A stretch of 52,182 nt of DNA from positions 70,911-123,092 of the forward strand of contig WAHY01000002.1 in assembly GCA_009873635.1 (NCBI GenBank). Reading direction: 5' to 3'. The first letter of the stretch is position 1. Every line of letters starts with the position of its first letter. Below are positions 1 through 52,182 of this stretch, one piece after another. Position numbers and translations under genes: made by a program. Origin of the DNA: Nitrospinota bacterium (GTDB taxonomy: Bacteria > Nitrospinota > Nitrospinia > Nitrospinales > VA-1). Below the pieces are notes generated by a model. It did no database searches, was not told where the DNA came from, and was given only the letters and a program-made list of their open reading frames with translations.

Positions 1-525
1 CCCAATAGCGGTTGAGTCACCGGCCATTCCGATCTCCAATTTGCTCAAAAATGATTGCAGGATACCCTGGTCCAGTGTCAGTGGGCATTGTGTGTAGGCA
101 TGCTCGCCGAAAACCACCATGCCTATTCGATCATTTGGGCGATTTTCTATAAAGTCGGAAACCACTCCCTTAACAATTTTAAGACGGGTGATTTTTTTCC
201 CTTCTTCTTCAAAATCCAATGCCCGCATACTTCCAGATGTGTCCAGAGCCAGCATGATATCGACTCCGACTGAAAGAATTTCTGTGCTTTTATGTCCCTC
301 CTGCGGTCTGGAAAGAGCAATAATCAGAAAGGTAAGGGCAAGCAAACGGAGAATGAAGGGAACACCTGAATACAAATCTACCCTGGAGGGACGTATTGCT
401 TTCAGGGCTGTAACGGAAGGAAAATGCACTGTAGCAAAATAATCCTTGCTCATATGAATGGCAAGCAGGGGAATCGCCAGCAATAAAAGCAACAACCATG
501 GATTTTGGAATTGAAAAAAAGTCAT
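1..525 (-). CDS. BatA-like von Willebrand factor A protein (3' end outside window)
   Basis: First 175 residues of an inner-membrane vWA-domain protein of the BatA type, running off the window. I translated it from the reverse strand. Two hydrophobic segments (about residues 10-24 and 56-71) precede the vWA domain. The MIDAS metal-binding motif DTSGS lies at about residues 95-99, and the Thr of GDSTAIG near residue 172 fits the third metal ligand. The ATG overlaps the TGA of the upstream BatD-like gene (ATGA), implying translational coupling. BatA proteins accompany MoxR ATPases and DUF58 proteins in operons linked to envelope stress or aerotolerance; the exact role is not known. The C-terminal membrane segment expected for BatA would lie outside. 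Confidence 0.88.
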   Translation of the reverse strand, partial: MTFFQFQNPWLLLLLLAIPLLAIHMSKDYFATVHFPSVTALKAIRPSRVDLYSGVPFILRLLALTFLIIALSRPQEGHKSTEILSVGVDIMLALDTSGSMRALDFEEEGKKITRLKIVKGVVSDFIENRPNDRIGMVVFGEHAYTQCPLTLDQGILQSFLSKLEIGMAGDSTAIG

Positions 526-1505
526 GACTGGCTTTCGGCTTGGTGAGATGAAGGTTGTGCTTCGTCAATAAAGTTGATGATGGACGGCATTTCATCTTCT
601 GTCTGCACTTCTCTGGCAAACTTGACACGGTCTGTATGCTTCAAGATATTTCTGGCTTTTAGTTTCAGGTTGTCGCTGAGACTGTTGAGATGTTTGAAGT
701 GTGCGGTAATTTCTTCTGTTGTCCACTCCTGAGCGGGGAACCGATACCGGTTTTCCAGGTAACGACGAAAGATTTCAGATAATTCAAAAAAGTACTCCTG
801 GGTACGGCCAATTTGAAGCCACTCCTTTTTTTTAAGCGCCTCAAGTTCCTTGAATGCTAATTGTTCTGGTGTCAATTCAGGATCGGGTGCGGGAATATTC
901 AAAGGCATGGGTCTGGACTTCCACCGTTTCCATAAAAAATATAACAGTCCTGAAACGGCAATTACTGCTAAGGCCTGCCAAAAATAACTCAACCACGGCA
1001 GGGGATATTCTTCAAGGGGTTTGATATCGCGAATTCCATCTTGAGTTCCTGGCATATCAAGAAGTGACTGAACTTCAAGTTCTACTTCTGGTGCCAAAAT
1101 GGTTCCTTGAATCTGGTTTTCGGGTTGTTTTTGATCTGGAGCAATAAAATTAACCTGGATAGAAGGTATGGTTAGTTTTCCTGTGTCGTCAACACGAAAT
1201 TTATACCAGTATTTATTGATAGTTTGCCCATTTGTTTTGTTTGGTTCATATTCTCCCTGTTCAATTAACTCCAGGCCTTTTGGTGGTTCTATGTCTGGCG
1301 GCGAAGGCTTAATATCTGGATCATGTTGAACGGTTATTTCATAAGTGGCGATATCTCCAATTGTGAATGTGTCGGGAGTAACTTGATTGCTGACGGAAAC
1401 AGGGTTTGGGTTATCTTCTGCTATAGACGAATTTGCGGCAACCAATATGGTGAGAAGTAAAATAATCGCTATCGAAAACTTTTTTATGAATGTTACAGTT
1501 TTCAT
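522..1505 (-). CDS. BatD-like/DUF4381-like membrane protein
   Basis: 327-residue protein. The start is the ATG at 1505, which overlaps the upstream TGA (ATGA) and begins a signal peptide; the open frame extends 12 codons further, but those codons lie inside the upstream gene. Order: signal peptide (about 1-29), a beta-rich extracytoplasmic region of the BatD/oxygen-tolerance type (about 35-150), one membrane segment (about 172-193), then a helical cytoplasmic tail resembling DUF4381, which elsewhere is a separate Bat-operon protein. It sits between the TPR protein and BatA, so it probably works in the same membrane complex. The family assignment rests on layout and context, not on a catalytic motif. 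Confidence 0.7.
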   Translation of the reverse strand: MKTVTFIKKFSIAIILLLTILVAANSSIAEDNPNPVSVSNQVTPDTFTIGDIATYEITVQHDPDIKPSPPDIEPPKGLELIEQGEYEPNKTNGQTINKYWYKFRVDDTGKLTIPSIQVNFIAPDQKQPENQIQGTILAPEVELEVQSLLDMPGTQDGIRDIKPLEEYPLPWLSYFWQALAVIAVSGLLYFLWKRWKSRPMPLNIPAPDPELTPEQLAFKELEALKKKEWLQIGRTQEYFFELSEIFRRYLENRYRFPAQEWTTEEITAHFKHLNSLSDNLKLKARNILKHTDRVKFAREVQTEDEMPSIINFIDEAQPSSHQAESQS

Positions 1506-1963
1506 TGTCCGGGGTGGGTGCTCCTGATTTTTGCAAGACATGAGTCGATCATGGGTTGTATTGGCAGGGTTGAATCTGAAACTTCCGCGCGAAAAAACCA
1601 GAGCAGAGCTTCCTCGCAGTTTCCAAGTTTTGCGTATAGTTCGCCTACAGTTTGTGCGGCCTTTGCTCTATCATTACTTTGTACTTTTTGTAACTCCCAC
1701 ACTTTTATAAATTGGTCGATAGCTTGCTCTGCTAATCCTGCGTTTGTAAGGCGTGTGCCAACTGCATGATATTCGGCTATCAAATCCAGGCTGGAAACAG
1801 GACCCTCGATTTCAGTTTTTTTAGGGATAGAGGATTTTGCGATGAGCTTGGTAAACAGGGCTACAAATGCCGCAAGTGTGACTGCTGTCAGAATCAGGAC
1901 AAAGACTTTCAGTTTTTTGCTGACACCTTCGGTTGGAATTATGTCAGGGGACTCGTTTGCCAT
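1502..1963 (-). CDS. Membrane-anchored TPR-like protein of the Bat operon
   Basis: 153-residue protein with an N-terminal cytoplasmic stretch, one membrane helix (about residues 19-41) and a helical-repeat region containing A-E-Q-A-I and G-N-C-E-E-A-L patterns typical of tetratricopeptide repeats. TPR proteins such as BatB/BatC/BatE partners are common in MoxR-DUF58-BatA operons and probably scaffold the complex. The start overlaps the upstream DUF58 stop (TAATG), and its own stop overlaps the BatD-like start. The protein is too short and divergent for an exact Bat letter, so I leave the symbol blank. Confidence 0.65.
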   Translation of the reverse strand: MANESPDIIPTEGVSKKLKVFVLILTAVTLAAFVALFTKLIAKSSIPKKTEIEGPVSSLDLIAEYHAVGTRLTNAGLAEQAIDQFIKVWELQKVQSNDRAKAAQTVGELYAKLGNCEEALLWFFRAEVSDSTLPIQPMIDSCLAKIRSTHPGQ

Positions 1964-2910
1964 TAATGTTTCTTTTCCCTCATTTTAAAATAACGGATGA
2001 TAGGGTCCGTTAAAGAATGGTTCGTTTGAATTTCGATGGTGTCAATATCTATAGATTGAAAGAATTTTTTTCGTTTAACTTTTTTTTCCTGAAACAGCTG
2101 GGAATATTTTTGAGTCATTTCTTTATCATGAGTGTCCACTAAAAGAATATCTCCAGACTCAGGGTCTTCGAGCCGAATCAAGCCCACATCAGGCAGTTTT
2201 TCCTCTCTTGGATCTGAAATGCTGATAGCAATCAAATCATGTTTTTGTTTAGCCAGCTTTAATGCATCCTCATAGCCATCATCCTGAAAATCAGATATCA
2301 AAAATGCTGTGGCTTTTCGCTTTTGAATATTTAATAGATACTCTAATGGGAGAGAAATATTTGTCCCTTTGCCTTCTGGTTTGAAATTCAAAATAGTGCG
2401 AATGATGTTCCAGATATGAGCTTTCCCTTTCTTGGGTGGTATGGTGTGTTCGATTTTATCTGAGAACACGATCAATCCTATCTTGTCGTTATTCTTGATA
2501 GCAGCGAAGGCAAGAATTGAAGCGATCTCGGCGGAAACTTCGTTTTTGAGTTTGTCGTGGCTGCCGAAACCTCCGGAAGAACTGACATCAACCAGAAGCA
2601 TGAGGGTCAGTTCACGTTCTTCCTTGAATTCTTTAATAAAGGGTTGATTCATTCTAGCGGTTACATTCCAGTCGATCAATCGGACATCATCACCAGGCTG
2701 GTACTCGCGCACTTCACTGAATTCCATTCCTCGACCCTTAAAGGCAGAAACATATTCACCTGCCATGATGTCGTTGACTAGATAATTGGTTTTTACCTGT
2801 ATGGCTTTAATACGGTGGAGCAACTCAGGTGAAAGGTTTTTATCTTCATCAGGTGTGGGAGCAGGTTCCCGGAACCAATCCCGAAACGGTTCTGTGAGTG
2901 TCTTAAACAT
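1963..2910 (-). CDS. DUF58 domain protein (vWA-like)
   Basis: 315-residue soluble protein with the DUF58 signature GRGMEFSEVREYQPGDD at about residues 59-75, followed by R-x-I-D-W-N. A vWA-type fold follows, with a D-x-S-x-S metal-binding motif (DVSSS) at about residues 108-112. DUF58 proteins are encoded with MoxR ATPases and are thought to be their partners or substrates in maturing or metallating client proteins. The gene lies 2 nt after moxR and overlaps the TPR gene downstream (TAATG). No membrane segment is seen, unlike some DUF58 proteins that carry two N-terminal helices. Confidence 0.88.
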   Translation of the reverse strand: MFKTLTEPFRDWFREPAPTPDEDKNLSPELLHRIKAIQVKTNYLVNDIMAGEYVSAFKGRGMEFSEVREYQPGDDVRLIDWNVTARMNQPFIKEFKEERELTLMLLVDVSSSGGFGSHDKLKNEVSAEIASILAFAAIKNNDKIGLIVFSDKIEHTIPPKKGKAHIWNIIRTILNFKPEGKGTNISLPLEYLLNIQKRKATAFLISDFQDDGYEDALKLAKQKHDLIAISISDPREEKLPDVGLIRLEDPESGDILLVDTHDKEMTQKYSQLFQEKKVKRKKFFQSIDIDTIEIQTNHSLTDPIIRYFKMREKKH

Positions 2911-2912
2911 TT

Positions 2913-3905
2913 TTAAGGAACTTCAAGTGTGTCGAAGATTTTTTTAATAATATCATCTGCCGTAACATTCTCAGCTTCGGCTTCATAGGAAAGTATGATT
3001 CGGTGTCTCAATACATCTAAACCTATGCTTTTAATGTCATGCGGAACCACATAGCCGCGGCGCTGCAAAAATGCATAAGCTTTTGCGGCACGATGTAGAA
3101 ATATGGAAGCCCGTGGGGATGCTCCAAATTGTATCATTCCTTTAAGAGAAGATAACTGGTTGCCTTCAGGATCCCGTGTTGCCTGTACAAGGTTGATGAT
3201 GTAATCCTGAAGGTTTTCATCGATATAGATTTCATCAAAGACTTTCCGGGCTTTCATAATTTCTTCAGGCGATACAACCTGTTTGACCTGGTATTGGGCA
3301 TCAGAGGTAGACATTCTTTGCATGATAAGTTTTTCTTCTTCACGGCTGGGGTAATCGATATGAAGTTTTAACATGAAACGATCTACCTGGGCTTCGGGTA
3401 GGGGGTAGGTGCCCTCCTGCTCGATGGGATTCTGGGTCGCTATCACCATAAAAGGTTCTTCAAGCTTGAAGGTTTTGCTGGCAATCGTGATTTGCCTTTC
3501 TTGCATAGCTTCAAGAAGAGCACTTTGAACTTTAGCAGGTGCCCGGTTAATTTCATCGGCAAGAATGATGTTTGCAAAAAGCGGTCCTTTTTTAATATCA
3601 AACTCTCCGGTTTTTGGTTGATAGATTTGGGTTCCTAATAAATCTGCGGGTAAAAGGTCTGGTGTAAACTGAATGCGTTTGAAGTCTGCTTTGATGGATT
3701 GTGCGAGGGTCTTTACCGCAGTCGTTTTAGCCAGACCTGGAACACCCTCAACTAGAATATGCTCTCCGGTCAGCAGGCCCAGTATCAAGCGCTCGGTCAG
3801 ATATTTTTGCCCGACCATAATTTGTTCCAGTTCATGCAGAAGGGATGGAATAAATGCACTGGCCTGATTGACATGTTCTGTTATTTCATCGATCTTTTGT
3901 GTCAT
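2913..3905 (-). CDS. MoxR-family AAA+ ATPase
   Basis: 330-residue AAA+ ATPase of the MoxR family and first gene of the minus-strand Bat operon. Walker A is GVPGLAKT at about residues 54-61. Walker B is IILADEINR at about 113-121, followed by APAKVQSALLEAMQE. Sensor 1 lies in ATQNPIEQEGTYPLPEAQ, and the C-terminal lid contains GASPRASIFL. These are all typical of MoxR. The family acts as chaperone-like ATPases together with vWA proteins, which matches the downstream DUF58 and BatA genes. The ATG at 3905 is preceded by an AAAGG stretch. The operon presumably starts from the 343-bp divergent intergenic region, but I could not pick out a convincing promoter on this strand. Confidence 0.93.
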   Translation of the reverse strand: MTQKIDEITEHVNQASAFIPSLLHELEQIMVGQKYLTERLILGLLTGEHILVEGVPGLAKTTAVKTLAQSIKADFKRIQFTPDLLPADLLGTQIYQPKTGEFDIKKGPLFANIILADEINRAPAKVQSALLEAMQERQITIASKTFKLEEPFMVIATQNPIEQEGTYPLPEAQVDRFMLKLHIDYPSREEEKLIMQRMSTSDAQYQVKQVVSPEEIMKARKVFDEIYIDENLQDYIINLVQATRDPEGNQLSSLKGMIQFGASPRASIFLHRAAKAYAFLQRRGYVVPHDIKSIGLDVLRHRIILSYEAEAENVTADDIIKKIFDTLEVP

Positions 3906-3999
3906 TTAAAGAAACCTTTGGGTCAAGTGGTTGTTACGGGGAATAAACGCAGATTGTTCAATTTCTAAACCTAAAAAATATAGTTCAATTTACTGAATA

Positions 4000-4025
4000 A
4001 TGAAATTAAATTTTTTTAATTTCAT
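4000..4025. repeat. Perfect 11-bp inverted repeat, AT-rich hairpin
   Basis: ATGAAATTAAA at 4000-4010 is exactly complementary to 4015-4025 across a four-T loop. It lies between the divergent moxR operon and the LRR gene. It could be an operator or a cruciform-prone site, or a chance product of AT richness. Confidence 0.5.
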
Positions 4026-4169
4026 ATTGAGCAGGTGCAACCGTGGAAGTTTATTTTCCCGGACAGAATTAAGTACCTGCTATATGTTAATCAAAGAACT
4101 TTATACCTTTTATAAATGAAAAAATGAGGCGAAATCGGGCTAATCATGCGGAAAAGTAGGATTTTAGGC

Positions 4170-4197
4170 TTTACAAGTTTGGATACTGCCTTAAAAT
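4170..4197 (+). promoter_or_regulatory. Sigma70-type promoter for the LRR gene
   Basis: TTTACA at 4170-4175 (5/6 to consensus), a 16-bp spacer and TAAAAT at 4192-4197 (5/6). Transcription would begin near 4204, about 45 nt before the ATG at 4249. Confidence 0.6.
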
Positions 4198-4248
4198 ACC
4201 CTCTACTCTTAATTTCCGAAAATATCGTTTTATGTGGAGCGCTTGAGG

Positions 4249-5157
4249 ATGGCTGAAAAAGAAGTCAAAGATATTGATAGTCTCATTGATCAGGGGCTCA
4301 ATGATGAAAAAAGTGAGCTTGATCTGAGGGAAAAAGAACTGGACGATGAGGATTTGTTGAAAATTCTGGAGTCTGACCGAATTAAAGGGATCACCGCCCT
4401 GTTTCTAGAGTTTAACGAGATCGGTGATGAAGGTGTAAAGGCTATAGCTAATAGCGAAAAAATGAAATTTTTGACTGCGCTGAATTTGTTCAAAAACAAG
4501 TCAACGGATGAAGGCGTTAAGGCATTAGCACAGTCCAAAAACATGCTAAACCTTTCTGAACTGATATTGAGTGATAATGAAATTGGTGTAGAGGGTGCTA
4601 AAGCAGTGGCAGATTCGCCAATCCTGGGAAGCCTGGTTTCGCTTTGGCTGGGTGACAAGGTGGGCGATGAGGGTGTGGAAGCAATCGCTGCTTCTAAAAC
4701 TCTTACTCATCTTACTCAGCTGTCTCTTTATAGAAATGATATTGGCAATGAAGGGGCAATCGCGATAGCTAATTCTAAAAACCTTAGCAACCTGACAGAA
4801 TTGAATTTGAACTGGAACTTCATTGAGGGAGAGGGGGTCGAAGCCCTGGCGGCTTCTGATACTTTGAGCAATCTCACTCAATTGACTTTGACTTTTAACC
4901 CCATTGGCTGGCGGGGAGCGGAGGCGATCGCAAACTCTGATACTTTACGAAATCTGACTTTGATAGATTTGTATGAAGCGGAGTTAGGCGACATGGGAGC
5001 GAGGGCTATAGCGCAATCGACTAAACTGCCAAACCTGGAAACTCTCGTACTGATCCACAATGATGTTGGTGAAGGGGTTCAGGCAATGTTTACGGATAAT
5101 AAGAATTTTCCCAAGTTAAAAGATGTGTACTTTTATAAAGCCAAAGCTGAGGAGTGA
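4249..5157 (+). CDS. Leucine-rich repeat protein, RNase-inhibitor type, cytoplasmic
   Basis: 302-residue protein. After an acidic 50-residue N-terminus it consists almost entirely of about nine LRRs of roughly 27-28 residues with the pattern L-x-L-x-x-N-x-I-G-x-E-G-A/V-x-A-I-A-x-S. This is the ribonuclease-inhibitor-like (RI) class. No signal peptide or membrane segment is seen, so it is probably cytoplasmic, unlike the two secreted LRR paralogues at 14.3 and 17.3 kb. I chose the ATG at 4249 because GGAG lies 9 nt upstream; a GTG at 4234 is also in frame but has no ribosome-binding site. LRRs generally bind proteins; no partner can be named. It is a single-gene unit with its own promoter and terminator. 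Confidence 0.85.
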   Translation: MAEKEVKDIDSLIDQGLNDEKSELDLREKELDDEDLLKILESDRIKGITALFLEFNEIGDEGVKAIANSEKMKFLTALNLFKNKSTDEGVKALAQSKNMLNLSELILSDNEIGVEGAKAVADSPILGSLVSLWLGDKVGDEGVEAIAASKTLTHLTQLSLYRNDIGNEGAIAIANSKNLSNLTELNLNWNFIEGEGVEALAASDTLSNLTQLTLTFNPIGWRGAEAIANSDTLRNLTLIDLYEAELGDMGARAIAQSTKLPNLETLVLIHNDVGEGVQAMFTDNKNFPKLKDVYFYKAKAEE

Positions 5158-5180
5158 TTTGGCAAAGGTTTGACGGTTAG

Positions 5181-5217
5181 GGGTTCCCGGTATTGGGTCG
5201 GGGACCCTTTTTCTTTT
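5181..5217 (+). terminator. Rho-independent terminator after the LRR gene
   Basis: GGGTTCCCG (5181-5189) pairs with CGGGGACCC (5199-5207), with one G-U pair and a 9-nt loop, followed by TTTTTCTTTT. It lies 24 nt after the LRR stop. Confidence 0.8.
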
Positions 5218-5232
5218 AAAGGCTGACTCTTT

Positions 5233-6069
5233 ATGTTTATAGGTGAAAAACCGGACCTGCTGGATATCATGCCTTTCCGCGAGGACAGTATATATGTTGT
5301 GGGAAAGGATGGCATTCCTCAACACTGGGACGGGCATGAGTGGTTACCTGTTAGAACGGATAATACTAATCCGCTTATGGGTATTTGGGGGCCCCATGAA
5401 CAATGCATTTATGCTGTGGGTATTGGAGGTATTGTCCTTTTGTATAATGGTAAGGAATGGAAACAGGTGGACACAGGCAGTTATGATTCTCTCAACTCCG
5501 CATATGGTTTTGATGAAAACAATGTTTTCCTGTACGGTGTTGGCGGTCGAATGCTCTATTGGAACGGTGAAAAATGGGATTATCGGGAGCCCAACACGAT
5601 TCATGATTTGTTCGGCATGTGGGGAGTTGATATCGAGAATATACATACGGTCGGGGGTGAAGGAATTTACCGCTTTTATAATGGCAAAGAGTTTAAACGT
5701 TGTGAAGAATTGACGGATGAGCAAATTTCTCTATTTGGGATATGGGGAAGCAGAAAGGACAATGCTTATATCTGTGGATCTCACGGTACGATCCTGCATT
5801 ACGATGGGGCTGAATGGAAACCCATGGAATCCGGGACAGAAGAATACCTGCTGAGTATCTGGGGTGCTTCTGAAGAAGACATTTATGTGGTGGGTGACAA
5901 TGCCATCATGCTTCACTACGATGGTAAAAAGTGGTCTCCCATTGAATCAATAAAAGATGAATATCTCACCAAAGTCAAAGGACTTGGGCCGGATAAGGTT
6001 TATGTGGCCGGCGAAAACGGAACAGTTATTAAATTTGATGGCAACGAGTGGAGTGACATGTCGCTATGA
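5233..6069 (+). CDS. Seven-repeat beta-propeller protein, paralogue 1
   Basis: 278-residue protein made of seven repeats of about 38-40 residues. Each has the core I-Y-x-V-G-x-x-G-x-I-L-H-Y-D-G-x-x-W, usually preceded by I-W-G near the strand linker. Seven such repeats fit one seven-bladed beta-propeller of the kind seen in large bacterial repeat families such as those of myxobacteria. No signal peptide is seen. The start at 5233 leaves a spacing of about 11 nt from an AAAGG site. The next gene is a clear paralogue 46 nt downstream, so this is a tandem duplication. Function unknown; propellers usually bind ligands or proteins. Confidence 0.8.
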   Translation: MFIGEKPDLLDIMPFREDSIYVVGKDGIPQHWDGHEWLPVRTDNTNPLMGIWGPHEQCIYAVGIGGIVLLYNGKEWKQVDTGSYDSLNSAYGFDENNVFLYGVGGRMLYWNGEKWDYREPNTIHDLFGMWGVDIENIHTVGGEGIYRFYNGKEFKRCEELTDEQISLFGIWGSRKDNAYICGSHGTILHYDGAEWKPMESGTEEYLLSIWGASEEDIYVVGDNAIMLHYDGKKWSPIESIKDEYLTKVKGLGPDKVYVAGENGTVIKFDGNEWSDMSL

Positions 6070-6115
6070 TTATTGAAATATATATAGAAAACTTGCGTAG
6101 CTTTGAGGATCAATT

Positions 6116-6949
6116 ATGTCTGGATTGACTTCAAATCATCTGTTATCTGTTTTCGGATTCAGTGAGAATGATATTTTTGTCGGTGGTGCAGATGGCACCA
6201 TGTTGCATTATGACGGCAGTCAATGGTCTCCGATGGAAACGGGTGGACGGTGGACTTTTAAAGATATCTGGGGGAGTGCCCCTGATAATGTTTATGCCGT
6301 AGTGACCGATGGGAGAATTCTTCATTTTGATGGCAAGTCATGGACTCCTGATGAGGAAACGGAAAAACTGCCGCCTATGACCGGAATTTTTGGGCTCGCA
6401 TCGGATGAAATTTATGCCTGCTCCAGGCTGGGAAAAATTCTTCGTTATGATGGCAGTACCTGGAACTATACTCAGACAGGAACCGATACGGATATAACCA
6501 GGTTGTGGGGGTGCAAAGAGAGTGGCATGCTGGCCGTTGGTTATGACGGACTGGTACTCAAACAGGATGGAGAAAAATGGATCCGCATGACTTTCAACTC
6601 AGGGGCCGAATTTTACGGTATTTACGGTTTTGGTCCCGATGAGGTTTATATAGTCGGATCTGAAGGTGCTATTTTCAAATTCAACGGAGTTGAGTTCACG
6701 GAAATGCCCTCCCAGACAATGGAATTTTTTCTGGATGTATGGGGTCCGTCCCGGGAAATGGTGTTTGCAGTAGGTGATGAAGGCATGATTCTTTATCTGG
6801 ATGATAATGAATGGACCCGGATCGAATCAAACACCAGGGAATACCTCACCGCTATCTGGGGCAGCAGTGATGAAAATATTTATGCAGTTGGAGATAATGG
6901 GTTGATCCTGCACTGGAATGGTGAAGACTGGAAAGCTGTAGAAGGTTGA
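6116..6949 (+). CDS. Seven-repeat beta-propeller protein, paralogue 2
   Basis: 277 residues, the same architecture as its upstream neighbour: seven repeats built on V-Y-A-V-G-x-x-G-x-I-L-x-x-D-G-x-x-W. The fourth and sixth repeats are the most degenerate, one having D-D-N-E-W where others have D-G-x-x-W. It is preceded by a good ribosome-binding site (TGAGGA, about 8 nt before the ATG). No signal peptide. The repeats of the two proteins have clearly diverged, so the duplication is not recent. Function unknown. Confidence 0.8.
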   Translation: MSGLTSNHLLSVFGFSENDIFVGGADGTMLHYDGSQWSPMETGGRWTFKDIWGSAPDNVYAVVTDGRILHFDGKSWTPDEETEKLPPMTGIFGLASDEIYACSRLGKILRYDGSTWNYTQTGTDTDITRLWGCKESGMLAVGYDGLVLKQDGEKWIRMTFNSGAEFYGIYGFGPDEVYIVGSEGAIFKFNGVEFTEMPSQTMEFFLDVWGPSREMVFAVGDEGMILYLDDNEWTRIESNTREYLTAIWGSSDENIYAVGDNGLILHWNGEDWKAVEG

Positions 6950-7147
6950 TGGCACCACCCATCCCCCACCTAAACTGCTTGACACCTGCTTTAGCCGGAT
7001 GTTAAGGTCTTTGTTCTAAATACTTGATATTAAAGGCGGCCTAATATATTTTTCTGGCCTTATTTTTGGTGGATTGCAACAGCACAGGTCTCCTGTGCTT
7101 TTTTAGTATTGGGTGATTTTATTTTGCTGGAAGAGTAGATCGTTAAT
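6950..7147 (+). promoter_or_regulatory. trp operon leader region
   Basis: This region lies between the propeller gene and trpE. A consensus -35 element TTGACA is at 6979-6984, but no good -10 follows at the usual distance. A hairpin terminator lies at 7081-7104, only 44 nt before trpE. In the frame that contains 7067-7072 there are Trp codons at 7055, 7067 and 7070 (W-P-Y-F-W-W), immediately before the hairpin. The frame has no recognisable start codon after its TAA at 7031 and no stop before 7136. The layout suggests attenuation but lacks key parts of the classic form. Confidence 0.4.
7081..7104 (+). terminator. Terminator hairpin upstream of trpE, possible attenuator
   Basis: AGCACAGG (7081-7088) pairs perfectly with CCTGTGCT (7092-7099) across a 3-nt loop and runs into a T-tract (7099-7104). 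It either ends the propeller transcript or acts as the trp attenuator. Confidence 0.75.
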
Positions 7148-8641
7148 ATGTTCAAGCCCTCATTGGAAGAATTTAAACAGAAAGCTAAACTGGGAAACCT
7201 GGTTCCTGTTTATAAGGAAATTCTGGCTGATCTCGACACTCCTGTTTCCGCTTATTTGAAAATCAGTGGAGGGGAATATTCTTTTCTATTGGAAAGTGTT
7301 GAAGGCGGTGAGAAGTGGGCTCGTTATTGCTTTCTCGGTTGCGATCCTTCAGTCGTAGTCAGTACCAAAGGTCGCACTATGACTTTGATGGAAAATGGTA
7401 AAAGTGAACAAAGAGAGATTGAATCGGGAAGTCCACTTTCTGCGGTAAAAGAAGTGCTGTCGCGTTATCAACCAGTACCTGAAGCAGGGTTGCCGCGTTT
7501 TTCAGGGGGTGCGGTGGGCTTCATCAGTTACGACATGGTTCGTTTCTTTGAGGACCTGCCTGAGGAAACACTGGATGATCTTGATGTGCCAGATTCGCAA
7601 TTTGTCATCACGGATACCATGCTTGTGTTCGATAATGTTTCGCAGACCATTAAAATTGTATCCAACGCTTTTATAGAGGGTGATGACCTTGAGTCTGTTT
7701 ACAAAAACACAATTAAAAAAATAACGTCTCTGGAAGAAAAGCTTAAAGCACCTCTGGCAATAGAAGCAAATACCGATTCGGTGGAGAATTCAGAATCATC
7801 CTTAAGCTTTGGTTCCAATATTGAGGAGGAAAAATTCAAGCAGGCGGTGTCCAGAATTAAAGAGTACATACTGGAGGGGGATGCGATTCAAGTGGTGCTT
7901 TCCCAGCGATTGAAGTTTTTCATAAAATGTGATCCTTTCGATATTTATAGAGCGCTGAGAACGATCAATCCTTCTCCTTATATGTATTATCTTAAGTTTG
8001 GAGATCTTCAGGTAGTCGGTTCCTCTCCTGAAGTTCTGGTGCGGCTGGAGGATAAGAAGGTGGAAGTAAGACCCATAGCAGGGACAAGAAAGCGTGGGCA
8101 GAATGAGGAAGAAGACCGGGCACTTGAACAGGATCTGTTAAAGGATGAGAAAGAACTGGCTGAGCACATCATGCTGGTGGATCTGGGAAGAAATGACCTG
8201 GGTCGGGTATCAGAAATCAGTACTGTTGAAGTCAATGAGCGGTTTACCATTGAGCGTTATTCTCATGTTATGCATATTGTTTCCAACGTGAAAGGAATTT
8301 TGAAAAAAGGATTAGATTGTTTTGATGTCCTGAAAGCATCATTCCCGGCTGGAACTCTTTCCGGTGCTCCCAAAATAAGGGCCATGGAAATTATTGATGA
8401 GTTGGAGCCAACCCGACGTGGACTTTATGGTGGTGCGGTAGGCTACATCAGTTTTAATGGCAATATGGATACAGCCATAGCTATACGCACTTTGCTTGTT
8501 AAAGACAAAAATGCTTATCTAGGTGTTGGCGCCGGAGTTGTGGCAGATTCGGTTCCTGAAAATGAGTTTGAAGAAACCATGAACAAGGGGCGGGCTTTGT
8601 TGAAAGCGATCGAAATGGCAGAAAAGGGGTGGCTGGCATGA
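7148..8641 (+). CDS. trpE: Anthranilate synthase component I
   Basis: 497 residues, the usual length. Converts chorismate to anthranilate using ammonia delivered by TrpG, the first committed step of tryptophan synthesis. Seen: the N-terminal LLES element that forms the Trp feedback site in this family, [20 protein letters not shown], the metal- and chorismate-binding [15 protein letters not shown] segment, and [20 protein letters not shown] near the C-terminus. The LLES motif and the TrpG partner next door separate it from PabB and isochorismate synthases. First gene of trpEGDCFBA; its stop overlaps trpG as ATGA. Likely regulated by feedback and possibly by the upstream terminator hairpin. 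Confidence 0.97.
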
Positions 8642-9210
8642 TTTTGATGATCGACAATTATGACTCGTTTACATACAACCTTGTGCAATACATGGGCGAG
8701 TTGGGTGCTGAAATTCGTGTGGACCGGAATGACAAAATCAGTCTCAAGGAAATTGAGGCGTTAAATCCGGAGAAGATCGTTGTTTCGCCCGGCCCATGTA
8801 CACCTACCAAGGCGGGAATTTCGGTTGAGGTGATCAAGCATTTTGCGGGAAAAATTCCTATTCTTGGCGTCTGTCTCGGTCACCAGTCGGTTGGAGTAGC
8901 ATTTGGAGGTGAAATCATAAAAGCCGGTCGTCTGATGCATGGCAAAACTTCAATGATTAGGCATGATGGAAAAACCCTGTTTAAAAATTTACCCAATCCT
9001 TTTGAGGCTACCCGGTATCACTCGCTGGTTTTGAAAAGGGAGAGTCTCCCGGACTGCTTTGAGGTTTCTGCGGAGAGCGATGATAATGAAATAATGGGTA
9101 TCCGTCATAAAGATCTTGCAATAGAAGGTGTGCAATTTCACCCTGAATCCATTTTGACAGAATGCGGCAAAGAATTGTTGGGTAACTTTATTAAAGGAAA
9201 CAACCCATGA
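8638..9210 (+). CDS. trpG: Anthranilate synthase component II (glutamine amidotransferase)
   Basis: 190-residue class I glutamine amidotransferase that releases ammonia from glutamine for TrpE. Nucleophile Cys79 lies in [10 protein letters not shown] and the His/Glu pair in [11 protein letters not shown] near the C-terminus; the oxyanion segment is SPGPCTP. I start at the ATG at 8638, which overlaps the trpE stop (ATGA) and has an AAAAGGGG stretch upstream; a GTG three codons earlier is possible. It may also serve p-aminobenzoate synthesis, as single TrpG/PabA proteins often do. The stop overlaps trpD as ATGA. Confidence 0.96.
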
Positions 9211-10220
9211 GTTTCCTTGCAACGCTCCATAAAGTTGTTGCGGGCAATGACCTTGAAGAGAGTGAAATGGTTTCTGCCATGACCTGTATCATGGAAGGGG
9301 AGGTCACTGATGCTCAACTCGCTGCTTTCTTAACTGCATTGCATTTGAAGGGTGAAGTCGTTGCTGAAATTGTTGGCGCGGCACGTGTGATGAGGGCTAA
9401 GGCTGAGAAACTTGATATTAAGGCAACTCCTCTCATCGATACGTGTGGAACCGGTGGTGATGGTGCTGACACCTTTAATATTTCAACCGCCAGCGCTTTG
9501 GTGACGGCAGGTGCGGGAGTTAATGTGGCCAAGCATGGTAACCGGGCTGTATCCAGCAGGTCTGGCAGTGCGGATGTTTTAAAATGCCTTGGGGTGAATA
9601 TTGATGCCGGTTTGTCAACGGTAGAGCGTTGTGTAGAAGAGGTTGGTATAGGGTTTTTGTTTGCTCCCTTGCTGCATAAAGCCATGAAGCATGCTGCCCC
9701 TGTTAGAAAAGAACTTGGATTTCGTACGATCTTTAACGTTTTAGGTCCTTTGACAAATCCAGCGAATGCCCATGCACAGGTGCTGGGTGTCTTTGATGTT
9801 AATTTGATTCAGCCGCTGGCTGAGGTGCTGTGTAACCTGGGCAGCAGGCACGCCTTGGTGGTACATGGCTCGGATGGTTTAGATGAGATCACTCTGACCG
9901 GTATAAGTCATGTGGCAGAATTGAAAAATGGAAAAGTTTTAAGTTATAGTCTGGATCCTGTAAAACTAGGTTTTAGAACTTGTAGTCCTGATGACCTCAA
10001 AGGGGGAGCGCCTGAGGAAAATGCTGAAATGATCAGGAATATTCTGAGTGGAGATAAAGGTCCGCATAGGGACATCGTTTTGCTGAATTCTGCCGCGGCC
10101 ATTTATGTGGCTGGGAAGGCAGACACTCTGGAATCGGGTATCCAATGCGCTGTTGATTCTATCGAATCCGGAAAAGCGCGAGACAAACTTAAGGATTTAT
10201 GCCGGATCACTTGCTCTTAA
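9207..10220 (+). CDS. trpD: Anthranilate phosphoribosyltransferase
   Basis: 337 residues. Transfers phosphoribose from PRPP to anthranilate. The PRPP-binding glycine-rich motif is present in D-T-C-G-T-G-G-D-G, with [17 protein letters not shown] and the conserved [13 protein letters not shown] and [14 protein letters not shown] blocks. The start ATG overlaps the trpG stop (ATGA). Not fused to trpG, unlike in enteric bacteria. Confidence 0.97.
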
Positions 10221-10221
10221 A

Positions 10222-11031
10222 ATGTCGAATATACTAGATAAAATATTTGCGGATAAGAAGAAGGAACTGCCAGGCACGAAATGCAAGTCGCCACTCGCAC
10301 ATCTAAAACAAAGAATGGGAGACCAGGCACCTGTTCGTGATGTTTTTAAAGCGTTGAACGAAGGTGAAAGTTCCAGGATTATCGCGGAGATCAAGCGGCG
10401 CACTCCATTTAAAGGAGAGTTGCGGGAAAACTTTAATGCGATTGAAATTGGCAGGGACTATTTTAAAAATGGTGCGGCCACCCTTTCCATCCTGACTGAA
10501 AGTAATTACTTTGGCAGTCACATTGGAATTCTTGAAGAGGTGAGGCCCGTTGCTCCGATCCCCTTGCTGCGTAAAGATTTTATTTGTGACGAGTATCAGG
10601 TTTATGAGTCACGGGCATACGGAGCGGATCTGTTTTTGCTGATTGCTACCTGGCTTGAACAAAATCAATTGAATGACCTTATCAGCCTCGGTAGGGAATT
10701 GGGCCTACCCGCATTAGTGGAAACGCATAATGAATATGATATGGAGAAAGCCTTTGAGGCCAGGGCGAATTTAATCGGGATAAATAATCGAGACTTGACC
10801 AATGGAAAAACCGATTTGGATATTTCCCGGCGTTTGATACCAATGGCATTGCAAGAGTCGGGGCATACACTTGTCTGTGAGAGTGGAATTCATGGCAGGG
10901 TAGAAATTGAGGAGTTTGAAAAAATAGGGGCGCATGCATTTTTGATCGGCGAAAGCTTGATGACCGCACCAAATATTCCTGAAAAGCTGATGGAACTATT
11001 AGGCAATGGCAAATCAACAAGTGAAGGTTAA
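10222..11031 (+). CDS. trpC: Indole-3-glycerol phosphate synthase
   Basis: 269 residues. TIM-barrel enzyme that closes the indole ring of CdRP with loss of CO2 and water. Seen: IAEIKRRTPFKGELR with the catalytic Lys, PLLRKDFICDEYQV, LIGINNRDL and LVCESGIHG. The open frame continues upstream inside trpD, but the ATG at 10222, one base after the trpD TAA, matches the usual N-terminus. Not fused to TrpF. The last 26 nt overlap trpF. Confidence 0.96.
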   Translation: MSNILDKIFADKKKELPGTKCKSPLAHLKQRMGDQAPVRDVFKALNEGESSRIIAEIKRRTPFKGELRENFNAIEIGRDYFKNGAATLSILTESNYFGSHIGILEEVRPVAPIPLLRKDFICDEYQVYESRAYGADLFLLIATWLEQNQLNDLISLGRELGLPALVETHNEYDMEKAFEARANLIGINNRDLTNGKTDLDISRRLIPMALQESGHTLVCESGIHGRVEIEEFEKIGAHAFLIGESLMTAPNIPEKLMELLGNGKSTSEG

Positions 11032-11638
11032 AATTTGCGGTATGACTCAGTTGAAGGATGCTGTGTATGCTGTCGAACAAGGGGCCGATGCGGTCGGTTT
11101 TATTTTCTACAAAAAAAGCCCACGGTCGGTTACGATGAAAGGTGTTAAGGAGATTATTTCAAAACTTCCGCCATTGGTCGATACGGTTGGTGTTTTTGTC
11201 AATGAAACATCCGATCGAGTAAATAAAATTGCTGATTACTGCGGGCTTGACATGGTGCAGCTGCATGGCGATGAGTCTCCTGCGTTTTGTCGAAAAATTC
11301 GCAGGCGTGTGATCAAAGCCTGTCGTGTTGAAAATTTGCAATCAATCAAGCAGCTGGAGAAATACCCGGTTAGTGGTTTCCTGCTGGATACTTTTTCAGA
11401 AAATACCCACGGTGGAACAGGAAAAACTTTTGACTGGAACCTTGCGCTCCCTGCAAAAAAAATTGGACCCGTTATTTTGGCAGGTGGATTGACGCCTGGA
11501 AATGTTCGCCAGGCTTTAAACAGGGTACGGCCTTACGGTGTGGATGTGTGTTCGGGAGTGGAAAAATCACCAGGAATTAAAGACCCTGAAAAGGTTCGTT
11601 CGTTTATGGCAAATATTAGATCAGGGAGTAAATTATGA
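11006..11638 (+). CDS. trpF: Phosphoribosylanthranilate isomerase
   Basis: 210 residues, a complete TIM-barrel isomerase that turns PRA into CdRP by Amadori rearrangement. The catalytic Cys is Cys11 in VKICGMT; the general-acid Asp lies in the L-L-D-T-F segment, and [16 protein letters not shown] forms the C-terminal phosphate-binding part. It begins 26 nt before trpC ends, in another frame, and its stop overlaps trpB (ATGA). Confidence 0.96.
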
Positions 11639-12834
11639 AGCCGCATAAATTGCCCGATTCAAGCGGGCACTTCGGAAAATTTGGGGGCAAGTATGTCATT
11701 GAAACCCTGATGCCGGCTCTGAAAGAACTGGAGCAGGTTTATGGGGAAGCTAAAGGCGATCCGCAGTTTAAAAAAGATATGGGCTATTACTTGAGGCATT
11801 ATGTTGGTCGTCCTACCTCACTTTATTTTGCCCAACGTCTCACAGAGCACCTCGGTGGTGCCAGAATTTACCTGAAACGTGAAGACCTGACTCATACCGG
11901 TGCCCATAAAATCAATAACACCATAGGCAGTGCGTTGTTGACAAAACGAATGGGTAAAAAGAAGGTGATTGCTGAAACCGGAGCAGGTCAACATGGCGTG
12001 GCAACAGCAACTGCTGCTTCCTTGTTCGGGCTGGAATGTGAGGTGTTCATGGGGGAAGAAGATATGAGAAGGCAAACTCTCAATGTTTTCCGCATGAGAC
12101 TTTTGGGAGCTAAAGTCACCCCTGTGACCGGTGGAACCCGTACCCTTAAGGATGCCACAAGCGAAGCTATAAGGAACTGGATCACCACCGTAGAGAGCAC
12201 CCACTATATTATTGGTTCCGTTGTCGGTCCACACCCTTATCCTATGATAGTCAGGGACTTCCAGAAAGTGATTGGCGAAGAGTCCATAAACCAAATCATG
12301 GAAATGGAAGGTCGGTTGCCCGATGTTTGTGTTGCCTGTGTAGGTGGAGGCAGCAACTCTATGGGTTTGTTTTATCCTTTTCTTGATAATGAAAATGTCC
12401 GGCTTGTTGGTGTAGAAGCCGCGGGACATGGTATTGATACAGACAAACACGGTGCCTCTCTCACCAAAGGTTCACCAGGTGTTCTGCATGGGATGATGAG
12501 TTATCTTTTACATGATGATGACGGGCAGGTGACTGAGGCGCATTCTGTATCGGCGGGACTGGATTACCCCGGAGTCGGGTGCGAGCACAGCCACCTAAGG
12601 GCAACAGGCAGGGCGAACTATGTACCGATCAGTGATGAAGAGGCAATGGAAGGTTTTAAACTTCTTTCTCAACTGGAAGGCATCATTCCGGCTCTGGAGT
12701 CTGCGCATGCTATTGCCCAGGTTATGCAGATGGCTCCTGATATGAAAAAAGATGAAGTCATTCTGGTTTGTTTATCTGGCCGGGGTGATAAAGATGTGAA
12801 CCAGGTTGCGGAGATGATGGGAGTTTCCTTGTGA
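11635..12834 (+). CDS. trpB: Tryptophan synthase beta chain
   Basis: 399 residues, canonical TrpB1 type. PLP-dependent: condenses indole with serine. The PLP-binding Lys is Lys92 in [13 protein letters not shown], and the phosphate-binding glycine loop is [21 protein letters not shown] is also typical. The N-terminus ([19 protein letters not shown]) is typical of TrpB1 rather than the TrpB2 class. Start overlaps the trpF stop (ATGA) and stop overlaps trpA (GTGA), consistent with coupled synthesis of the alpha2beta2 complex. Confidence 0.98.
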
Positions 12835-13622
12835 GTCGTATTGAAAAACGTTTCAAAAGTTTGAATGGCGATAAAGCTCTGGTGGCTTTTTTTACTGCCG
12901 GGGATCCAGACTTGTCGTCATCAAAAGATATTTTTTCTGTAGTCGAGAAAAGCGGTGCCGATATCATTGAACTGGGTGTCCCGTTTTCAGATCCGCTTGC
13001 TGACGGACCAGTTATTCAGGCTTCGGCACACCGTTCACTTAAGAATGGAACAACTTTAGTGAAAATCCTGGAACTGGTCAAAGACATCAGGAGCCAGTCA
13101 CAATTACCGATTGTTTTAATGAGCAGTTTCAATCCCATCTTGGTTTATGGTCAAGAAAAGTTCGTGACCGATGCTGTCAGTGCCGGCGTGGATGGAGTGA
13201 TCCTCCCTGACCTGCCTCCTGAAGAGGCCAAAGAGTTTTTAGGGTTTGCCGATGAAAAAAAACTGGACATGATTTTTCTCCTGGCGCCTACAAGTACCCA
13301 GGATCGGATTAAAATGGTTGATGACGCGAGCAGCGGTTTTATTTACTACGTTTCTCTTACAGGAACAACAGGAACTAAAAAATCACTTGCTAAAAACCTC
13401 GAAGAGAAAGTGACTTCTATTAAGAAACAGGTGGGATTGCCGGTGTTGGTTGGGTTTGGTATTTCCGGACCAGAACAAGCGAAAGAAGCCGCGCAATACT
13501 CTGATGGAGTGATCATTGGCAGTGCCATTGTTAAATTGATTGAGTCACACTCTGACTCTGAAGAAAGAAATAAAAGCATCGCGGAATTTGTGTCCAGTAT
13601 TAGAACAGCCCTCAACTCTTGA
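12831..13622 (+). CDS. trpA: Tryptophan synthase alpha chain
   Basis: 263 residues, full length. Cleaves indole-3-glycerol phosphate to indole, which is channelled to TrpB. The catalytic Glu lies in [15 protein letters not shown] near residue 47, with the second acidic residue in the same motif. The phosphate-binding segments G-F-G-I-S and I-I-G-S-A-I-V are present. Starts with GTG at 12831, overlapping the trpB stop (GTGA). Last gene of the trp operon; a glycosyltransferase follows after 9 nt with no terminator, so read-through is likely. Confidence 0.97.
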
Positions 13623-13631
13623 ATTGGCTCC

Positions 13632-14315
13632 ATGCCTTCCCGCATATCTGTTGTTATTCCTGCATTCAATGAAGAACAGTCAATAGGTTTGGTTCTTGAT
13701 GCTCTGCCAAAAGACTTGATCCACGAAACCATTGTTGTTGATAATAATTCGACCGATGATACTGCCCGGTTTGCCAGAGAAAAAGGTGCACGGGTGGTTA
13801 CGGAGAAAAGAAGGGGTTATGGTTCTGCCTGCCTGAAAGGAATTTCTGAACTGGACAATCCTGATATTGTGGTTTTTCTTGATGGAGACTTTAGTGACTA
13901 TCCTGAAGAAATTGTAAAGTTGATAGAGCCTATAGAAACTGGAGTGATGGATTTTGTTCTTGGCAGTAGAATGGTTCTGCCTGAAAGCCGTCAGGCATTA
14001 TTACCGCAGTCAAGATATGGCAATCAGCTTGCGGTCTTTTTAATTCGCATGTTTTTTCGACACCGGTATACAGATCTGGGGCCGTTTCGTGCTATTCGCT
14101 ATGATTCGTTGAAGTCCATTGCCATGAAGGACACCAATTTCGGGTGGACTGTGGAAATGCAGATAAAGGGCGTTAAAGCTGGGCTGCGTATTATGGAAGT
14201 TCCTGTGAAATATAGAGATAGAATAGGAGTCTCCAAGATCACAGGAACATTTTCAGGGACGATCAAGGCTGGAATAAAAATTATTTACACCATCTTCAAG
14301 TATTTGTTAACCTGA
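13632..14315 (+). CDS. GT2 glycosyltransferase (polyprenyl-phosphate glycosyltransferase-like)
   Basis: 227-residue family 2 glycosyltransferase. Seen: the N-terminal nucleotide-binding fold (ISVVIPAFNEEQSI), the acceptor-side VVDNNSTDDTA, the D-x-D-type VVFLDGDFSDYP, and VLGSRM followed by R-Y-G-N. The short C-terminus carries no clear multi-pass membrane domain. Resembles dolichyl- or undecaprenyl-phosphate sugar transferases of the DPM1 kind; donor and acceptor cannot be read from sequence. Lies 9 nt after trpA, with no strong ribosome-binding site visible, so expression may depend on read-through. Confidence 0.83.
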   Translation: MPSRISVVIPAFNEEQSIGLVLDALPKDLIHETIVVDNNSTDDTARFAREKGARVVTEKRRGYGSACLKGISELDNPDIVVFLDGDFSDYPEEIVKLIEPIETGVMDFVLGSRMVLPESRQALLPQSRYGNQLAVFLIRMFFRHRYTDLGPFRAIRYDSLKSIAMKDTNFGWTVEMQIKGVKAGLRIMEVPVKYRDRIGVSKITGTFSGTIKAGIKIIYTIFKYLLT

Positions 14316-14319
14316 CTTC

Positions 14320-15108
14320 ATGCCAGTCCTTCATAAAATACTTCGTATAGCTTTTCTACTGCTTTTTGTCTTTTCATGCCCACCTTTTGGGTGGGCTGCT
14401 GATATTACTTCCCTGGTTGAAAATCGAATTAGCCATGATGGAAAGACTCTTGACCTTAGTGGATTGAACATTGGTCCATCAGGCGCAAAACAATTGGCTG
14501 AATTAGAGATTCTCAATGGAATCACCACACTTCACTTGCAGGGTAATAATATTAAAGCTCGTGGAATGAAAGCTCTTGCAAAATCTACTCACCTGAGCGG
14601 ATTGAAGCATATGGATTTATGGGGAAACCTGATTGGTGACCTGGGGCTGAAAGCCATTTCAGAGTCGCCTTATTTGATAAATCTTGAGACCTTAAAACTT
14701 TGGAAAAATGAGATTAGTGATGACGGTATCGAATTGATGGTGGCTTCTGAAAATTTTTCCCACCTGAAAACACTCATGCTCAATGATAACCTGATCACAC
14801 CTGTTGGGGCAGAAATGCTTGCATCCTCTGATGTATTCCCCGAACTGGAAACGTTGAATTTATTTCGAAATAATATTGGTGATGATGGCGCAATAGCGTT
14901 TGCCGTTTCTGAAAAATACTCAAATCTGCAATTGTTGTATATGGGGGAAAATCAGATTACAGACCAGGGCGCTGTTGCCTTAATCGAATCAACTTATTTT
15001 CCCAACCTGAAAGTTCTGGATCTGGCGATGAATTCATTGGGGGAAGCCACGATGATGGCGGCTTTTCAAGTCAATCGCAAGGGTAAGGTTCAAATTGTCT
15101 ACCGCTAG
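14320..15108 (+). CDS. Secreted leucine-rich repeat protein
   Basis: 262 residues. A signal peptide (about 1-27, ending G-W-A-A) is followed by about eight RI-type LRRs of roughly 25 residues with the pattern L-x-L-x-x-N-x-I-G/S-D-x-G. Starts 4 nt after the glycosyltransferase stop, without a clear ribosome-binding site, so the two are probably cotranscribed. Related in repeat type to the cytoplasmic LRR protein at 4.2 kb and the secreted one at 17.3 kb, but exported. Probably periplasmic or surface-exposed; binding partner unknown. Confidence 0.82.
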   Translation: MPVLHKILRIAFLLLFVFSCPPFGWAADITSLVENRISHDGKTLDLSGLNIGPSGAKQLAELEILNGITTLHLQGNNIKARGMKALAKSTHLSGLKHMDLWGNLIGDLGLKAISESPYLINLETLKLWKNEISDDGIELMVASENFSHLKTLMLNDNLITPVGAEMLASSDVFPELETLNLFRNNIGDDGAIAFAVSEKYSNLQLLYMGENQITDQGAVALIESTYFPNLKVLDLAMNSLGEATMMAAFQVNRKGKVQIVYR

Positions 15109-15112
15109 TGGC

Positions 15113-15162
15113 GTTGCCGCCACAGGCAACTAGAAAGGTGTTTTGACGGACTCTTGGTCCGT
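15113..15162 (+). repeat. Two tandem short hairpins between the LRR and NHL genes
   Basis: GTTGCC (15113-15118) pairs with GGCAAC (15125-15130), and ACGGAC (15146-15151) pairs with GTCCGT (15157-15162). No clear T-tract follows, so they may be weak terminators or mRNA-processing or stability elements. Confidence 0.45.
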
Positions 15163-15173
15163 TCTCTACGTAT

Positions 15174-17309
15174 ATGAAATATTTTCTTATTTTAAGGGTT
15201 TTGCTGCTGATACTTGCAGTTTCCTCAACAGCCACTGCAGAAAATCTTTTTCCTTATAAAGATGTGGGTGACGGAAAACCTGCAACATCAGTTTCATTAA
15301 CACTTGTTGATGGAGTTGTTGTTGATCGGGATGGAAATATTTATCTTTCGCACCGTTCCAAAAACCGTATTCGTAAAGTTACTCCTGATGGAATTATTAC
15401 CACGATAGCCGGCAATGGCACTGCCGGGTTTTCCGGGGATGGCGGTCCCGCATTAGAAGCTTCTCTTAATTTTCCTGCGGGACTCGCATTAGACTGGGCG
15501 GGTAATTTGTATGTTGCAGACCGAAATAACCATCGTATCCGGATGATTTCAAATAGTGGCATTATTACCACTGTTGCGGGGACTGGCAAGCCTGATTTTG
15601 GCGGTGACGGTGGGCCGGCCATCGAAGCCCATTTAAACCTTCCATCCGATGTGGAAGTCGGCCCTAATGACCAGCTTTATATTTCTGACCGTTCGAACAA
15701 TCGCATCCGAAAAATAGGAAAAGATGGAGTCATCACGACTGTAGCCGGCATTGGAGCGCCCGGTTTTGGCGGTGATTTTGGTCTTGCTACTAATGCGGTG
15801 CTGAAACATCCCTTTGGAATTTCCCTGGACAAGCATGGAAATTTGTATATCGCCGATCGGGGTAATAACCGCGTCCGCAAAGTTGACGATGAGGGAATCA
15901 TCACCACCCTTGCTGGTGACAGCATGCATTCTTTTGGCGGTGATTACGGTCCATCCTCTTACTCAAGCCTCGCATACCCCACTGATGTTGCTGCGGATGA
16001 CTTGGGCAATGTATACATTTCTGACCGAAACAATAACCGTATTCGAAAGATTGACGGACAAGGTGTTATCACAACTTTTATGGGGACGGGCCATACTGAC
16101 TTTAACGGTGATAATGAAATTGCCCCGGAAACAAACTTGTATCTACCTTTATCATTGGCTATACACCCTGATAAAAAACTGGTTGTGGTTGATCGCTCTC
16201 ATCACCGTGTCCGCACTGTTGGGCTTAAGGATTCTATGGTTTCAACGATTGCAGGTAATGGGAAACCATTGTTTAAAGGAGATGGAGGGCCTGGCACGGG
16301 GGCTACACTAAATACCCCCTCAGGTATATGTATAGACAGTCGAAATAATATCCTTGTCGCCGATTTGCAGCATCACCGCATCCGCAAGCTGTCTCCTGAT
16401 GGAATCATTACAACATTTGCTGGGAATGGGAGAGAGGGTAACGAAGGAAATGGGGGGCCGGCACTTTTATCATCTTTGTTCATGCCTTCGACTATGGCGA
16501 TTGATCATAAAGACAATGTTTATGTAGTGCACCGGCTTGGGAATGGTTGGGTTGTTCGAAAAATTTCTGTGGATGGAACGATCACGCATTTTGCCGGAAA
16601 TGGTCAACAGGGGAGTGAGGGCGATGGGGGGCCGGCTGTTGATGCATCGTTTTACACGATCAGTGATATCGCTGTGGATAAGGAAGGAAATGTTTATGTT
16701 TCTGATTCCTCCAATCGGTCGATCCGTAAAGTAAGCAAGGATGGTATCATTCGAAGAGTGGTGGATGAAACCATGGTTTCTATGGGAGAAGAATTTCACC
16801 CGAACAGTGTTCTGGTTGATAATAACGGTTCTATTTACTTCTCTGATTCAGGAAGCAGTCGAATTGTTAAAAAGAATCCTGAAGGAAAATTTGAGATTAT
16901 TGGCGGGTCTGGAGAGTTTAAAGACAGCGGTGATGGCGGTTTGGCCCTTTCAGCCGGAATCAGATCGCCCGGCGGATTGGTTCTGGGAAGCGACGGAGCA
17001 ATTTATATAGCAGAAGAACAAACTGCGAGAATAAGAAAGATTAATGTTGATGGTACAATTGACCTGGTGGCAGGGGTCGGGACAAAAGGCTTTTCAGGTG
17101 ACCAGGGTCCAGCTATTCAGGCTCAGATAAAAAGTCCATACAGGATGGTTTTCGATAAGAATGATAACTTGATTTTTACAGATCGGGATAATAACCGTAT
17201 CCGAAAAATTGATTCTCAGGGCATAATTTCTACATTAGCCGGTCACGGTAACTTTGGTTGGATGCAGGATGGTCTCGAAGTCCGCATCACCGTGCAGGAT
17301 TTTCCATAG
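15174..17309 (+). CDS. Secreted NHL-repeat protein (12 repeats)
   Basis: 711 residues. Signal peptide (about 1-22, cleavage after A-T-A) followed by twelve NHL repeats of about 55 residues. Each has N-x-Y-x-x-D-R-x-x-N-R-I-R-K-I, then G-I-I-T-T-x-A-G, then F-x-G-D-G-G-P-A. Twelve blades would make two six-bladed propellers. The fifth, sixth, eighth and tenth repeats are the most degenerate. NHL propellers bind proteins, sugars or RNA; in secreted bacterial forms the ligand is generally unknown. Lies between two secreted LRR genes and probably forms one transcript with them. No good ribosome-binding site is visible at the ATG. Confidence 0.88.
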   Translation: MKYFLILRVLLLILAVSSTATAENLFPYKDVGDGKPATSVSLTLVDGVVVDRDGNIYLSHRSKNRIRKVTPDGIITTIAGNGTAGFSGDGGPALEASLNFPAGLALDWAGNLYVADRNNHRIRMISNSGIITTVAGTGKPDFGGDGGPAIEAHLNLPSDVEVGPNDQLYISDRSNNRIRKIGKDGVITTVAGIGAPGFGGDFGLATNAVLKHPFGISLDKHGNLYIADRGNNRVRKVDDEGIITTLAGDSMHSFGGDYGPSSYSSLAYPTDVAADDLGNVYISDRNNNRIRKIDGQGVITTFMGTGHTDFNGDNEIAPETNLYLPLSLAIHPDKKLVVVDRSHHRVRTVGLKDSMVSTIAGNGKPLFKGDGGPGTGATLNTPSGICIDSRNNILVADLQHHRIRKLSPDGIITTFAGNGREGNEGNGGPALLSSLFMPSTMAIDHKDNVYVVHRLGNGWVVRKISVDGTITHFAGNGQQGSEGDGGPAVDASFYTISDIAVDKEGNVYVSDSSNRSIRKVSKDGIIRRVVDETMVSMGEEFHPNSVLVDNNGSIYFSDSGSSRIVKKNPEGKFEIIGGSGEFKDSGDGGLALSAGIRSPGGLVLGSDGAIYIAEEQTARIRKINVDGTIDLVAGVGTKGFSGDQGPAIQAQIKSPYRMVFDKNDNLIFTDRDNNRIRKIDSQGIISTLAGHGNFGWMQDGLEVRITVQDFP

Positions 17310-17322
17310 TAGCCTTTCCTCG

Positions 17323-18282
17323 ATGCTACATTTCTTTTTAAAACCATTAATAATATTACTGGCAATGTTCTGCCTTTTTGATGCGCCAGCATGGGGGTTG
17401 AACGTTAATGAACTGATTCTGAAAGAACTGAAAGAAAATGGCACCCGGCTGGACCTTCGGCATAGCGGGGCCATCGGTGATGAGGGAGCTAAACAATTAG
17501 CTAAATCGCATTTGCTGAAAAACCTGCGTTTTCTTGGTCTTCGTGCACATAATATAGGGGATGAAGGTGCCCAGGCTCTGGCATCTTCTCCGTATTTGCA
17601 GAACCTTGAGAGTCTAAATCTGTTTTACGGTACTATTGGTCCTGATGGGGCTCAATCTATTGCCTCATCCAAAAATTTGAGGCGGTTGAAATATCTTGGA
17701 CTGTGGGGAAATCAGATAGGAAAAGAAGGAGGCAGGGCTCTTGGAGAATCAACAACCTTGACTGAACTTGAGTCGTTGGACTTGACGGGCAGTCAAATTG
17801 GTAGTGAAGGTGCTCGCGCAATTGCAAACTCATCGACACTAAAGAATTTAAAAGAGCTCAGGTTGAGAAAGAATAAGCTGGGTGACAAGGGTGTGGAGCT
17901 TTTGGCGCTTTCTCCCTATTTGAGATCTCTGGAGATTTTAGATTTATCTGAAAATTCTTTTGGTCCGAGAGCGATGGAGGCTCTTGCCAAGGCTGAATGG
18001 ATTGAAAATTTGAAAGAACTGGTGTTACAAAAGAATCAAATTGGTGATCAGGGCTTAAAGGCTTTGGTGGGTCGTTCTTTGTCTTTGCAGAAACTGGATT
18101 TGCAGTGGAATAAAATTACTTTGACCGGGGCGAAGGCTCTTGCATCTTCAACAGGTTTGAGGAAGTTGAAATTTTTAGAACTATGGGGCAACTTTATTGA
18201 AGAGGAAGGAGTGCGGGTGATTCAGGGTTCCAAAAATCTGCAACAAGTTATGACACCAATTTATCCTGGTGACCCTGGGTAA
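17323..18282 (+). CDS. Secreted leucine-rich repeat protein, second copy
   Basis: 319 residues. I chose the ATG at 17323, 13 nt after the NHL stop, because it starts a clean signal peptide (about 1-26, ending P-A-W-G); the open frame extends upstream into the NHL gene. About eleven RI-type LRRs follow, with I-G-D-E-G-A-x-A-L-A-x-S as the convex-face core. The fold is the same as that of the 14.3-kb protein, but the sequence differs along its whole length. Probably periplasmic or surface-located. Confidence 0.83.
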   Translation: MLHFFLKPLIILLAMFCLFDAPAWGLNVNELILKELKENGTRLDLRHSGAIGDEGAKQLAKSHLLKNLRFLGLRAHNIGDEGAQALASSPYLQNLESLNLFYGTIGPDGAQSIASSKNLRRLKYLGLWGNQIGKEGGRALGESTTLTELESLDLTGSQIGSEGARAIANSSTLKNLKELRLRKNKLGDKGVELLALSPYLRSLEILDLSENSFGPRAMEALAKAEWIENLKELVLQKNQIGDQGLKALVGRSLSLQKLDLQWNKITLTGAKALASSTGLRKLKFLELWGNFIEEEGVRVIQGSKNLQQVMTPIYPGDPG

Positions 18283-18293
18283 AGCTAGTAGTG

Positions 18294-18343
18294 TATAATT
18301 CCCTCAATCAAAAAATGCAGTCTTAAATGAAGGGTTTTTGATT
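18294..18343 (+). promoter_or_regulatory. proA leader: TATAAT box and inverted repeat
   Basis: A perfect -10 hexamer TATAAT is at 18294-18299, without a convincing -35. In the leader AATCAAAAA (18306-18314) is complementary to TTTTTGATT (18335-18343), ending 4 nt before the proA ATG; the only purine-rich ribosome-binding candidate (GAAGGG) lies inside the loop. Confidence 0.4.
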
Positions 18344-18347
18344 CAAT

Positions 18348-19646
18348 ATGAATATTTCAGAAATTGCGAAAAATGCTAATACCTCTGCGTTGGTTTTGGC
18401 CCATCTTTCTACAGATTTAAAGAATAAGACGCTTGGTTTGATGGCTGATACACTGGAGGAGAATTGTGATGCCATTTTGACAGCGAACGAAAAAGATTTG
18501 GAGTTTGCTAAAAAGGAAGGGATCGCAAGCGCATTGATTGCCAGGTTGACCCTGAATGAAGAGAAAGTGCGAGCAATGGCAAAAGGAATACGCAGTGTGG
18601 TGGCTTTGCCAGATCCGGTTGGCAGGGTGAACAGTGCAATGGAAATGGATCAGGACCTGGTGGTAAAGCAGGTTACTTGTCCCATTGGAGTGATTGGAGC
18701 TATTTTTGAGTCGAGACCCGATGCAGTCCCACAAATTTCATCATTATGCCTGAAGTCTGGAAACGCTGTGATTTTAAAAGGCGGTACCGAGGCTCAAAAC
18801 TCTAATAAGTTAATTGTCAGCCTGCTGGTGGAAGCGATAGAGAAAGTGCCTGGAGTTCCCGGGCATGCAGTTCAAATGATTGAAACGCGTTCGGAAGTGG
18901 CTGACATGTTGAAAGAGGACAAATACATTCATCTAATAGTACCTAGAGGGAGTAACTCTTTTGTGAGATATATTCAAGAGAACACAAAAATACCGGTTCT
19001 GGGTCACTCTGAAGGAGTTTGCCACGCGTACATTGATGAGTTTGCAGATTTGGATAAAGCCCTGCGAATATGTCTTGACTCAAAGCTACAATATCCTGCG
19101 GCTTGTAATGCTATGGAGACTCTTTTAGTACATAAAAAGATTGCCGAGAAAGTATTGCCTGATCTGATCGCAAAACTTAAAGAAAAGCATGTAGAATTAA
19201 TAGGTTGTGTTAAAACATGTCAAGTGGTTCCAGAGGTTGAGCCAGCGTCTGAGTCTGACTGGGATACAGAGTATACAGACCTTAAGTTATCAATAAAAAT
19301 TGTGGATAATTTCTCAGAAGCTGTGAAGTTCATCAACAAGCATGGTTCGGGACATACTGATACGATCGTTACAGAAAACCAGGAGTGTGCCGAACAGTTC
19401 CTGAATGAAGTCAGTTCATCAAGTGTTATGTGGAATGCGTCCACTCGTTTTGCGGATGGATTCAGGTATGGGCTCGGGGCAGAAATTGGCATCAGCACCA
19501 ATAGAACTCACGCCAGAGGTCCGGTTGGCTTGGAGGGACTTGTTATATATAAGTACAAACTTTATGGAAATGGTCAGGTTGCGAGTGATTACTCAGGTTC
19601 CAACGCTCGCGAATTTACACATAAACCATTAACGAACGAGTTGTGA
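18348..19646 (+). CDS. proA: Gamma-glutamyl phosphate reductase
   Basis: 432 residues. NADPH-dependent reduction of gamma-glutamyl phosphate to glutamate semialdehyde in proline synthesis. Aldehyde-dehydrogenase fold. The catalytic Cys is Cys253 in YPAACNAMETLL. Also seen: GVIGAIFESRPDAVPQI, LKGGTEAQNSN and IPVLGHSEGVCH, which mark ProA. The usual partner proB is not in the window. Likely has its own promoter in the 65-bp gap upstream. Confidence 0.96.
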   Translation: MNISEIAKNANTSALVLAHLSTDLKNKTLGLMADTLEENCDAILTANEKDLEFAKKEGIASALIARLTLNEEKVRAMAKGIRSVVALPDPVGRVNSAMEMDQDLVVKQVTCPIGVIGAIFESRPDAVPQISSLCLKSGNAVILKGGTEAQNSNKLIVSLLVEAIEKVPGVPGHAVQMIETRSEVADMLKEDKYIHLIVPRGSNSFVRYIQENTKIPVLGHSEGVCHAYIDEFADLDKALRICLDSKLQYPAACNAMETLLVHKKIAEKVLPDLIAKLKEKHVELIGCVKTCQVVPEVEPASESDWDTEYTDLKLSIKIVDNFSEAVKFINKHGSGHTDTIVTENQECAEQFLNEVSSSSVMWNASTRFADGFRYGLGAEIGISTNRTHARGPVGLEGLVIYKYKLYGNGQVASDYSGSNAREFTHKPLTNEL

Positions 19647-19656
19647 TTTACTAAAC

Positions 19657-20586
19657 GTGAAGCAAGACGATCTTAACGACCACGAGGCAATCCCTTCTGC
19701 GGAAGAGTCATCCAGTGTGAAGCAAAATGCTCCAGCCCGCTCAATGGATACCCCAATTGATTCGCCTGTATCCGGCAATTCAGAAACAGCCAAAACTGAG
19801 AACTGGTGGTTGTTCTCCTTATTATTGTCGGGAACCCTTGCAACTACCTATATGTCGGGTGGTTTGTTGTTTTCAATCAGTCTGGTCCTGATTTTAGGCG
19901 CACACGAGTTTGGTCATTTCTGGGCCAGTAGAAGAAATGGAGTGCATTCCACGCTACCTTATTTTATTCCTGCTCCTCCTGTTTTCATTGCTGGAACCTT
20001 TGGCGCTTTTATTCAGATCAAGGAGGTAATTCCTAATCGCAGAGTGCTTATGGAAATAGGTTGTGCAGGACCTATTGCAGGTTTTTTGGTGGCACTCCCT
20101 GTATTGATTTATGGATTGTCCCTTTCTCATGTATCTCCTTTAATTGGTATTGAAGGAGTGAATTTTGGCAGTTCTCTAATCTTGAATATCTGTGCGGAAA
20201 TGGTATTGGGGGTAGATCCGCAATCCCCGGATTTTAATGTTCATTTACACCCAATTGCATTTGCAGGCTGGATAGGTATGTTGGTGACCGCATTGAACTT
20301 AATACCGATTGGACAATTGGATGGAGGGCACATTGTCTTTGCATTGTCACCAAATCAACATAAAATGTTGGGAAAGCTTTTTTTTCTAGCATTATTTCCA
20401 CTGGGCTATTTTTGGACGGGATGGCTTTTCTGGGCTGTGATGATAGTTCTGGTGGGTTTTAAAACAGCCCCTTTGTTGGATGAAAAGGAAGAGTTGGGCA
20501 GAGTACACAAGGCATTGGGGGTGATATCCATTGCCATTTTTTTGGTTACATTCATTCCAATCCCATTTTCATTGCCGGGTCCATAA
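19657..20586 (+). CDS. Site-2 protease family intramembrane metalloprotease
   Basis: 309 residues with several membrane segments. The zinc-binding HEFGH is at about residues 83-87 and the second zinc motif, N-x-x-P-x-x-x-L-D-G-G, at about 214-224. These define family M50, which cleaves membrane proteins within the bilayer, often in signalling. The hydrophilic N-terminus of about 48 residues is unusual and low-complexity. No PDZ or CBS domain is seen. The start is a GTG 10 nt after proA; a later ATG at residue 30 is possible, as neither has a strong ribosome-binding site. Substrate unknown. Confidence 0.87.
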   Translation: MKQDDLNDHEAIPSAEESSSVKQNAPARSMDTPIDSPVSGNSETAKTENWWLFSLLLSGTLATTYMSGGLLFSISLVLILGAHEFGHFWASRRNGVHSTLPYFIPAPPVFIAGTFGAFIQIKEVIPNRRVLMEIGCAGPIAGFLVALPVLIYGLSLSHVSPLIGIEGVNFGSSLILNICAEMVLGVDPQSPDFNVHLHPIAFAGWIGMLVTALNLIPIGQLDGGHIVFALSPNQHKMLGKLFFLALFPLGYFWTGWLFWAVMIVLVGFKTAPLLDEKEELGRVHKALGVISIAIFLVTFIPIPFSLPGP

Positions 20587-20806
20587 CCAATTGTTATATA
20601 TAATATTAGTCGCTAGTGTGGGGGAGCTTAAGGCAGTAGAATGCGGCTAAAATATTGTTTTTCCGATACTTCTCAATGACTCTAATAAATAGGCCTGAAA
20701 TGGTAAATGAATCGAAAAAAATGGCGCATATGTATTAAATTATTGAAAATAAAAGGATTTTTTTGTCAAAATTTTGTTAAAATTGCGTATGGAATTTATA
20801 ATATTA

Positions 20807-20835
20807 TTGACAGGGGTGGGGTGCTATGTTACATT
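20807..20835 (+). promoter_or_regulatory. Sigma70-type promoter
   Basis: TTGACA (6/6) at 20807-20812, a 17-bp spacer and TACATT (4/6) at 20830-20835. Predicted start near 20842, just before the paired stem at 20848. Confidence 0.6.
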
Positions 20836-20841
20836 TGGATC

Positions 20842-20945
20842 ATCTGTGGGGTTCTGAACTTCTGTCCTTTTGTGGGGCATTTTCAATAAAAGAACATTCT
20901 TGGTTGCCATCAAGGTTTCTTTTAGAAGTTCAGTGCCCCCTTTTT
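20842..20945 (+). ncRNA. Candidate small RNA or leader RNA of about 100 nt
   Basis: The transcript predicted from the promoter at 20807 would start with a stem whose arms are 20848-20863 and 20924-20939. These arms pair over 14 of 16 positions (GGGG-tt-CTGAACTTCT with its complement), enclosing about 60 nt, and a T-tract (20941-20945) follows directly. Promoter, closing stem and terminator together look like a self-contained RNA. The 4.5S RNA loop sequence is absent and I recognise no known family. It could also be a 5' regulatory element for the gene at 21031. Confidence 0.45.
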
Positions 20946-21030
20946 CTTTCCTTCAATTTCACTCCAGAAATTCATTAATATCAAAATTATGTACCGAGAT
21001 TTCATGCAAATAAATGCACAATGGGTAAAT

Positions 21031-21846
21031 ATGAAACTTTTTGTTACGAATTTAACAATCTTTTTACTTTTTACGCTATTTAACTCAAGTTTGCATGCAG
21101 GAGGGGAGGGAACTATACCTGCGTTGCAAAAAGCGTTAATTGATATAAAGTCTTTACATAAGGACAAAGAGCTGACTTTTTTGGCTGAAAAAGAGTATCA
21201 GGTCCGAAAATATTATTATGAAATACAAAGCAAAACGCAGAGATTGGAAATATTAGATGAAGTCAGGGAGCATTTTGAAAAGGCTATAACCAAAGCTGAA
21301 GAGAAGTTTGACTCTGGTGAAGATGATGTCAGTCAATCTGCTATTACAAAGCTTAAATTAGGCCTCGCCGGTACATTGAATGATATTATCTCGTTGGACA
21401 GTGATATTAAGGTGGCACGTATCTCTCTGGCAGGAATGTTTAATGATGGTTACTCTACGGATGCAGAAATGAGCAGCTCAGAAATAGAACCAGTCATTTT
21501 CGATCATGAAGATTTTGAAAGTTGGTTGAAGGGGTTTGACACGGTTAACAACGAAACCCCAAAAGAACCGCTTTCTTTAAACTATGAACTAAAGCTGAAA
21601 ACAAGTTTTTTAAAAACTGTCGAAAACAGGGAAAAATTACATTTAGCTAAAAAAAATCGCAAAATAACACGAGCTTTGCTGGTGAGTGAAGTTGCCAATT
21701 ATGATTTTGGAATTGGAAATTCGGGTGATTTATTTGAAGCGCTCATTATTTATACCCGGGTTTTAAACGGTTATTATGAGTCGGTTTATAACTTTAATCT
21801 TGCTGTGGCGGAATTAAATCGAGCCTTATGGACAGGGAAACACTGA
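21031..21846 (+). CDS. Secreted helical protein resembling part of a TolC-family protein
   Basis: 271 residues. I start at the ATG at 21031, where a typical signal peptide begins (cleavage about residue 23, S-L-H-A); an ATG 14 codons upstream gives an unusual leader. The rest is mostly alpha-helical. The C-terminal part, with G-x-G-N-S-G-D-L-F-E-A-L-I-I-Y and the later Y-N-F-N-L-A-V-A-E-L-N-R-A-L, resembles the last helices of TolC-like outer-membrane efflux proteins. It is only about half their usual length of 400-500 residues, and no efflux genes are nearby. Its last 19 nt overlap dprA. Function uncertain. Confidence 0.6.
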   Translation: MKLFVTNLTIFLLFTLFNSSLHAGGEGTIPALQKALIDIKSLHKDKELTFLAEKEYQVRKYYYEIQSKTQRLEILDEVREHFEKAITKAEEKFDSGEDDVSQSAITKLKLGLAGTLNDIISLDSDIKVARISLAGMFNDGYSTDAEMSSSEIEPVIFDHEDFESWLKGFDTVNNETPKEPLSLNYELKLKTSFLKTVENREKLHLAKKNRKITRALLVSEVANYDFGIGNSGDLFEALIIYTRVLNGYYESVYNFNLAVAELNRALWTGKH

Positions 21847-22937
21847 AATACTGGCTGGCCTTAAATATGGTTGTTGGAGTGGGTCGGACATTATTCCATC
21901 GTTTTGTACGGGGCCTTGGGTCACCACGCCAGGTATTTTTAGCCCCAAGAGATGAATTGCTGCGAATTCACGGTGTCGGAGAGAAAGTTGTTGCTGAAAT
22001 AAAGCGCTTTGATGTAGACACTGAAACTGAGCGTGAGTTAAGGCTCGCTGAAAAAGAGGGTGTTCGGATCATAACACTGGAAAGCCCGGAATATTCGCCC
22101 CTTTTGAAAGCGATTTATGATCCTCCGCCAATTTTGTATGTCCAGGGCAAGGATCTAAATTCCATTAATTTGCCTTTGGCGGTAGTGGGAACACGTAATC
22201 CTTCAGAATATGGAAAGTTGATTACGGAAAGACTTTGCTTGAAACTGGCAACTGCTGGATTTACTATAATCAGCGGCCTGGCCAGGGGGATTGATACTCT
22301 TGCGCATAAGGCGGCGCTTTCAGCTGGAGCGGATAGTGTTGCTATTTTCGGTTGTGGGTTGGGCCACACATATCCACCAGAGAATATTAAGTTAAGACAG
22401 AAAATTGCCGAGCAAGGAACAATATTATCTGAGTTTCCTGTTTTGATGAGGCCAGAACGTAATAATTTTCCGGCCAGGAACAGGATATTGAGCGGTCTTG
22501 CCCTGGGGACAGTGGTCGTTGAAGCGGCTGAAAAAAGTGGGGCCTTGATCACTGCGGATTTTGCTCTTGAGCAGGGAAGGGAAGTTTTTGCTGTTCCTGG
22601 AAATATTTCCTCTCCTAAAAGTAGAGGTACCAATAATTTGATCAAATCAGGTGCAAAATTAGTCGATAGCCCTGAATCCATTCTTGAAGAGCTTTTGCCA
22701 GCATTTGGAGAAAGTCTAAAGGTTAAAAAAGAGGGTGTTGACCCCAAGTTTGATAGTGATCACGAGGAAAAAATATTTTCATTGTTATCATTAGAAGGCA
22801 GGCATATAGATAATTTAATTGAAAACAGCGATTTGTCTCCTGCTCAAGTTTCAGCTACACTGTTGCAATTGGAATTAAGAGGCCTTGTTCGACAGTTAAG
22901 TGAAAAGATGTATATTACGAATTACGGCGATGAATAA
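21828..22937 (+). CDS. dprA: DNA processing protein DprA
   Basis: 369 residues. Loads RecA on incoming single-stranded DNA during natural transformation. An N-terminal helix-hairpin-helix region (RIHGVGEKVVAEI) is followed by the Rossmann-like DprA domain: AVVGTRNPSEYG, SGLARGIDTLAHKAAL, GCGLGHTYPPEN, SEFP and NRILSGLA. A C-terminal winged helix (about residues 300-365) completes the usual layout. The gene overlaps the preceding one by 19 nt and is followed by topA after 15 nt; dprA-topA is a very common bacterial order. Confidence 0.96.
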   Translation: MDRETLKYWLALNMVVGVGRTLFHRFVRGLGSPRQVFLAPRDELLRIHGVGEKVVAEIKRFDVDTETERELRLAEKEGVRIITLESPEYSPLLKAIYDPPPILYVQGKDLNSINLPLAVVGTRNPSEYGKLITERLCLKLATAGFTIISGLARGIDTLAHKAALSAGADSVAIFGCGLGHTYPPENIKLRQKIAEQGTILSEFPVLMRPERNNFPARNRILSGLALGTVVVEAAEKSGALITADFALEQGREVFAVPGNISSPKSRGTNNLIKSGAKLVDSPESILEELLPAFGESLKVKKEGVDPKFDSDHEEKIFSLLSLEGRHIDNLIENSDLSPAQVSATLLQLELRGLVRQLSEKMYITNYGDE

Positions 22938-22952
22938 AATTAGTGAGGAAAT

Positions 22953-25217
22953 ATGGGTAAATCGTTACTGATCGTTGAGTCCCCCACCAAGGTCAATACT
23001 TTAAAAAAAATCGTTGGCAAAGATTTTATTATTAAAGCCTCGGTTGGGCATCTTAAAGATCTTCCCAAAAAAAAGCTTGGTGTGGATGTCGATAATGGTT
23101 TTGCTCCTGAGTACATCACGATCAGGGGTAAAGGGAAAATCCTCCAGGAGCTTAAAACTGCTGCTAAAAAGTGTGACATGATTTACCTTGCACCGGACCC
23201 GGATCGTGAGGGAGAAGCGATAGCTCACCATATTGGTAACGAAGTGGCAAGATTTACAAAAGGAAAAATTTTCCGGGTCACATTTAATGAAATTACTAAA
23301 AAGGCAGTTTTAGATTCTCTTAAAAACCCTACCGAGCTTAACAATAACCTTGTGAATGCTCAACAGGCCCGTAGAATTCTAGATCGCCTTGTCGGTTATA
23401 AGATAAGTCCAATTTTATGGAAAAAAGTTCATCGGGGGCTAAGTGCTGGTCGTGTTCAATCAGTAGCTTTAAGGATAGTTTGCGAAAGAGAGCGTGAAAT
23501 TCAAGCTTTTAAACCTAAAGAGTATTGGTCTATAACATTAGATTTGGAAGGAAGTCAAAAGCCGAAATTTCAAGCCAAATTATTTAAGATTGGTGACGAT
23601 AAAGTAGAGATTTCAAACAGGGCTGAAGTAGATGTGATCCTCAAGGACCTTGAGGGATCTGAACTCGTTCTTGATGATATTGTAAAAAAGGAAAGAAAAA
23701 GAAATCCAAGCGCCCCTTTCATCACCAGCACACTCCAGCAAGAAGCATCTCGCAAGTTAAGCTTTTCACCTAAAAAAACGATGATGCTTGCCCAGAGACT
23801 GTACGAAGGAATTTCAATCGGTAAGAAAGGGACCGTTGGTCTAATCACCTATATGCGTACGGATTCGGTAAGATTGTCTGACCAGGCACTCAATGATGTT
23901 AGAGAATATATTCCTGAAAAATATGGCAAGGAGTTCCTCCCGGAAAAGCCCAACTCATATAAAAGTAAAAAGTCTGCCCAAGAGGCTCATGAAGCGATTC
24001 GTCCCACTGATGTTCGTCTGGAGCCTAACCTTATAAAGGATAACCTTGAAAAGGATATGTACCGGCTTTACCAGCTAATTTGGTCTCGCTTTGTATCATG
24101 CCAGATGGTGCCGGCAATCCTGGATACAACCCAATTTGATATTAAGACAGGGAAGTATTTGTTTCGCAGTAATGGTTCGGTACTTAAATTCGCTGGTTTT
24201 ATGAAAGTATATGTTGAAAGCCAGGATGATGAGAAAAGCGAGGAGTCCAAGCCACAAGGGAAGGTAGATGATCGCCTTCTTCCTGCTCTCAATAAAGGAG
24301 AGATTTTAAAGACCAATGAAATACTTCCTGAACAACACTTTACACAACCTCCGCCCCGTTTTTCTGAGGCGATGCTTGTTAAAGAGCTGGAAGAAAAAGG
24401 GGTTGGCCGGCCAAGTACATATGCGGCGACCATTAGTGTGATAAAGGACAGAGATTATATTCAAAACATTGAACGACGTCTGCAACCTGTTGAACTTGGG
24501 TTTATGATCAATGATCTTCTGGTTGAATATTTTCCGGATATCATGACCACAGAATTTACTGCAAATATGGAGAACCAGTTAGACGATATTGAAGGGGGTA
24601 AGCTGGAGTGGGTGGAGGCTCTTAAAACTTTTTATGCTCCCTTCAAAGTTGACCTGGAAAAAGCTGAAGAAAAGATGAAAGACTTCAAAGCTCAGGTTGA
24701 GGAAACCGATGAAGTCTGTGAAAAATGTAATCAACCCATGATTATTAAATGGGGGCGTTTTGGTAAGTTTATGGCTTGTTCGGGTTATCCAGATTGTAAA
24801 AATACCCGGGATCTTGGAGATAAAGGCGGTGCCGATAATGGGTCTAAGACTGATGAAGTAGAAGGGAATTGTGAAAAGTGTGACTCGCCTTTAATTGTGA
24901 AACGTGGGAGGTTCGGGAAGTTTATAGCATGTTCCAATTACCCGGAGTGCAAGTTTACCAAAGCAATTGGACTCGGTATTAAGTGTCCTGAGGAGAATTG
25001 CAAGGGTGAAATTGCAGCTCGCAGGTCTAAGAAGGGAAGAACCTTTTATGGTTGCACAAAATACCCTGACTGCAAATTTACTTCGTGGGACAAGCCGATA
25101 GGGGAGGCTTGCCCGGAATGCAAGAATCCATACATGGTTGAAAAATGGAAAAAGAACGAAGACCCTTCTATTCTCTGCCCCAGTTGTGGTTTTAAGAAAA
25201 CTGATGCTGCGGCTTGA
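22953..25217 (+). CDS. topA: DNA topoisomerase I
   Basis: 754 residues. Type IA topoisomerase that relaxes negative supercoils. The TOPRIM domain has the N-terminal Glu in IVESPTKV and the D-x-D-x-E motif in APDPDREGEA. The catalytic Tyr lies in GLITYMRTDSVR. The C-terminus (from about residue 586) carries four zinc-ribbon modules: three of the kind C-x-x-C ... C-S-x-Y-P-x-C or similar, and a final C-P-E-C ... C-P-S-C. A good ribosome-binding site (GAGGA) precedes the ATG. The stop overlaps the trmFO start (TTGA). Confidence 0.97.
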   Translation: MGKSLLIVESPTKVNTLKKIVGKDFIIKASVGHLKDLPKKKLGVDVDNGFAPEYITIRGKGKILQELKTAAKKCDMIYLAPDPDREGEAIAHHIGNEVARFTKGKIFRVTFNEITKKAVLDSLKNPTELNNNLVNAQQARRILDRLVGYKISPILWKKVHRGLSAGRVQSVALRIVCEREREIQAFKPKEYWSITLDLEGSQKPKFQAKLFKIGDDKVEISNRAEVDVILKDLEGSELVLDDIVKKERKRNPSAPFITSTLQQEASRKLSFSPKKTMMLAQRLYEGISIGKKGTVGLITYMRTDSVRLSDQALNDVREYIPEKYGKEFLPEKPNSYKSKKSAQEAHEAIRPTDVRLEPNLIKDNLEKDMYRLYQLIWSRFVSCQMVPAILDTTQFDIKTGKYLFRSNGSVLKFAGFMKVYVESQDDEKSEESKPQGKVDDRLLPALNKGEILKTNEILPEQHFTQPPPRFSEAMLVKELEEKGVGRPSTYAATISVIKDRDYIQNIERRLQPVELGFMINDLLVEYFPDIMTTEFTANMENQLDDIEGGKLEWVEALKTFYAPFKVDLEKAEEKMKDFKAQVEETDEVCEKCNQPMIIKWGRFGKFMACSGYPDCKNTRDLGDKGGADNGSKTDEVEGNCEKCDSPLIVKRGRFGKFIACSNYPECKFTKAIGLGIKCPEENCKGEIAARRSKKGRTFYGCTKYPDCKFTSWDKPIGEACPECKNPYMVEKWKKNEDPSILCPSCGFKKTDAAA

Positions 25218-26551
25218 TTGTGAATGATTTTTTAACAGTTATTGGTGCGGGACTTGCCGGATCTGAGGCGGCCTGGCAGGCAGCGGAACTTGGTGTCCAG
25301 GTTGTTTTGTATGAAATGCGGCCGATAGTAAATAATCCCGTCCATAAAACTGATAATTGTGCCGAATTAGTTTGTAGTAACTCGCTGGGAAGTAACCAGC
25401 CTTATTCCGCTCCATTTATTCTTAAAGAAGAACTTCGAAGTTTAAATTCTATTGTCATCAAGTCTGGTGATAATAATACTGTCCCCGCGGGTTCAGCGTT
25501 AGCGGTTGATCGTAATTTGTTCTCTCAGGAAATCACCAGAAAACTACTTGACCACCCCAATATTACTATCAAGCGTCAGGAAATTGTTGATATTCCCGAC
25601 GCGGGTCCAGTAATCATTGCTACCGGTCCATTAACCTCTCCGAAGCTGTCAGAACAAATCTCTGAATTGATTGGCCAAAAATATTTGTATTTTTACGATG
25701 CATTGTCACCAATAGTTAATGCTGATTCGATAAATTATGAGAAAGTATTTTTTGCTTCAAGGTACGATAAGGGCGATGCGGATTACCTGAATTGTCCCAT
25801 GAATGAGGAACAGTATCATTCGTTTGTGAGGGAGTTGAAAAATGCGGAGAAAGTTCAATTTGCATCATTTGAAAAACCTGTTTACTTTGAAGGGTGTATG
25901 CCGATAGAGGTGCTGGCTGAAAGGGGAGACCGGACTTTAGCCTTTGGTCCTTTAAAACCTGTTGGGTTATCCAATCCTGAGACGGGAGAAAAAGCTTTTG
26001 CGGTAGTTCAGTTACGAAAGGAAAACCGTGAAAGCACTGCGTACAATCTCGTTGGGTTTCAAACCAAACTGACTTACCCTGAGCAGAAAAGAGTTTTTTC
26101 TATGATACCGGGATTGGAAAACGCCGAGTTTTTCCGTTTAGGTGCTATTCATCGCAATACTTATATAAACTCTCCCAGTCTTTTGACTGGCGAACTGGAA
26201 TTAAAAAGTAAGCCTGGTTGTTATTTTGCCGGGCAGATAACCGGAGTGGAAGGCTATGTTGAGTCATCAGCGATGGGGCTCCTGGCAGCTGTAAGTGCCG
26301 TAGCAAAAATAACTGGCAGGCCTTATTCGCCACCTCCTGTCGACACGGCATTGGGCGCGTTGATCAATTATTTGGTCAATTCTAAAAGTAAAGGGTTCCA
26401 ACCTATGAATATAAACTTTGGTTTGTTCTGGTCTGAAGATATGAAGATTCGCGATAAGAAAATAAGAAACCAAAAAATTGCTATGAATGCTATTGCGAAG
26501 ATTAATGAATGGAAGAATGGATTAAAGAATTTTATCCCTGCTCACTCATAA
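25214..26551 (+). CDS. trmFO: Methylenetetrahydrofolate-tRNA-(uracil-5-)-methyltransferase
   Basis: 445 residues. Folate- and FAD-dependent enzyme making 5-methyluridine at position 54 of tRNA. The N-terminal FAD motif is VIGAGLAGSEAAW, followed by LYEMRP. TDNCAELVCSNSLGS and FEGCMPIEVLAERG, which hold the Cys residues used in catalysis, are both present. I start at the TTG overlapping the topA stop, in line with coupling elsewhere in the window; the GTG at 25220 is an equally possible start. dprA-topA-trmFO is a common gene order. Convergent with the GspE-type gene, only 19 nt away. Confidence 0.95.
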   Translation: MIVNDFLTVIGAGLAGSEAAWQAAELGVQVVLYEMRPIVNNPVHKTDNCAELVCSNSLGSNQPYSAPFILKEELRSLNSIVIKSGDNNTVPAGSALAVDRNLFSQEITRKLLDHPNITIKRQEIVDIPDAGPVIIATGPLTSPKLSEQISELIGQKYLYFYDALSPIVNADSINYEKVFFASRYDKGDADYLNCPMNEEQYHSFVRELKNAEKVQFASFEKPVYFEGCMPIEVLAERGDRTLAFGPLKPVGLSNPETGEKAFAVVQLRKENRESTAYNLVGFQTKLTYPEQKRVFSMIPGLENAEFFRLGAIHRNTYINSPSLLTGELELKSKPGCYFAGQITGVEGYVESSAMGLLAAVSAVAKITGRPYSPPPVDTALGALINYLVNSKSKGFQPMNINFGLFWSEDMKIRDKKIRNQKIAMNAIAKINEWKNGLKNFIPAHS

Positions 26552-26570
26552 GAGCTTAAGCTGAATTTTA

Positions 26571-29492
26571 TTAGACAATACAAACAGCCATTACCTGCTT
26601 TAAGTCACAATCGCCTTTGAAAATTTTATAAATACCATCTTGTTTAAGCGTAGTCATCCCTTCCGAAAGGGCCTGTTCTCTTAGCTCTTCAACGAATGCT
26701 TTTTTCATAATCATTCTTTTTATCTCGTTCGTTCCTTCTAGACATTCATGTAATCCTGTTCGACCCGCATATCCCGTGTCGCCACAGCTTGAACAACCTA
26801 CAGGTTTTTTCAGAATTAAGTCATCAGAATACTCAATATTAAGTTTTTCAAATCCATCTCCATATTCTTTAACAAGAGAATCGAACTCCTCTCTAGTCGG
26901 GTGGTAGTCCTCCTTACATTTTTTGCAGAGGGTGCGAACGAGTCTTTGCGCAACGACCAGGAGCAGTGCATCTGCAAAGTTTAAGGGATTCATTCCCATA
27001 TCCAGCAAACGAGTAATAGTTTCAGGGGCTGAGTTGGTATGGAGGGTGCTGAAGACCAAGTGCCCTGTAAGAGATGCTTCTAGTCCAATGGCACACGTTT
27101 CAGAATCACGCATTTCACCAACCATTATTACATCTGGATCACCACGTAAAAAGGATTTCATGGCACGAGCAAAATTGAGACCTATTTTGTTTAGCATTTG
27201 TACTTGTCTTAGCCCATCCTGAGTTATTTCTACCGGGTCCTCCGCAGTCCAGATTTTCAGCGCCGGAGTATTGATGTGACCTAGGCAGGAATGCAGCGTT
27301 GTTGTTTTACCTGATCCAGTTGGACCCACTACTAATATCAATCCATAAGGCTTGTTGCTTTTATCCTTAACGAGCTCAAGATTTCTCCGAGAAAAATTCA
27401 TTTTATCCAATGGGATGGGTTTGTTTGCGGCAAGAATACGTAAAACGGCATCTTCATTGCCACCAACTGTTGGACAGGTTGCGACACGATATTCGATATC
27501 CTTTTCTCCGTACTTCATTTTTATTTTTCCATCTTGAGGTAATCGTCTTTCTGCGATATCTAATTGCGACATTATTTTTATTCGGGATATTATTGCCTGT
27601 TTGTATAAGTAAGGTATCTCTTGGTAAATACCACACAATCCATCTTTTCGAAATCTTACCTTGATTGGATTCTTTTCTATACCAGGTTCAAAATGAATAT
27701 CAGAAATTCCTTGGTCGTAAGCATCAATTAATATTTTATTAATTAGGCGGACAATGGTGCTGTCTGATTCGCTAATAACTTCTGTCTCATCTTGCTCCTG
27801 TTTAATTATGCTGCTTGTTTCTGCAATTTCATCTTCTAAAGCATCTAAAAGTGAAGAGACTTCTTCAGAGTAATTATCATTATTAGTATGATCCTTTACT
27901 TTCTCTAGGATCATTGCAGATGCGAGGAATTCCTTAATGTCAATTTTTAACCCAACTTTAACTTCAATTTCCTTTTTAGGGAAGATCATTTGAATATTTT
28001 GAATTCGATTTTTATCAAATGGGTTATCTGTCAAAACCACGATTCTTGTATCATTGTTTTCTAAGGGGACTAAATTGTTTTTTATAAGATAACTTTTATT
28101 GAATCCGTTAAAATTTGATTGAGGGATAATAATGGAATCATTGAATCCAAGATATGGCGAGCTGTAATAAAGCTCAATTGATTTGCCAAGCTCTAAACGT
28201 TTTATTTTTAATTCATTTAATAAAATAGCTTCTAAATCAATTTGTTTTTTTCGTGCCTCTTTTATAGCTTGGTTCATTTCATCTTGGGAGATGATCCCTT
28301 TTTCTACTAATAAACCAAATTTTGTGCGTTTTTTTCGGATAATTTTTTGTTGATTGAATATAGCCAATGCAAGAGCGTTAGAAATAATTTTAGCATTTCG
28401 TTCGTCGTATTCTGTGAACTGTTCCGCACCATTTTTATTGACCAACTGCAAAACACCCATTATTAAATTTTCTTTAAGCAAAGGGAATACAAGCATTGAC
28501 TTGCTTTGTATTTTAGTCTTTTTATCCCACGAACTATCAAACTTTAGGTCCGGATGAAAAATTCTGAGTTCATCTGAGTTGTATACATCAATTATATTTG
28601 CTGACTTTTTAGTTTGAGCGACATACCCTGAAATGCTTTGTGTCGATATAGGTACTCTTGTCTTATTAATTTCCCCTTCAAACTTTGCTATCGAATATAA
28701 CTCATTGCGGACTTCATCAATGGCATAAATTGTAACTAATTGAGCATCAAATAAATGGAGAATTGGTTGGTGGATCTCAAGAAGAATTTCATCTATCGAG
28801 AATGCGGAATGAATTAAATATTCTGTGCTTTTTATTCTTGATTCTATACTTTCTATTTCCAGTTGGACCATTGCATGTCCAAGTGTGGTTGCTAATTCAT
28901 TTGCATTTCGGATATGGTTGAGGCTGAATTTTTTTCCAGACTTGCAATTTATACATTGAAGAACACCAATTAACCTATTGTTGTAAGGAAGGGGAAATGC
29001 TAGTACTGACTTGGTATTAAATGGTATGGATTCATCCCAAGACTTGTCTAGTTTTAGATCTGGGTAATATTCATTTAACTCTTTTTCATCATAGGCGTTT
29101 TCTATGTTTAGAGTTTTCCCTGTTGCGGCCACAAAACCTGCTAGATTTTTTGCGGATATATCCAATCGGATTTCATCTATTTGCCTAGTTGTAAAGTTTT
29201 TTGTATAAACCTGCCTTTTTTTTCTATCTACAGCAAAAAGGGAAACTCTTTCACATTCAAAAATATTTTTGAGATCATTGGTGATGGAGAATATGCTTTG
29301 TGTAATATTATTGCTGGATAAAATTTTATCTATAATATGCCGAGTCTGGTCGCTAAATCTCCTTCCTCGCTTTAAATTATTATTGATGAGCTTGTCAGTC
29401 GAACGTCGGTTAAGATTGTTGATAGTCTCATGGCTATCTATTGCATGGTCTTCCGGCAAATTATGATAAAGTTCGGGGTCGTTTGAATTCAT
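26571..29492 (-). CDS. GAF-GAF-MshEN-GspE/PilB fusion ATPase
   Basis: 973 residues. Order: N-terminal linker (1-50), GAF domain 1 (about 55-210), GAF domain 2 (about 225-385), a MshEN/GspE-N-type domain (about 390-545), then a full GspE/PilB assembly ATPase. Walker A, GPTGSGKTTTLHS, is near residue 722; the Asp box and Walker B, DPDVIMVGEMRD, near 784; a four-Cys zinc motif (C-K-K-C ... C-S-S-C) near 854-900. The GAF domains resemble each other and cyclic-nucleotide phosphodiesterase-type GAFs (N-x-x-D-x-Y then P-D-x-K-x-D-x-S-W-D). Powers pilus or pseudopilus assembly, presumably with ligand control. No pil or gsp neighbours. The start at 29492 is an ATG; a GTG just upstream is possible. Confidence 0.88.
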   Translation of the reverse strand: MNSNDPELYHNLPEDHAIDSHETINNLNRRSTDKLINNNLKRGRRFSDQTRHIIDKILSSNNITQSIFSITNDLKNIFECERVSLFAVDRKKRQVYTKNFTTRQIDEIRLDISAKNLAGFVAATGKTLNIENAYDEKELNEYYPDLKLDKSWDESIPFNTKSVLAFPLPYNNRLIGVLQCINCKSGKKFSLNHIRNANELATTLGHAMVQLEIESIESRIKSTEYLIHSAFSIDEILLEIHQPILHLFDAQLVTIYAIDEVRNELYSIAKFEGEINKTRVPISTQSISGYVAQTKKSANIIDVYNSDELRIFHPDLKFDSSWDKKTKIQSKSMLVFPLLKENLIMGVLQLVNKNGAEQFTEYDERNAKIISNALALAIFNQQKIIRKKRTKFGLLVEKGIISQDEMNQAIKEARKKQIDLEAILLNELKIKRLELGKSIELYYSSPYLGFNDSIIIPQSNFNGFNKSYLIKNNLVPLENNDTRIVVLTDNPFDKNRIQNIQMIFPKKEIEVKVGLKIDIKEFLASAMILEKVKDHTNNDNYSEEVSSLLDALEDEIAETSSIIKQEQDETEVISESDSTIVRLINKILIDAYDQGISDIHFEPGIEKNPIKVRFRKDGLCGIYQEIPYLYKQAIISRIKIMSQLDIAERRLPQDGKIKMKYGEKDIEYRVATCPTVGGNEDAVLRILAANKPIPLDKMNFSRRNLELVKDKSNKPYGLILVVGPTGSGKTTTLHSCLGHINTPALKIWTAEDPVEITQDGLRQVQMLNKIGLNFARAMKSFLRGDPDVIMVGEMRDSETCAIGLEASLTGHLVFSTLHTNSAPETITRLLDMGMNPLNFADALLLVVAQRLVRTLCKKCKEDYHPTREEFDSLVKEYGDGFEKLNIEYSDDLILKKPVGCSSCGDTGYAGRTGLHECLEGTNEIKRMIMKKAFVEELREQALSEGMTTLKQDGIYKIFKGDCDLKQVMAVCIV

Positions 29493-29645
29493 CACATACT
29501 TGGAGTGGAAAAAAGCCTTTTAAGAAACATTTTATTTAACTTTTTATTAAACACTAATCATAAAGTATTCTACTCTTAAGTGAAATCAAACTCAAGATAG
29601 GTTAATCTCTGGCATGATCATATATTATTAAATTTTGGTTCATGA

Positions 29646-29883
29646 CTAGAACAGCAGTTGATTTTTGGTTATTTTAATCAGGAGTTGATAGATATCCTGA
29701 TCAAGATAATTGAACCTAAACTCATATTCTTTAAGGTGCAAATAAAAGTAGACTTAATCATACTGCGAAACCTGGACAGACGAGCTTTGGAGAACTGGCC
29801 TGCCCCCCAAAACTCTTCAATGCCATTAATGTGAGTCGATGCCTTAGCAATCTCATTGCGTCCATGATCGATTAGTGGAGTTA
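29646..29883 (-). pseudogene. IS1595-type transposase remnant (3' end, frameshifted)
   Basis: The minus strand encodes the C-terminal end of an IS1595/ISXO2-like DDE transposase. The frame reads IDHGRNEIAKASTHINGIEEFWG, with the family's H-x-N-G-I-E-x-F-W core, then ARLSRF and KSTF. The continuation FYLHLKEYEFRFNY plus LDQDIYQLLIK is found one frame over, down to a TAG at 29646-29648. The break at the T-run near 29740 fits loss of one base. The catalytic N-terminal part is missing, so this is a dead fragment. It sits between parE and the fusion ATPase gene. Confidence 0.75.
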
Positions 29884-29884
29884 A

Positions 29885-29910
29885 GCATAGCAACAAAGAA
29901 ATTGCTATGC
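29885..29910. repeat. Perfect 9-bp inverted repeat beyond the parE 3' end
   Basis: GCATAGCAA (29885-29893) and its exact complement TTGCTATGC (29902-29910) around an 8-nt loop. It lies 30 nt beyond the parE stop on the minus strand and may act as a weak terminator, although no T-tract follows. Confidence 0.5.
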
Positions 29911-29939
29911 TTTGAAGAGATGCTGAGCTTTTAGTTGAT

Positions 29940-31829
29940 TTAAACGTCAAGATCTTGAACAAACTCTGCTTTTTCCTTTATAAATTTGAATCGTGAGGCG
30001 GCATTTTTGCCCATCAAGTCACATACTGTTTTGCTTGCTTGTTCAGCAGACCCTAATGTTACCCGGATCAATGAGCGGGAATTTTTGTTCATGGTGGTTT
30101 CTTTTAAATCTGAAGCAGGCATCTCTCCCAGTCCTTTAAAGCGACCAATTTCATGAGAAGTGCCGTTTAACGCCTCTACAATTTTATCTTTTTCCTCATC
30201 TGTCAGGGCGTAGAACATTTTTTTGCCAGCATCAATTCTATATAGAGGGGGCTGGGCAATAAACAAATGACCTTTCTCGATAATTTGCGGGAGACACCTG
30301 TAAAAAAAAGTAAGCAGCAGTGTGCAGATGTGTGCTCCATCAACATCCGCATCGGTCATAATTATGATTTTCCCGTATCGAAGTTTACTGTAATCGAATT
30401 TATTGCCAATACCCGTTCCACAGGCTGATACAAGGTTTTGAATTTCTGTGTTGGCCAGGACCTTTGTCATGGTTGCTGTTTCAACATTCAGTATTTTCCC
30501 TCTAATTGGAAGGATAGCCTGAGTTTTCCGGTCCCTTGCTTGTTTGCTGGAACCCCCTGCGGAATCGCCTTCGCAGATAAAGAGTTCAGCCTGGTTTTTA
30601 TCAGTTGTCGCGCAGTCAGAAAGTTTTCCGGGTAAATTGAGTCTATGAGAAATGTTGGTTTTCCGCTGGACTGCATCTTTAGCTTGTCTTGATGCGATTC
30701 GGGCTTGAGCTGACAAAATGATACGGTTTGCAAGAGTATTGCCTAGGCTCTGGTTTTCGTTTAAATAATGCTCAAGGGTATGATTGACGACAGACTCAAC
30801 CTGCGAAGTGATTTCTGAATTTAACCGACCCTTGGTTTGGCCTTGAAACTCTACTTCACCCTGCAAATAAACATTGATAATCGCGATCAAACCTTCCCGA
30901 ACATCGTCACCGGTAATTCCAGATATTTCTTTGGGGAGCAGTTTTCGTCTATCTATATAAGCCCGGATTGCTTTAGTGATTCCATTGCGGAAGCCATTTT
31001 CATGAGTCCCGCCGTCAATCGTACGGATGGAGTTAGCAAAAGAAAGAATCTGTGTGTCGGTATTCGGTGTCCAAAGAAAAGCAGTCTCAAGTTTTAAGCT
31101 CTTATCTTCTTTTTCTACGTAGAAAGGCTTGTCCATCAAAGTAGGTTTTTGACCGACTATTTTTTTGATGTAGTCCTGTATGCCATCCGGATAATGAAAT
31201 AAGTGTGTATTTTTATTTTCATTAACAATGATTTTCAGGCCCTTGTTCAGGAAGGCCTTTGATTCTGCGCGTTCCAGGATAAGCTTTGGATTGAAGTCGG
31301 TTTTTGGAAAGATATCTTCATCAGGTTTAAAATAAACAATGGTGCCATAGTTCCTTACAGGTTTCCCTTTTTTAATTTTTCCTTTAGGCTTGCCTCTTGA
31401 ATAAGTTTGACTCCATTCAAACCCGTCCCGGCGAGAAGTTGCTACCAGTTTCTCAGACAAGGCACACACTACAGCCATCCCAACACCATGAAGGCCACCG
31501 GATACTTTATAATTGCCCTGGCCAAACTTTCCTCCTGAATGTAGAGTGGTGAAAAGTATTTCCATGGCGCTCTTTTTCGTATTGCGAAACGGATCTACCG
31601 GTATTCCTCGTCCGTTGTCCTTGATAGTCACACCTTTATCTTTTTCCAGGGTGACTTCGATAGTGTCGCAATGGCCGTTTAGTGCCTCATCAACACAGTT
31701 GTCCAGAATTTCCCAAAGCAAGTGGTGCAGGCCTGTGGAGGAGGTAGAACCGATATACATTCCCGGGCGTTTGCGAACAGGTTCAAGACCTTCGAGTACC
31801 TGTATGTCTTCAGAGCGGTATTTTGACAT
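29940..31829 (-). CDS. parE: Topoisomerase IV subunit B (ParE/GyrB family)
   Basis: 629 residues. ATPase subunit of a type IIA topoisomerase. The GHKL ATPase motifs are present: EILDNCVDEALNGH, DNGRGIPVD and SGGLHGVG. The TOPRIM part shows ICEGDSAGGSSKQARDR and MTDADVDGAHI. I start at the ATG at 31829 (MSKYRSEDI), 4 nt after the parC stop; the frame extends upstream inside parC. The length matches ParE (about 630) rather than long GyrB (about 800), and the partner next door lacks the GyrA box, so topoisomerase IV is preferred over gyrase. No second pair is in the window for comparison. Confidence 0.9.
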   Translation of the reverse strand: MSKYRSEDIQVLEGLEPVRKRPGMYIGSTSSTGLHHLLWEILDNCVDEALNGHCDTIEVTLEKDKGVTIKDNGRGIPVDPFRNTKKSAMEILFTTLHSGGKFGQGNYKVSGGLHGVGMAVVCALSEKLVATSRRDGFEWSQTYSRGKPKGKIKKGKPVRNYGTIVYFKPDEDIFPKTDFNPKLILERAESKAFLNKGLKIIVNENKNTHLFHYPDGIQDYIKKIVGQKPTLMDKPFYVEKEDKSLKLETAFLWTPNTDTQILSFANSIRTIDGGTHENGFRNGITKAIRAYIDRRKLLPKEISGITGDDVREGLIAIINVYLQGEVEFQGQTKGRLNSEITSQVESVVNHTLEHYLNENQSLGNTLANRIILSAQARIASRQAKDAVQRKTNISHRLNLPGKLSDCATTDKNQAELFICEGDSAGGSSKQARDRKTQAILPIRGKILNVETATMTKVLANTEIQNLVSACGTGIGNKFDYSKLRYGKIIIMTDADVDGAHICTLLLTFFYRCLPQIIEKGHLFIAQPPLYRIDAGKKMFYALTDEEKDKIVEALNGTSHEIGRFKGLGEMPASDLKETTMNKNSRSLIRVTLGSAEQASKTVCDLMGKNAASRFKFIKEKAEFVQDLDV

Positions 31830-31833
31830 GGGT

Positions 31834-34110
31834 TTATTTAATATTTGTAATGGTTTTCCGTTTCGAAACAATTACGCCCTGGCTGCCTCGGTTGCAGAGA
31901 CGTACGCTTTTGACAGTAATGATCTTATTAGCACCGGAAGAGAACTCAATTTCTACTTTTTCTTTTAAGTTGACGAGTTTGAATCCAGCCAAACTACTAT
32001 CTCCAGGCTTCATAAGTGTGACTCCTTTACCAGAACCTGATAGTTGGGTGACCTGTTCAGTTGGAATCACCACCGCTTTACCTTTTGCAGTAGCTAAAAA
32101 AACATGATCGTGTGTGACGGGAGCAAAACCGATCATGCTGTCGCCTTCTTTCAGGCTCATAATTTTTCTTCCTGAACGCGTTGTCTCAGTCAAGTTTGAT
32201 GATGGAAAACGGAAACCAAAACCGTTGGCACTGGCCACCATAAACTCCGGAGGATCATTTTCAGGTTTTGTTTCTTTAATGAAGTTAAGTGTGGTTTGAC
32301 CATCAGCATCGGTCGAATCTGTATCATCACTGGAAGGGGAAACGATAGTCATCCCTATAACCTTTTCCCCGTCGCCAAATTTGAATAAACTTTGCACGGG
32401 TTCTCCAAACCCGCTTCTAGTGTAGGGGAGATTGTATACCTTGGTGACATAGGCGGTTCCAAACGATGTGAACAGGGCAAGCAGGTTTTGAGTGTTGGAT
32501 TGCAACGAACTGAGCAACTGATCGTTCTCTTTGAATTTTAATCCGGATGGATCGCCCACGTTTTTTAGTTTTCTAATCCATCCGTTCTGGCTGAGGATGA
32601 TATGCACATCTTCATGTTCGATGAAATCTTCTTCGTTGTACTCGATGTCTTCTACAGTTTTGATTTGAGTGATACGCTTGTCACCGTGTTTCTTCTTGAT
32701 CTCTTCAAACTCATGTTTTACCTCTGCCCAGATTTTCTTGGGTGATTTGAGAATAGATGTGATTCTTTTTTGCTCAGCACGCTTCTCTTTTTGTTCAAGG
32801 AGAATCTTTTCCATTTCCATTCCAACCAGTCGATAGAGAGGAATTTCGAGTATGGCGGTAGTCTGTTCATCATCAATCTTAAATTTCTTTCTTAATTTCT
32901 CATGGGCTTCCTTGCGGGACTTTGAAGACCTTATAAGCTTTAATGCTTTGTCTAAATCATCGAAAATAATTGCGAATCCATTAAGGATGTGCAGTCGTTT
33001 TTCAATAATAGCCAGTTCATAATTTAATCTGCGAGTCACAACCTGTTTACGAAACTCCAGAAACTCCTGGCAGATTTCCAGAAGTGACAGGCGCTCAGGC
33101 TCTCCATTTGGTTTGAGACAGTTAAAGTTGATTTGAAAACTGCTTTCCAGTTCCGTGTGTTTGAATAGATAACTCATCAACTTGTTTTCATCACCCGTAC
33201 TTTTAACTTCGAGCACAACTCGAACCTTTTCGTCACTCTCATCCCTGACATCGGTCAATGCAGGAAGCTTTTTGGTGATGATGATCTCTGCGATTTTTTC
33301 TATCAACCGGGATTTGTTAACACTATAGGGGATTGCCGTCAGGATAATCTGTTTCTTTCCTCTTGGCAGGGGTTCAACCTTCCATAGACCACGGGTTTTT
33401 ACCGCGCCCATGCCAGATTGATAAGCCTCTCGTAATTCTTTCTTGCTATTTAATATGATGCCCCCCGTAGGAAAGTCAGGCCCTTTTATATGTTTCATCA
33501 GATTGGCCACTGTTTGTTTAGGAGTGTCAATCAGTGAAATTAATGCCGATAAGACTTCATTCAGGTTATGACTGGGGAAAGAGCAGGCCATACCTACAGC
33601 TATCCCTGAAGAACCATTTATTAGTAAATTGGGAATGCGGGATGGCAATACTACCGGTTCTTTCAGGGTGTTGTCATAGTTGGGCCGAAAATCGACGGTA
33701 TCTTTTTTAATATCCTGTAATAAATAGGAAGTAATGGGTGTTAAACGTCCTTCTGTATAGCGATAGGCAGCTGGAGAATCGCCATCCATCGAACCAAAAT
33801 TACCTTTCCCATCCACCAGGGGATAGCGCATGGAAAAATCCTGTGCCATGCGAACCATTGATTCATATGTAGATGCGTCACCATGGGGATGGTATTTACC
33901 CAAAACCTCACCAATGATCTTGGCGGACTTGACATGTTTGCTTGCGGAATTCATCCCCATACTTTCCATTGCAAACAGTATTCTGCGATGAATAGGTTTC
34001 AATCCATCCCGCACATCAGGAAGAGAGCGAGAAACAATAGTTGAGAGTGCATAGGTCAGAAACCTTTTCTCTAATTCATCTTGTAAGTCGGAAGTTTTTT
34101 CCTGCCCCAT
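31834..34110 (-). CDS. parC: Topoisomerase IV subunit A (ParC/GyrA family)
   Basis: 758 residues. DNA-cleaving subunit. PDVRDGLKPIHRRILFAM is followed by the quinolone-region sequence HPHGDASTYESM and by AAYRYTE with active Tyr118. At the position of the usual drug-contact Ser there is Ala79, with Glu83 four residues on. The C-terminal DNA-wrapping propeller is present, but I see no Q-R-R-G-G-K-G GyrA box, which favours ParC. First gene of a parC-parE pair. The 5' leader holds a 7-bp hairpin (34144-34162). Confidence 0.9.
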   Translation of the reverse strand: MGQEKTSDLQDELEKRFLTYALSTIVSRSLPDVRDGLKPIHRRILFAMESMGMNSASKHVKSAKIIGEVLGKYHPHGDASTYESMVRMAQDFSMRYPLVDGKGNFGSMDGDSPAAYRYTEGRLTPITSYLLQDIKKDTVDFRPNYDNTLKEPVVLPSRIPNLLINGSSGIAVGMACSFPSHNLNEVLSALISLIDTPKQTVANLMKHIKGPDFPTGGIILNSKKELREAYQSGMGAVKTRGLWKVEPLPRGKKQIILTAIPYSVNKSRLIEKIAEIIITKKLPALTDVRDESDEKVRVVLEVKSTGDENKLMSYLFKHTELESSFQINFNCLKPNGEPERLSLLEICQEFLEFRKQVVTRRLNYELAIIEKRLHILNGFAIIFDDLDKALKLIRSSKSRKEAHEKLRKKFKIDDEQTTAILEIPLYRLVGMEMEKILLEQKEKRAEQKRITSILKSPKKIWAEVKHEFEEIKKKHGDKRITQIKTVEDIEYNEEDFIEHEDVHIILSQNGWIRKLKNVGDPSGLKFKENDQLLSSLQSNTQNLLALFTSFGTAYVTKVYNLPYTRSGFGEPVQSLFKFGDGEKVIGMTIVSPSSDDTDSTDADGQTTLNFIKETKPENDPPEFMVASANGFGFRFPSSNLTETTRSGRKIMSLKEGDSMIGFAPVTHDHVFLATAKGKAVVIPTEQVTQLSGSGKGVTLMKPGDSSLAGFKLVNLKEKVEIEFSSGANKIITVKSVRLCNRGSQGVIVSKRKTITNIK

Positions 34111-34143
34111 GAAATGATCCTGGATGGTTGTAGAATTTAAGAA

Positions 34144-34162
34144 AAGTTGAGCGGATCAACTT
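34144..34162. repeat. 7-bp inverted repeat in the parC leader
   Basis: AAGTTGA (34144-34150) and TCAACTT (34156-34162) around GCGGA, 34 bp upstream of the parC start. Possible operator or leader hairpin. Confidence 0.45.
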
Positions 34163-34314
34163 GACGTTTGTGGTTTGCGGTCTTATTAAACTGGTAAGCC
34201 AGAAGTTTTAATGCCTGGTTGGGAGGTTTATATTTAACTCAAAGTTTCAAAGGTTTAGACTTTCTTTATATTTTTAAGCCTTTAAGTTTTATATTTTAGT
34301 TGATCAAATGATGT

Positions 34315-34355
34315 CTATATATTGTATGCCTGAGTTATTTATATACAATATAGAG
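34315..34355. repeat. 13-bp inverted repeat between parC and mrp
   Basis: CTATATATTGTAT (34315-34327) and 34343-34355 are complementary at 12 of 13 positions around a 15-nt spacer. The 462-bp divergent region (34111-34572) that holds it has no convincing ORF. Spacing and symmetry would suit a regulator-binding site, but AT richness makes chance possible. Confidence 0.4.
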
Positions 34356-34572
34356 AGTCATAAAGCAAGTGTATTCAATTGATTAACACAAGCCGCCCTC
34401 AATATCCCGAAAAATGATAACTTGATTCATTTCAGAGGGATAAAATCTTTTTTAAGCGAGTTACATCCTATTTAGTGTTTGGCAGGGTAATCATTGGGTT
34501 TTTTACTTATGCCTCACAAATTATAAATTTTCGGTTCTATTGCCGATTGAAAAAATATTTTAGGAGTTATCC

Positions 34573-35670
34573 ATGTCTGCCCCCAAGCTGCAAGATAAAG
34601 TGATTGATGCGTTAAAGACGGTTCAAGACCCTGACCTGCATAAAGATATTGTGAGCCTTGGGTTTGTCAAGAATTTGAATATTGATGGTGGGAACGTCAA
34701 ATTCGATGTTGAACTCACGACACCAGCCTGTCCGGTAAAAGAACAATTGCGTACGGAATGTGAAACAAAGGTGCAAGAGATTGAAGGTGTTGAAAAGGTC
34801 GATGTCAATATGACTGCTGTTGTCAGGCCTACTGAACATGCACAGCCAGTTTTGACAGGTGTGAAAAATATTATTGCTGTAGCAAGTGGTAAGGGTGGTG
34901 TTGGCAAGTCAACGGTTAGCACCAATTTGGCAATAGCTCTCTCTTTAACAGGGGCACGAGTTGGTCTGATGGATGCTGATATTTATGGACCCAGCATCCC
35001 TCAAATGATGGGCATTCCCATTTCATCGCCAAAAGTGGGTGAGGAAAATAAATTCTTCCCGCATGAAAAATACGGTTTGAAAGTGGTGTCAGCCGCGTTT
35101 TTGACTAAACAGGGTCAGCCTTTGATGCTTCGTGGGCCTATGTTAGGCGGGATTATTCAACAATTCCTGCAAAACGTGGAATGGGGCGAGTTGGATTATC
35201 TGGTCATTGATCTGCCTCCTGGTACAGGTGATGTGCAGTTGACTTTGACTCAGAAGGCTCCAATATCCGGTGCGGTGGTTGTGACCACTCCCCAGGAAGT
35301 CAGCCTGATTGACGCCGATAAAGGTGTGAAAATGTTTCAGCAGGTCAAAGTACCTTTGCTCGGTATTGTTGAGAACATGAGTTATTTTGTCTGTGACGGA
35401 TGCGATAAAAAACATCATATTTTCAGGCAGGGTGGTGGAAAATCGCTTGCTGATAATTTCAAAATTCCTCTTCTTGGAGAAGTGCCAATTATCGAAGCGG
35501 TTGCGGAAGGTGGGGATGCGGGAACACCTATTGTCATATCTAATGCTGAGTCTCCAGCAAGTCAGGCTTATAAGGATTTGGCGGGAAGGGTCGCGGCGCA
35601 ACTTAGTATCAACCAGGCAAACAGCGGTGAAAAAGTTTCCTCTGATTTTGAGTTGGCCTGGAAGAGTTAG
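34573..35670 (+). CDS. mrp: Mrp/ApbC iron-sulfur cluster carrier ATPase with DUF59 domain
   Basis: 365 residues. An N-terminal DUF59/MIP18 domain (about 1-85, with D-P-D-L and T-x-x-C-P) is followed by a ParA/Mrp-type P-loop ATPase. The deviant Walker A ASGKGGVGKST lies near residue 103, GLMDADIYGPSIPQMMG follows, and DLPPGTGDVQLTL is the Walker B region. The C-x-x-C pair in F-V-C-D-G-C near residue 275 is the likely cluster-bridging site of the dimer. Holds and delivers Fe-S clusters. A strong ribosome-binding site (AGGAG) precedes the ATG. A DUF971 gene follows, as is common. Confidence 0.94.
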   Translation: MSAPKLQDKVIDALKTVQDPDLHKDIVSLGFVKNLNIDGGNVKFDVELTTPACPVKEQLRTECETKVQEIEGVEKVDVNMTAVVRPTEHAQPVLTGVKNIIAVASGKGGVGKSTVSTNLAIALSLTGARVGLMDADIYGPSIPQMMGIPISSPKVGEENKFFPHEKYGLKVVSAAFLTKQGQPLMLRGPMLGGIIQQFLQNVEWGELDYLVIDLPPGTGDVQLTLTQKAPISGAVVVTTPQEVSLIDADKGVKMFQQVKVPLLGIVENMSYFVCDGCDKKHHIFRQGGGKSLADNFKIPLLGEVPIIEAVAEGGDAGTPIVISNAESPASQAYKDLAGRVAAQLSINQANSGEKVSSDFELAWKS

Positions 35671-35733
35671 TTGCCAAAACTTTACAAACTATTGGCTCTT
35701 TATTAATACGCAAACTGGGAAGAATAATTGGTT

Positions 35734-36063
35734 ATGAATGCACCCGCTCCGAAGAACATTAAACAAGTTGACGAGTCCACCTTGGGGATTTCCTGGAATG
35801 ATGGCCATGAATCCGTTTATTCAGTGAAACATTTAAGGGAAAGTTGCCCGTGTGCGAATTGTATCGATGAATGGAGCGGAAAAAAACTGATTGAACCAGG
35901 TTCCATCTCAGATGAAATACGTCCGCGTAATCTTAAAGCGGTGGGACTTTATGCTATTCAATTTGATTGGAGTGATGGGCATAACACGGGGCTTTACACG
36001 CATGAGCTTTTGCGTCAAATCTGTGAGTGTGAAACCTGTAAAAGCAATAAAGTTGCCAGCTAG
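35734..36063 (+). CDS. DUF971 (GBBH-like N-terminal) protein
   Basis: 109 residues. Matches the DUF971 pattern: I-S-W-x-D-G-H-E-S-x-Y near the N-terminus, L-R-x-x-C-P-C-A-x-C, then I-x-F-x-W-S-D-G-H-x-x-G-L-Y-x-x-x-x-L-R near the end. The Cys-rich segment (CPCANC) and the C-terminal C-E-C-x-x-C could bind metal or an Fe-S cluster. Located 63 nt after mrp; this pairing is frequent and suggests a role in Fe-S cluster handling. I start at the ATG at 35734; a TTG two codons earlier is less likely. Confidence 0.85.
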   Translation: MNAPAPKNIKQVDESTLGISWNDGHESVYSVKHLRESCPCANCIDEWSGKKLIEPGSISDEIRPRNLKAVGLYAIQFDWSDGHNTGLYTHELLRQICECETCKSNKVAS

Positions 36064-36409
36064 GCTCTAACTATTTGATTTTGTGACAGATTTGAAACAT
36101 TATCGGGACATGGTTGCGATATAGATGTTCCATAATAAGAATGGATGGTTATCCCTCTGCTGTTGCCTCCTCCCCCCTTTCCAAAAATGGCGGAGGGGTT
36201 TCCAGACTCATTGAACTGTCAAGGACAATATAACGAGAAGAGTGCTTGGGAATACAGACTTAAGCGCTCCAACCCTAAACGGGAGTAGCGGTCAGGGCTA
36301 CTCCCGTTTTTTGGGTTCGAGCTGTTAGAAGATGCTACTCAATTAAGACTAATGGGCATGGAAGACTTTCTATCCGAAGCCTGGGCCCCATGCCTGCGGC
36401 GGCTCGCCT
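36064..36409 (+). other. Intergenic region with possible structured RNA
   Basis: About 345 bp between convergent genes, no convincing ORF. It contains a CCTCC/GGAGG pairing around 36167-36196, a stem of GAGTGCTT (36240-36247) with AAGCGCTC (36262-36269, one G-U pair), and then a very strong terminator (36278-36312). The chain of hairpins ending in a terminator 215 nt beyond the DUF971 stop may be a separate small RNA or a long structured 3' UTR. No good promoter was found. Confidence 0.4.
36278..36312 (+). terminator. Strong rho-independent terminator
   Basis: AACGGGAGTAGC (36278-36289) pairs perfectly over 12 bp with 36297-36308 across a 7-nt loop, then TTTTTT. It ends the mrp-DUF971 transcript or a separate small RNA. 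Confidence 0.88.
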
Positions 36410-36844
36410 CTACATGCCTACTTTTTCACGAACCTCGTCCATGACTTTAGCGTCGATTGTTGTGATGCCATTTTCGACAGCAAAGTTTATGACGGTTTTC
36501 TTAGCCATACCTCTTACGAAAAATGGGACCTTTTTTATTCGTTGTTCTGCTTCTTCGGTCCATATGAGGTCATCTTCAGGGTTAGTGCTTTTGAGTTCTT
36601 CCTTGGCCTGAGCCAGAGCCGAACCGACAGCGGCCATGGGTGCCTTGCTCACATCGGTGGCTCCACCCATTTCTACGCCAAGCTTGCTGACAAACTCGGT
36701 TTCAAATTTGTTGGTGAGCATGGCAATGCTGTGTCCACACTTTTTGCATTTAAACTTCATGGCAAGATTAGCTTTTTCCTCAGGCATGATGCCTTCGGTC
36801 TGAACTTCCATCTTGACATCGCAGGGGATACAAAGGAATTTCAT
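36410..36844 (-). CDS. Zinc-ribbon protein with C-terminal PCP_red domain
   Basis: 144 residues. The N-terminus has two Cys pairs, C-I-P-C near residue 5 and C-K-K-C near residue 33, forming a probable zinc ribbon. The C-terminal 50 residues (W-T-E-E-A-E-x-R, V-P-F-F-V-R, K-K-T-V-I-N-F-A and I-D-A-K-V-M-D-E) match the PCP_red domain. That domain is otherwise known as the tail of the light-independent protochlorophyllide reductase B subunit. No photosynthesis genes are in the window, so here it is likely a stand-alone domain in a non-photosynthetic setting. It lies 12 nt downstream of an Mrp-like ATPase, hinting at a role in Fe-S cluster or redox-cofactor assembly. Confidence 0.78.
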   Translation of the reverse strand: MKFLCIPCDVKMEVQTEGIMPEEKANLAMKFKCKKCGHSIAMLTNKFETEFVSKLGVEMGGATDVSKAPMAAVGSALAQAKEELKSTNPEDDLIWTEEAEQRIKKVPFFVRGMAKKTVINFAVENGITTIDAKVMDEVREKVGM

Positions 36845-36856
36845 TACGTCTCCAGT

Positions 36857-37738
36857 TTATTTAGTGGTAAATTTTTCAATATTTTCTACGGCCTCAGCAA
36901 TCGCTTTGCCTGTAACAGAATCTTTAAATTCATTATAAAAAAGGTTTCCGGATTGGCTCTGAGACACTCGAGTATCAAAAGGAATCTTTCCTATATATGG
37001 AACTCCCTTTTGTTCGCTCAATTTGTGAACATCTTCACCATCAAACAATTTACCTTCTTTTTCGCAATGTGGGCATACATAGGTAGCCATGTTTTCAATG
37101 AGGCCAATAATGGGCACACCCATTTTATTGTTCTTTGTGATTGACTTCGTCACAATATGTTGTGAAAGCTGAGAGGGAATGGTAATTTCAACGGCTCCTG
37201 CCAGTTCAGGAATCAGTGAGCGAATATTATCAATCCTGTCGCTGCCAGGCGGCATATCGATGAGAAGATAATCCAATTCACCCCAATTAGTGTCTGCCAG
37301 CAGTTCGCGGATAGCTGTGGACTCCATGACGCTCACCCAGGACGCTGTGGCATCGTCTGCATCGGTCCACATTACAGGTGTGTCTGCGGACTTTAACAGC
37401 ATATCCATTGACATGATGCGGATTCCCTGATACCCGATGCCAGGGTTGAGTCCATCGTCTTTCATTTCGAGTTGAGCATTGTTGCCGACACCAAGAAGAT
37501 GGCCTATGCTGGGTCCGTTCAGATCAGCATCAAGAATACCGACTTTTTTGCCGCGGTCAGCAAGGCATGAAGCAATGTTGGCGGTTATTGAACTTTTTCC
37601 AACGCCTCCCTTTCCACTCATTAATGCAACCTTATATTTGATCTTGTCTAGACGGGATCGTAGTTTTGCACCTAGCTCTACGACTTGTTCAACTATGTTG
37701 GATCCGCCATCACCTTCAAGATCCTCATAAGTTTTCAT
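36857..37738 (-). CDS. Mrp/NBP35-like P-loop ATPase
   Basis: 293 residues. The deviant Walker A MSGKGGVGKSS lies near residue 40, with GILDADLNGPSIGHLLG and DYLLIDMPPGSDR after it. The C-x-x-C pair is in YVCPHCEKEG near residue 229. It lacks the DUF59 domain of the other Mrp in the window and has a 35-residue N-terminal extension instead. Probably an Fe-S cluster scaffold or carrier with its own clients. A good ribosome-binding site (AAGGAG) precedes the ATG. Forms a two-gene unit with the PCP_red protein. Probably distinct in function from the DUF59-type mrp at 34.6 kb. Confidence 0.88.
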   Translation of the reverse strand: MKTYEDLEGDGGSNIVEQVVELGAKLRSRLDKIKYKVALMSGKGGVGKSSITANIASCLADRGKKVGILDADLNGPSIGHLLGVGNNAQLEMKDDGLNPGIGYQGIRIMSMDMLLKSADTPVMWTDADDATASWVSVMESTAIRELLADTNWGELDYLLIDMPPGSDRIDNIRSLIPELAGAVEITIPSQLSQHIVTKSITKNNKMGVPIIGLIENMATYVCPHCEKEGKLFDGEDVHKLSEQKGVPYIGKIPFDTRVSQSQSGNLFYNEFKDSVTGKAIAEAVENIEKFTTK

Positions 37739-37830
37739 GAAATACTCCTTAAAATAAACCGGTTTTCCAATGTTCCAGCCTTTATGTTTATTGGAACTAG
37801 AGTTTCCATCATAAATTAAAACAGGTATAT

Positions 37831-37860
37831 ATTAAAGGTTTTTTGAAGTTTATGGCAAAA
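37831..37860 (-). promoter_or_regulatory. Possible promoter for the Mrp-like/PCP_red pair
   Basis: On the minus strand TTGCCA (37860-37855, 5/6), an 18-bp spacer and TAATAT (37836-37831, 4/6), about 95 nt upstream of the ATG. Confidence 0.4.
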
Positions 37861-37988
37861 ATCAGTCTGGACCTTAAGATATTTTTATCTATTGTGTTGT
37901 TTTCTGTTGACCCTTGAGGTTTATCTCATTTAGATTAGCAAGTTTAGCCTTGTATTCGAAATTACTTATAATTTTTTGGAATTAAATA

Positions 37989-40127
37989 ATGGATCTTACG
38001 GAAGATGACAAACGATTGATCGAAGAGGAAGAAGCGTTGCTTGAAAGTACCTTGCAGTCTTTATGTCAACAGCTTCCAATTGTCCAGGAATCCAAAATAA
38101 CCGCCAATATGGCGGCGCGTGAATTGACCAGTCAGATAGTTAATGAATGGAATCATGAAGAAAGACAACCTCTGGTTTCTGATGAAGCGGTGGCTCATCG
38201 CATTTTGGACATACGCAAAGACAGTGATAAGGCCCTGTATGCGTTGATTCAGGAACCTTATTTTGGAAGGGTCTGTACGAAGGAGGAAGACGGTAGTGAG
38301 GTGTCATTCCTGATAGGAAAAAAAAGCAATATTGATGCGGGAATTGTGGATTGGAGAAATGGACCCATAGCCGGGTTATATTTCAACTATAAACAGGAAG
38401 AAGAGTTTTATGAGGTAATCAATCAGCGAGAACGGAGTGGGCATATCCAACTAAGACGGTCTTATAGGATTGAAGGGGGTCAATTGATGCAGATCGATAC
38501 GCCGGAAGGTGTTTTCAGGAGAGGTGAGACGGGCTGGTCAAAACTTGATGTCGAAGATGAGGTTGCGGCACACCGGTCAAGAGCGAAAGACTCAAAAGAA
38601 AAGCGTCTTCCAAGTATTCTTTCATTAATAACCAAAGATCAATTTGAAATGATCACCAGCGATGCTGAACGGCCTGTTATTATTCAGGGCTCTGCTGGTT
38701 CGGGCAAAACTACAGTCGCTCTGCACCGACTGGCCTGGTTGTTGCACGAAGAAAATTCTTTAGCAAGAGCGAAAAATACCCGGGTTGTGGTGATGAACAA
38801 GTCACTGCAAATATATGTTAGCTACACCTTGCCATCTATGGGAATTGAAGGTGTTCAGTCTTCCACTTTCAATAGTTGGGCATTGTCTATTATCGGTAAA
38901 GTTGTTCGCGGCAGGCCTTTCTTCAAATTCCTGAATGTTCCCTCTTTTGTTGAAGAAATAAAGTTTTCTGAGGAGATTCTAAGGGCTCTTGAAGGGTGGG
39001 TGGACAAACAGGTCATCAAATTAAATGAAGATATTGTGAGGTTCTTCAAGCCATGGCCCGGGCAGGTGAACTCGTGGAAGAAGACAGAAGCTAATGCTCT
39101 TTTACCCCGATTAAGGGACTTCACTCATGAAGTTAAAGAAGCCAGCTTGCCAAAATTTGACAAGGATAAATGCCTGGAATTTCTGGAACGTAAATGTTTC
39201 GAACTGGAAGATTATGTTCAAGATGTATATGACTTGTTATCAGATTCAGAACATTTAAAATCCTACCTCCCTGCCAGTCCCAAACTGGGTTCTAATCTGG
39301 ATTATCTGAAAAGACTGACGAACAAAAACAGGGAAAAACATAATCTGGATTATTTTGATATGTCCCTTGTTTTGCGACTCATACAAATTAAAAACGGTGG
39401 TTTGCCAGATGGAGATGGTGGGGTGATTTCACTGGATCACTTGGTGGTCGATGAAGCCCAGGATTTTGGTCCCGTTGAATTTGCCATTATGACATCTGCT
39501 GTCGGTGATAAACGCCAAATGACCATTGTCGGCGATGTGGCGCAGAAAATTCTTCAGGCAAGAAAATTCATTGGCTGGAACAAGGTCGTGGAAAACCTGG
39601 GAATGGAAGAGGACTCTATTATTCGTCTCGAAGTTTCGTTCCGGTGTACGGTTCCCATCATGACTTTGGCGCATAAAGTGGCTGGAGATCCGAAACAAGT
39701 TGAGGGTAGGGCCGGTCCCGATCCGGAGTGGTATAAGGCAGACGACAGGGAAAGTATGCTGGAGCATCTGGTTGAGTGGTGTAATCGTCAGGTCAAGATG
39801 GATCCTTACAAGCTCATTGCCATCATATGCCGCTATCCAAAACAGGCTATGGAGTTAAAAGAGGAGTTGGAAGAATATCTGTCTGGAGAAGTTCGTCTCG
39901 GACATCGCAATCAGTTTTCTTTTGACCCTGGAATTATGGTGACAAACATTCACCAGGTAAAAGGTTTGGAGTTTGACTCTGTTGCGATGGTAGAACCTGA
40001 TGAGGATAATTATCCTATAAAGAGGGAAGAAAGCAGAAACATGTTATATGTTGGGATCACCCGGACTCAGGATGACCTGCTTTTGACCACGGTCAAACCA
40101 TTTTCAAGGGTATTTTTTTATAAGTAG
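37989..40127 (+). CDS. UvrD/HelD-like superfamily 1 helicase
   Basis: 712 residues. An N-terminal helical region (about 1-60) and a HelD-like segment around residues 95-130 (PYFGRV, then IVDWRNGPIAGLYF) precede the SF1 motor. Walker A is GSAGSGKTT near residue 234. Walker B is VVDEAQD near 487, followed by the VGDVAQKI motif and SFRC. The C-terminal motif V and VI regions are IHQVKGLEFD and NMLYVGITRTQDDL. The DWRNGP block points to the HelD type, which removes stalled RNA polymerase from DNA, rather than to classical UvrD/Rep. A TATAAT box lies 17 nt before the ATG. Single-gene unit. Confidence 0.84.
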   Translation: MDLTEDDKRLIEEEEALLESTLQSLCQQLPIVQESKITANMAARELTSQIVNEWNHEERQPLVSDEAVAHRILDIRKDSDKALYALIQEPYFGRVCTKEEDGSEVSFLIGKKSNIDAGIVDWRNGPIAGLYFNYKQEEEFYEVINQRERSGHIQLRRSYRIEGGQLMQIDTPEGVFRRGETGWSKLDVEDEVAAHRSRAKDSKEKRLPSILSLITKDQFEMITSDAERPVIIQGSAGSGKTTVALHRLAWLLHEENSLARAKNTRVVVMNKSLQIYVSYTLPSMGIEGVQSSTFNSWALSIIGKVVRGRPFFKFLNVPSFVEEIKFSEEILRALEGWVDKQVIKLNEDIVRFFKPWPGQVNSWKKTEANALLPRLRDFTHEVKEASLPKFDKDKCLEFLERKCFELEDYVQDVYDLLSDSEHLKSYLPASPKLGSNLDYLKRLTNKNREKHNLDYFDMSLVLRLIQIKNGGLPDGDGGVISLDHLVVDEAQDFGPVEFAIMTSAVGDKRQMTIVGDVAQKILQARKFIGWNKVVENLGMEEDSIIRLEVSFRCTVPIMTLAHKVAGDPKQVEGRAGPDPEWYKADDRESMLEHLVEWCNRQVKMDPYKLIAIICRYPKQAMELKEELEEYLSGEVRLGHRNQFSFDPGIMVTNIHQVKGLEFDSVAMVEPDEDNYPIKREESRNMLYVGITRTQDDLLLTTVKPFSRVFFYK

Positions 40128-40200
40128 AAGTTATGGCAATGTATTTTTTATGAAATGTTGCGGAACAATATTTGGGGACTATATTGTGATTACAAGGGGT

Positions 40201-40290
40201 ATGAGACCCGTTCTAACAAAGGAGGACGTTATAGAGGCTGAGAGTCCACCAAAATATGTAATTAGAACAAATCTAGAGGTTCGCATATAA
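40201..40290 (+). CDS. Possible 29-residue small protein
   Basis: A short frame beginning MRPVLTKEDVIEAE, with protein-like composition; a GTG five codons upstream (40186) is in frame. It lies alone between the helicase gene and truA. The neighbouring AAGGGG is too close to be a clear ribosome-binding site for the ATG. It may be a real micro-ORF, a gene fragment or chance. Confidence 0.2.
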   Translation: MRPVLTKEDVIEAESPPKYVIRTNLEVRI

Positions 40291-40325
40291 ATGTGAACGG
40301 CCCTGTGTGTGGGGCAAAAAAAGAG

Positions 40326-40359
40326 AAAAAACGCGTTGAGCAGCTGCAACGCGTTTTTT
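40326..40359. terminator. Bidirectional terminator hairpin directly before truA
   Basis: A 13-bp perfect stem: 40326-40338 (six A, then CGCGTTG) pairs with 40347-40359 (CAACGCG, then six T) across an 8-nt loop. A- and T-runs on both sides make it work in either direction. Its T-tract ends 6 nt before the truA ATG at 40366. Confidence 0.8.
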
Positions 40360-40365
40360 GTTTTT

Positions 40366-41112
40366 ATGAGTGAAATGGAGAAAAAAATCCTTTTAATAAT
40401 TGAATATGAGGGCACTGCCTATCACGGTTGGCAATTGCAAACAAATGCTGTCAGCATTCAGGGTTTCCTGGAAAAAGCCTTGAGTACAATTTTGAATCAG
40501 CCAACAAATGTTTTGAGTGCTGGCAGAACCGATGCGGGTGTTCATTCAGAAGGAATGCCGGCACATTTTACAGCCAATACAAAAATGTCAATGGTAGAGA
40601 TGCAGCTTGCTTTAAACAGTCTGCTTCCTCATGACATCACAGTCCGGGAAGTGCGTGAAGTTCCTATGGATTTTAATGCGCGCGGCTCTGCCAAATGCAA
40701 ACTGTATCGATATACCATATTAAACAGGGACTATCCTTCTGCACTCAATTTCCGCCGTTCCTGGTTCATTCCACATAAACTGAATGTACCCGCGATGAAA
40801 ACGGCGGCGGTATACCTGGTTGGTGAACACGACTTCACTTCATTCCGGGCAGGGAACTGCAACGCCAAATCGCCTGTGCGAACCATGAAGCGTGTCGAGA
40901 TCATTGAACGGGACGATTTCCTGGTTTTTGAATTTGAAAGTAAAGGTTTTTTGAAGCACATGGTTCGTAACCTTGTAGGAACCCTTGTGTATGTTGGCAA
41001 AAACAAATACCCCCCGGAACAGGTAAAAACCATTCTTGAAGCACGTAACCGCAAGGTTGCCGGTCCCACAGCACCTTCTCACGGACTCTGCCTGATAAAA
41101 GTAGAGTATTAG
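40366..41112 (+). CDS. truA: tRNA pseudouridine(38-40) synthase
   Basis: 248 residues. Isomerises uridines 38-40 of the tRNA anticodon arm. Seen: IEYEGTAYHGWQ at the N-terminus, the catalytic Asp in SAGRTDAGVHSEG, the FNARGSAKCKLYRY block, and FLKHMVRNLVGTL in the C-terminal half. I start at the ATG at 40366; the ATG at 40375 is also possible, and both lack a strong ribosome-binding site because a terminator hairpin lies just upstream. A terminator-like hairpin follows at 41150-41183. Confidence 0.95.
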   Translation: MSEMEKKILLIIEYEGTAYHGWQLQTNAVSIQGFLEKALSTILNQPTNVLSAGRTDAGVHSEGMPAHFTANTKMSMVEMQLALNSLLPHDITVREVREVPMDFNARGSAKCKLYRYTILNRDYPSALNFRRSWFIPHKLNVPAMKTAAVYLVGEHDFTSFRAGNCNAKSPVRTMKRVEIIERDDFLVFEFESKGFLKHMVRNLVGTLVYVGKNKYPPEQVKTILEARNRKVAGPTAPSHGLCLIKVEY

Positions 41113-41149
41113 TGTTGCAAAACCTTTATAAAGTCGATTGTTAGTTGGT

Positions 41150-41183
41150 GGGAAAACTCCTTTTAGAGTTCCTCCGTTTTTTT
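41150..41183 (+). terminator. Terminator-like hairpin after truA
   Basis: AACTC (41155-41159) pairs with GAGTT (41166-41170), with a few further pairs outside a small internal loop, followed by seven T (41177-41183). Imperfect stem. Confidence 0.5.
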
Positions 41184-41943
41184 ATGTTTTTAATCGTTTC
41201 CCTTGAGGATTGAAAATTTTAAAATGACCCATGCCGCGTTTGGCAAAGAAATATTTTGCAGCGGTTTCCATCACTCCCAATCCATAGGTCACGCTTCTCC
41301 TGAAGCTGATCGATGATGCATCGTCAAAGTAAAGGGCGGGGCAGGATACTTCCCCCAATTCAAACCCAAAATACAGGGTTTGGCAAAGCATTTGGTTGTC
41401 GAACACAAAATCATCGGAGTTTTCTAAAAGTGGAATGGTTTCGAGCACTTTTCGGCTAAAAGCCCGGTAGCCGGTATGGTATTCAGAAAGCTTTTGCTGA
41501 ATGAGCAGGTTCTCGGCTAATGTTAAAGCGCGGTTTGAAACATATTTATAGAGAGGCATTCCTCCCATCATGGCCTTGTTGCCAAGAATTCTGGAGCCGA
41601 TCACCGCGTCAAATACTCCTTCTGCAATCATTGACGCCATGGGTGTGATGAGCTTTGGCGTATACTGATAATCAGGGTGTAACATAATAACGATGTCGGC
41701 ATTATGATTCAAAGCCTCTTGATAACAGGTTTTCTGATTGCCGCCGTATCCCTTGTTTTCGGTATGGACAAATGTTTTGATATCCAATTGCCGTGATAGG
41801 TTGACAGTCTCATCCTGGCTGGCATCGTCGGTGAGAATGATATCGTCTACAATATCTTTGGGTATTTCATCGTAGGTTTTTTTCAGGGTTTTTTCGGCGT
41901 TGTAGGCCGGCATGACCACGCAGATGCGTTTGCCGTTAATCAT
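41182..41943 (-). CDS. GT2 glycosyltransferase
   Basis: 253 residues. Family 2 glycosyltransferase: CVVMPAYNAEKTL at the N-terminus, ILTDDASQDETV, GYGGNQKTCY, and IVIMLHPDYQY, where the usual D-x-D-type motif is replaced by H-P-D-Y. IGSRILGN and YHTGYRAFSR follow. No membrane domain. Probably transfers a sugar in envelope polysaccharide or glycolipid synthesis; substrate unknown. Stands alone on the minus strand between truA and leuB. It differs from the GT2 enzyme at 13.6 kb and is not a recent copy. Confidence 0.83.
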   Translation of the reverse strand: MINGKRICVVMPAYNAEKTLKKTYDEIPKDIVDDIILTDDASQDETVNLSRQLDIKTFVHTENKGYGGNQKTCYQEALNHNADIVIMLHPDYQYTPKLITPMASMIAEGVFDAVIGSRILGNKAMMGGMPLYKYVSNRALTLAENLLIQQKLSEYHTGYRAFSRKVLETIPLLENSDDFVFDNQMLCQTLYFGFELGEVSCPALYFDDASSISFRRSVTYGLGVMETAAKYFFAKRGMGHFKIFNPQGKRLKT

Positions 41944-42140
41944 AGGCTTGATTCTGGGTTATGGTTTTAGTTTCAGCGTGTTATGATAATGCAAAAATAA
42001 ATATTTACAACGAAATTTATGCCCGTATACTGCGGCGAACCGACGCTGGCAAAGTATATATAACTTTGGTTTGCTGAGTTTTTTTATGGACTGGGAGGTA
42101 GGGAGGGCTATCTCCTGATTTTAGGAGTTTGATTTTTTAT

Positions 42141-43223
42141 ATGAAAACAGAATTCGATATTGCGGTATTCCCCGGTGACGGAATTGGGCCAGAAGTGATT
42201 CAAGAGGCACTGAAAATTCTTAAAATTATTGAATCGAAACTGGGTATTAAAATAAATGTCAATGAGGCACTTGTTGGCGGTGCTGGTTACGATGCTACTG
42301 GACACCCTTTGCCGGATGAAACTCTTAAAACGGCGCAAAATGCAGATGCGGTTTTGTTGGGTGCGGTCGGTGGCCCCAAATGGGAGAACATTGATTTTTC
42401 ACTTAGGCCGGAAAGGGCTTTACTGGGTCTTCGTTCTAACTTGGGGCTATATGCCAATCTGCGTCCTGCGCGTATTTTCCCGGCTTTGGTCGAGGCCTCT
42501 ACTTTGAAACGTGAAGTGGTGGAAGGTCTGGACCTTCTCGTTGTACGCGAATTAACCGGGGGAATTTATTTCGGGGAACCACGAGGGATTGATTCGCTGG
42601 ATGATGGGACCCGAAGAGGATTCAACACCCTGGTTTATACAGAACCTGAAGTTGAAAGAATTTCCCGCATTGCCTTTGATGTAGCCCGCAAACGTAATAA
42701 ATCTGTTTGTTCTGTTGATAAAGCCAATGTGCTTGAGGCGACTGGTTTCTGGCGTGAGGTTGTGACGAACCTGCACTCAGAATATTCGGATGTAAGTCTG
42801 TCGCACATGTATGTGGATAATTGCGCTATGCAATTGGTGAGGAACCCTAAACAATTTGATGTGATTCTGACTACCAATATGTTCGGCGATATTTTAAGTG
42901 ATGAAGCTTCCATGTTGACAGGGTCAATAGGCATGCTGCCTTCTGCCAGTCTTGGCGAGAAATATGCCATGTATGAACCGATTCATGGTAGTGCCCCAGA
43001 TATCGCGGGTAAAGAACTGGCTAATCCGCTGGCCACAATATTATCTGTGGGGATGATGTTCAAATACTCTTTGGATTGTGAAGAGCCGAATGAATGGATT
43101 GAGACTGCTGTTGAAACGGTATTGAGTAAAGGGGTCAGAACAGCGGATATTATGTCTGAAGGAATGAAACAGGTGGGTACGAAAGAAATGGGCGATCTGA
43201 TTGCAGAAGAGTTGGAGAAGTAG
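42141..43223 (+). CDS. leuB: 3-isopropylmalate dehydrogenase
   Basis: 360 residues. NAD-dependent oxidative decarboxylation in leucine synthesis. Seen: [12 protein letters not shown] at the N-terminus, the substrate-binding block [11 protein letters not shown]...[24 protein letters not shown], and [15 protein letters not shown] followed by [10 protein letters not shown]. The [11 protein letters not shown] loop favours LeuB over isocitrate or tartrate dehydrogenases. I start at the ATG at 42141; AGGAG lies 13 nt upstream, a long spacing, and a TTG at 42129 is too close to it. asd follows after one base. Confidence 0.96.
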
Positions 43224-43224
43224 A

Positions 43225-44250
43225 ATGCTGGATAAAAAAGAAGCTTATGATGTTGCCGTTGCTGGTGCCACAGGCGCAGTGGGAAGAAAAATGCTGGAAA
43301 TTCTTGAACAGAGAAAATTTCCTGTTGCCAGCTTAAAAGTTCTTGCGTCTGCACGATCGGTGGGTCAGGCATTGCCATTCAATGGCAACTCACTGGCAGT
43401 TGAAGAGTTAAAGGAAAGTTCTTTTGAAGGTGTGGATATTGCCCTTTTTTCGGCAGGTGCTGGTGTGAGTCGTCAGTTTGCTCCCTTTGCGGTGAAATCC
43501 GGTTGCATTGTGATTGATAACAGCAGTGCTTTTCGTATGGAACCGGATATCCCTCTTGTTGTTCCAGAAGTGAACCCGGAAGCAGTTGGAGATGACCCCG
43601 GCGTCATCGCAAACCCTAACTGCTCAACCATTCAAATGGTCGTAGCGTTAAAGCCGATTCACGACCAGTTTAAAATAAAACGTGTTGTGGTTTCCACTTA
43701 CCAATCTGTTTCTGGTTCGGGGCAAAAGGCTATTGAAGAACTGCATAGCCAGGCACAAAGTGTCCTGTCCGGGAAACCGCCGGAGAATAATGTATATCCT
43801 CATCAAATCGCATTTAACTGTTTGCCACATATAGATAATTTTCTTGATAGCGGATACACAAAAGAAGAGATGAAGATGGTGAATGAAACCCGAAAGATTT
43901 TGGAAGATGATTCCATTCAAATCTCACCGACTACGGTTCGAGTGCCGGTATTTTATTCTCATTCTGAGTCTGTAAATGTTGAAACCGAAAAGCCCATCAG
44001 TGCTGGAGAAGTTAAAAAGTTATTATCTGATGCTGTTGGAGTTATGGTGGTTGACAACCCCGAAACTAACGAATACCCGTTGGCGATTGATGGTGAGGGT
44101 AGGGATGATGTGTTTGTTGGCAGAATCCGCGATGACATCTCTTGTGAAAACGCCATAAACTTCTGGGTTGTGTCCGACAATTTACGTAAGGGAGCGGCTC
44201 TTAATGCTGTTCAAATAGCAGAACTTCTCGCACGCAATGCTCAAAAATGA
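43225..44250 (+). CDS. asd: Aspartate-semialdehyde dehydrogenase
   Basis: 341 residues. Reduces aspartyl phosphate in the lysine/threonine/methionine pathway. VAGATGAVGRKMLEIL forms the NADP site; the catalytic Cys is Cys133 in NPNCSTIQMV; the Q-S-V-S-G-S-G-Q segment and the conserved RVPVFYSHSESV follow. The start is the ATG at 43225, one base after the leuB stop; the longer frame lies inside leuB. The leuB-asd order is widespread. Confidence 0.96.
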   Translation: MLDKKEAYDVAVAGATGAVGRKMLEILEQRKFPVASLKVLASARSVGQALPFNGNSLAVEELKESSFEGVDIALFSAGAGVSRQFAPFAVKSGCIVIDNSSAFRMEPDIPLVVPEVNPEAVGDDPGVIANPNCSTIQMVVALKPIHDQFKIKRVVVSTYQSVSGSGQKAIEELHSQAQSVLSGKPPENNVYPHQIAFNCLPHIDNFLDSGYTKEEMKMVNETRKILEDDSIQISPTTVRVPVFYSHSESVNVETEKPISAGEVKKLLSDAVGVMVVDNPETNEYPLAIDGEGRDDVFVGRIRDDISCENAINFWVVSDNLRKGAALNAVQIAELLARNAQK

Positions 44251-44274
44251 ATATTTGTTAAGTGGGTATCCCGC

Positions 44275-44303
44275 TTGACATTTATATGCCTTAAGTTTAT
44301 AAA
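44275..44303 (+). promoter_or_regulatory. Near-consensus sigma70 promoter for the coiled-coil gene
   Basis: TTGACA (6/6) at 44275-44280, a 17-bp spacer and TATAAA (5/6) at 44298-44303. Start predicted near 44310, about 65 nt before the ATG. It is the best promoter seen in the window. Confidence 0.72.
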
Positions 44304-44374
44304 ATATAGTACCTTATGGTATTTGGGGTTTGTCCCCATGCCAAAAATAAATCCTATTTGAAACAGGTCCTGTT

Positions 44375-46645
44375 ATGGCTGAAGATTTCAAACCTGAGAA
44401 TCCGCAAAGTTCCTCACCCTCAGAAAAAGCCGGTTTTAATACTAAAGAGTTTAAAGAACTCATCAAACATGCTTCTCATGAACGCAAGAACCTGCAATTG
44501 CTCGTGGAGTATTTTGAGAAGAAGTCAGGAGAGCTTGACGATAAAAAAAAGTCTTTTGACAAGCTGAGTGGGCAGGTGCCGGATGCCTTAAGAAAACTGG
44601 ATTCTCTGGATACCCGATTTGAAGAAATTAAGACTTTTGATGTTAGGGTACGTGATTTCCAACGTGTTTCTAAAGAAGTCAATTCAAACTATAACACCCT
44701 GAAACGCGATTTAGAATCGCTGCATTTACTAAACGAGCATATAGACAGCAAAATTAAGAGCCTGGGCCAGCAAAAACTTGTTGTCGAAAAAGCTAATGAG
44801 GATGCAGGTCGTCTCAATGTCCTGGTCTGGGACATGGATTCAAAGGTCAAAAAACTTCGGGAAGAAAGTAAGCTCCTAAAATCTGCAGATCGTAATATCG
44901 ACCGACTTGAGCACATGCTGGATAGTGTCTCCAGTCAGGTTCAGGATGTTGTCAACATGAAAGAACTGTTGAGAACTGCTGCGGTTAAAGTTGGGGTTAT
45001 GAAGGACACCCTGGGTGAGCTGGATAGCCGTTATGACAGGATTAAACAGGATAAAGAAACTATAGAAAGTCATACCAGGGATACGGAAGAACTGAAACGT
45101 ATTCTTGCAAGTGTCCAGTCTGATTATGAAAAGCTCCTTGGGCAGAGCCATATGATCAATGAAACCCAGGAGACCCTCCACAACCTGATGCAGCAAATTA
45201 GTGATCTAAAAATAGAGTCTAAGAATATTTCGGTGAAGAACGAAATGATCCGAAGTATTACTGGGCGTTTGAGGGATTTGGACGCTTTGTCAGTGGATGT
45301 CGAGACCAAAATAGCTCGGATTCAGGACGAAAAGTCCATGATCGAAAAGACAGAGGAAAAAATACATAAGCTCAATTCTTTTCTCATAGACAATCTTAGC
45401 AACAAAATGAAAATTTTGAAAGATGAGATGAAAGTCATTGATGATGCCAATGAGAAAATGAGCCGCTTCAATGTAATGGCTGAAGAAGCTGAGCAAAAAG
45501 TTGCACGGCTTGATGATGATATCAAGAAAATTGATACCATTTCCGGGATCCTGAAGCAGGTTGAAGTGATGAATGAGTCCACACAGCAACAAATGGACGA
45601 GATCATCCGCAAGCAACAAATGGTGGATCAGGTAGACAAAAAGATTAATGACCTCAGTTCGATGGTCATCAGCCTTGATGTGAAGATGGAAACCCAGATG
45701 CAGAGGAAAGCTCTCATTGAAAAAATGGAGAAGAAGGTCGATGGCCTGGATTTCTTCATTGAGGAGGCAAACATTAAGATTGCCAAGGTTTCCAAAAAAA
45801 TCGACTTCCTTGAAAAAGTAGATCAAAAGTTTGAAGATTTAAAATCGATGGCAAATACCCTTGAGGAAAATATCCTCGATATGGCTAAAGAAAAGGCCGC
45901 AATTGATGACCAGGAAAAACGGATGAACAATATTTCCTCGAAACTGAGTATTCAGGAAATAGAATTGCGTACCCGTTTTAAAGAGGTTCAGGAAGCCAAG
46001 GATGAGATTACTAAAATTGATCAGATTCGTGAAGAGTTGGGACATATAACGACCAACTTCGAAAGTAAAATGGAAGCCCTGATTAAGGACTCTTCACAGG
46101 TTGAAAAAACCGATGCCAAGCTCCAGGAACTTGATAGCTTGATGAAGGATTTACGTGACAGGCAAGATGCCCTGGACGAAAAGCAGGAGTTCATGCTTGA
46201 AGTTGAAAAGAAAATGGACCAGCTTGGCAATATGCTGGAAAGAACGGAAAACCGTATCTCACAGGTTCAGGAAAGTGATGAAAAAGTCAAGCGTACCCAG
46301 CAGGCACTGGGTGAACTTGAAGTTGTCATTAACCGTACAAATACTGAAAAGGCTAGAATCGATAAGGAAAGAGAAAACCTTGATAAAATAAACTTGAATA
46401 TTGAAAAGCTGACGACAATTACTGAAGATGCAGAGTCTAAAATTGATCAGCTTAATAGCAAAATCAGTATGCTGGGCGAGGTGGAAAAACGTTTAAGTTC
46501 GTTAAACCTGCTTGCTGAAGATGTTAGTGTCAAGGTTCAAAATCTCAAAAAAGAAGAAGCCTTGTTCAGCAAGGCTGGAGAACAAATCGCGGAATTGAAG
46601 TTTTTGTTGAGCGAGGTAGAAAGAAAAAAACAAGATTCGGCATAG
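44375..46645 (+). CDS. Large coiled-coil protein of ~20 tandem 31-residue repeats
   Basis: 756 residues, no signal peptide, no membrane segment, no ATPase motifs. After a low-complexity N-terminus (about 1-25) the whole chain is heptad-like coiled coil. From about residue 150 to the end it divides into units of 31 residues, each starting I/V/L-x-K-x-x-x-K-I/L and then x-x-L at positions 9-11, with a second hydrophobic set near 14-15 and 21-25. Only a few units deviate (one of 32, one insertion of about 4). 31 residues equals four heptads plus three, so every repeat carries a stutter. Acidic and lysine-rich; probably a cytoplasmic filament, spacer or scaffold. I recognise no family. Own promoter at 44275. 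Confidence 0.85.
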   Translation: MAEDFKPENPQSSSPSEKAGFNTKEFKELIKHASHERKNLQLLVEYFEKKSGELDDKKKSFDKLSGQVPDALRKLDSLDTRFEEIKTFDVRVRDFQRVSKEVNSNYNTLKRDLESLHLLNEHIDSKIKSLGQQKLVVEKANEDAGRLNVLVWDMDSKVKKLREESKLLKSADRNIDRLEHMLDSVSSQVQDVVNMKELLRTAAVKVGVMKDTLGELDSRYDRIKQDKETIESHTRDTEELKRILASVQSDYEKLLGQSHMINETQETLHNLMQQISDLKIESKNISVKNEMIRSITGRLRDLDALSVDVETKIARIQDEKSMIEKTEEKIHKLNSFLIDNLSNKMKILKDEMKVIDDANEKMSRFNVMAEEAEQKVARLDDDIKKIDTISGILKQVEVMNESTQQQMDEIIRKQQMVDQVDKKINDLSSMVISLDVKMETQMQRKALIEKMEKKVDGLDFFIEEANIKIAKVSKKIDFLEKVDQKFEDLKSMANTLEENILDMAKEKAAIDDQEKRMNNISSKLSIQEIELRTRFKEVQEAKDEITKIDQIREELGHITTNFESKMEALIKDSSQVEKTDAKLQELDSLMKDLRDRQDALDEKQEFMLEVEKKMDQLGNMLERTENRISQVQESDEKVKRTQQALGELEVVINRTNTEKARIDKERENLDKINLNIEKLTTITEDAESKIDQLNSKISMLGEVEKRLSSLNLLAEDVSVKVQNLKKEEALFSKAGEQIAELKFLLSEVERKKQDSA

Positions 46646-46807
46646 CCGGGTTGACTAAACAGATACAAAACCCTAGCCCTGAACGGCAAAAGGGATTGTG
46701 GTTTTTATTGATCGGATGGGCTCTCTGCCTGTCCACAGCTTTTCACCCTTTCATGACTTCAAGTGTCTTTGAGTAAAACCCCTATATAACCAGTGGAGTA
46801 GATTTTT

Positions 46808-47659
46808 ATGGCTGAAAAAATCCTGGGTGTGATCGGCGGAAGCGGATTGTACCAAATGAAGGGCCTTGAGGTGATTGAAAAGGTAGTTGTTGACACTCCT
46901 TTTGGATCACCTTCCGACAACATTATCATAGGGAGGCTGGAAGGGGTTAAAGTCGCTTTTCTCCCCCGGCACGGGGTTGGCCATGTCATACCGCCCTCTG
47001 AAATAAATTTTCGGGCAAATATTTTCGCAATGAAAAAAATTGGTGTTGATCGGATTATTTCCGTGAGTGCGGTAGGGGGGATGAAGGAAAATATGCCACC
47101 CGGTCACTTCGTTGTGCCTCATCAATTTATTGATAGAACATTTAAACGTAACAGTACATTTTTCACTCAGGGAATGGTTGGCCATGTCAGTATGGCTGAC
47201 CCAGTTTGTCTTGCAACAGCGGGGGTGCTTTTTAAAGCGGCTCAAAAAGCTGGTGCGGACGCTCATGAAGGAGGTACCTATATTTGTATCGAAGGGCCTC
47301 AGTTTTCCACCCGGGCCGAGTCGCTTTTGTACAGACAATGGGATGTAGATGTAATAGGCATGACAAATGTTACTGAAGCAAAGTTAGCCCGTGAAGCAGG
47401 TATCTGTTATTCGACTCTGGCTTTGGTCACTGACTTCGATTGCTGGCATATAGAAGAAGAACCTGTTACTCTCGAAGCTGTGTTGGAAATCATGCATAAA
47501 AATGTTGAACAGGCGCAGAAAGTTTTAAAAGAGCTGATACCCATGTTGGGTACTATTGAGCCTTGTTCATGTTGCGATGCGGCCAAGTTTGCTGTTGTCA
47601 CAGATCCTGAGAAAATCCCGCAAAACCTTAAAGAAAATCTCTCAATTTTATTTGGTTAA
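46808..47659 (+). CDS. mtnP: S-methyl-5'-thioadenosine phosphorylase
   Basis: 283 residues. Phosphorolysis of methylthioadenosine in methionine salvage. Seen: [14 protein letters not shown] at the N-terminus, [43 protein letters not shown], and the [13 protein letters not shown] block with T-D-F-D. The N and D there fit a 6-aminopurine enzyme rather than a guanosine/inosine phosphorylase. GGAG sits about 10 nt before the ATG. It lies 5 nt before hemL. Confidence 0.93.
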
Positions 47660-47664
47660 AATTT

Positions 47665-48954
47665 ATGAATAAGAATAATTCCAGTCGTCTATTCCCTATT
47701 GCCAAAAAGGTGATGCCGGGAGGTGTAAATAGTCCTGTCAGGGCATTCAATGCTGTGGGTGGAGACCCATTGTTTATCAAATCTGCCCAGGGGGCACGAA
47801 TGAAGGATGTGGATGGCAATGAGTTCATTGATTATGTGGCTTCATGGGGACCTCTCATATTTGGCCATGCACACCCGGAAATAGTTTCTGCAATAACCCG
47901 GCAAGCTGAATTAGGCACCAGTTATGGCGCATCGACTGAACTGGAAATCCAGTTGGCTGAAAAGGTTGTCCAGGCTGTTCCTTCCATTGATGTGGTAAGG
48001 ATGGTTAATTCAGGAACTGAAGCTGTGATGAGTGCGTTGAGATTAGCCCGGGGAATAACAGGGCGTGACAAGATAGTAAAGTTTGAGGGCTGTTACCATG
48101 GACATGGAGACAGCCTTTTAGTGAAGGCCGGTTCTGGTCTTATGTCTTTGGGAATTCCTGACTGCCCCGGGATTGTTTCAAGTCTTGCTGAGAAAACGCT
48201 TAATCTCCCTTTCAATGATATTGAAAAGGTGCGTGAGCTGTTTGATAAGGAAGGTGGAGAAATCGCCGCACTTATTGTAGAGCCTGTTGGAGGCAATATG
48301 GGTGTGGTACCCCCTAAGCCGGGATTCCTTGAGGCCCTGCGTGAAGTGACCCAAAAATCCGGAGCCCTTCTGATTTTTGATGAGGTCATTACTGGATTCA
48401 GGGTTTCATTGGGAGGGGCACAAAAACTATATGGAGTCACTCCGGATATCACCTGCATGGGCAAAATAATAGGAGGCGGATTGCCCGTGGGCGCCTATGG
48501 AGGTTCGCGCGAAGTGATGGACCATATTTCCCCTGTAGGTTCTGTCTATCAGGCAGGAACTTTATCAGGCAATCCTTTGGCAATGGCTGCTGGAAATGTG
48601 ATGTTGGATTTACTTGCTAAAGAGGGTGTCTATGAATCCCTTGAGCAAAAGTCAGCTAAGCTTTGCCAGGGGTTGAAAGAAAATGTTGAGTCTCTTGGAA
48701 TCGATGCGCAGTTTACGAGGGTGGGTTCGATGTTTTCAATGTTTTTTACTTCTCAGGAAATTGTTGACTTCAACTCGGTAAAATCATGCGACACAGATTT
48801 CTTCAAACGTTATTTTAATGAGTTATTGGAGGAGGGTATATACATAGCTCCTTCACAATTTGAAGCCGGTTTTATGTCCGCTGTTCATACGGATGAGGAT
48901 ATTAACTTAACCATAGAAGCCAGCCGTAAGGCTTTGAGCGCGTCTCGGGGATAA
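47665..48954 (+). CDS. hemL: Glutamate-1-semialdehyde 2,1-aminomutase
   Basis: 429 residues. PLP enzyme making 5-aminolevulinate in the C5 heme pathway. Seen: [51 protein letters not shown] and the PLP Lys267 in [25 protein letters not shown] and the HGD segment separate it from other class III aminotransferases. It lies 5 nt after mtnP and 7 nt before eno, suggesting cotranscription. Confidence 0.96.
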
Positions 48955-48958
48955 ATAA

Positions 48959-50247
<1,289 letters not shown>

Positions 50248-50248
<1 letters not shown>

Positions 50249-50272
50249 TGACAATTGATTTAAAGTTGTCAT
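50248..50272. repeat. 7-bp inverted repeat at the eno end
   Basis: ATGACAA (50248-50254, overlapping the end of the eno stop codon) and TTGTCAT (50266-50272) around 11 nt. A-run rather than T-run follows, so it is not a forward terminator. Confidence 0.4.
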
Positions 50273-50292
50273 AAAAAAATACCTCAGGTTTT

Positions 50293-50589
50293 ATGGCTGA
50301 TAATTCTCGATACCAGAAAATATTTTTGTTGAGCCTTGGCTTTTTTTTATTGCTCGTCATGATGGCAATTTTTCATGAGAATGGAATTTTGAATGCGTAC
50401 CAGTTGGAACAGGAACAGATTAAATTAAAATCTGAAAATGAAAACTTGCGAATCAGGAATGAGAAACTTCGACTGGAAATAGCAGGTTTAAAATCTGACC
50501 CATACGAAATTGAAAAAATTGCCCGTGAAAAACTAAACTTGATCAAACCCGGTGATAGGGTTTATCACATTGTCCAAACGCAAAAATAG
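50293..50589 (+). CDS. FtsB/DivIC-type septum formation initiator
   Basis: 98 residues. A short cytoplasmic N-terminus, one membrane helix (about residues 9-27), a coiled coil (about 35-66) and the C-terminal D-P-Y-E-I-E-K-I-A-R-E-K-L-N-L-I-K-P-G motif. This layout is that of FtsB/DivIC, small bitopic proteins that join FtsL and FtsQ in the divisome. eno-ftsB is a common gene pair, which supports the call. A CAGG stretch lies before the ATG. Confidence 0.88.
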   Translation: MADNSRYQKIFLLSLGFFLLLVMMAIFHENGILNAYQLEQEQIKLKSENENLRIRNEKLRLEIAGLKSDPYEIEKIAREKLNLIKPGDRVYHIVQTQK

Positions 50590-50651
50590 ATACAGTTTTT
50601 TTCTTAGTACTGCTTTATCCAGATTCCCGGTAAATTTCCCCTCTTATTCAA

Positions 50652-50701
50652 GGCCCGTATAAACCTTTTAAAAAAAAGGGTTATCGGGACCCGTATTTTT
50701 C
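50652..50701 (+). terminator. Imperfect terminator after the eno-ftsB unit
   Basis: GGCCCG-TATAAACC (50652-50665) pairs with GGGTTAT-CGGGACC (50678-50691), with small bulges, and TTTTT follows at 50696-50700. Ends about 110 nt beyond ftsB. Confidence 0.5.
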
Positions 50702-50867
50702 CGTCCTCTGGAAAATTGTCAAGTCCAAATTTAAGAAAACTTGATTGACAGGCAAATACTGCTAAATTCTTGAATTAATTATTGATATTTTTAATTTAAG
50801 TGATAAAGTAAAGCCACCGATTTAAATATGTATGACGTTGTTTTATCAGTAACTTATTTCGACGAAA

Positions 50868-50914
50868 ACACCTTGGTGTGATTACCATGTGTTATGAATT
50901 TTTCATCAAGGTGT
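50868..50914 (+). promoter_or_regulatory. Structured leader of the HU/IHF gene
   Basis: ACACCTTG (50868-50875) is complementary to CAAGGTGT (50907-50914), with an inner ATGAA/TTCAT stem ending at 50906. It lies about 70-115 nt before the ATG. Possible mRNA control element or operator. Confidence 0.35.
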
Positions 50915-50984
50915 AGACATATTAGAAAAGATTATTGGCCATTCATTTTTAAATATAATTAGTTTGTTTCTTGGAGGAGGGAGT

Positions 50985-51269
50985 ATGACCAAACAAGATA
51001 TCATCAATCAAGTCTCATCTCGTGCCAGCTTATCAAGAGCTAAGGCTGAAGAGGCTGTTGAAACAGTGATCGAATTAATTAAAGAATCGCTGGGTCATGG
51101 AGAGCCGGTTATTCTACGTCGGTTCGGTACATTCCAGGTCCGTGCAAAAACCAAGCGGGTTGGAAGAAACCCAAAGACCGGTGAAGAAGCTGAGATTTCT
51201 GCAAGAAAGGTCGTCCGCTTTAAATCGGGTAAATTTTTCAAACAAGTAGTTGATGAAGGTACGACTTGA
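50985..51269 (+). CDS. HU/IHF-family DNA-binding protein
   Basis: 94 residues. Bends DNA as a dimer. MTKQDIINQVSSR at the N-terminus; the beta-arm region V-I-L-R-R-F-G-T-F-Q-V and R-N-P-K-T-G-E-E-A-E-I-S-A-R, with the intercalating Pro, are present. The arm and I-S-A-R segment look closer to IHF-alpha than to HU, but subunit identity is unclear without comparison. I start at the ATG at 50985 behind a strong GGAGG site; the frame extends 7 codons upstream through that site. Confidence 0.9.
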   Translation: MTKQDIINQVSSRASLSRAKAEEAVETVIELIKESLGHGEPVILRRFGTFQVRAKTKRVGRNPKTGEEAEISARKVVRFKSGKFFKQVVDEGTT

Positions 51270-51295
51270 TCATTTCTTGGCCAAGGGTCTTACTT

Positions 51296-52182
51296 TCAAA
51301 GAATTAGCATGGCATCACCGTAGCTGAAAAAACGGTATTTTTGCCTGATAGCCTCTTTATAGGCTTTTTTCGCCAAATTTTCCCCCATGAAGGCGCACAC
51401 TAGTAAAAACAGCGTTGATTGGGGTAGGTGAAAGTTGGTGAGCAAATGGTCCACATTCCTGAACTCCCAACCAGGATAGATAAAACAGTTGCACCATCCG
51501 GCAGCTTTTTTTCGTATTGTTTCTGTAAATTCCTGGCTCTCCAGGACCCGGGTTGTCGTGGTGCCCACCGCCAGGATAGATTGTCCTTTCTTTTTGGCTT
51601 GAGAAATCTTGTTCCAGTTTGAAGGAGTTACCTGGTAGTATTCCTCCAGCATTTTATGGTTGGTGATGTTTTCTTCTCGTATTGGTATGAAAGTTCCCGG
51701 CCCAACATGTAAAGTAAGACGGGCAATATCAACGGTTTTTTGCCTCAAGCTGGCCAATTGATTATGCGTAAAATGCAAACCTGCTGTTGGTGCTGCGATA
51801 GCGCCTGCCTTTTTAGCAAATACGGTTTGATAGCGTTTTTTATCATTCTCCAGAGTGTTTGAGTTCGTATCCAAGGGTCTATGGATATAAGGAGGGAGGG
51901 GCATTCGCCCATTATCTTTTAAATAGTTTGTGAGCCCTTCAGGTGATGAAAATCTAATTGCAGCATGTGCTTCCTTTCGTCTTATAAAAACCGCCTTCAA
52001 ATCACTGTTTGTCAACTGAAACTCAGACCCAGGCTTCAACCGACTCAACCCTTTCAACATCGTCTCCCAAACCCCGGGTTCCAATTCACGGATGAGTAAA
52101 AGTTCTATTTCCCTGGAATTTGATAATGATTTAGCAAGAATTTTAGCCGGGATAACCTGGGTATCATTAATGACCATCAATG
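51296..52182 (-). CDS. queA: S-adenosylmethionine:tRNA ribosyltransferase-isomerase (5' end outside window)
   Basis: About 295 residues of QueA, which transfers and isomerises the ribose of SAM onto preQ1 in tRNA to make epoxyqueuosine. Seen: the V-I-N-D-T-Q-V-I-P-A segment near the visible start, the PLPPYI block, RYQTVFAK, AIAAPTAGLHFT, LHVGPGTFIPI, and T-N-F-H-L-P-Q-S near the C-terminus. Full-length QueA has about 340 residues, so roughly 45-50 N-terminal residues lie beyond the edge; the M near 52177 is internal. Confidence 0.94.
   Translation of the reverse strand, partial: LMVINDTQVIPAKILAKSLSNSREIELLLIRELEPGVWETMLKGLSRLKPGSEFQLTNSDLKAVFIRRKEAHAAIRFSSPEGLTNYLKDNGRMPLPPYIHRPLDTNSNTLENDKKRYQTVFAKKAGAIAAPTAGLHFTHNQLASLRQKTVDIARLTLHVGPGTFIPIREENITNHKMLEEYYQVTPSNWNKISQAKKKGQSILAVGTTTTRVLESQEFTETIRKKAAGWCNCFIYPGWEFRNVDHLLTNFHLPQSTLFLLVCAFMGENLAKKAYKEAIRQKYRFFSYGDAMLIL

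Follow-up and report, generated by a model that had tools for sequence, protein, structure and literature searches.

A long coiled-coil rod protein with a 31-residue stammer repeat in Nitrospinota and other phylum-level groups

A gene in the genome of a Nitrospinota bacterium (contig WAHY01000002.1) was found to encode a coiled-coil protein composed largely of 31-residue units. As 31 residues are equal to four heptads plus three, each unit carries one stammer (period 3.456), which overwinds the coil and makes the rod tightly wound. A long, essentially all-helical rod of ~105 nm is well supported. Across distant groups the sequence of the protein has changed much and its length has stayed almost constant, which suggests an undescribed scaffold protein. 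The gene lies in a window of 52,182 nt, this being the whole stretch of DNA that was analysed; the features of the gene and its surroundings are listed in Table 1.

Table 1. Features of the rod gene, its protein product and its immediate surroundings (window coordinates)
Feature	Position	Strand	Residues	Basis or remark
asd (aspartate-semialdehyde dehydrogenase), conserved upstream neighbour	43201..44250	+		Named by sequence inspection
11-bp inverted repeat, terminator-like for asd transcript	44256..44280	+		Overlaps -35 hexamer
Sigma-70-like promoter TTGACA-N17-TATAAA (predicted)	44275..44303	+		11/12 consensus, conserved
CDS, coiled-coil rod protein	44375..46645	+		756 aa; Cys absent
N-terminal tail	44375..44440	+	1-22	Predicted disordered; length varies
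N-terminal coiled coil	44441..44710	+	23-112	Conserved motif ERKxLQxLVEY
31-residue repeat array	44711..46621	+	113-749	~20.5 units
Most conserved block (LVEKANEEAGKLNVLxWDMESKxKKL)	44729..44914	+	119-180	Surface and core, across phyla
+1 phase slip (skip residue)	45377..45379	+	near 335	Phase model, window periods
Second conserved block	45608..45814	+	412-480	Alignment, conservation
Third conserved block (ILDxxKEKxxIDxQEKR)	45872..45922	+	500-516	Alignment, conservation
+4 phase slip (true stutter)	45938..45949	+	near 522	Self-match diagonals, phase model
C-terminal conserved block (LNLLAEDVxxK ... AGEQIxELKFLLxEVEKK)	46472..46630	+	700-752	Alignment, conservation
mtnP-like phosphorylase, conserved downstream neighbour	46808..47659	+		Named by sequence inspection; then hemL, eno

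Repeat structure and coil geometry

When residues 113–750 were compared with themselves using BLOSUM scores, the 31-residue lag gave a z-score of 13.5, followed by harmonics at 62 (11.2) and 93 (10.1); lags that are multiples of the heptad were weak (3.2 at 28 residues and -1.3 at 56). In SMC from the same genome, taken as the control, the lags peaked at 7, 14, 91 and 98 and the value at 31 was about zero. A significant 31-residue period, as put forward in the preliminary description, was therefore recovered, and the earlier estimate of about twenty units starting at about residue 150 came near to the ~20.5 units from residue ~113 that were delimited here. Two other explanations of the repeat were rejected: a plain heptad coil with a chance signal at 31, ruled out by the lag statistics, the SMC control and a heptad simulation, and an α-solenoid of 31-residue hairpins, ruled out by the long-helix predictions and the near absence of proline (P69 is the only one after residue 15).

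In the phase model of the array the units were gapless within three blocks, namely residues 113–335, residues 336–522, displaced by +1, and residues 523–749, displaced by a further +4, with these two slips as the only ones inside the array. The units had been described as exactly 31 residues long and without gaps, which is correct inside each of the three blocks and fails at the two slips between them. Profile self-comparison over the orthologues likewise placed most strong diagonals at 0, 1, 4 or 5 modulo 31 and a smaller number at offsets related to the heptad. Each unit possesses nine core positions with the spacing 3-4-3-3-4-3-4-3-4; core column 9 is usually polar, with Lys as the commonest residue, and the hydrophobic signal is smeared across columns 11–12 and 25–26. 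The N-terminal coiled coil (residues 23–112) has the same 3.46 period as the array, yet lies out of the 31-residue phase.

A surplus of three residues over a heptad pattern is a stammer, which raises left-handed winding, and a surplus of four is a stutter (PMC4786415). The mean hydrophobic period of the rod protein was 3.4556 residues, compared with 3.5000 ± 0.0006 for simulated plain heptads, and fell between 3.4554 and 3.4567 in all 26 homologues of one alignment (A2). The preliminary description had assigned a stutter to each unit and expected an unusually straight rod; both points have to be revised, as the three-residue surplus is a stammer and the repeat overwinds the supercoil instead. 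In 80-residue windows the period was 3.43–3.48 all along the protein, and only the +1 slip fell outside this range (3.55). For a free helix of 3.63 residues per turn, arithmetic gives an expected supercoil pitch of ~72 residues (~108 Å), against ~98 residues (~146 Å) for heptads. If ~725 residues are helical the rod would measure roughly 105–110 nm, in agreement with the ~100 nm first estimated. Among non-heptad coiled coils, most exceed a period of 3.5; the solved structures with a single stammer show a strained helix that locally becomes a short stretch of 3-10 helix (PMC4786415).

AlphaFold2 models of the monomer, which were of low confidence (pLDDT 66–69, pTM 0.2), gave a disordered segment (residues 1–22), a helix with breaks over residues 23–755 and a very short C-terminal tail. 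The breaks fell at residues 142–148 or around residues 469–490, near two of the most conserved blocks, and could represent hinges, a folded-back monomer or an artefact of modelling a coiled coil as a monomer.

Distribution, length and conservation of the family

Of the 57 Nitrospinota genomes that were at least 80 % complete, 43 carried an orthologue, and all 24 loci located in named genomes belonged to Nitrospinota, mostly Nitrospina or Nitrospinaceae. When 387 genomes from across the domain were searched with a profile, six further genomes were positive, and follow-up in the phyla of these six found an orthologue in 15 of 21, one of three, one of one, seven of 15 and four of nine genomes. 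Beyond the class Nitrospinia, which the orthologues span, no fewer than five other phylum-level groups contain them, where ‘phylum’ denotes the GTDB rank; some of these groups may be former Nitrospinota classes (PMC10839748), which leaves the depth of the split uncertain. No match to the rod protein was obtained in a plasmid search.

The complete short-form homologues that were aligned comprised 745–767 aa. Among the 26 A2 sequences, which were 25–64 % identical to the query, only one indel event was detected across residues 30–751, an 11-residue deletion in one family. Enzymes encoded at the same locus also had few indels, but at higher identity. Two larger changes of length were found, each by whole turns. 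One genus (L070 and L086) lacked ~69 residues (95–164), corresponding to 20.0 turns at 3.4557 residues per turn, and with them the family's most conserved block, whilst a long form of 887–896 aa in one phylum (L085, L098 and L099) carried 128 additional residues near the N-terminus, corresponding to 37.0 turns.

Relative entropy was maximal at residues 121–175 (peak NEEAGKLNVLxWDM), 421–475, 500–516 and 701–752. Within these peaks the surface positions were approximately as conserved as the core positions, with a C-terminal surface peak near residues 741–752. Since a plain rod needs no surface conservation, the sequences indicate that these blocks are likely to be partner or assembly sites.

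The rod gene was cleanly lost beside intact neighbours at four loci (L105, L106, L108 and L111). Such losses, seen in several Nitrospinota genomes, show that it is dispensable and not essential in every lineage. In LS_NOB (L044:5770–6240, and L066) only the first ~11 and the last 74 codons were left, mutually out of frame, with the promoter and the neighbouring genes intact; either the gene was lost recently here or the assembly is faulty. In the L071, G071, G414, G416, G417 and G419 assemblies the rod gene was split between frames or carried frameshifts or in-frame stops, which may reflect sequencing error or decay.

Gene neighbourhood and proposed role

The gene order leuB-asd-CC-mtnP-hemL-eno-divIC-HU-queA, in which CC is the rod gene, was kept in Nitrospinia, and the segment CC-mtnP-hemL recurred in another phylum (L089, L090 and L093), which supports vertical descent. 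Functional coupling to asd, mtnP or hemL was considered and is weakened by the several genomes in which the rod gene is cleanly missing beside these intact neighbours. The predicted promoter of the rod gene was kept in 12 other closely related loci. It had been singled out as the best in the window, and its 11/12 consensus does place it at the top, as joint best. The inverted repeat behind asd ends exactly inside the -35 hexamer of this promoter and could couple termination with initiation. A box like ACATAGTACCTTATGG just 3′ of the -10 hexamer (window 44304–44325) was kept in close relatives more strongly than the rest of the leader.

In two other phyla, represented by L080 and by L084, L096 and L097, a class A penicillin-binding protein (PBP; PF00912 and PF00905) was encoded directly downstream of the rod gene on the same strand, at a gap of 15–67 bp, the PBPs of the two phyla being 45 % identical. 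In a third phylum (L098 and L099) the long form was followed by a B-box-like protein that contains a polysaccharide deacetylase domain (PF01522). In a second phylum an HU-like DNA-binding gene was located divergently just upstream of the rod gene (L082:9394–9687 and L094:1184–1474), and an NAD(P)HX epimerase/dehydratase was encoded downstream of the rod gene at these loci.

No membrane segment was seen in the rod protein (maximum 19-residue Kyte–Doolittle mean 0.64), which is therefore probably cytoplasmic. Our favoured reading, tentative and somewhat short of an even chance, is that it represents an undescribed family of cytoplasmic coiled-coil scaffolds that form an in-register polymer under the inner membrane and organize peptidoglycan synthesis or cell shape. 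In this reading one rod of roughly 105–110 nm would be wound from at least two parallel chains, and each 31-residue unit (nine helical turns) would add one stammer, so that the rod would be uniformly overwound at ~3.456 residues per turn. The overwinding would be relieved at only two fixed points, the skip residue near 335 and the stutter near 522. The fixed length would matter if the molecules pack laterally in register, in an intermediate-filament-like or myosin-like manner, through the conserved blocks, and the resulting polymer could then act on the wall or on cell shape from beneath the inner membrane. Both the polymerization and the wall link are steps that we infer, and the latter rests on two or three groups, because the neighbours in Nitrospinota and in the largest other phylum are metabolic genes.

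A non-polymerizing molecular ruler or tether, in which a single ~105-nm dimer would space two partners, such as the envelope and the nucleoid or a pole and a complex, is an unlikely reading that nevertheless carries real weight. Its partners would bind two of the conserved blocks, one near residue 150 and one at the C-terminus; the locked length, the conservation in separated blocks and the HU-like gene of L082 and L094 are all consistent with it. However, conserved blocks also occur inside the rod (residues 421–475 and 500–516), not only near its ends, and one genus has lost ~69 residues and the most conserved block with them, a deletion that would not be tolerated in a strict ruler. The length lock and the in-rod blocks together favour, short of proof, lateral assembly over a simple tether.

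Comparison with known coiled-coil proteins

No Pfam or NCBIfam model was specific to the rod family, and the Pfam matches were to short generic coiled coils. The earlier remark that no known filament family came to mind stands in so far as no named plain-heptad filament family was matched, but overlooked the NCBIfam SpiroCoCo models (NF047514, NF047515 and NF047516), which have the same 31-residue, nine-turn column pattern and were matched in 25 of 25 A1 members. The name SpiroCoCo was not found in the literature searched. The whole protein scored 127.9 bits with SpiroCoCo_C (NF047515; cut-off 125) and 72.3 bits with SpiroCoCo (NF047516; cut-off 36). The SpiroCoCo_C profile is itself 31-phased: the phase origins of most fragments lay near 18, 49, 80 and 111, and for four of six fragments the offset was clearly a multiple of 31. 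These results would agree with true membership of SpiroCoCo and the same (unknown) function as in the spirochaete family. On the other hand, the score with SpiroCoCo_N (NF047514) was 72.3 bits, below its curated cut-off of 75, and the SpiroCoCo_C score was the sum over several overlapping stretches, of which the best single match reached 57 bits. A control shuffled within the 31-column classes scored higher with SpiroCoCo_C than the real protein (138.1 bits), compared with 39–44 bits after shuffling within hydrophobic/polar classes, 62 after reversal and 54 after removal of three residues per unit. As the column shuffle raised it, this score is unable to separate homology from a shared pattern; the SpiroCoCo coil is likewise built on a 31-residue stammer, and it is this pattern that the match records. 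Orthology on score alone was dropped after these controls, and we consider true membership improbable.

A headless SMC/Rad50-like chromosome protein acting on DNA is very unlikely. SMC and Rad50 are also long coiled coils, and all members gave weak matches to the SMC_prok_B, Rad50 and ASRP models, but the rod protein had no match to SMC_N (the ATPase head) at E ≤ 1, the same genome encodes its SMC as a separate gene, and the 3.456 period and lag-31 peak are not those of a plain heptad coil. Moreover, removing three residues per unit raised the SMC score from 45 to 90 bits and made SMC the best match, which identifies these matches as generic heptad similarity. Least probable of all is a motility or chemosensory scaffold, either HmpF-like or receptor-associated, as the weak HmpF match (30 bits; cut-off 200) was shared by altered control sequences and the chemoreceptor gene upstream of the rod gene was found in one genome only (L093).

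Other parallels concern architecture. Scy and FilP of Streptomyces have 51-residue repeats that mix heptads and hendecads and give an underwound coil; they are likewise bacterial coiled-coil scaffolds with a long non-heptad repeat, whereas the repeat of the rod protein overwinds instead. The myosin rod (28-residue repeats with a few skip positions) and tropomyosin (about 39-residue quasi-repeats), both eukaryotic, resemble the rod protein in their architecture, as length-locked coiled coils with a long repeat. Like crescentin and intermediate-filament-like proteins, it has a long coiled-coil rod and, towards the C-terminus of that rod, a stutter (the +4 slip near residue 522), and it may share one or more disordered ends with them, residues 1–22 being disordered in the low-confidence models. 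The crescentin rod, of ~364 residues with one stutter (PMC10873595), is about half as long as the rod protein, which differs further from crescentin in having 31-residue stammers all along in place of plain heptads. No sequence match to crescentin was found: a profile search of PDB sequences (E ≤ 0.01) returned only 29 weak generic coiled-coil matches, with crescentin absent.

The broadest form of the scaffold proposal, which is speculative and at present doubtful, is that of an ancient cytoskeletal class, defined by a fixed-length overwound 31/9 coil, that occurs in at least six phylum-level groups, polymerizes in register and directs class A PBPs. If this were true, it would provide a natural coil that is kept under 3.5 residues per turn from end to end. 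With ~20 regular stammers, almost free of indels across phyla, the family offers a direct test of the overwinding that a natural coiled coil can carry and of the way in which it does so. Should the rod protein act as a cell-wall synthesis scaffold, uncultured phyla would gain a cytoskeletal family, and so would the nitrite oxidisers that dominate in the sea, among which helical or curved forms occur (PMC8026999).
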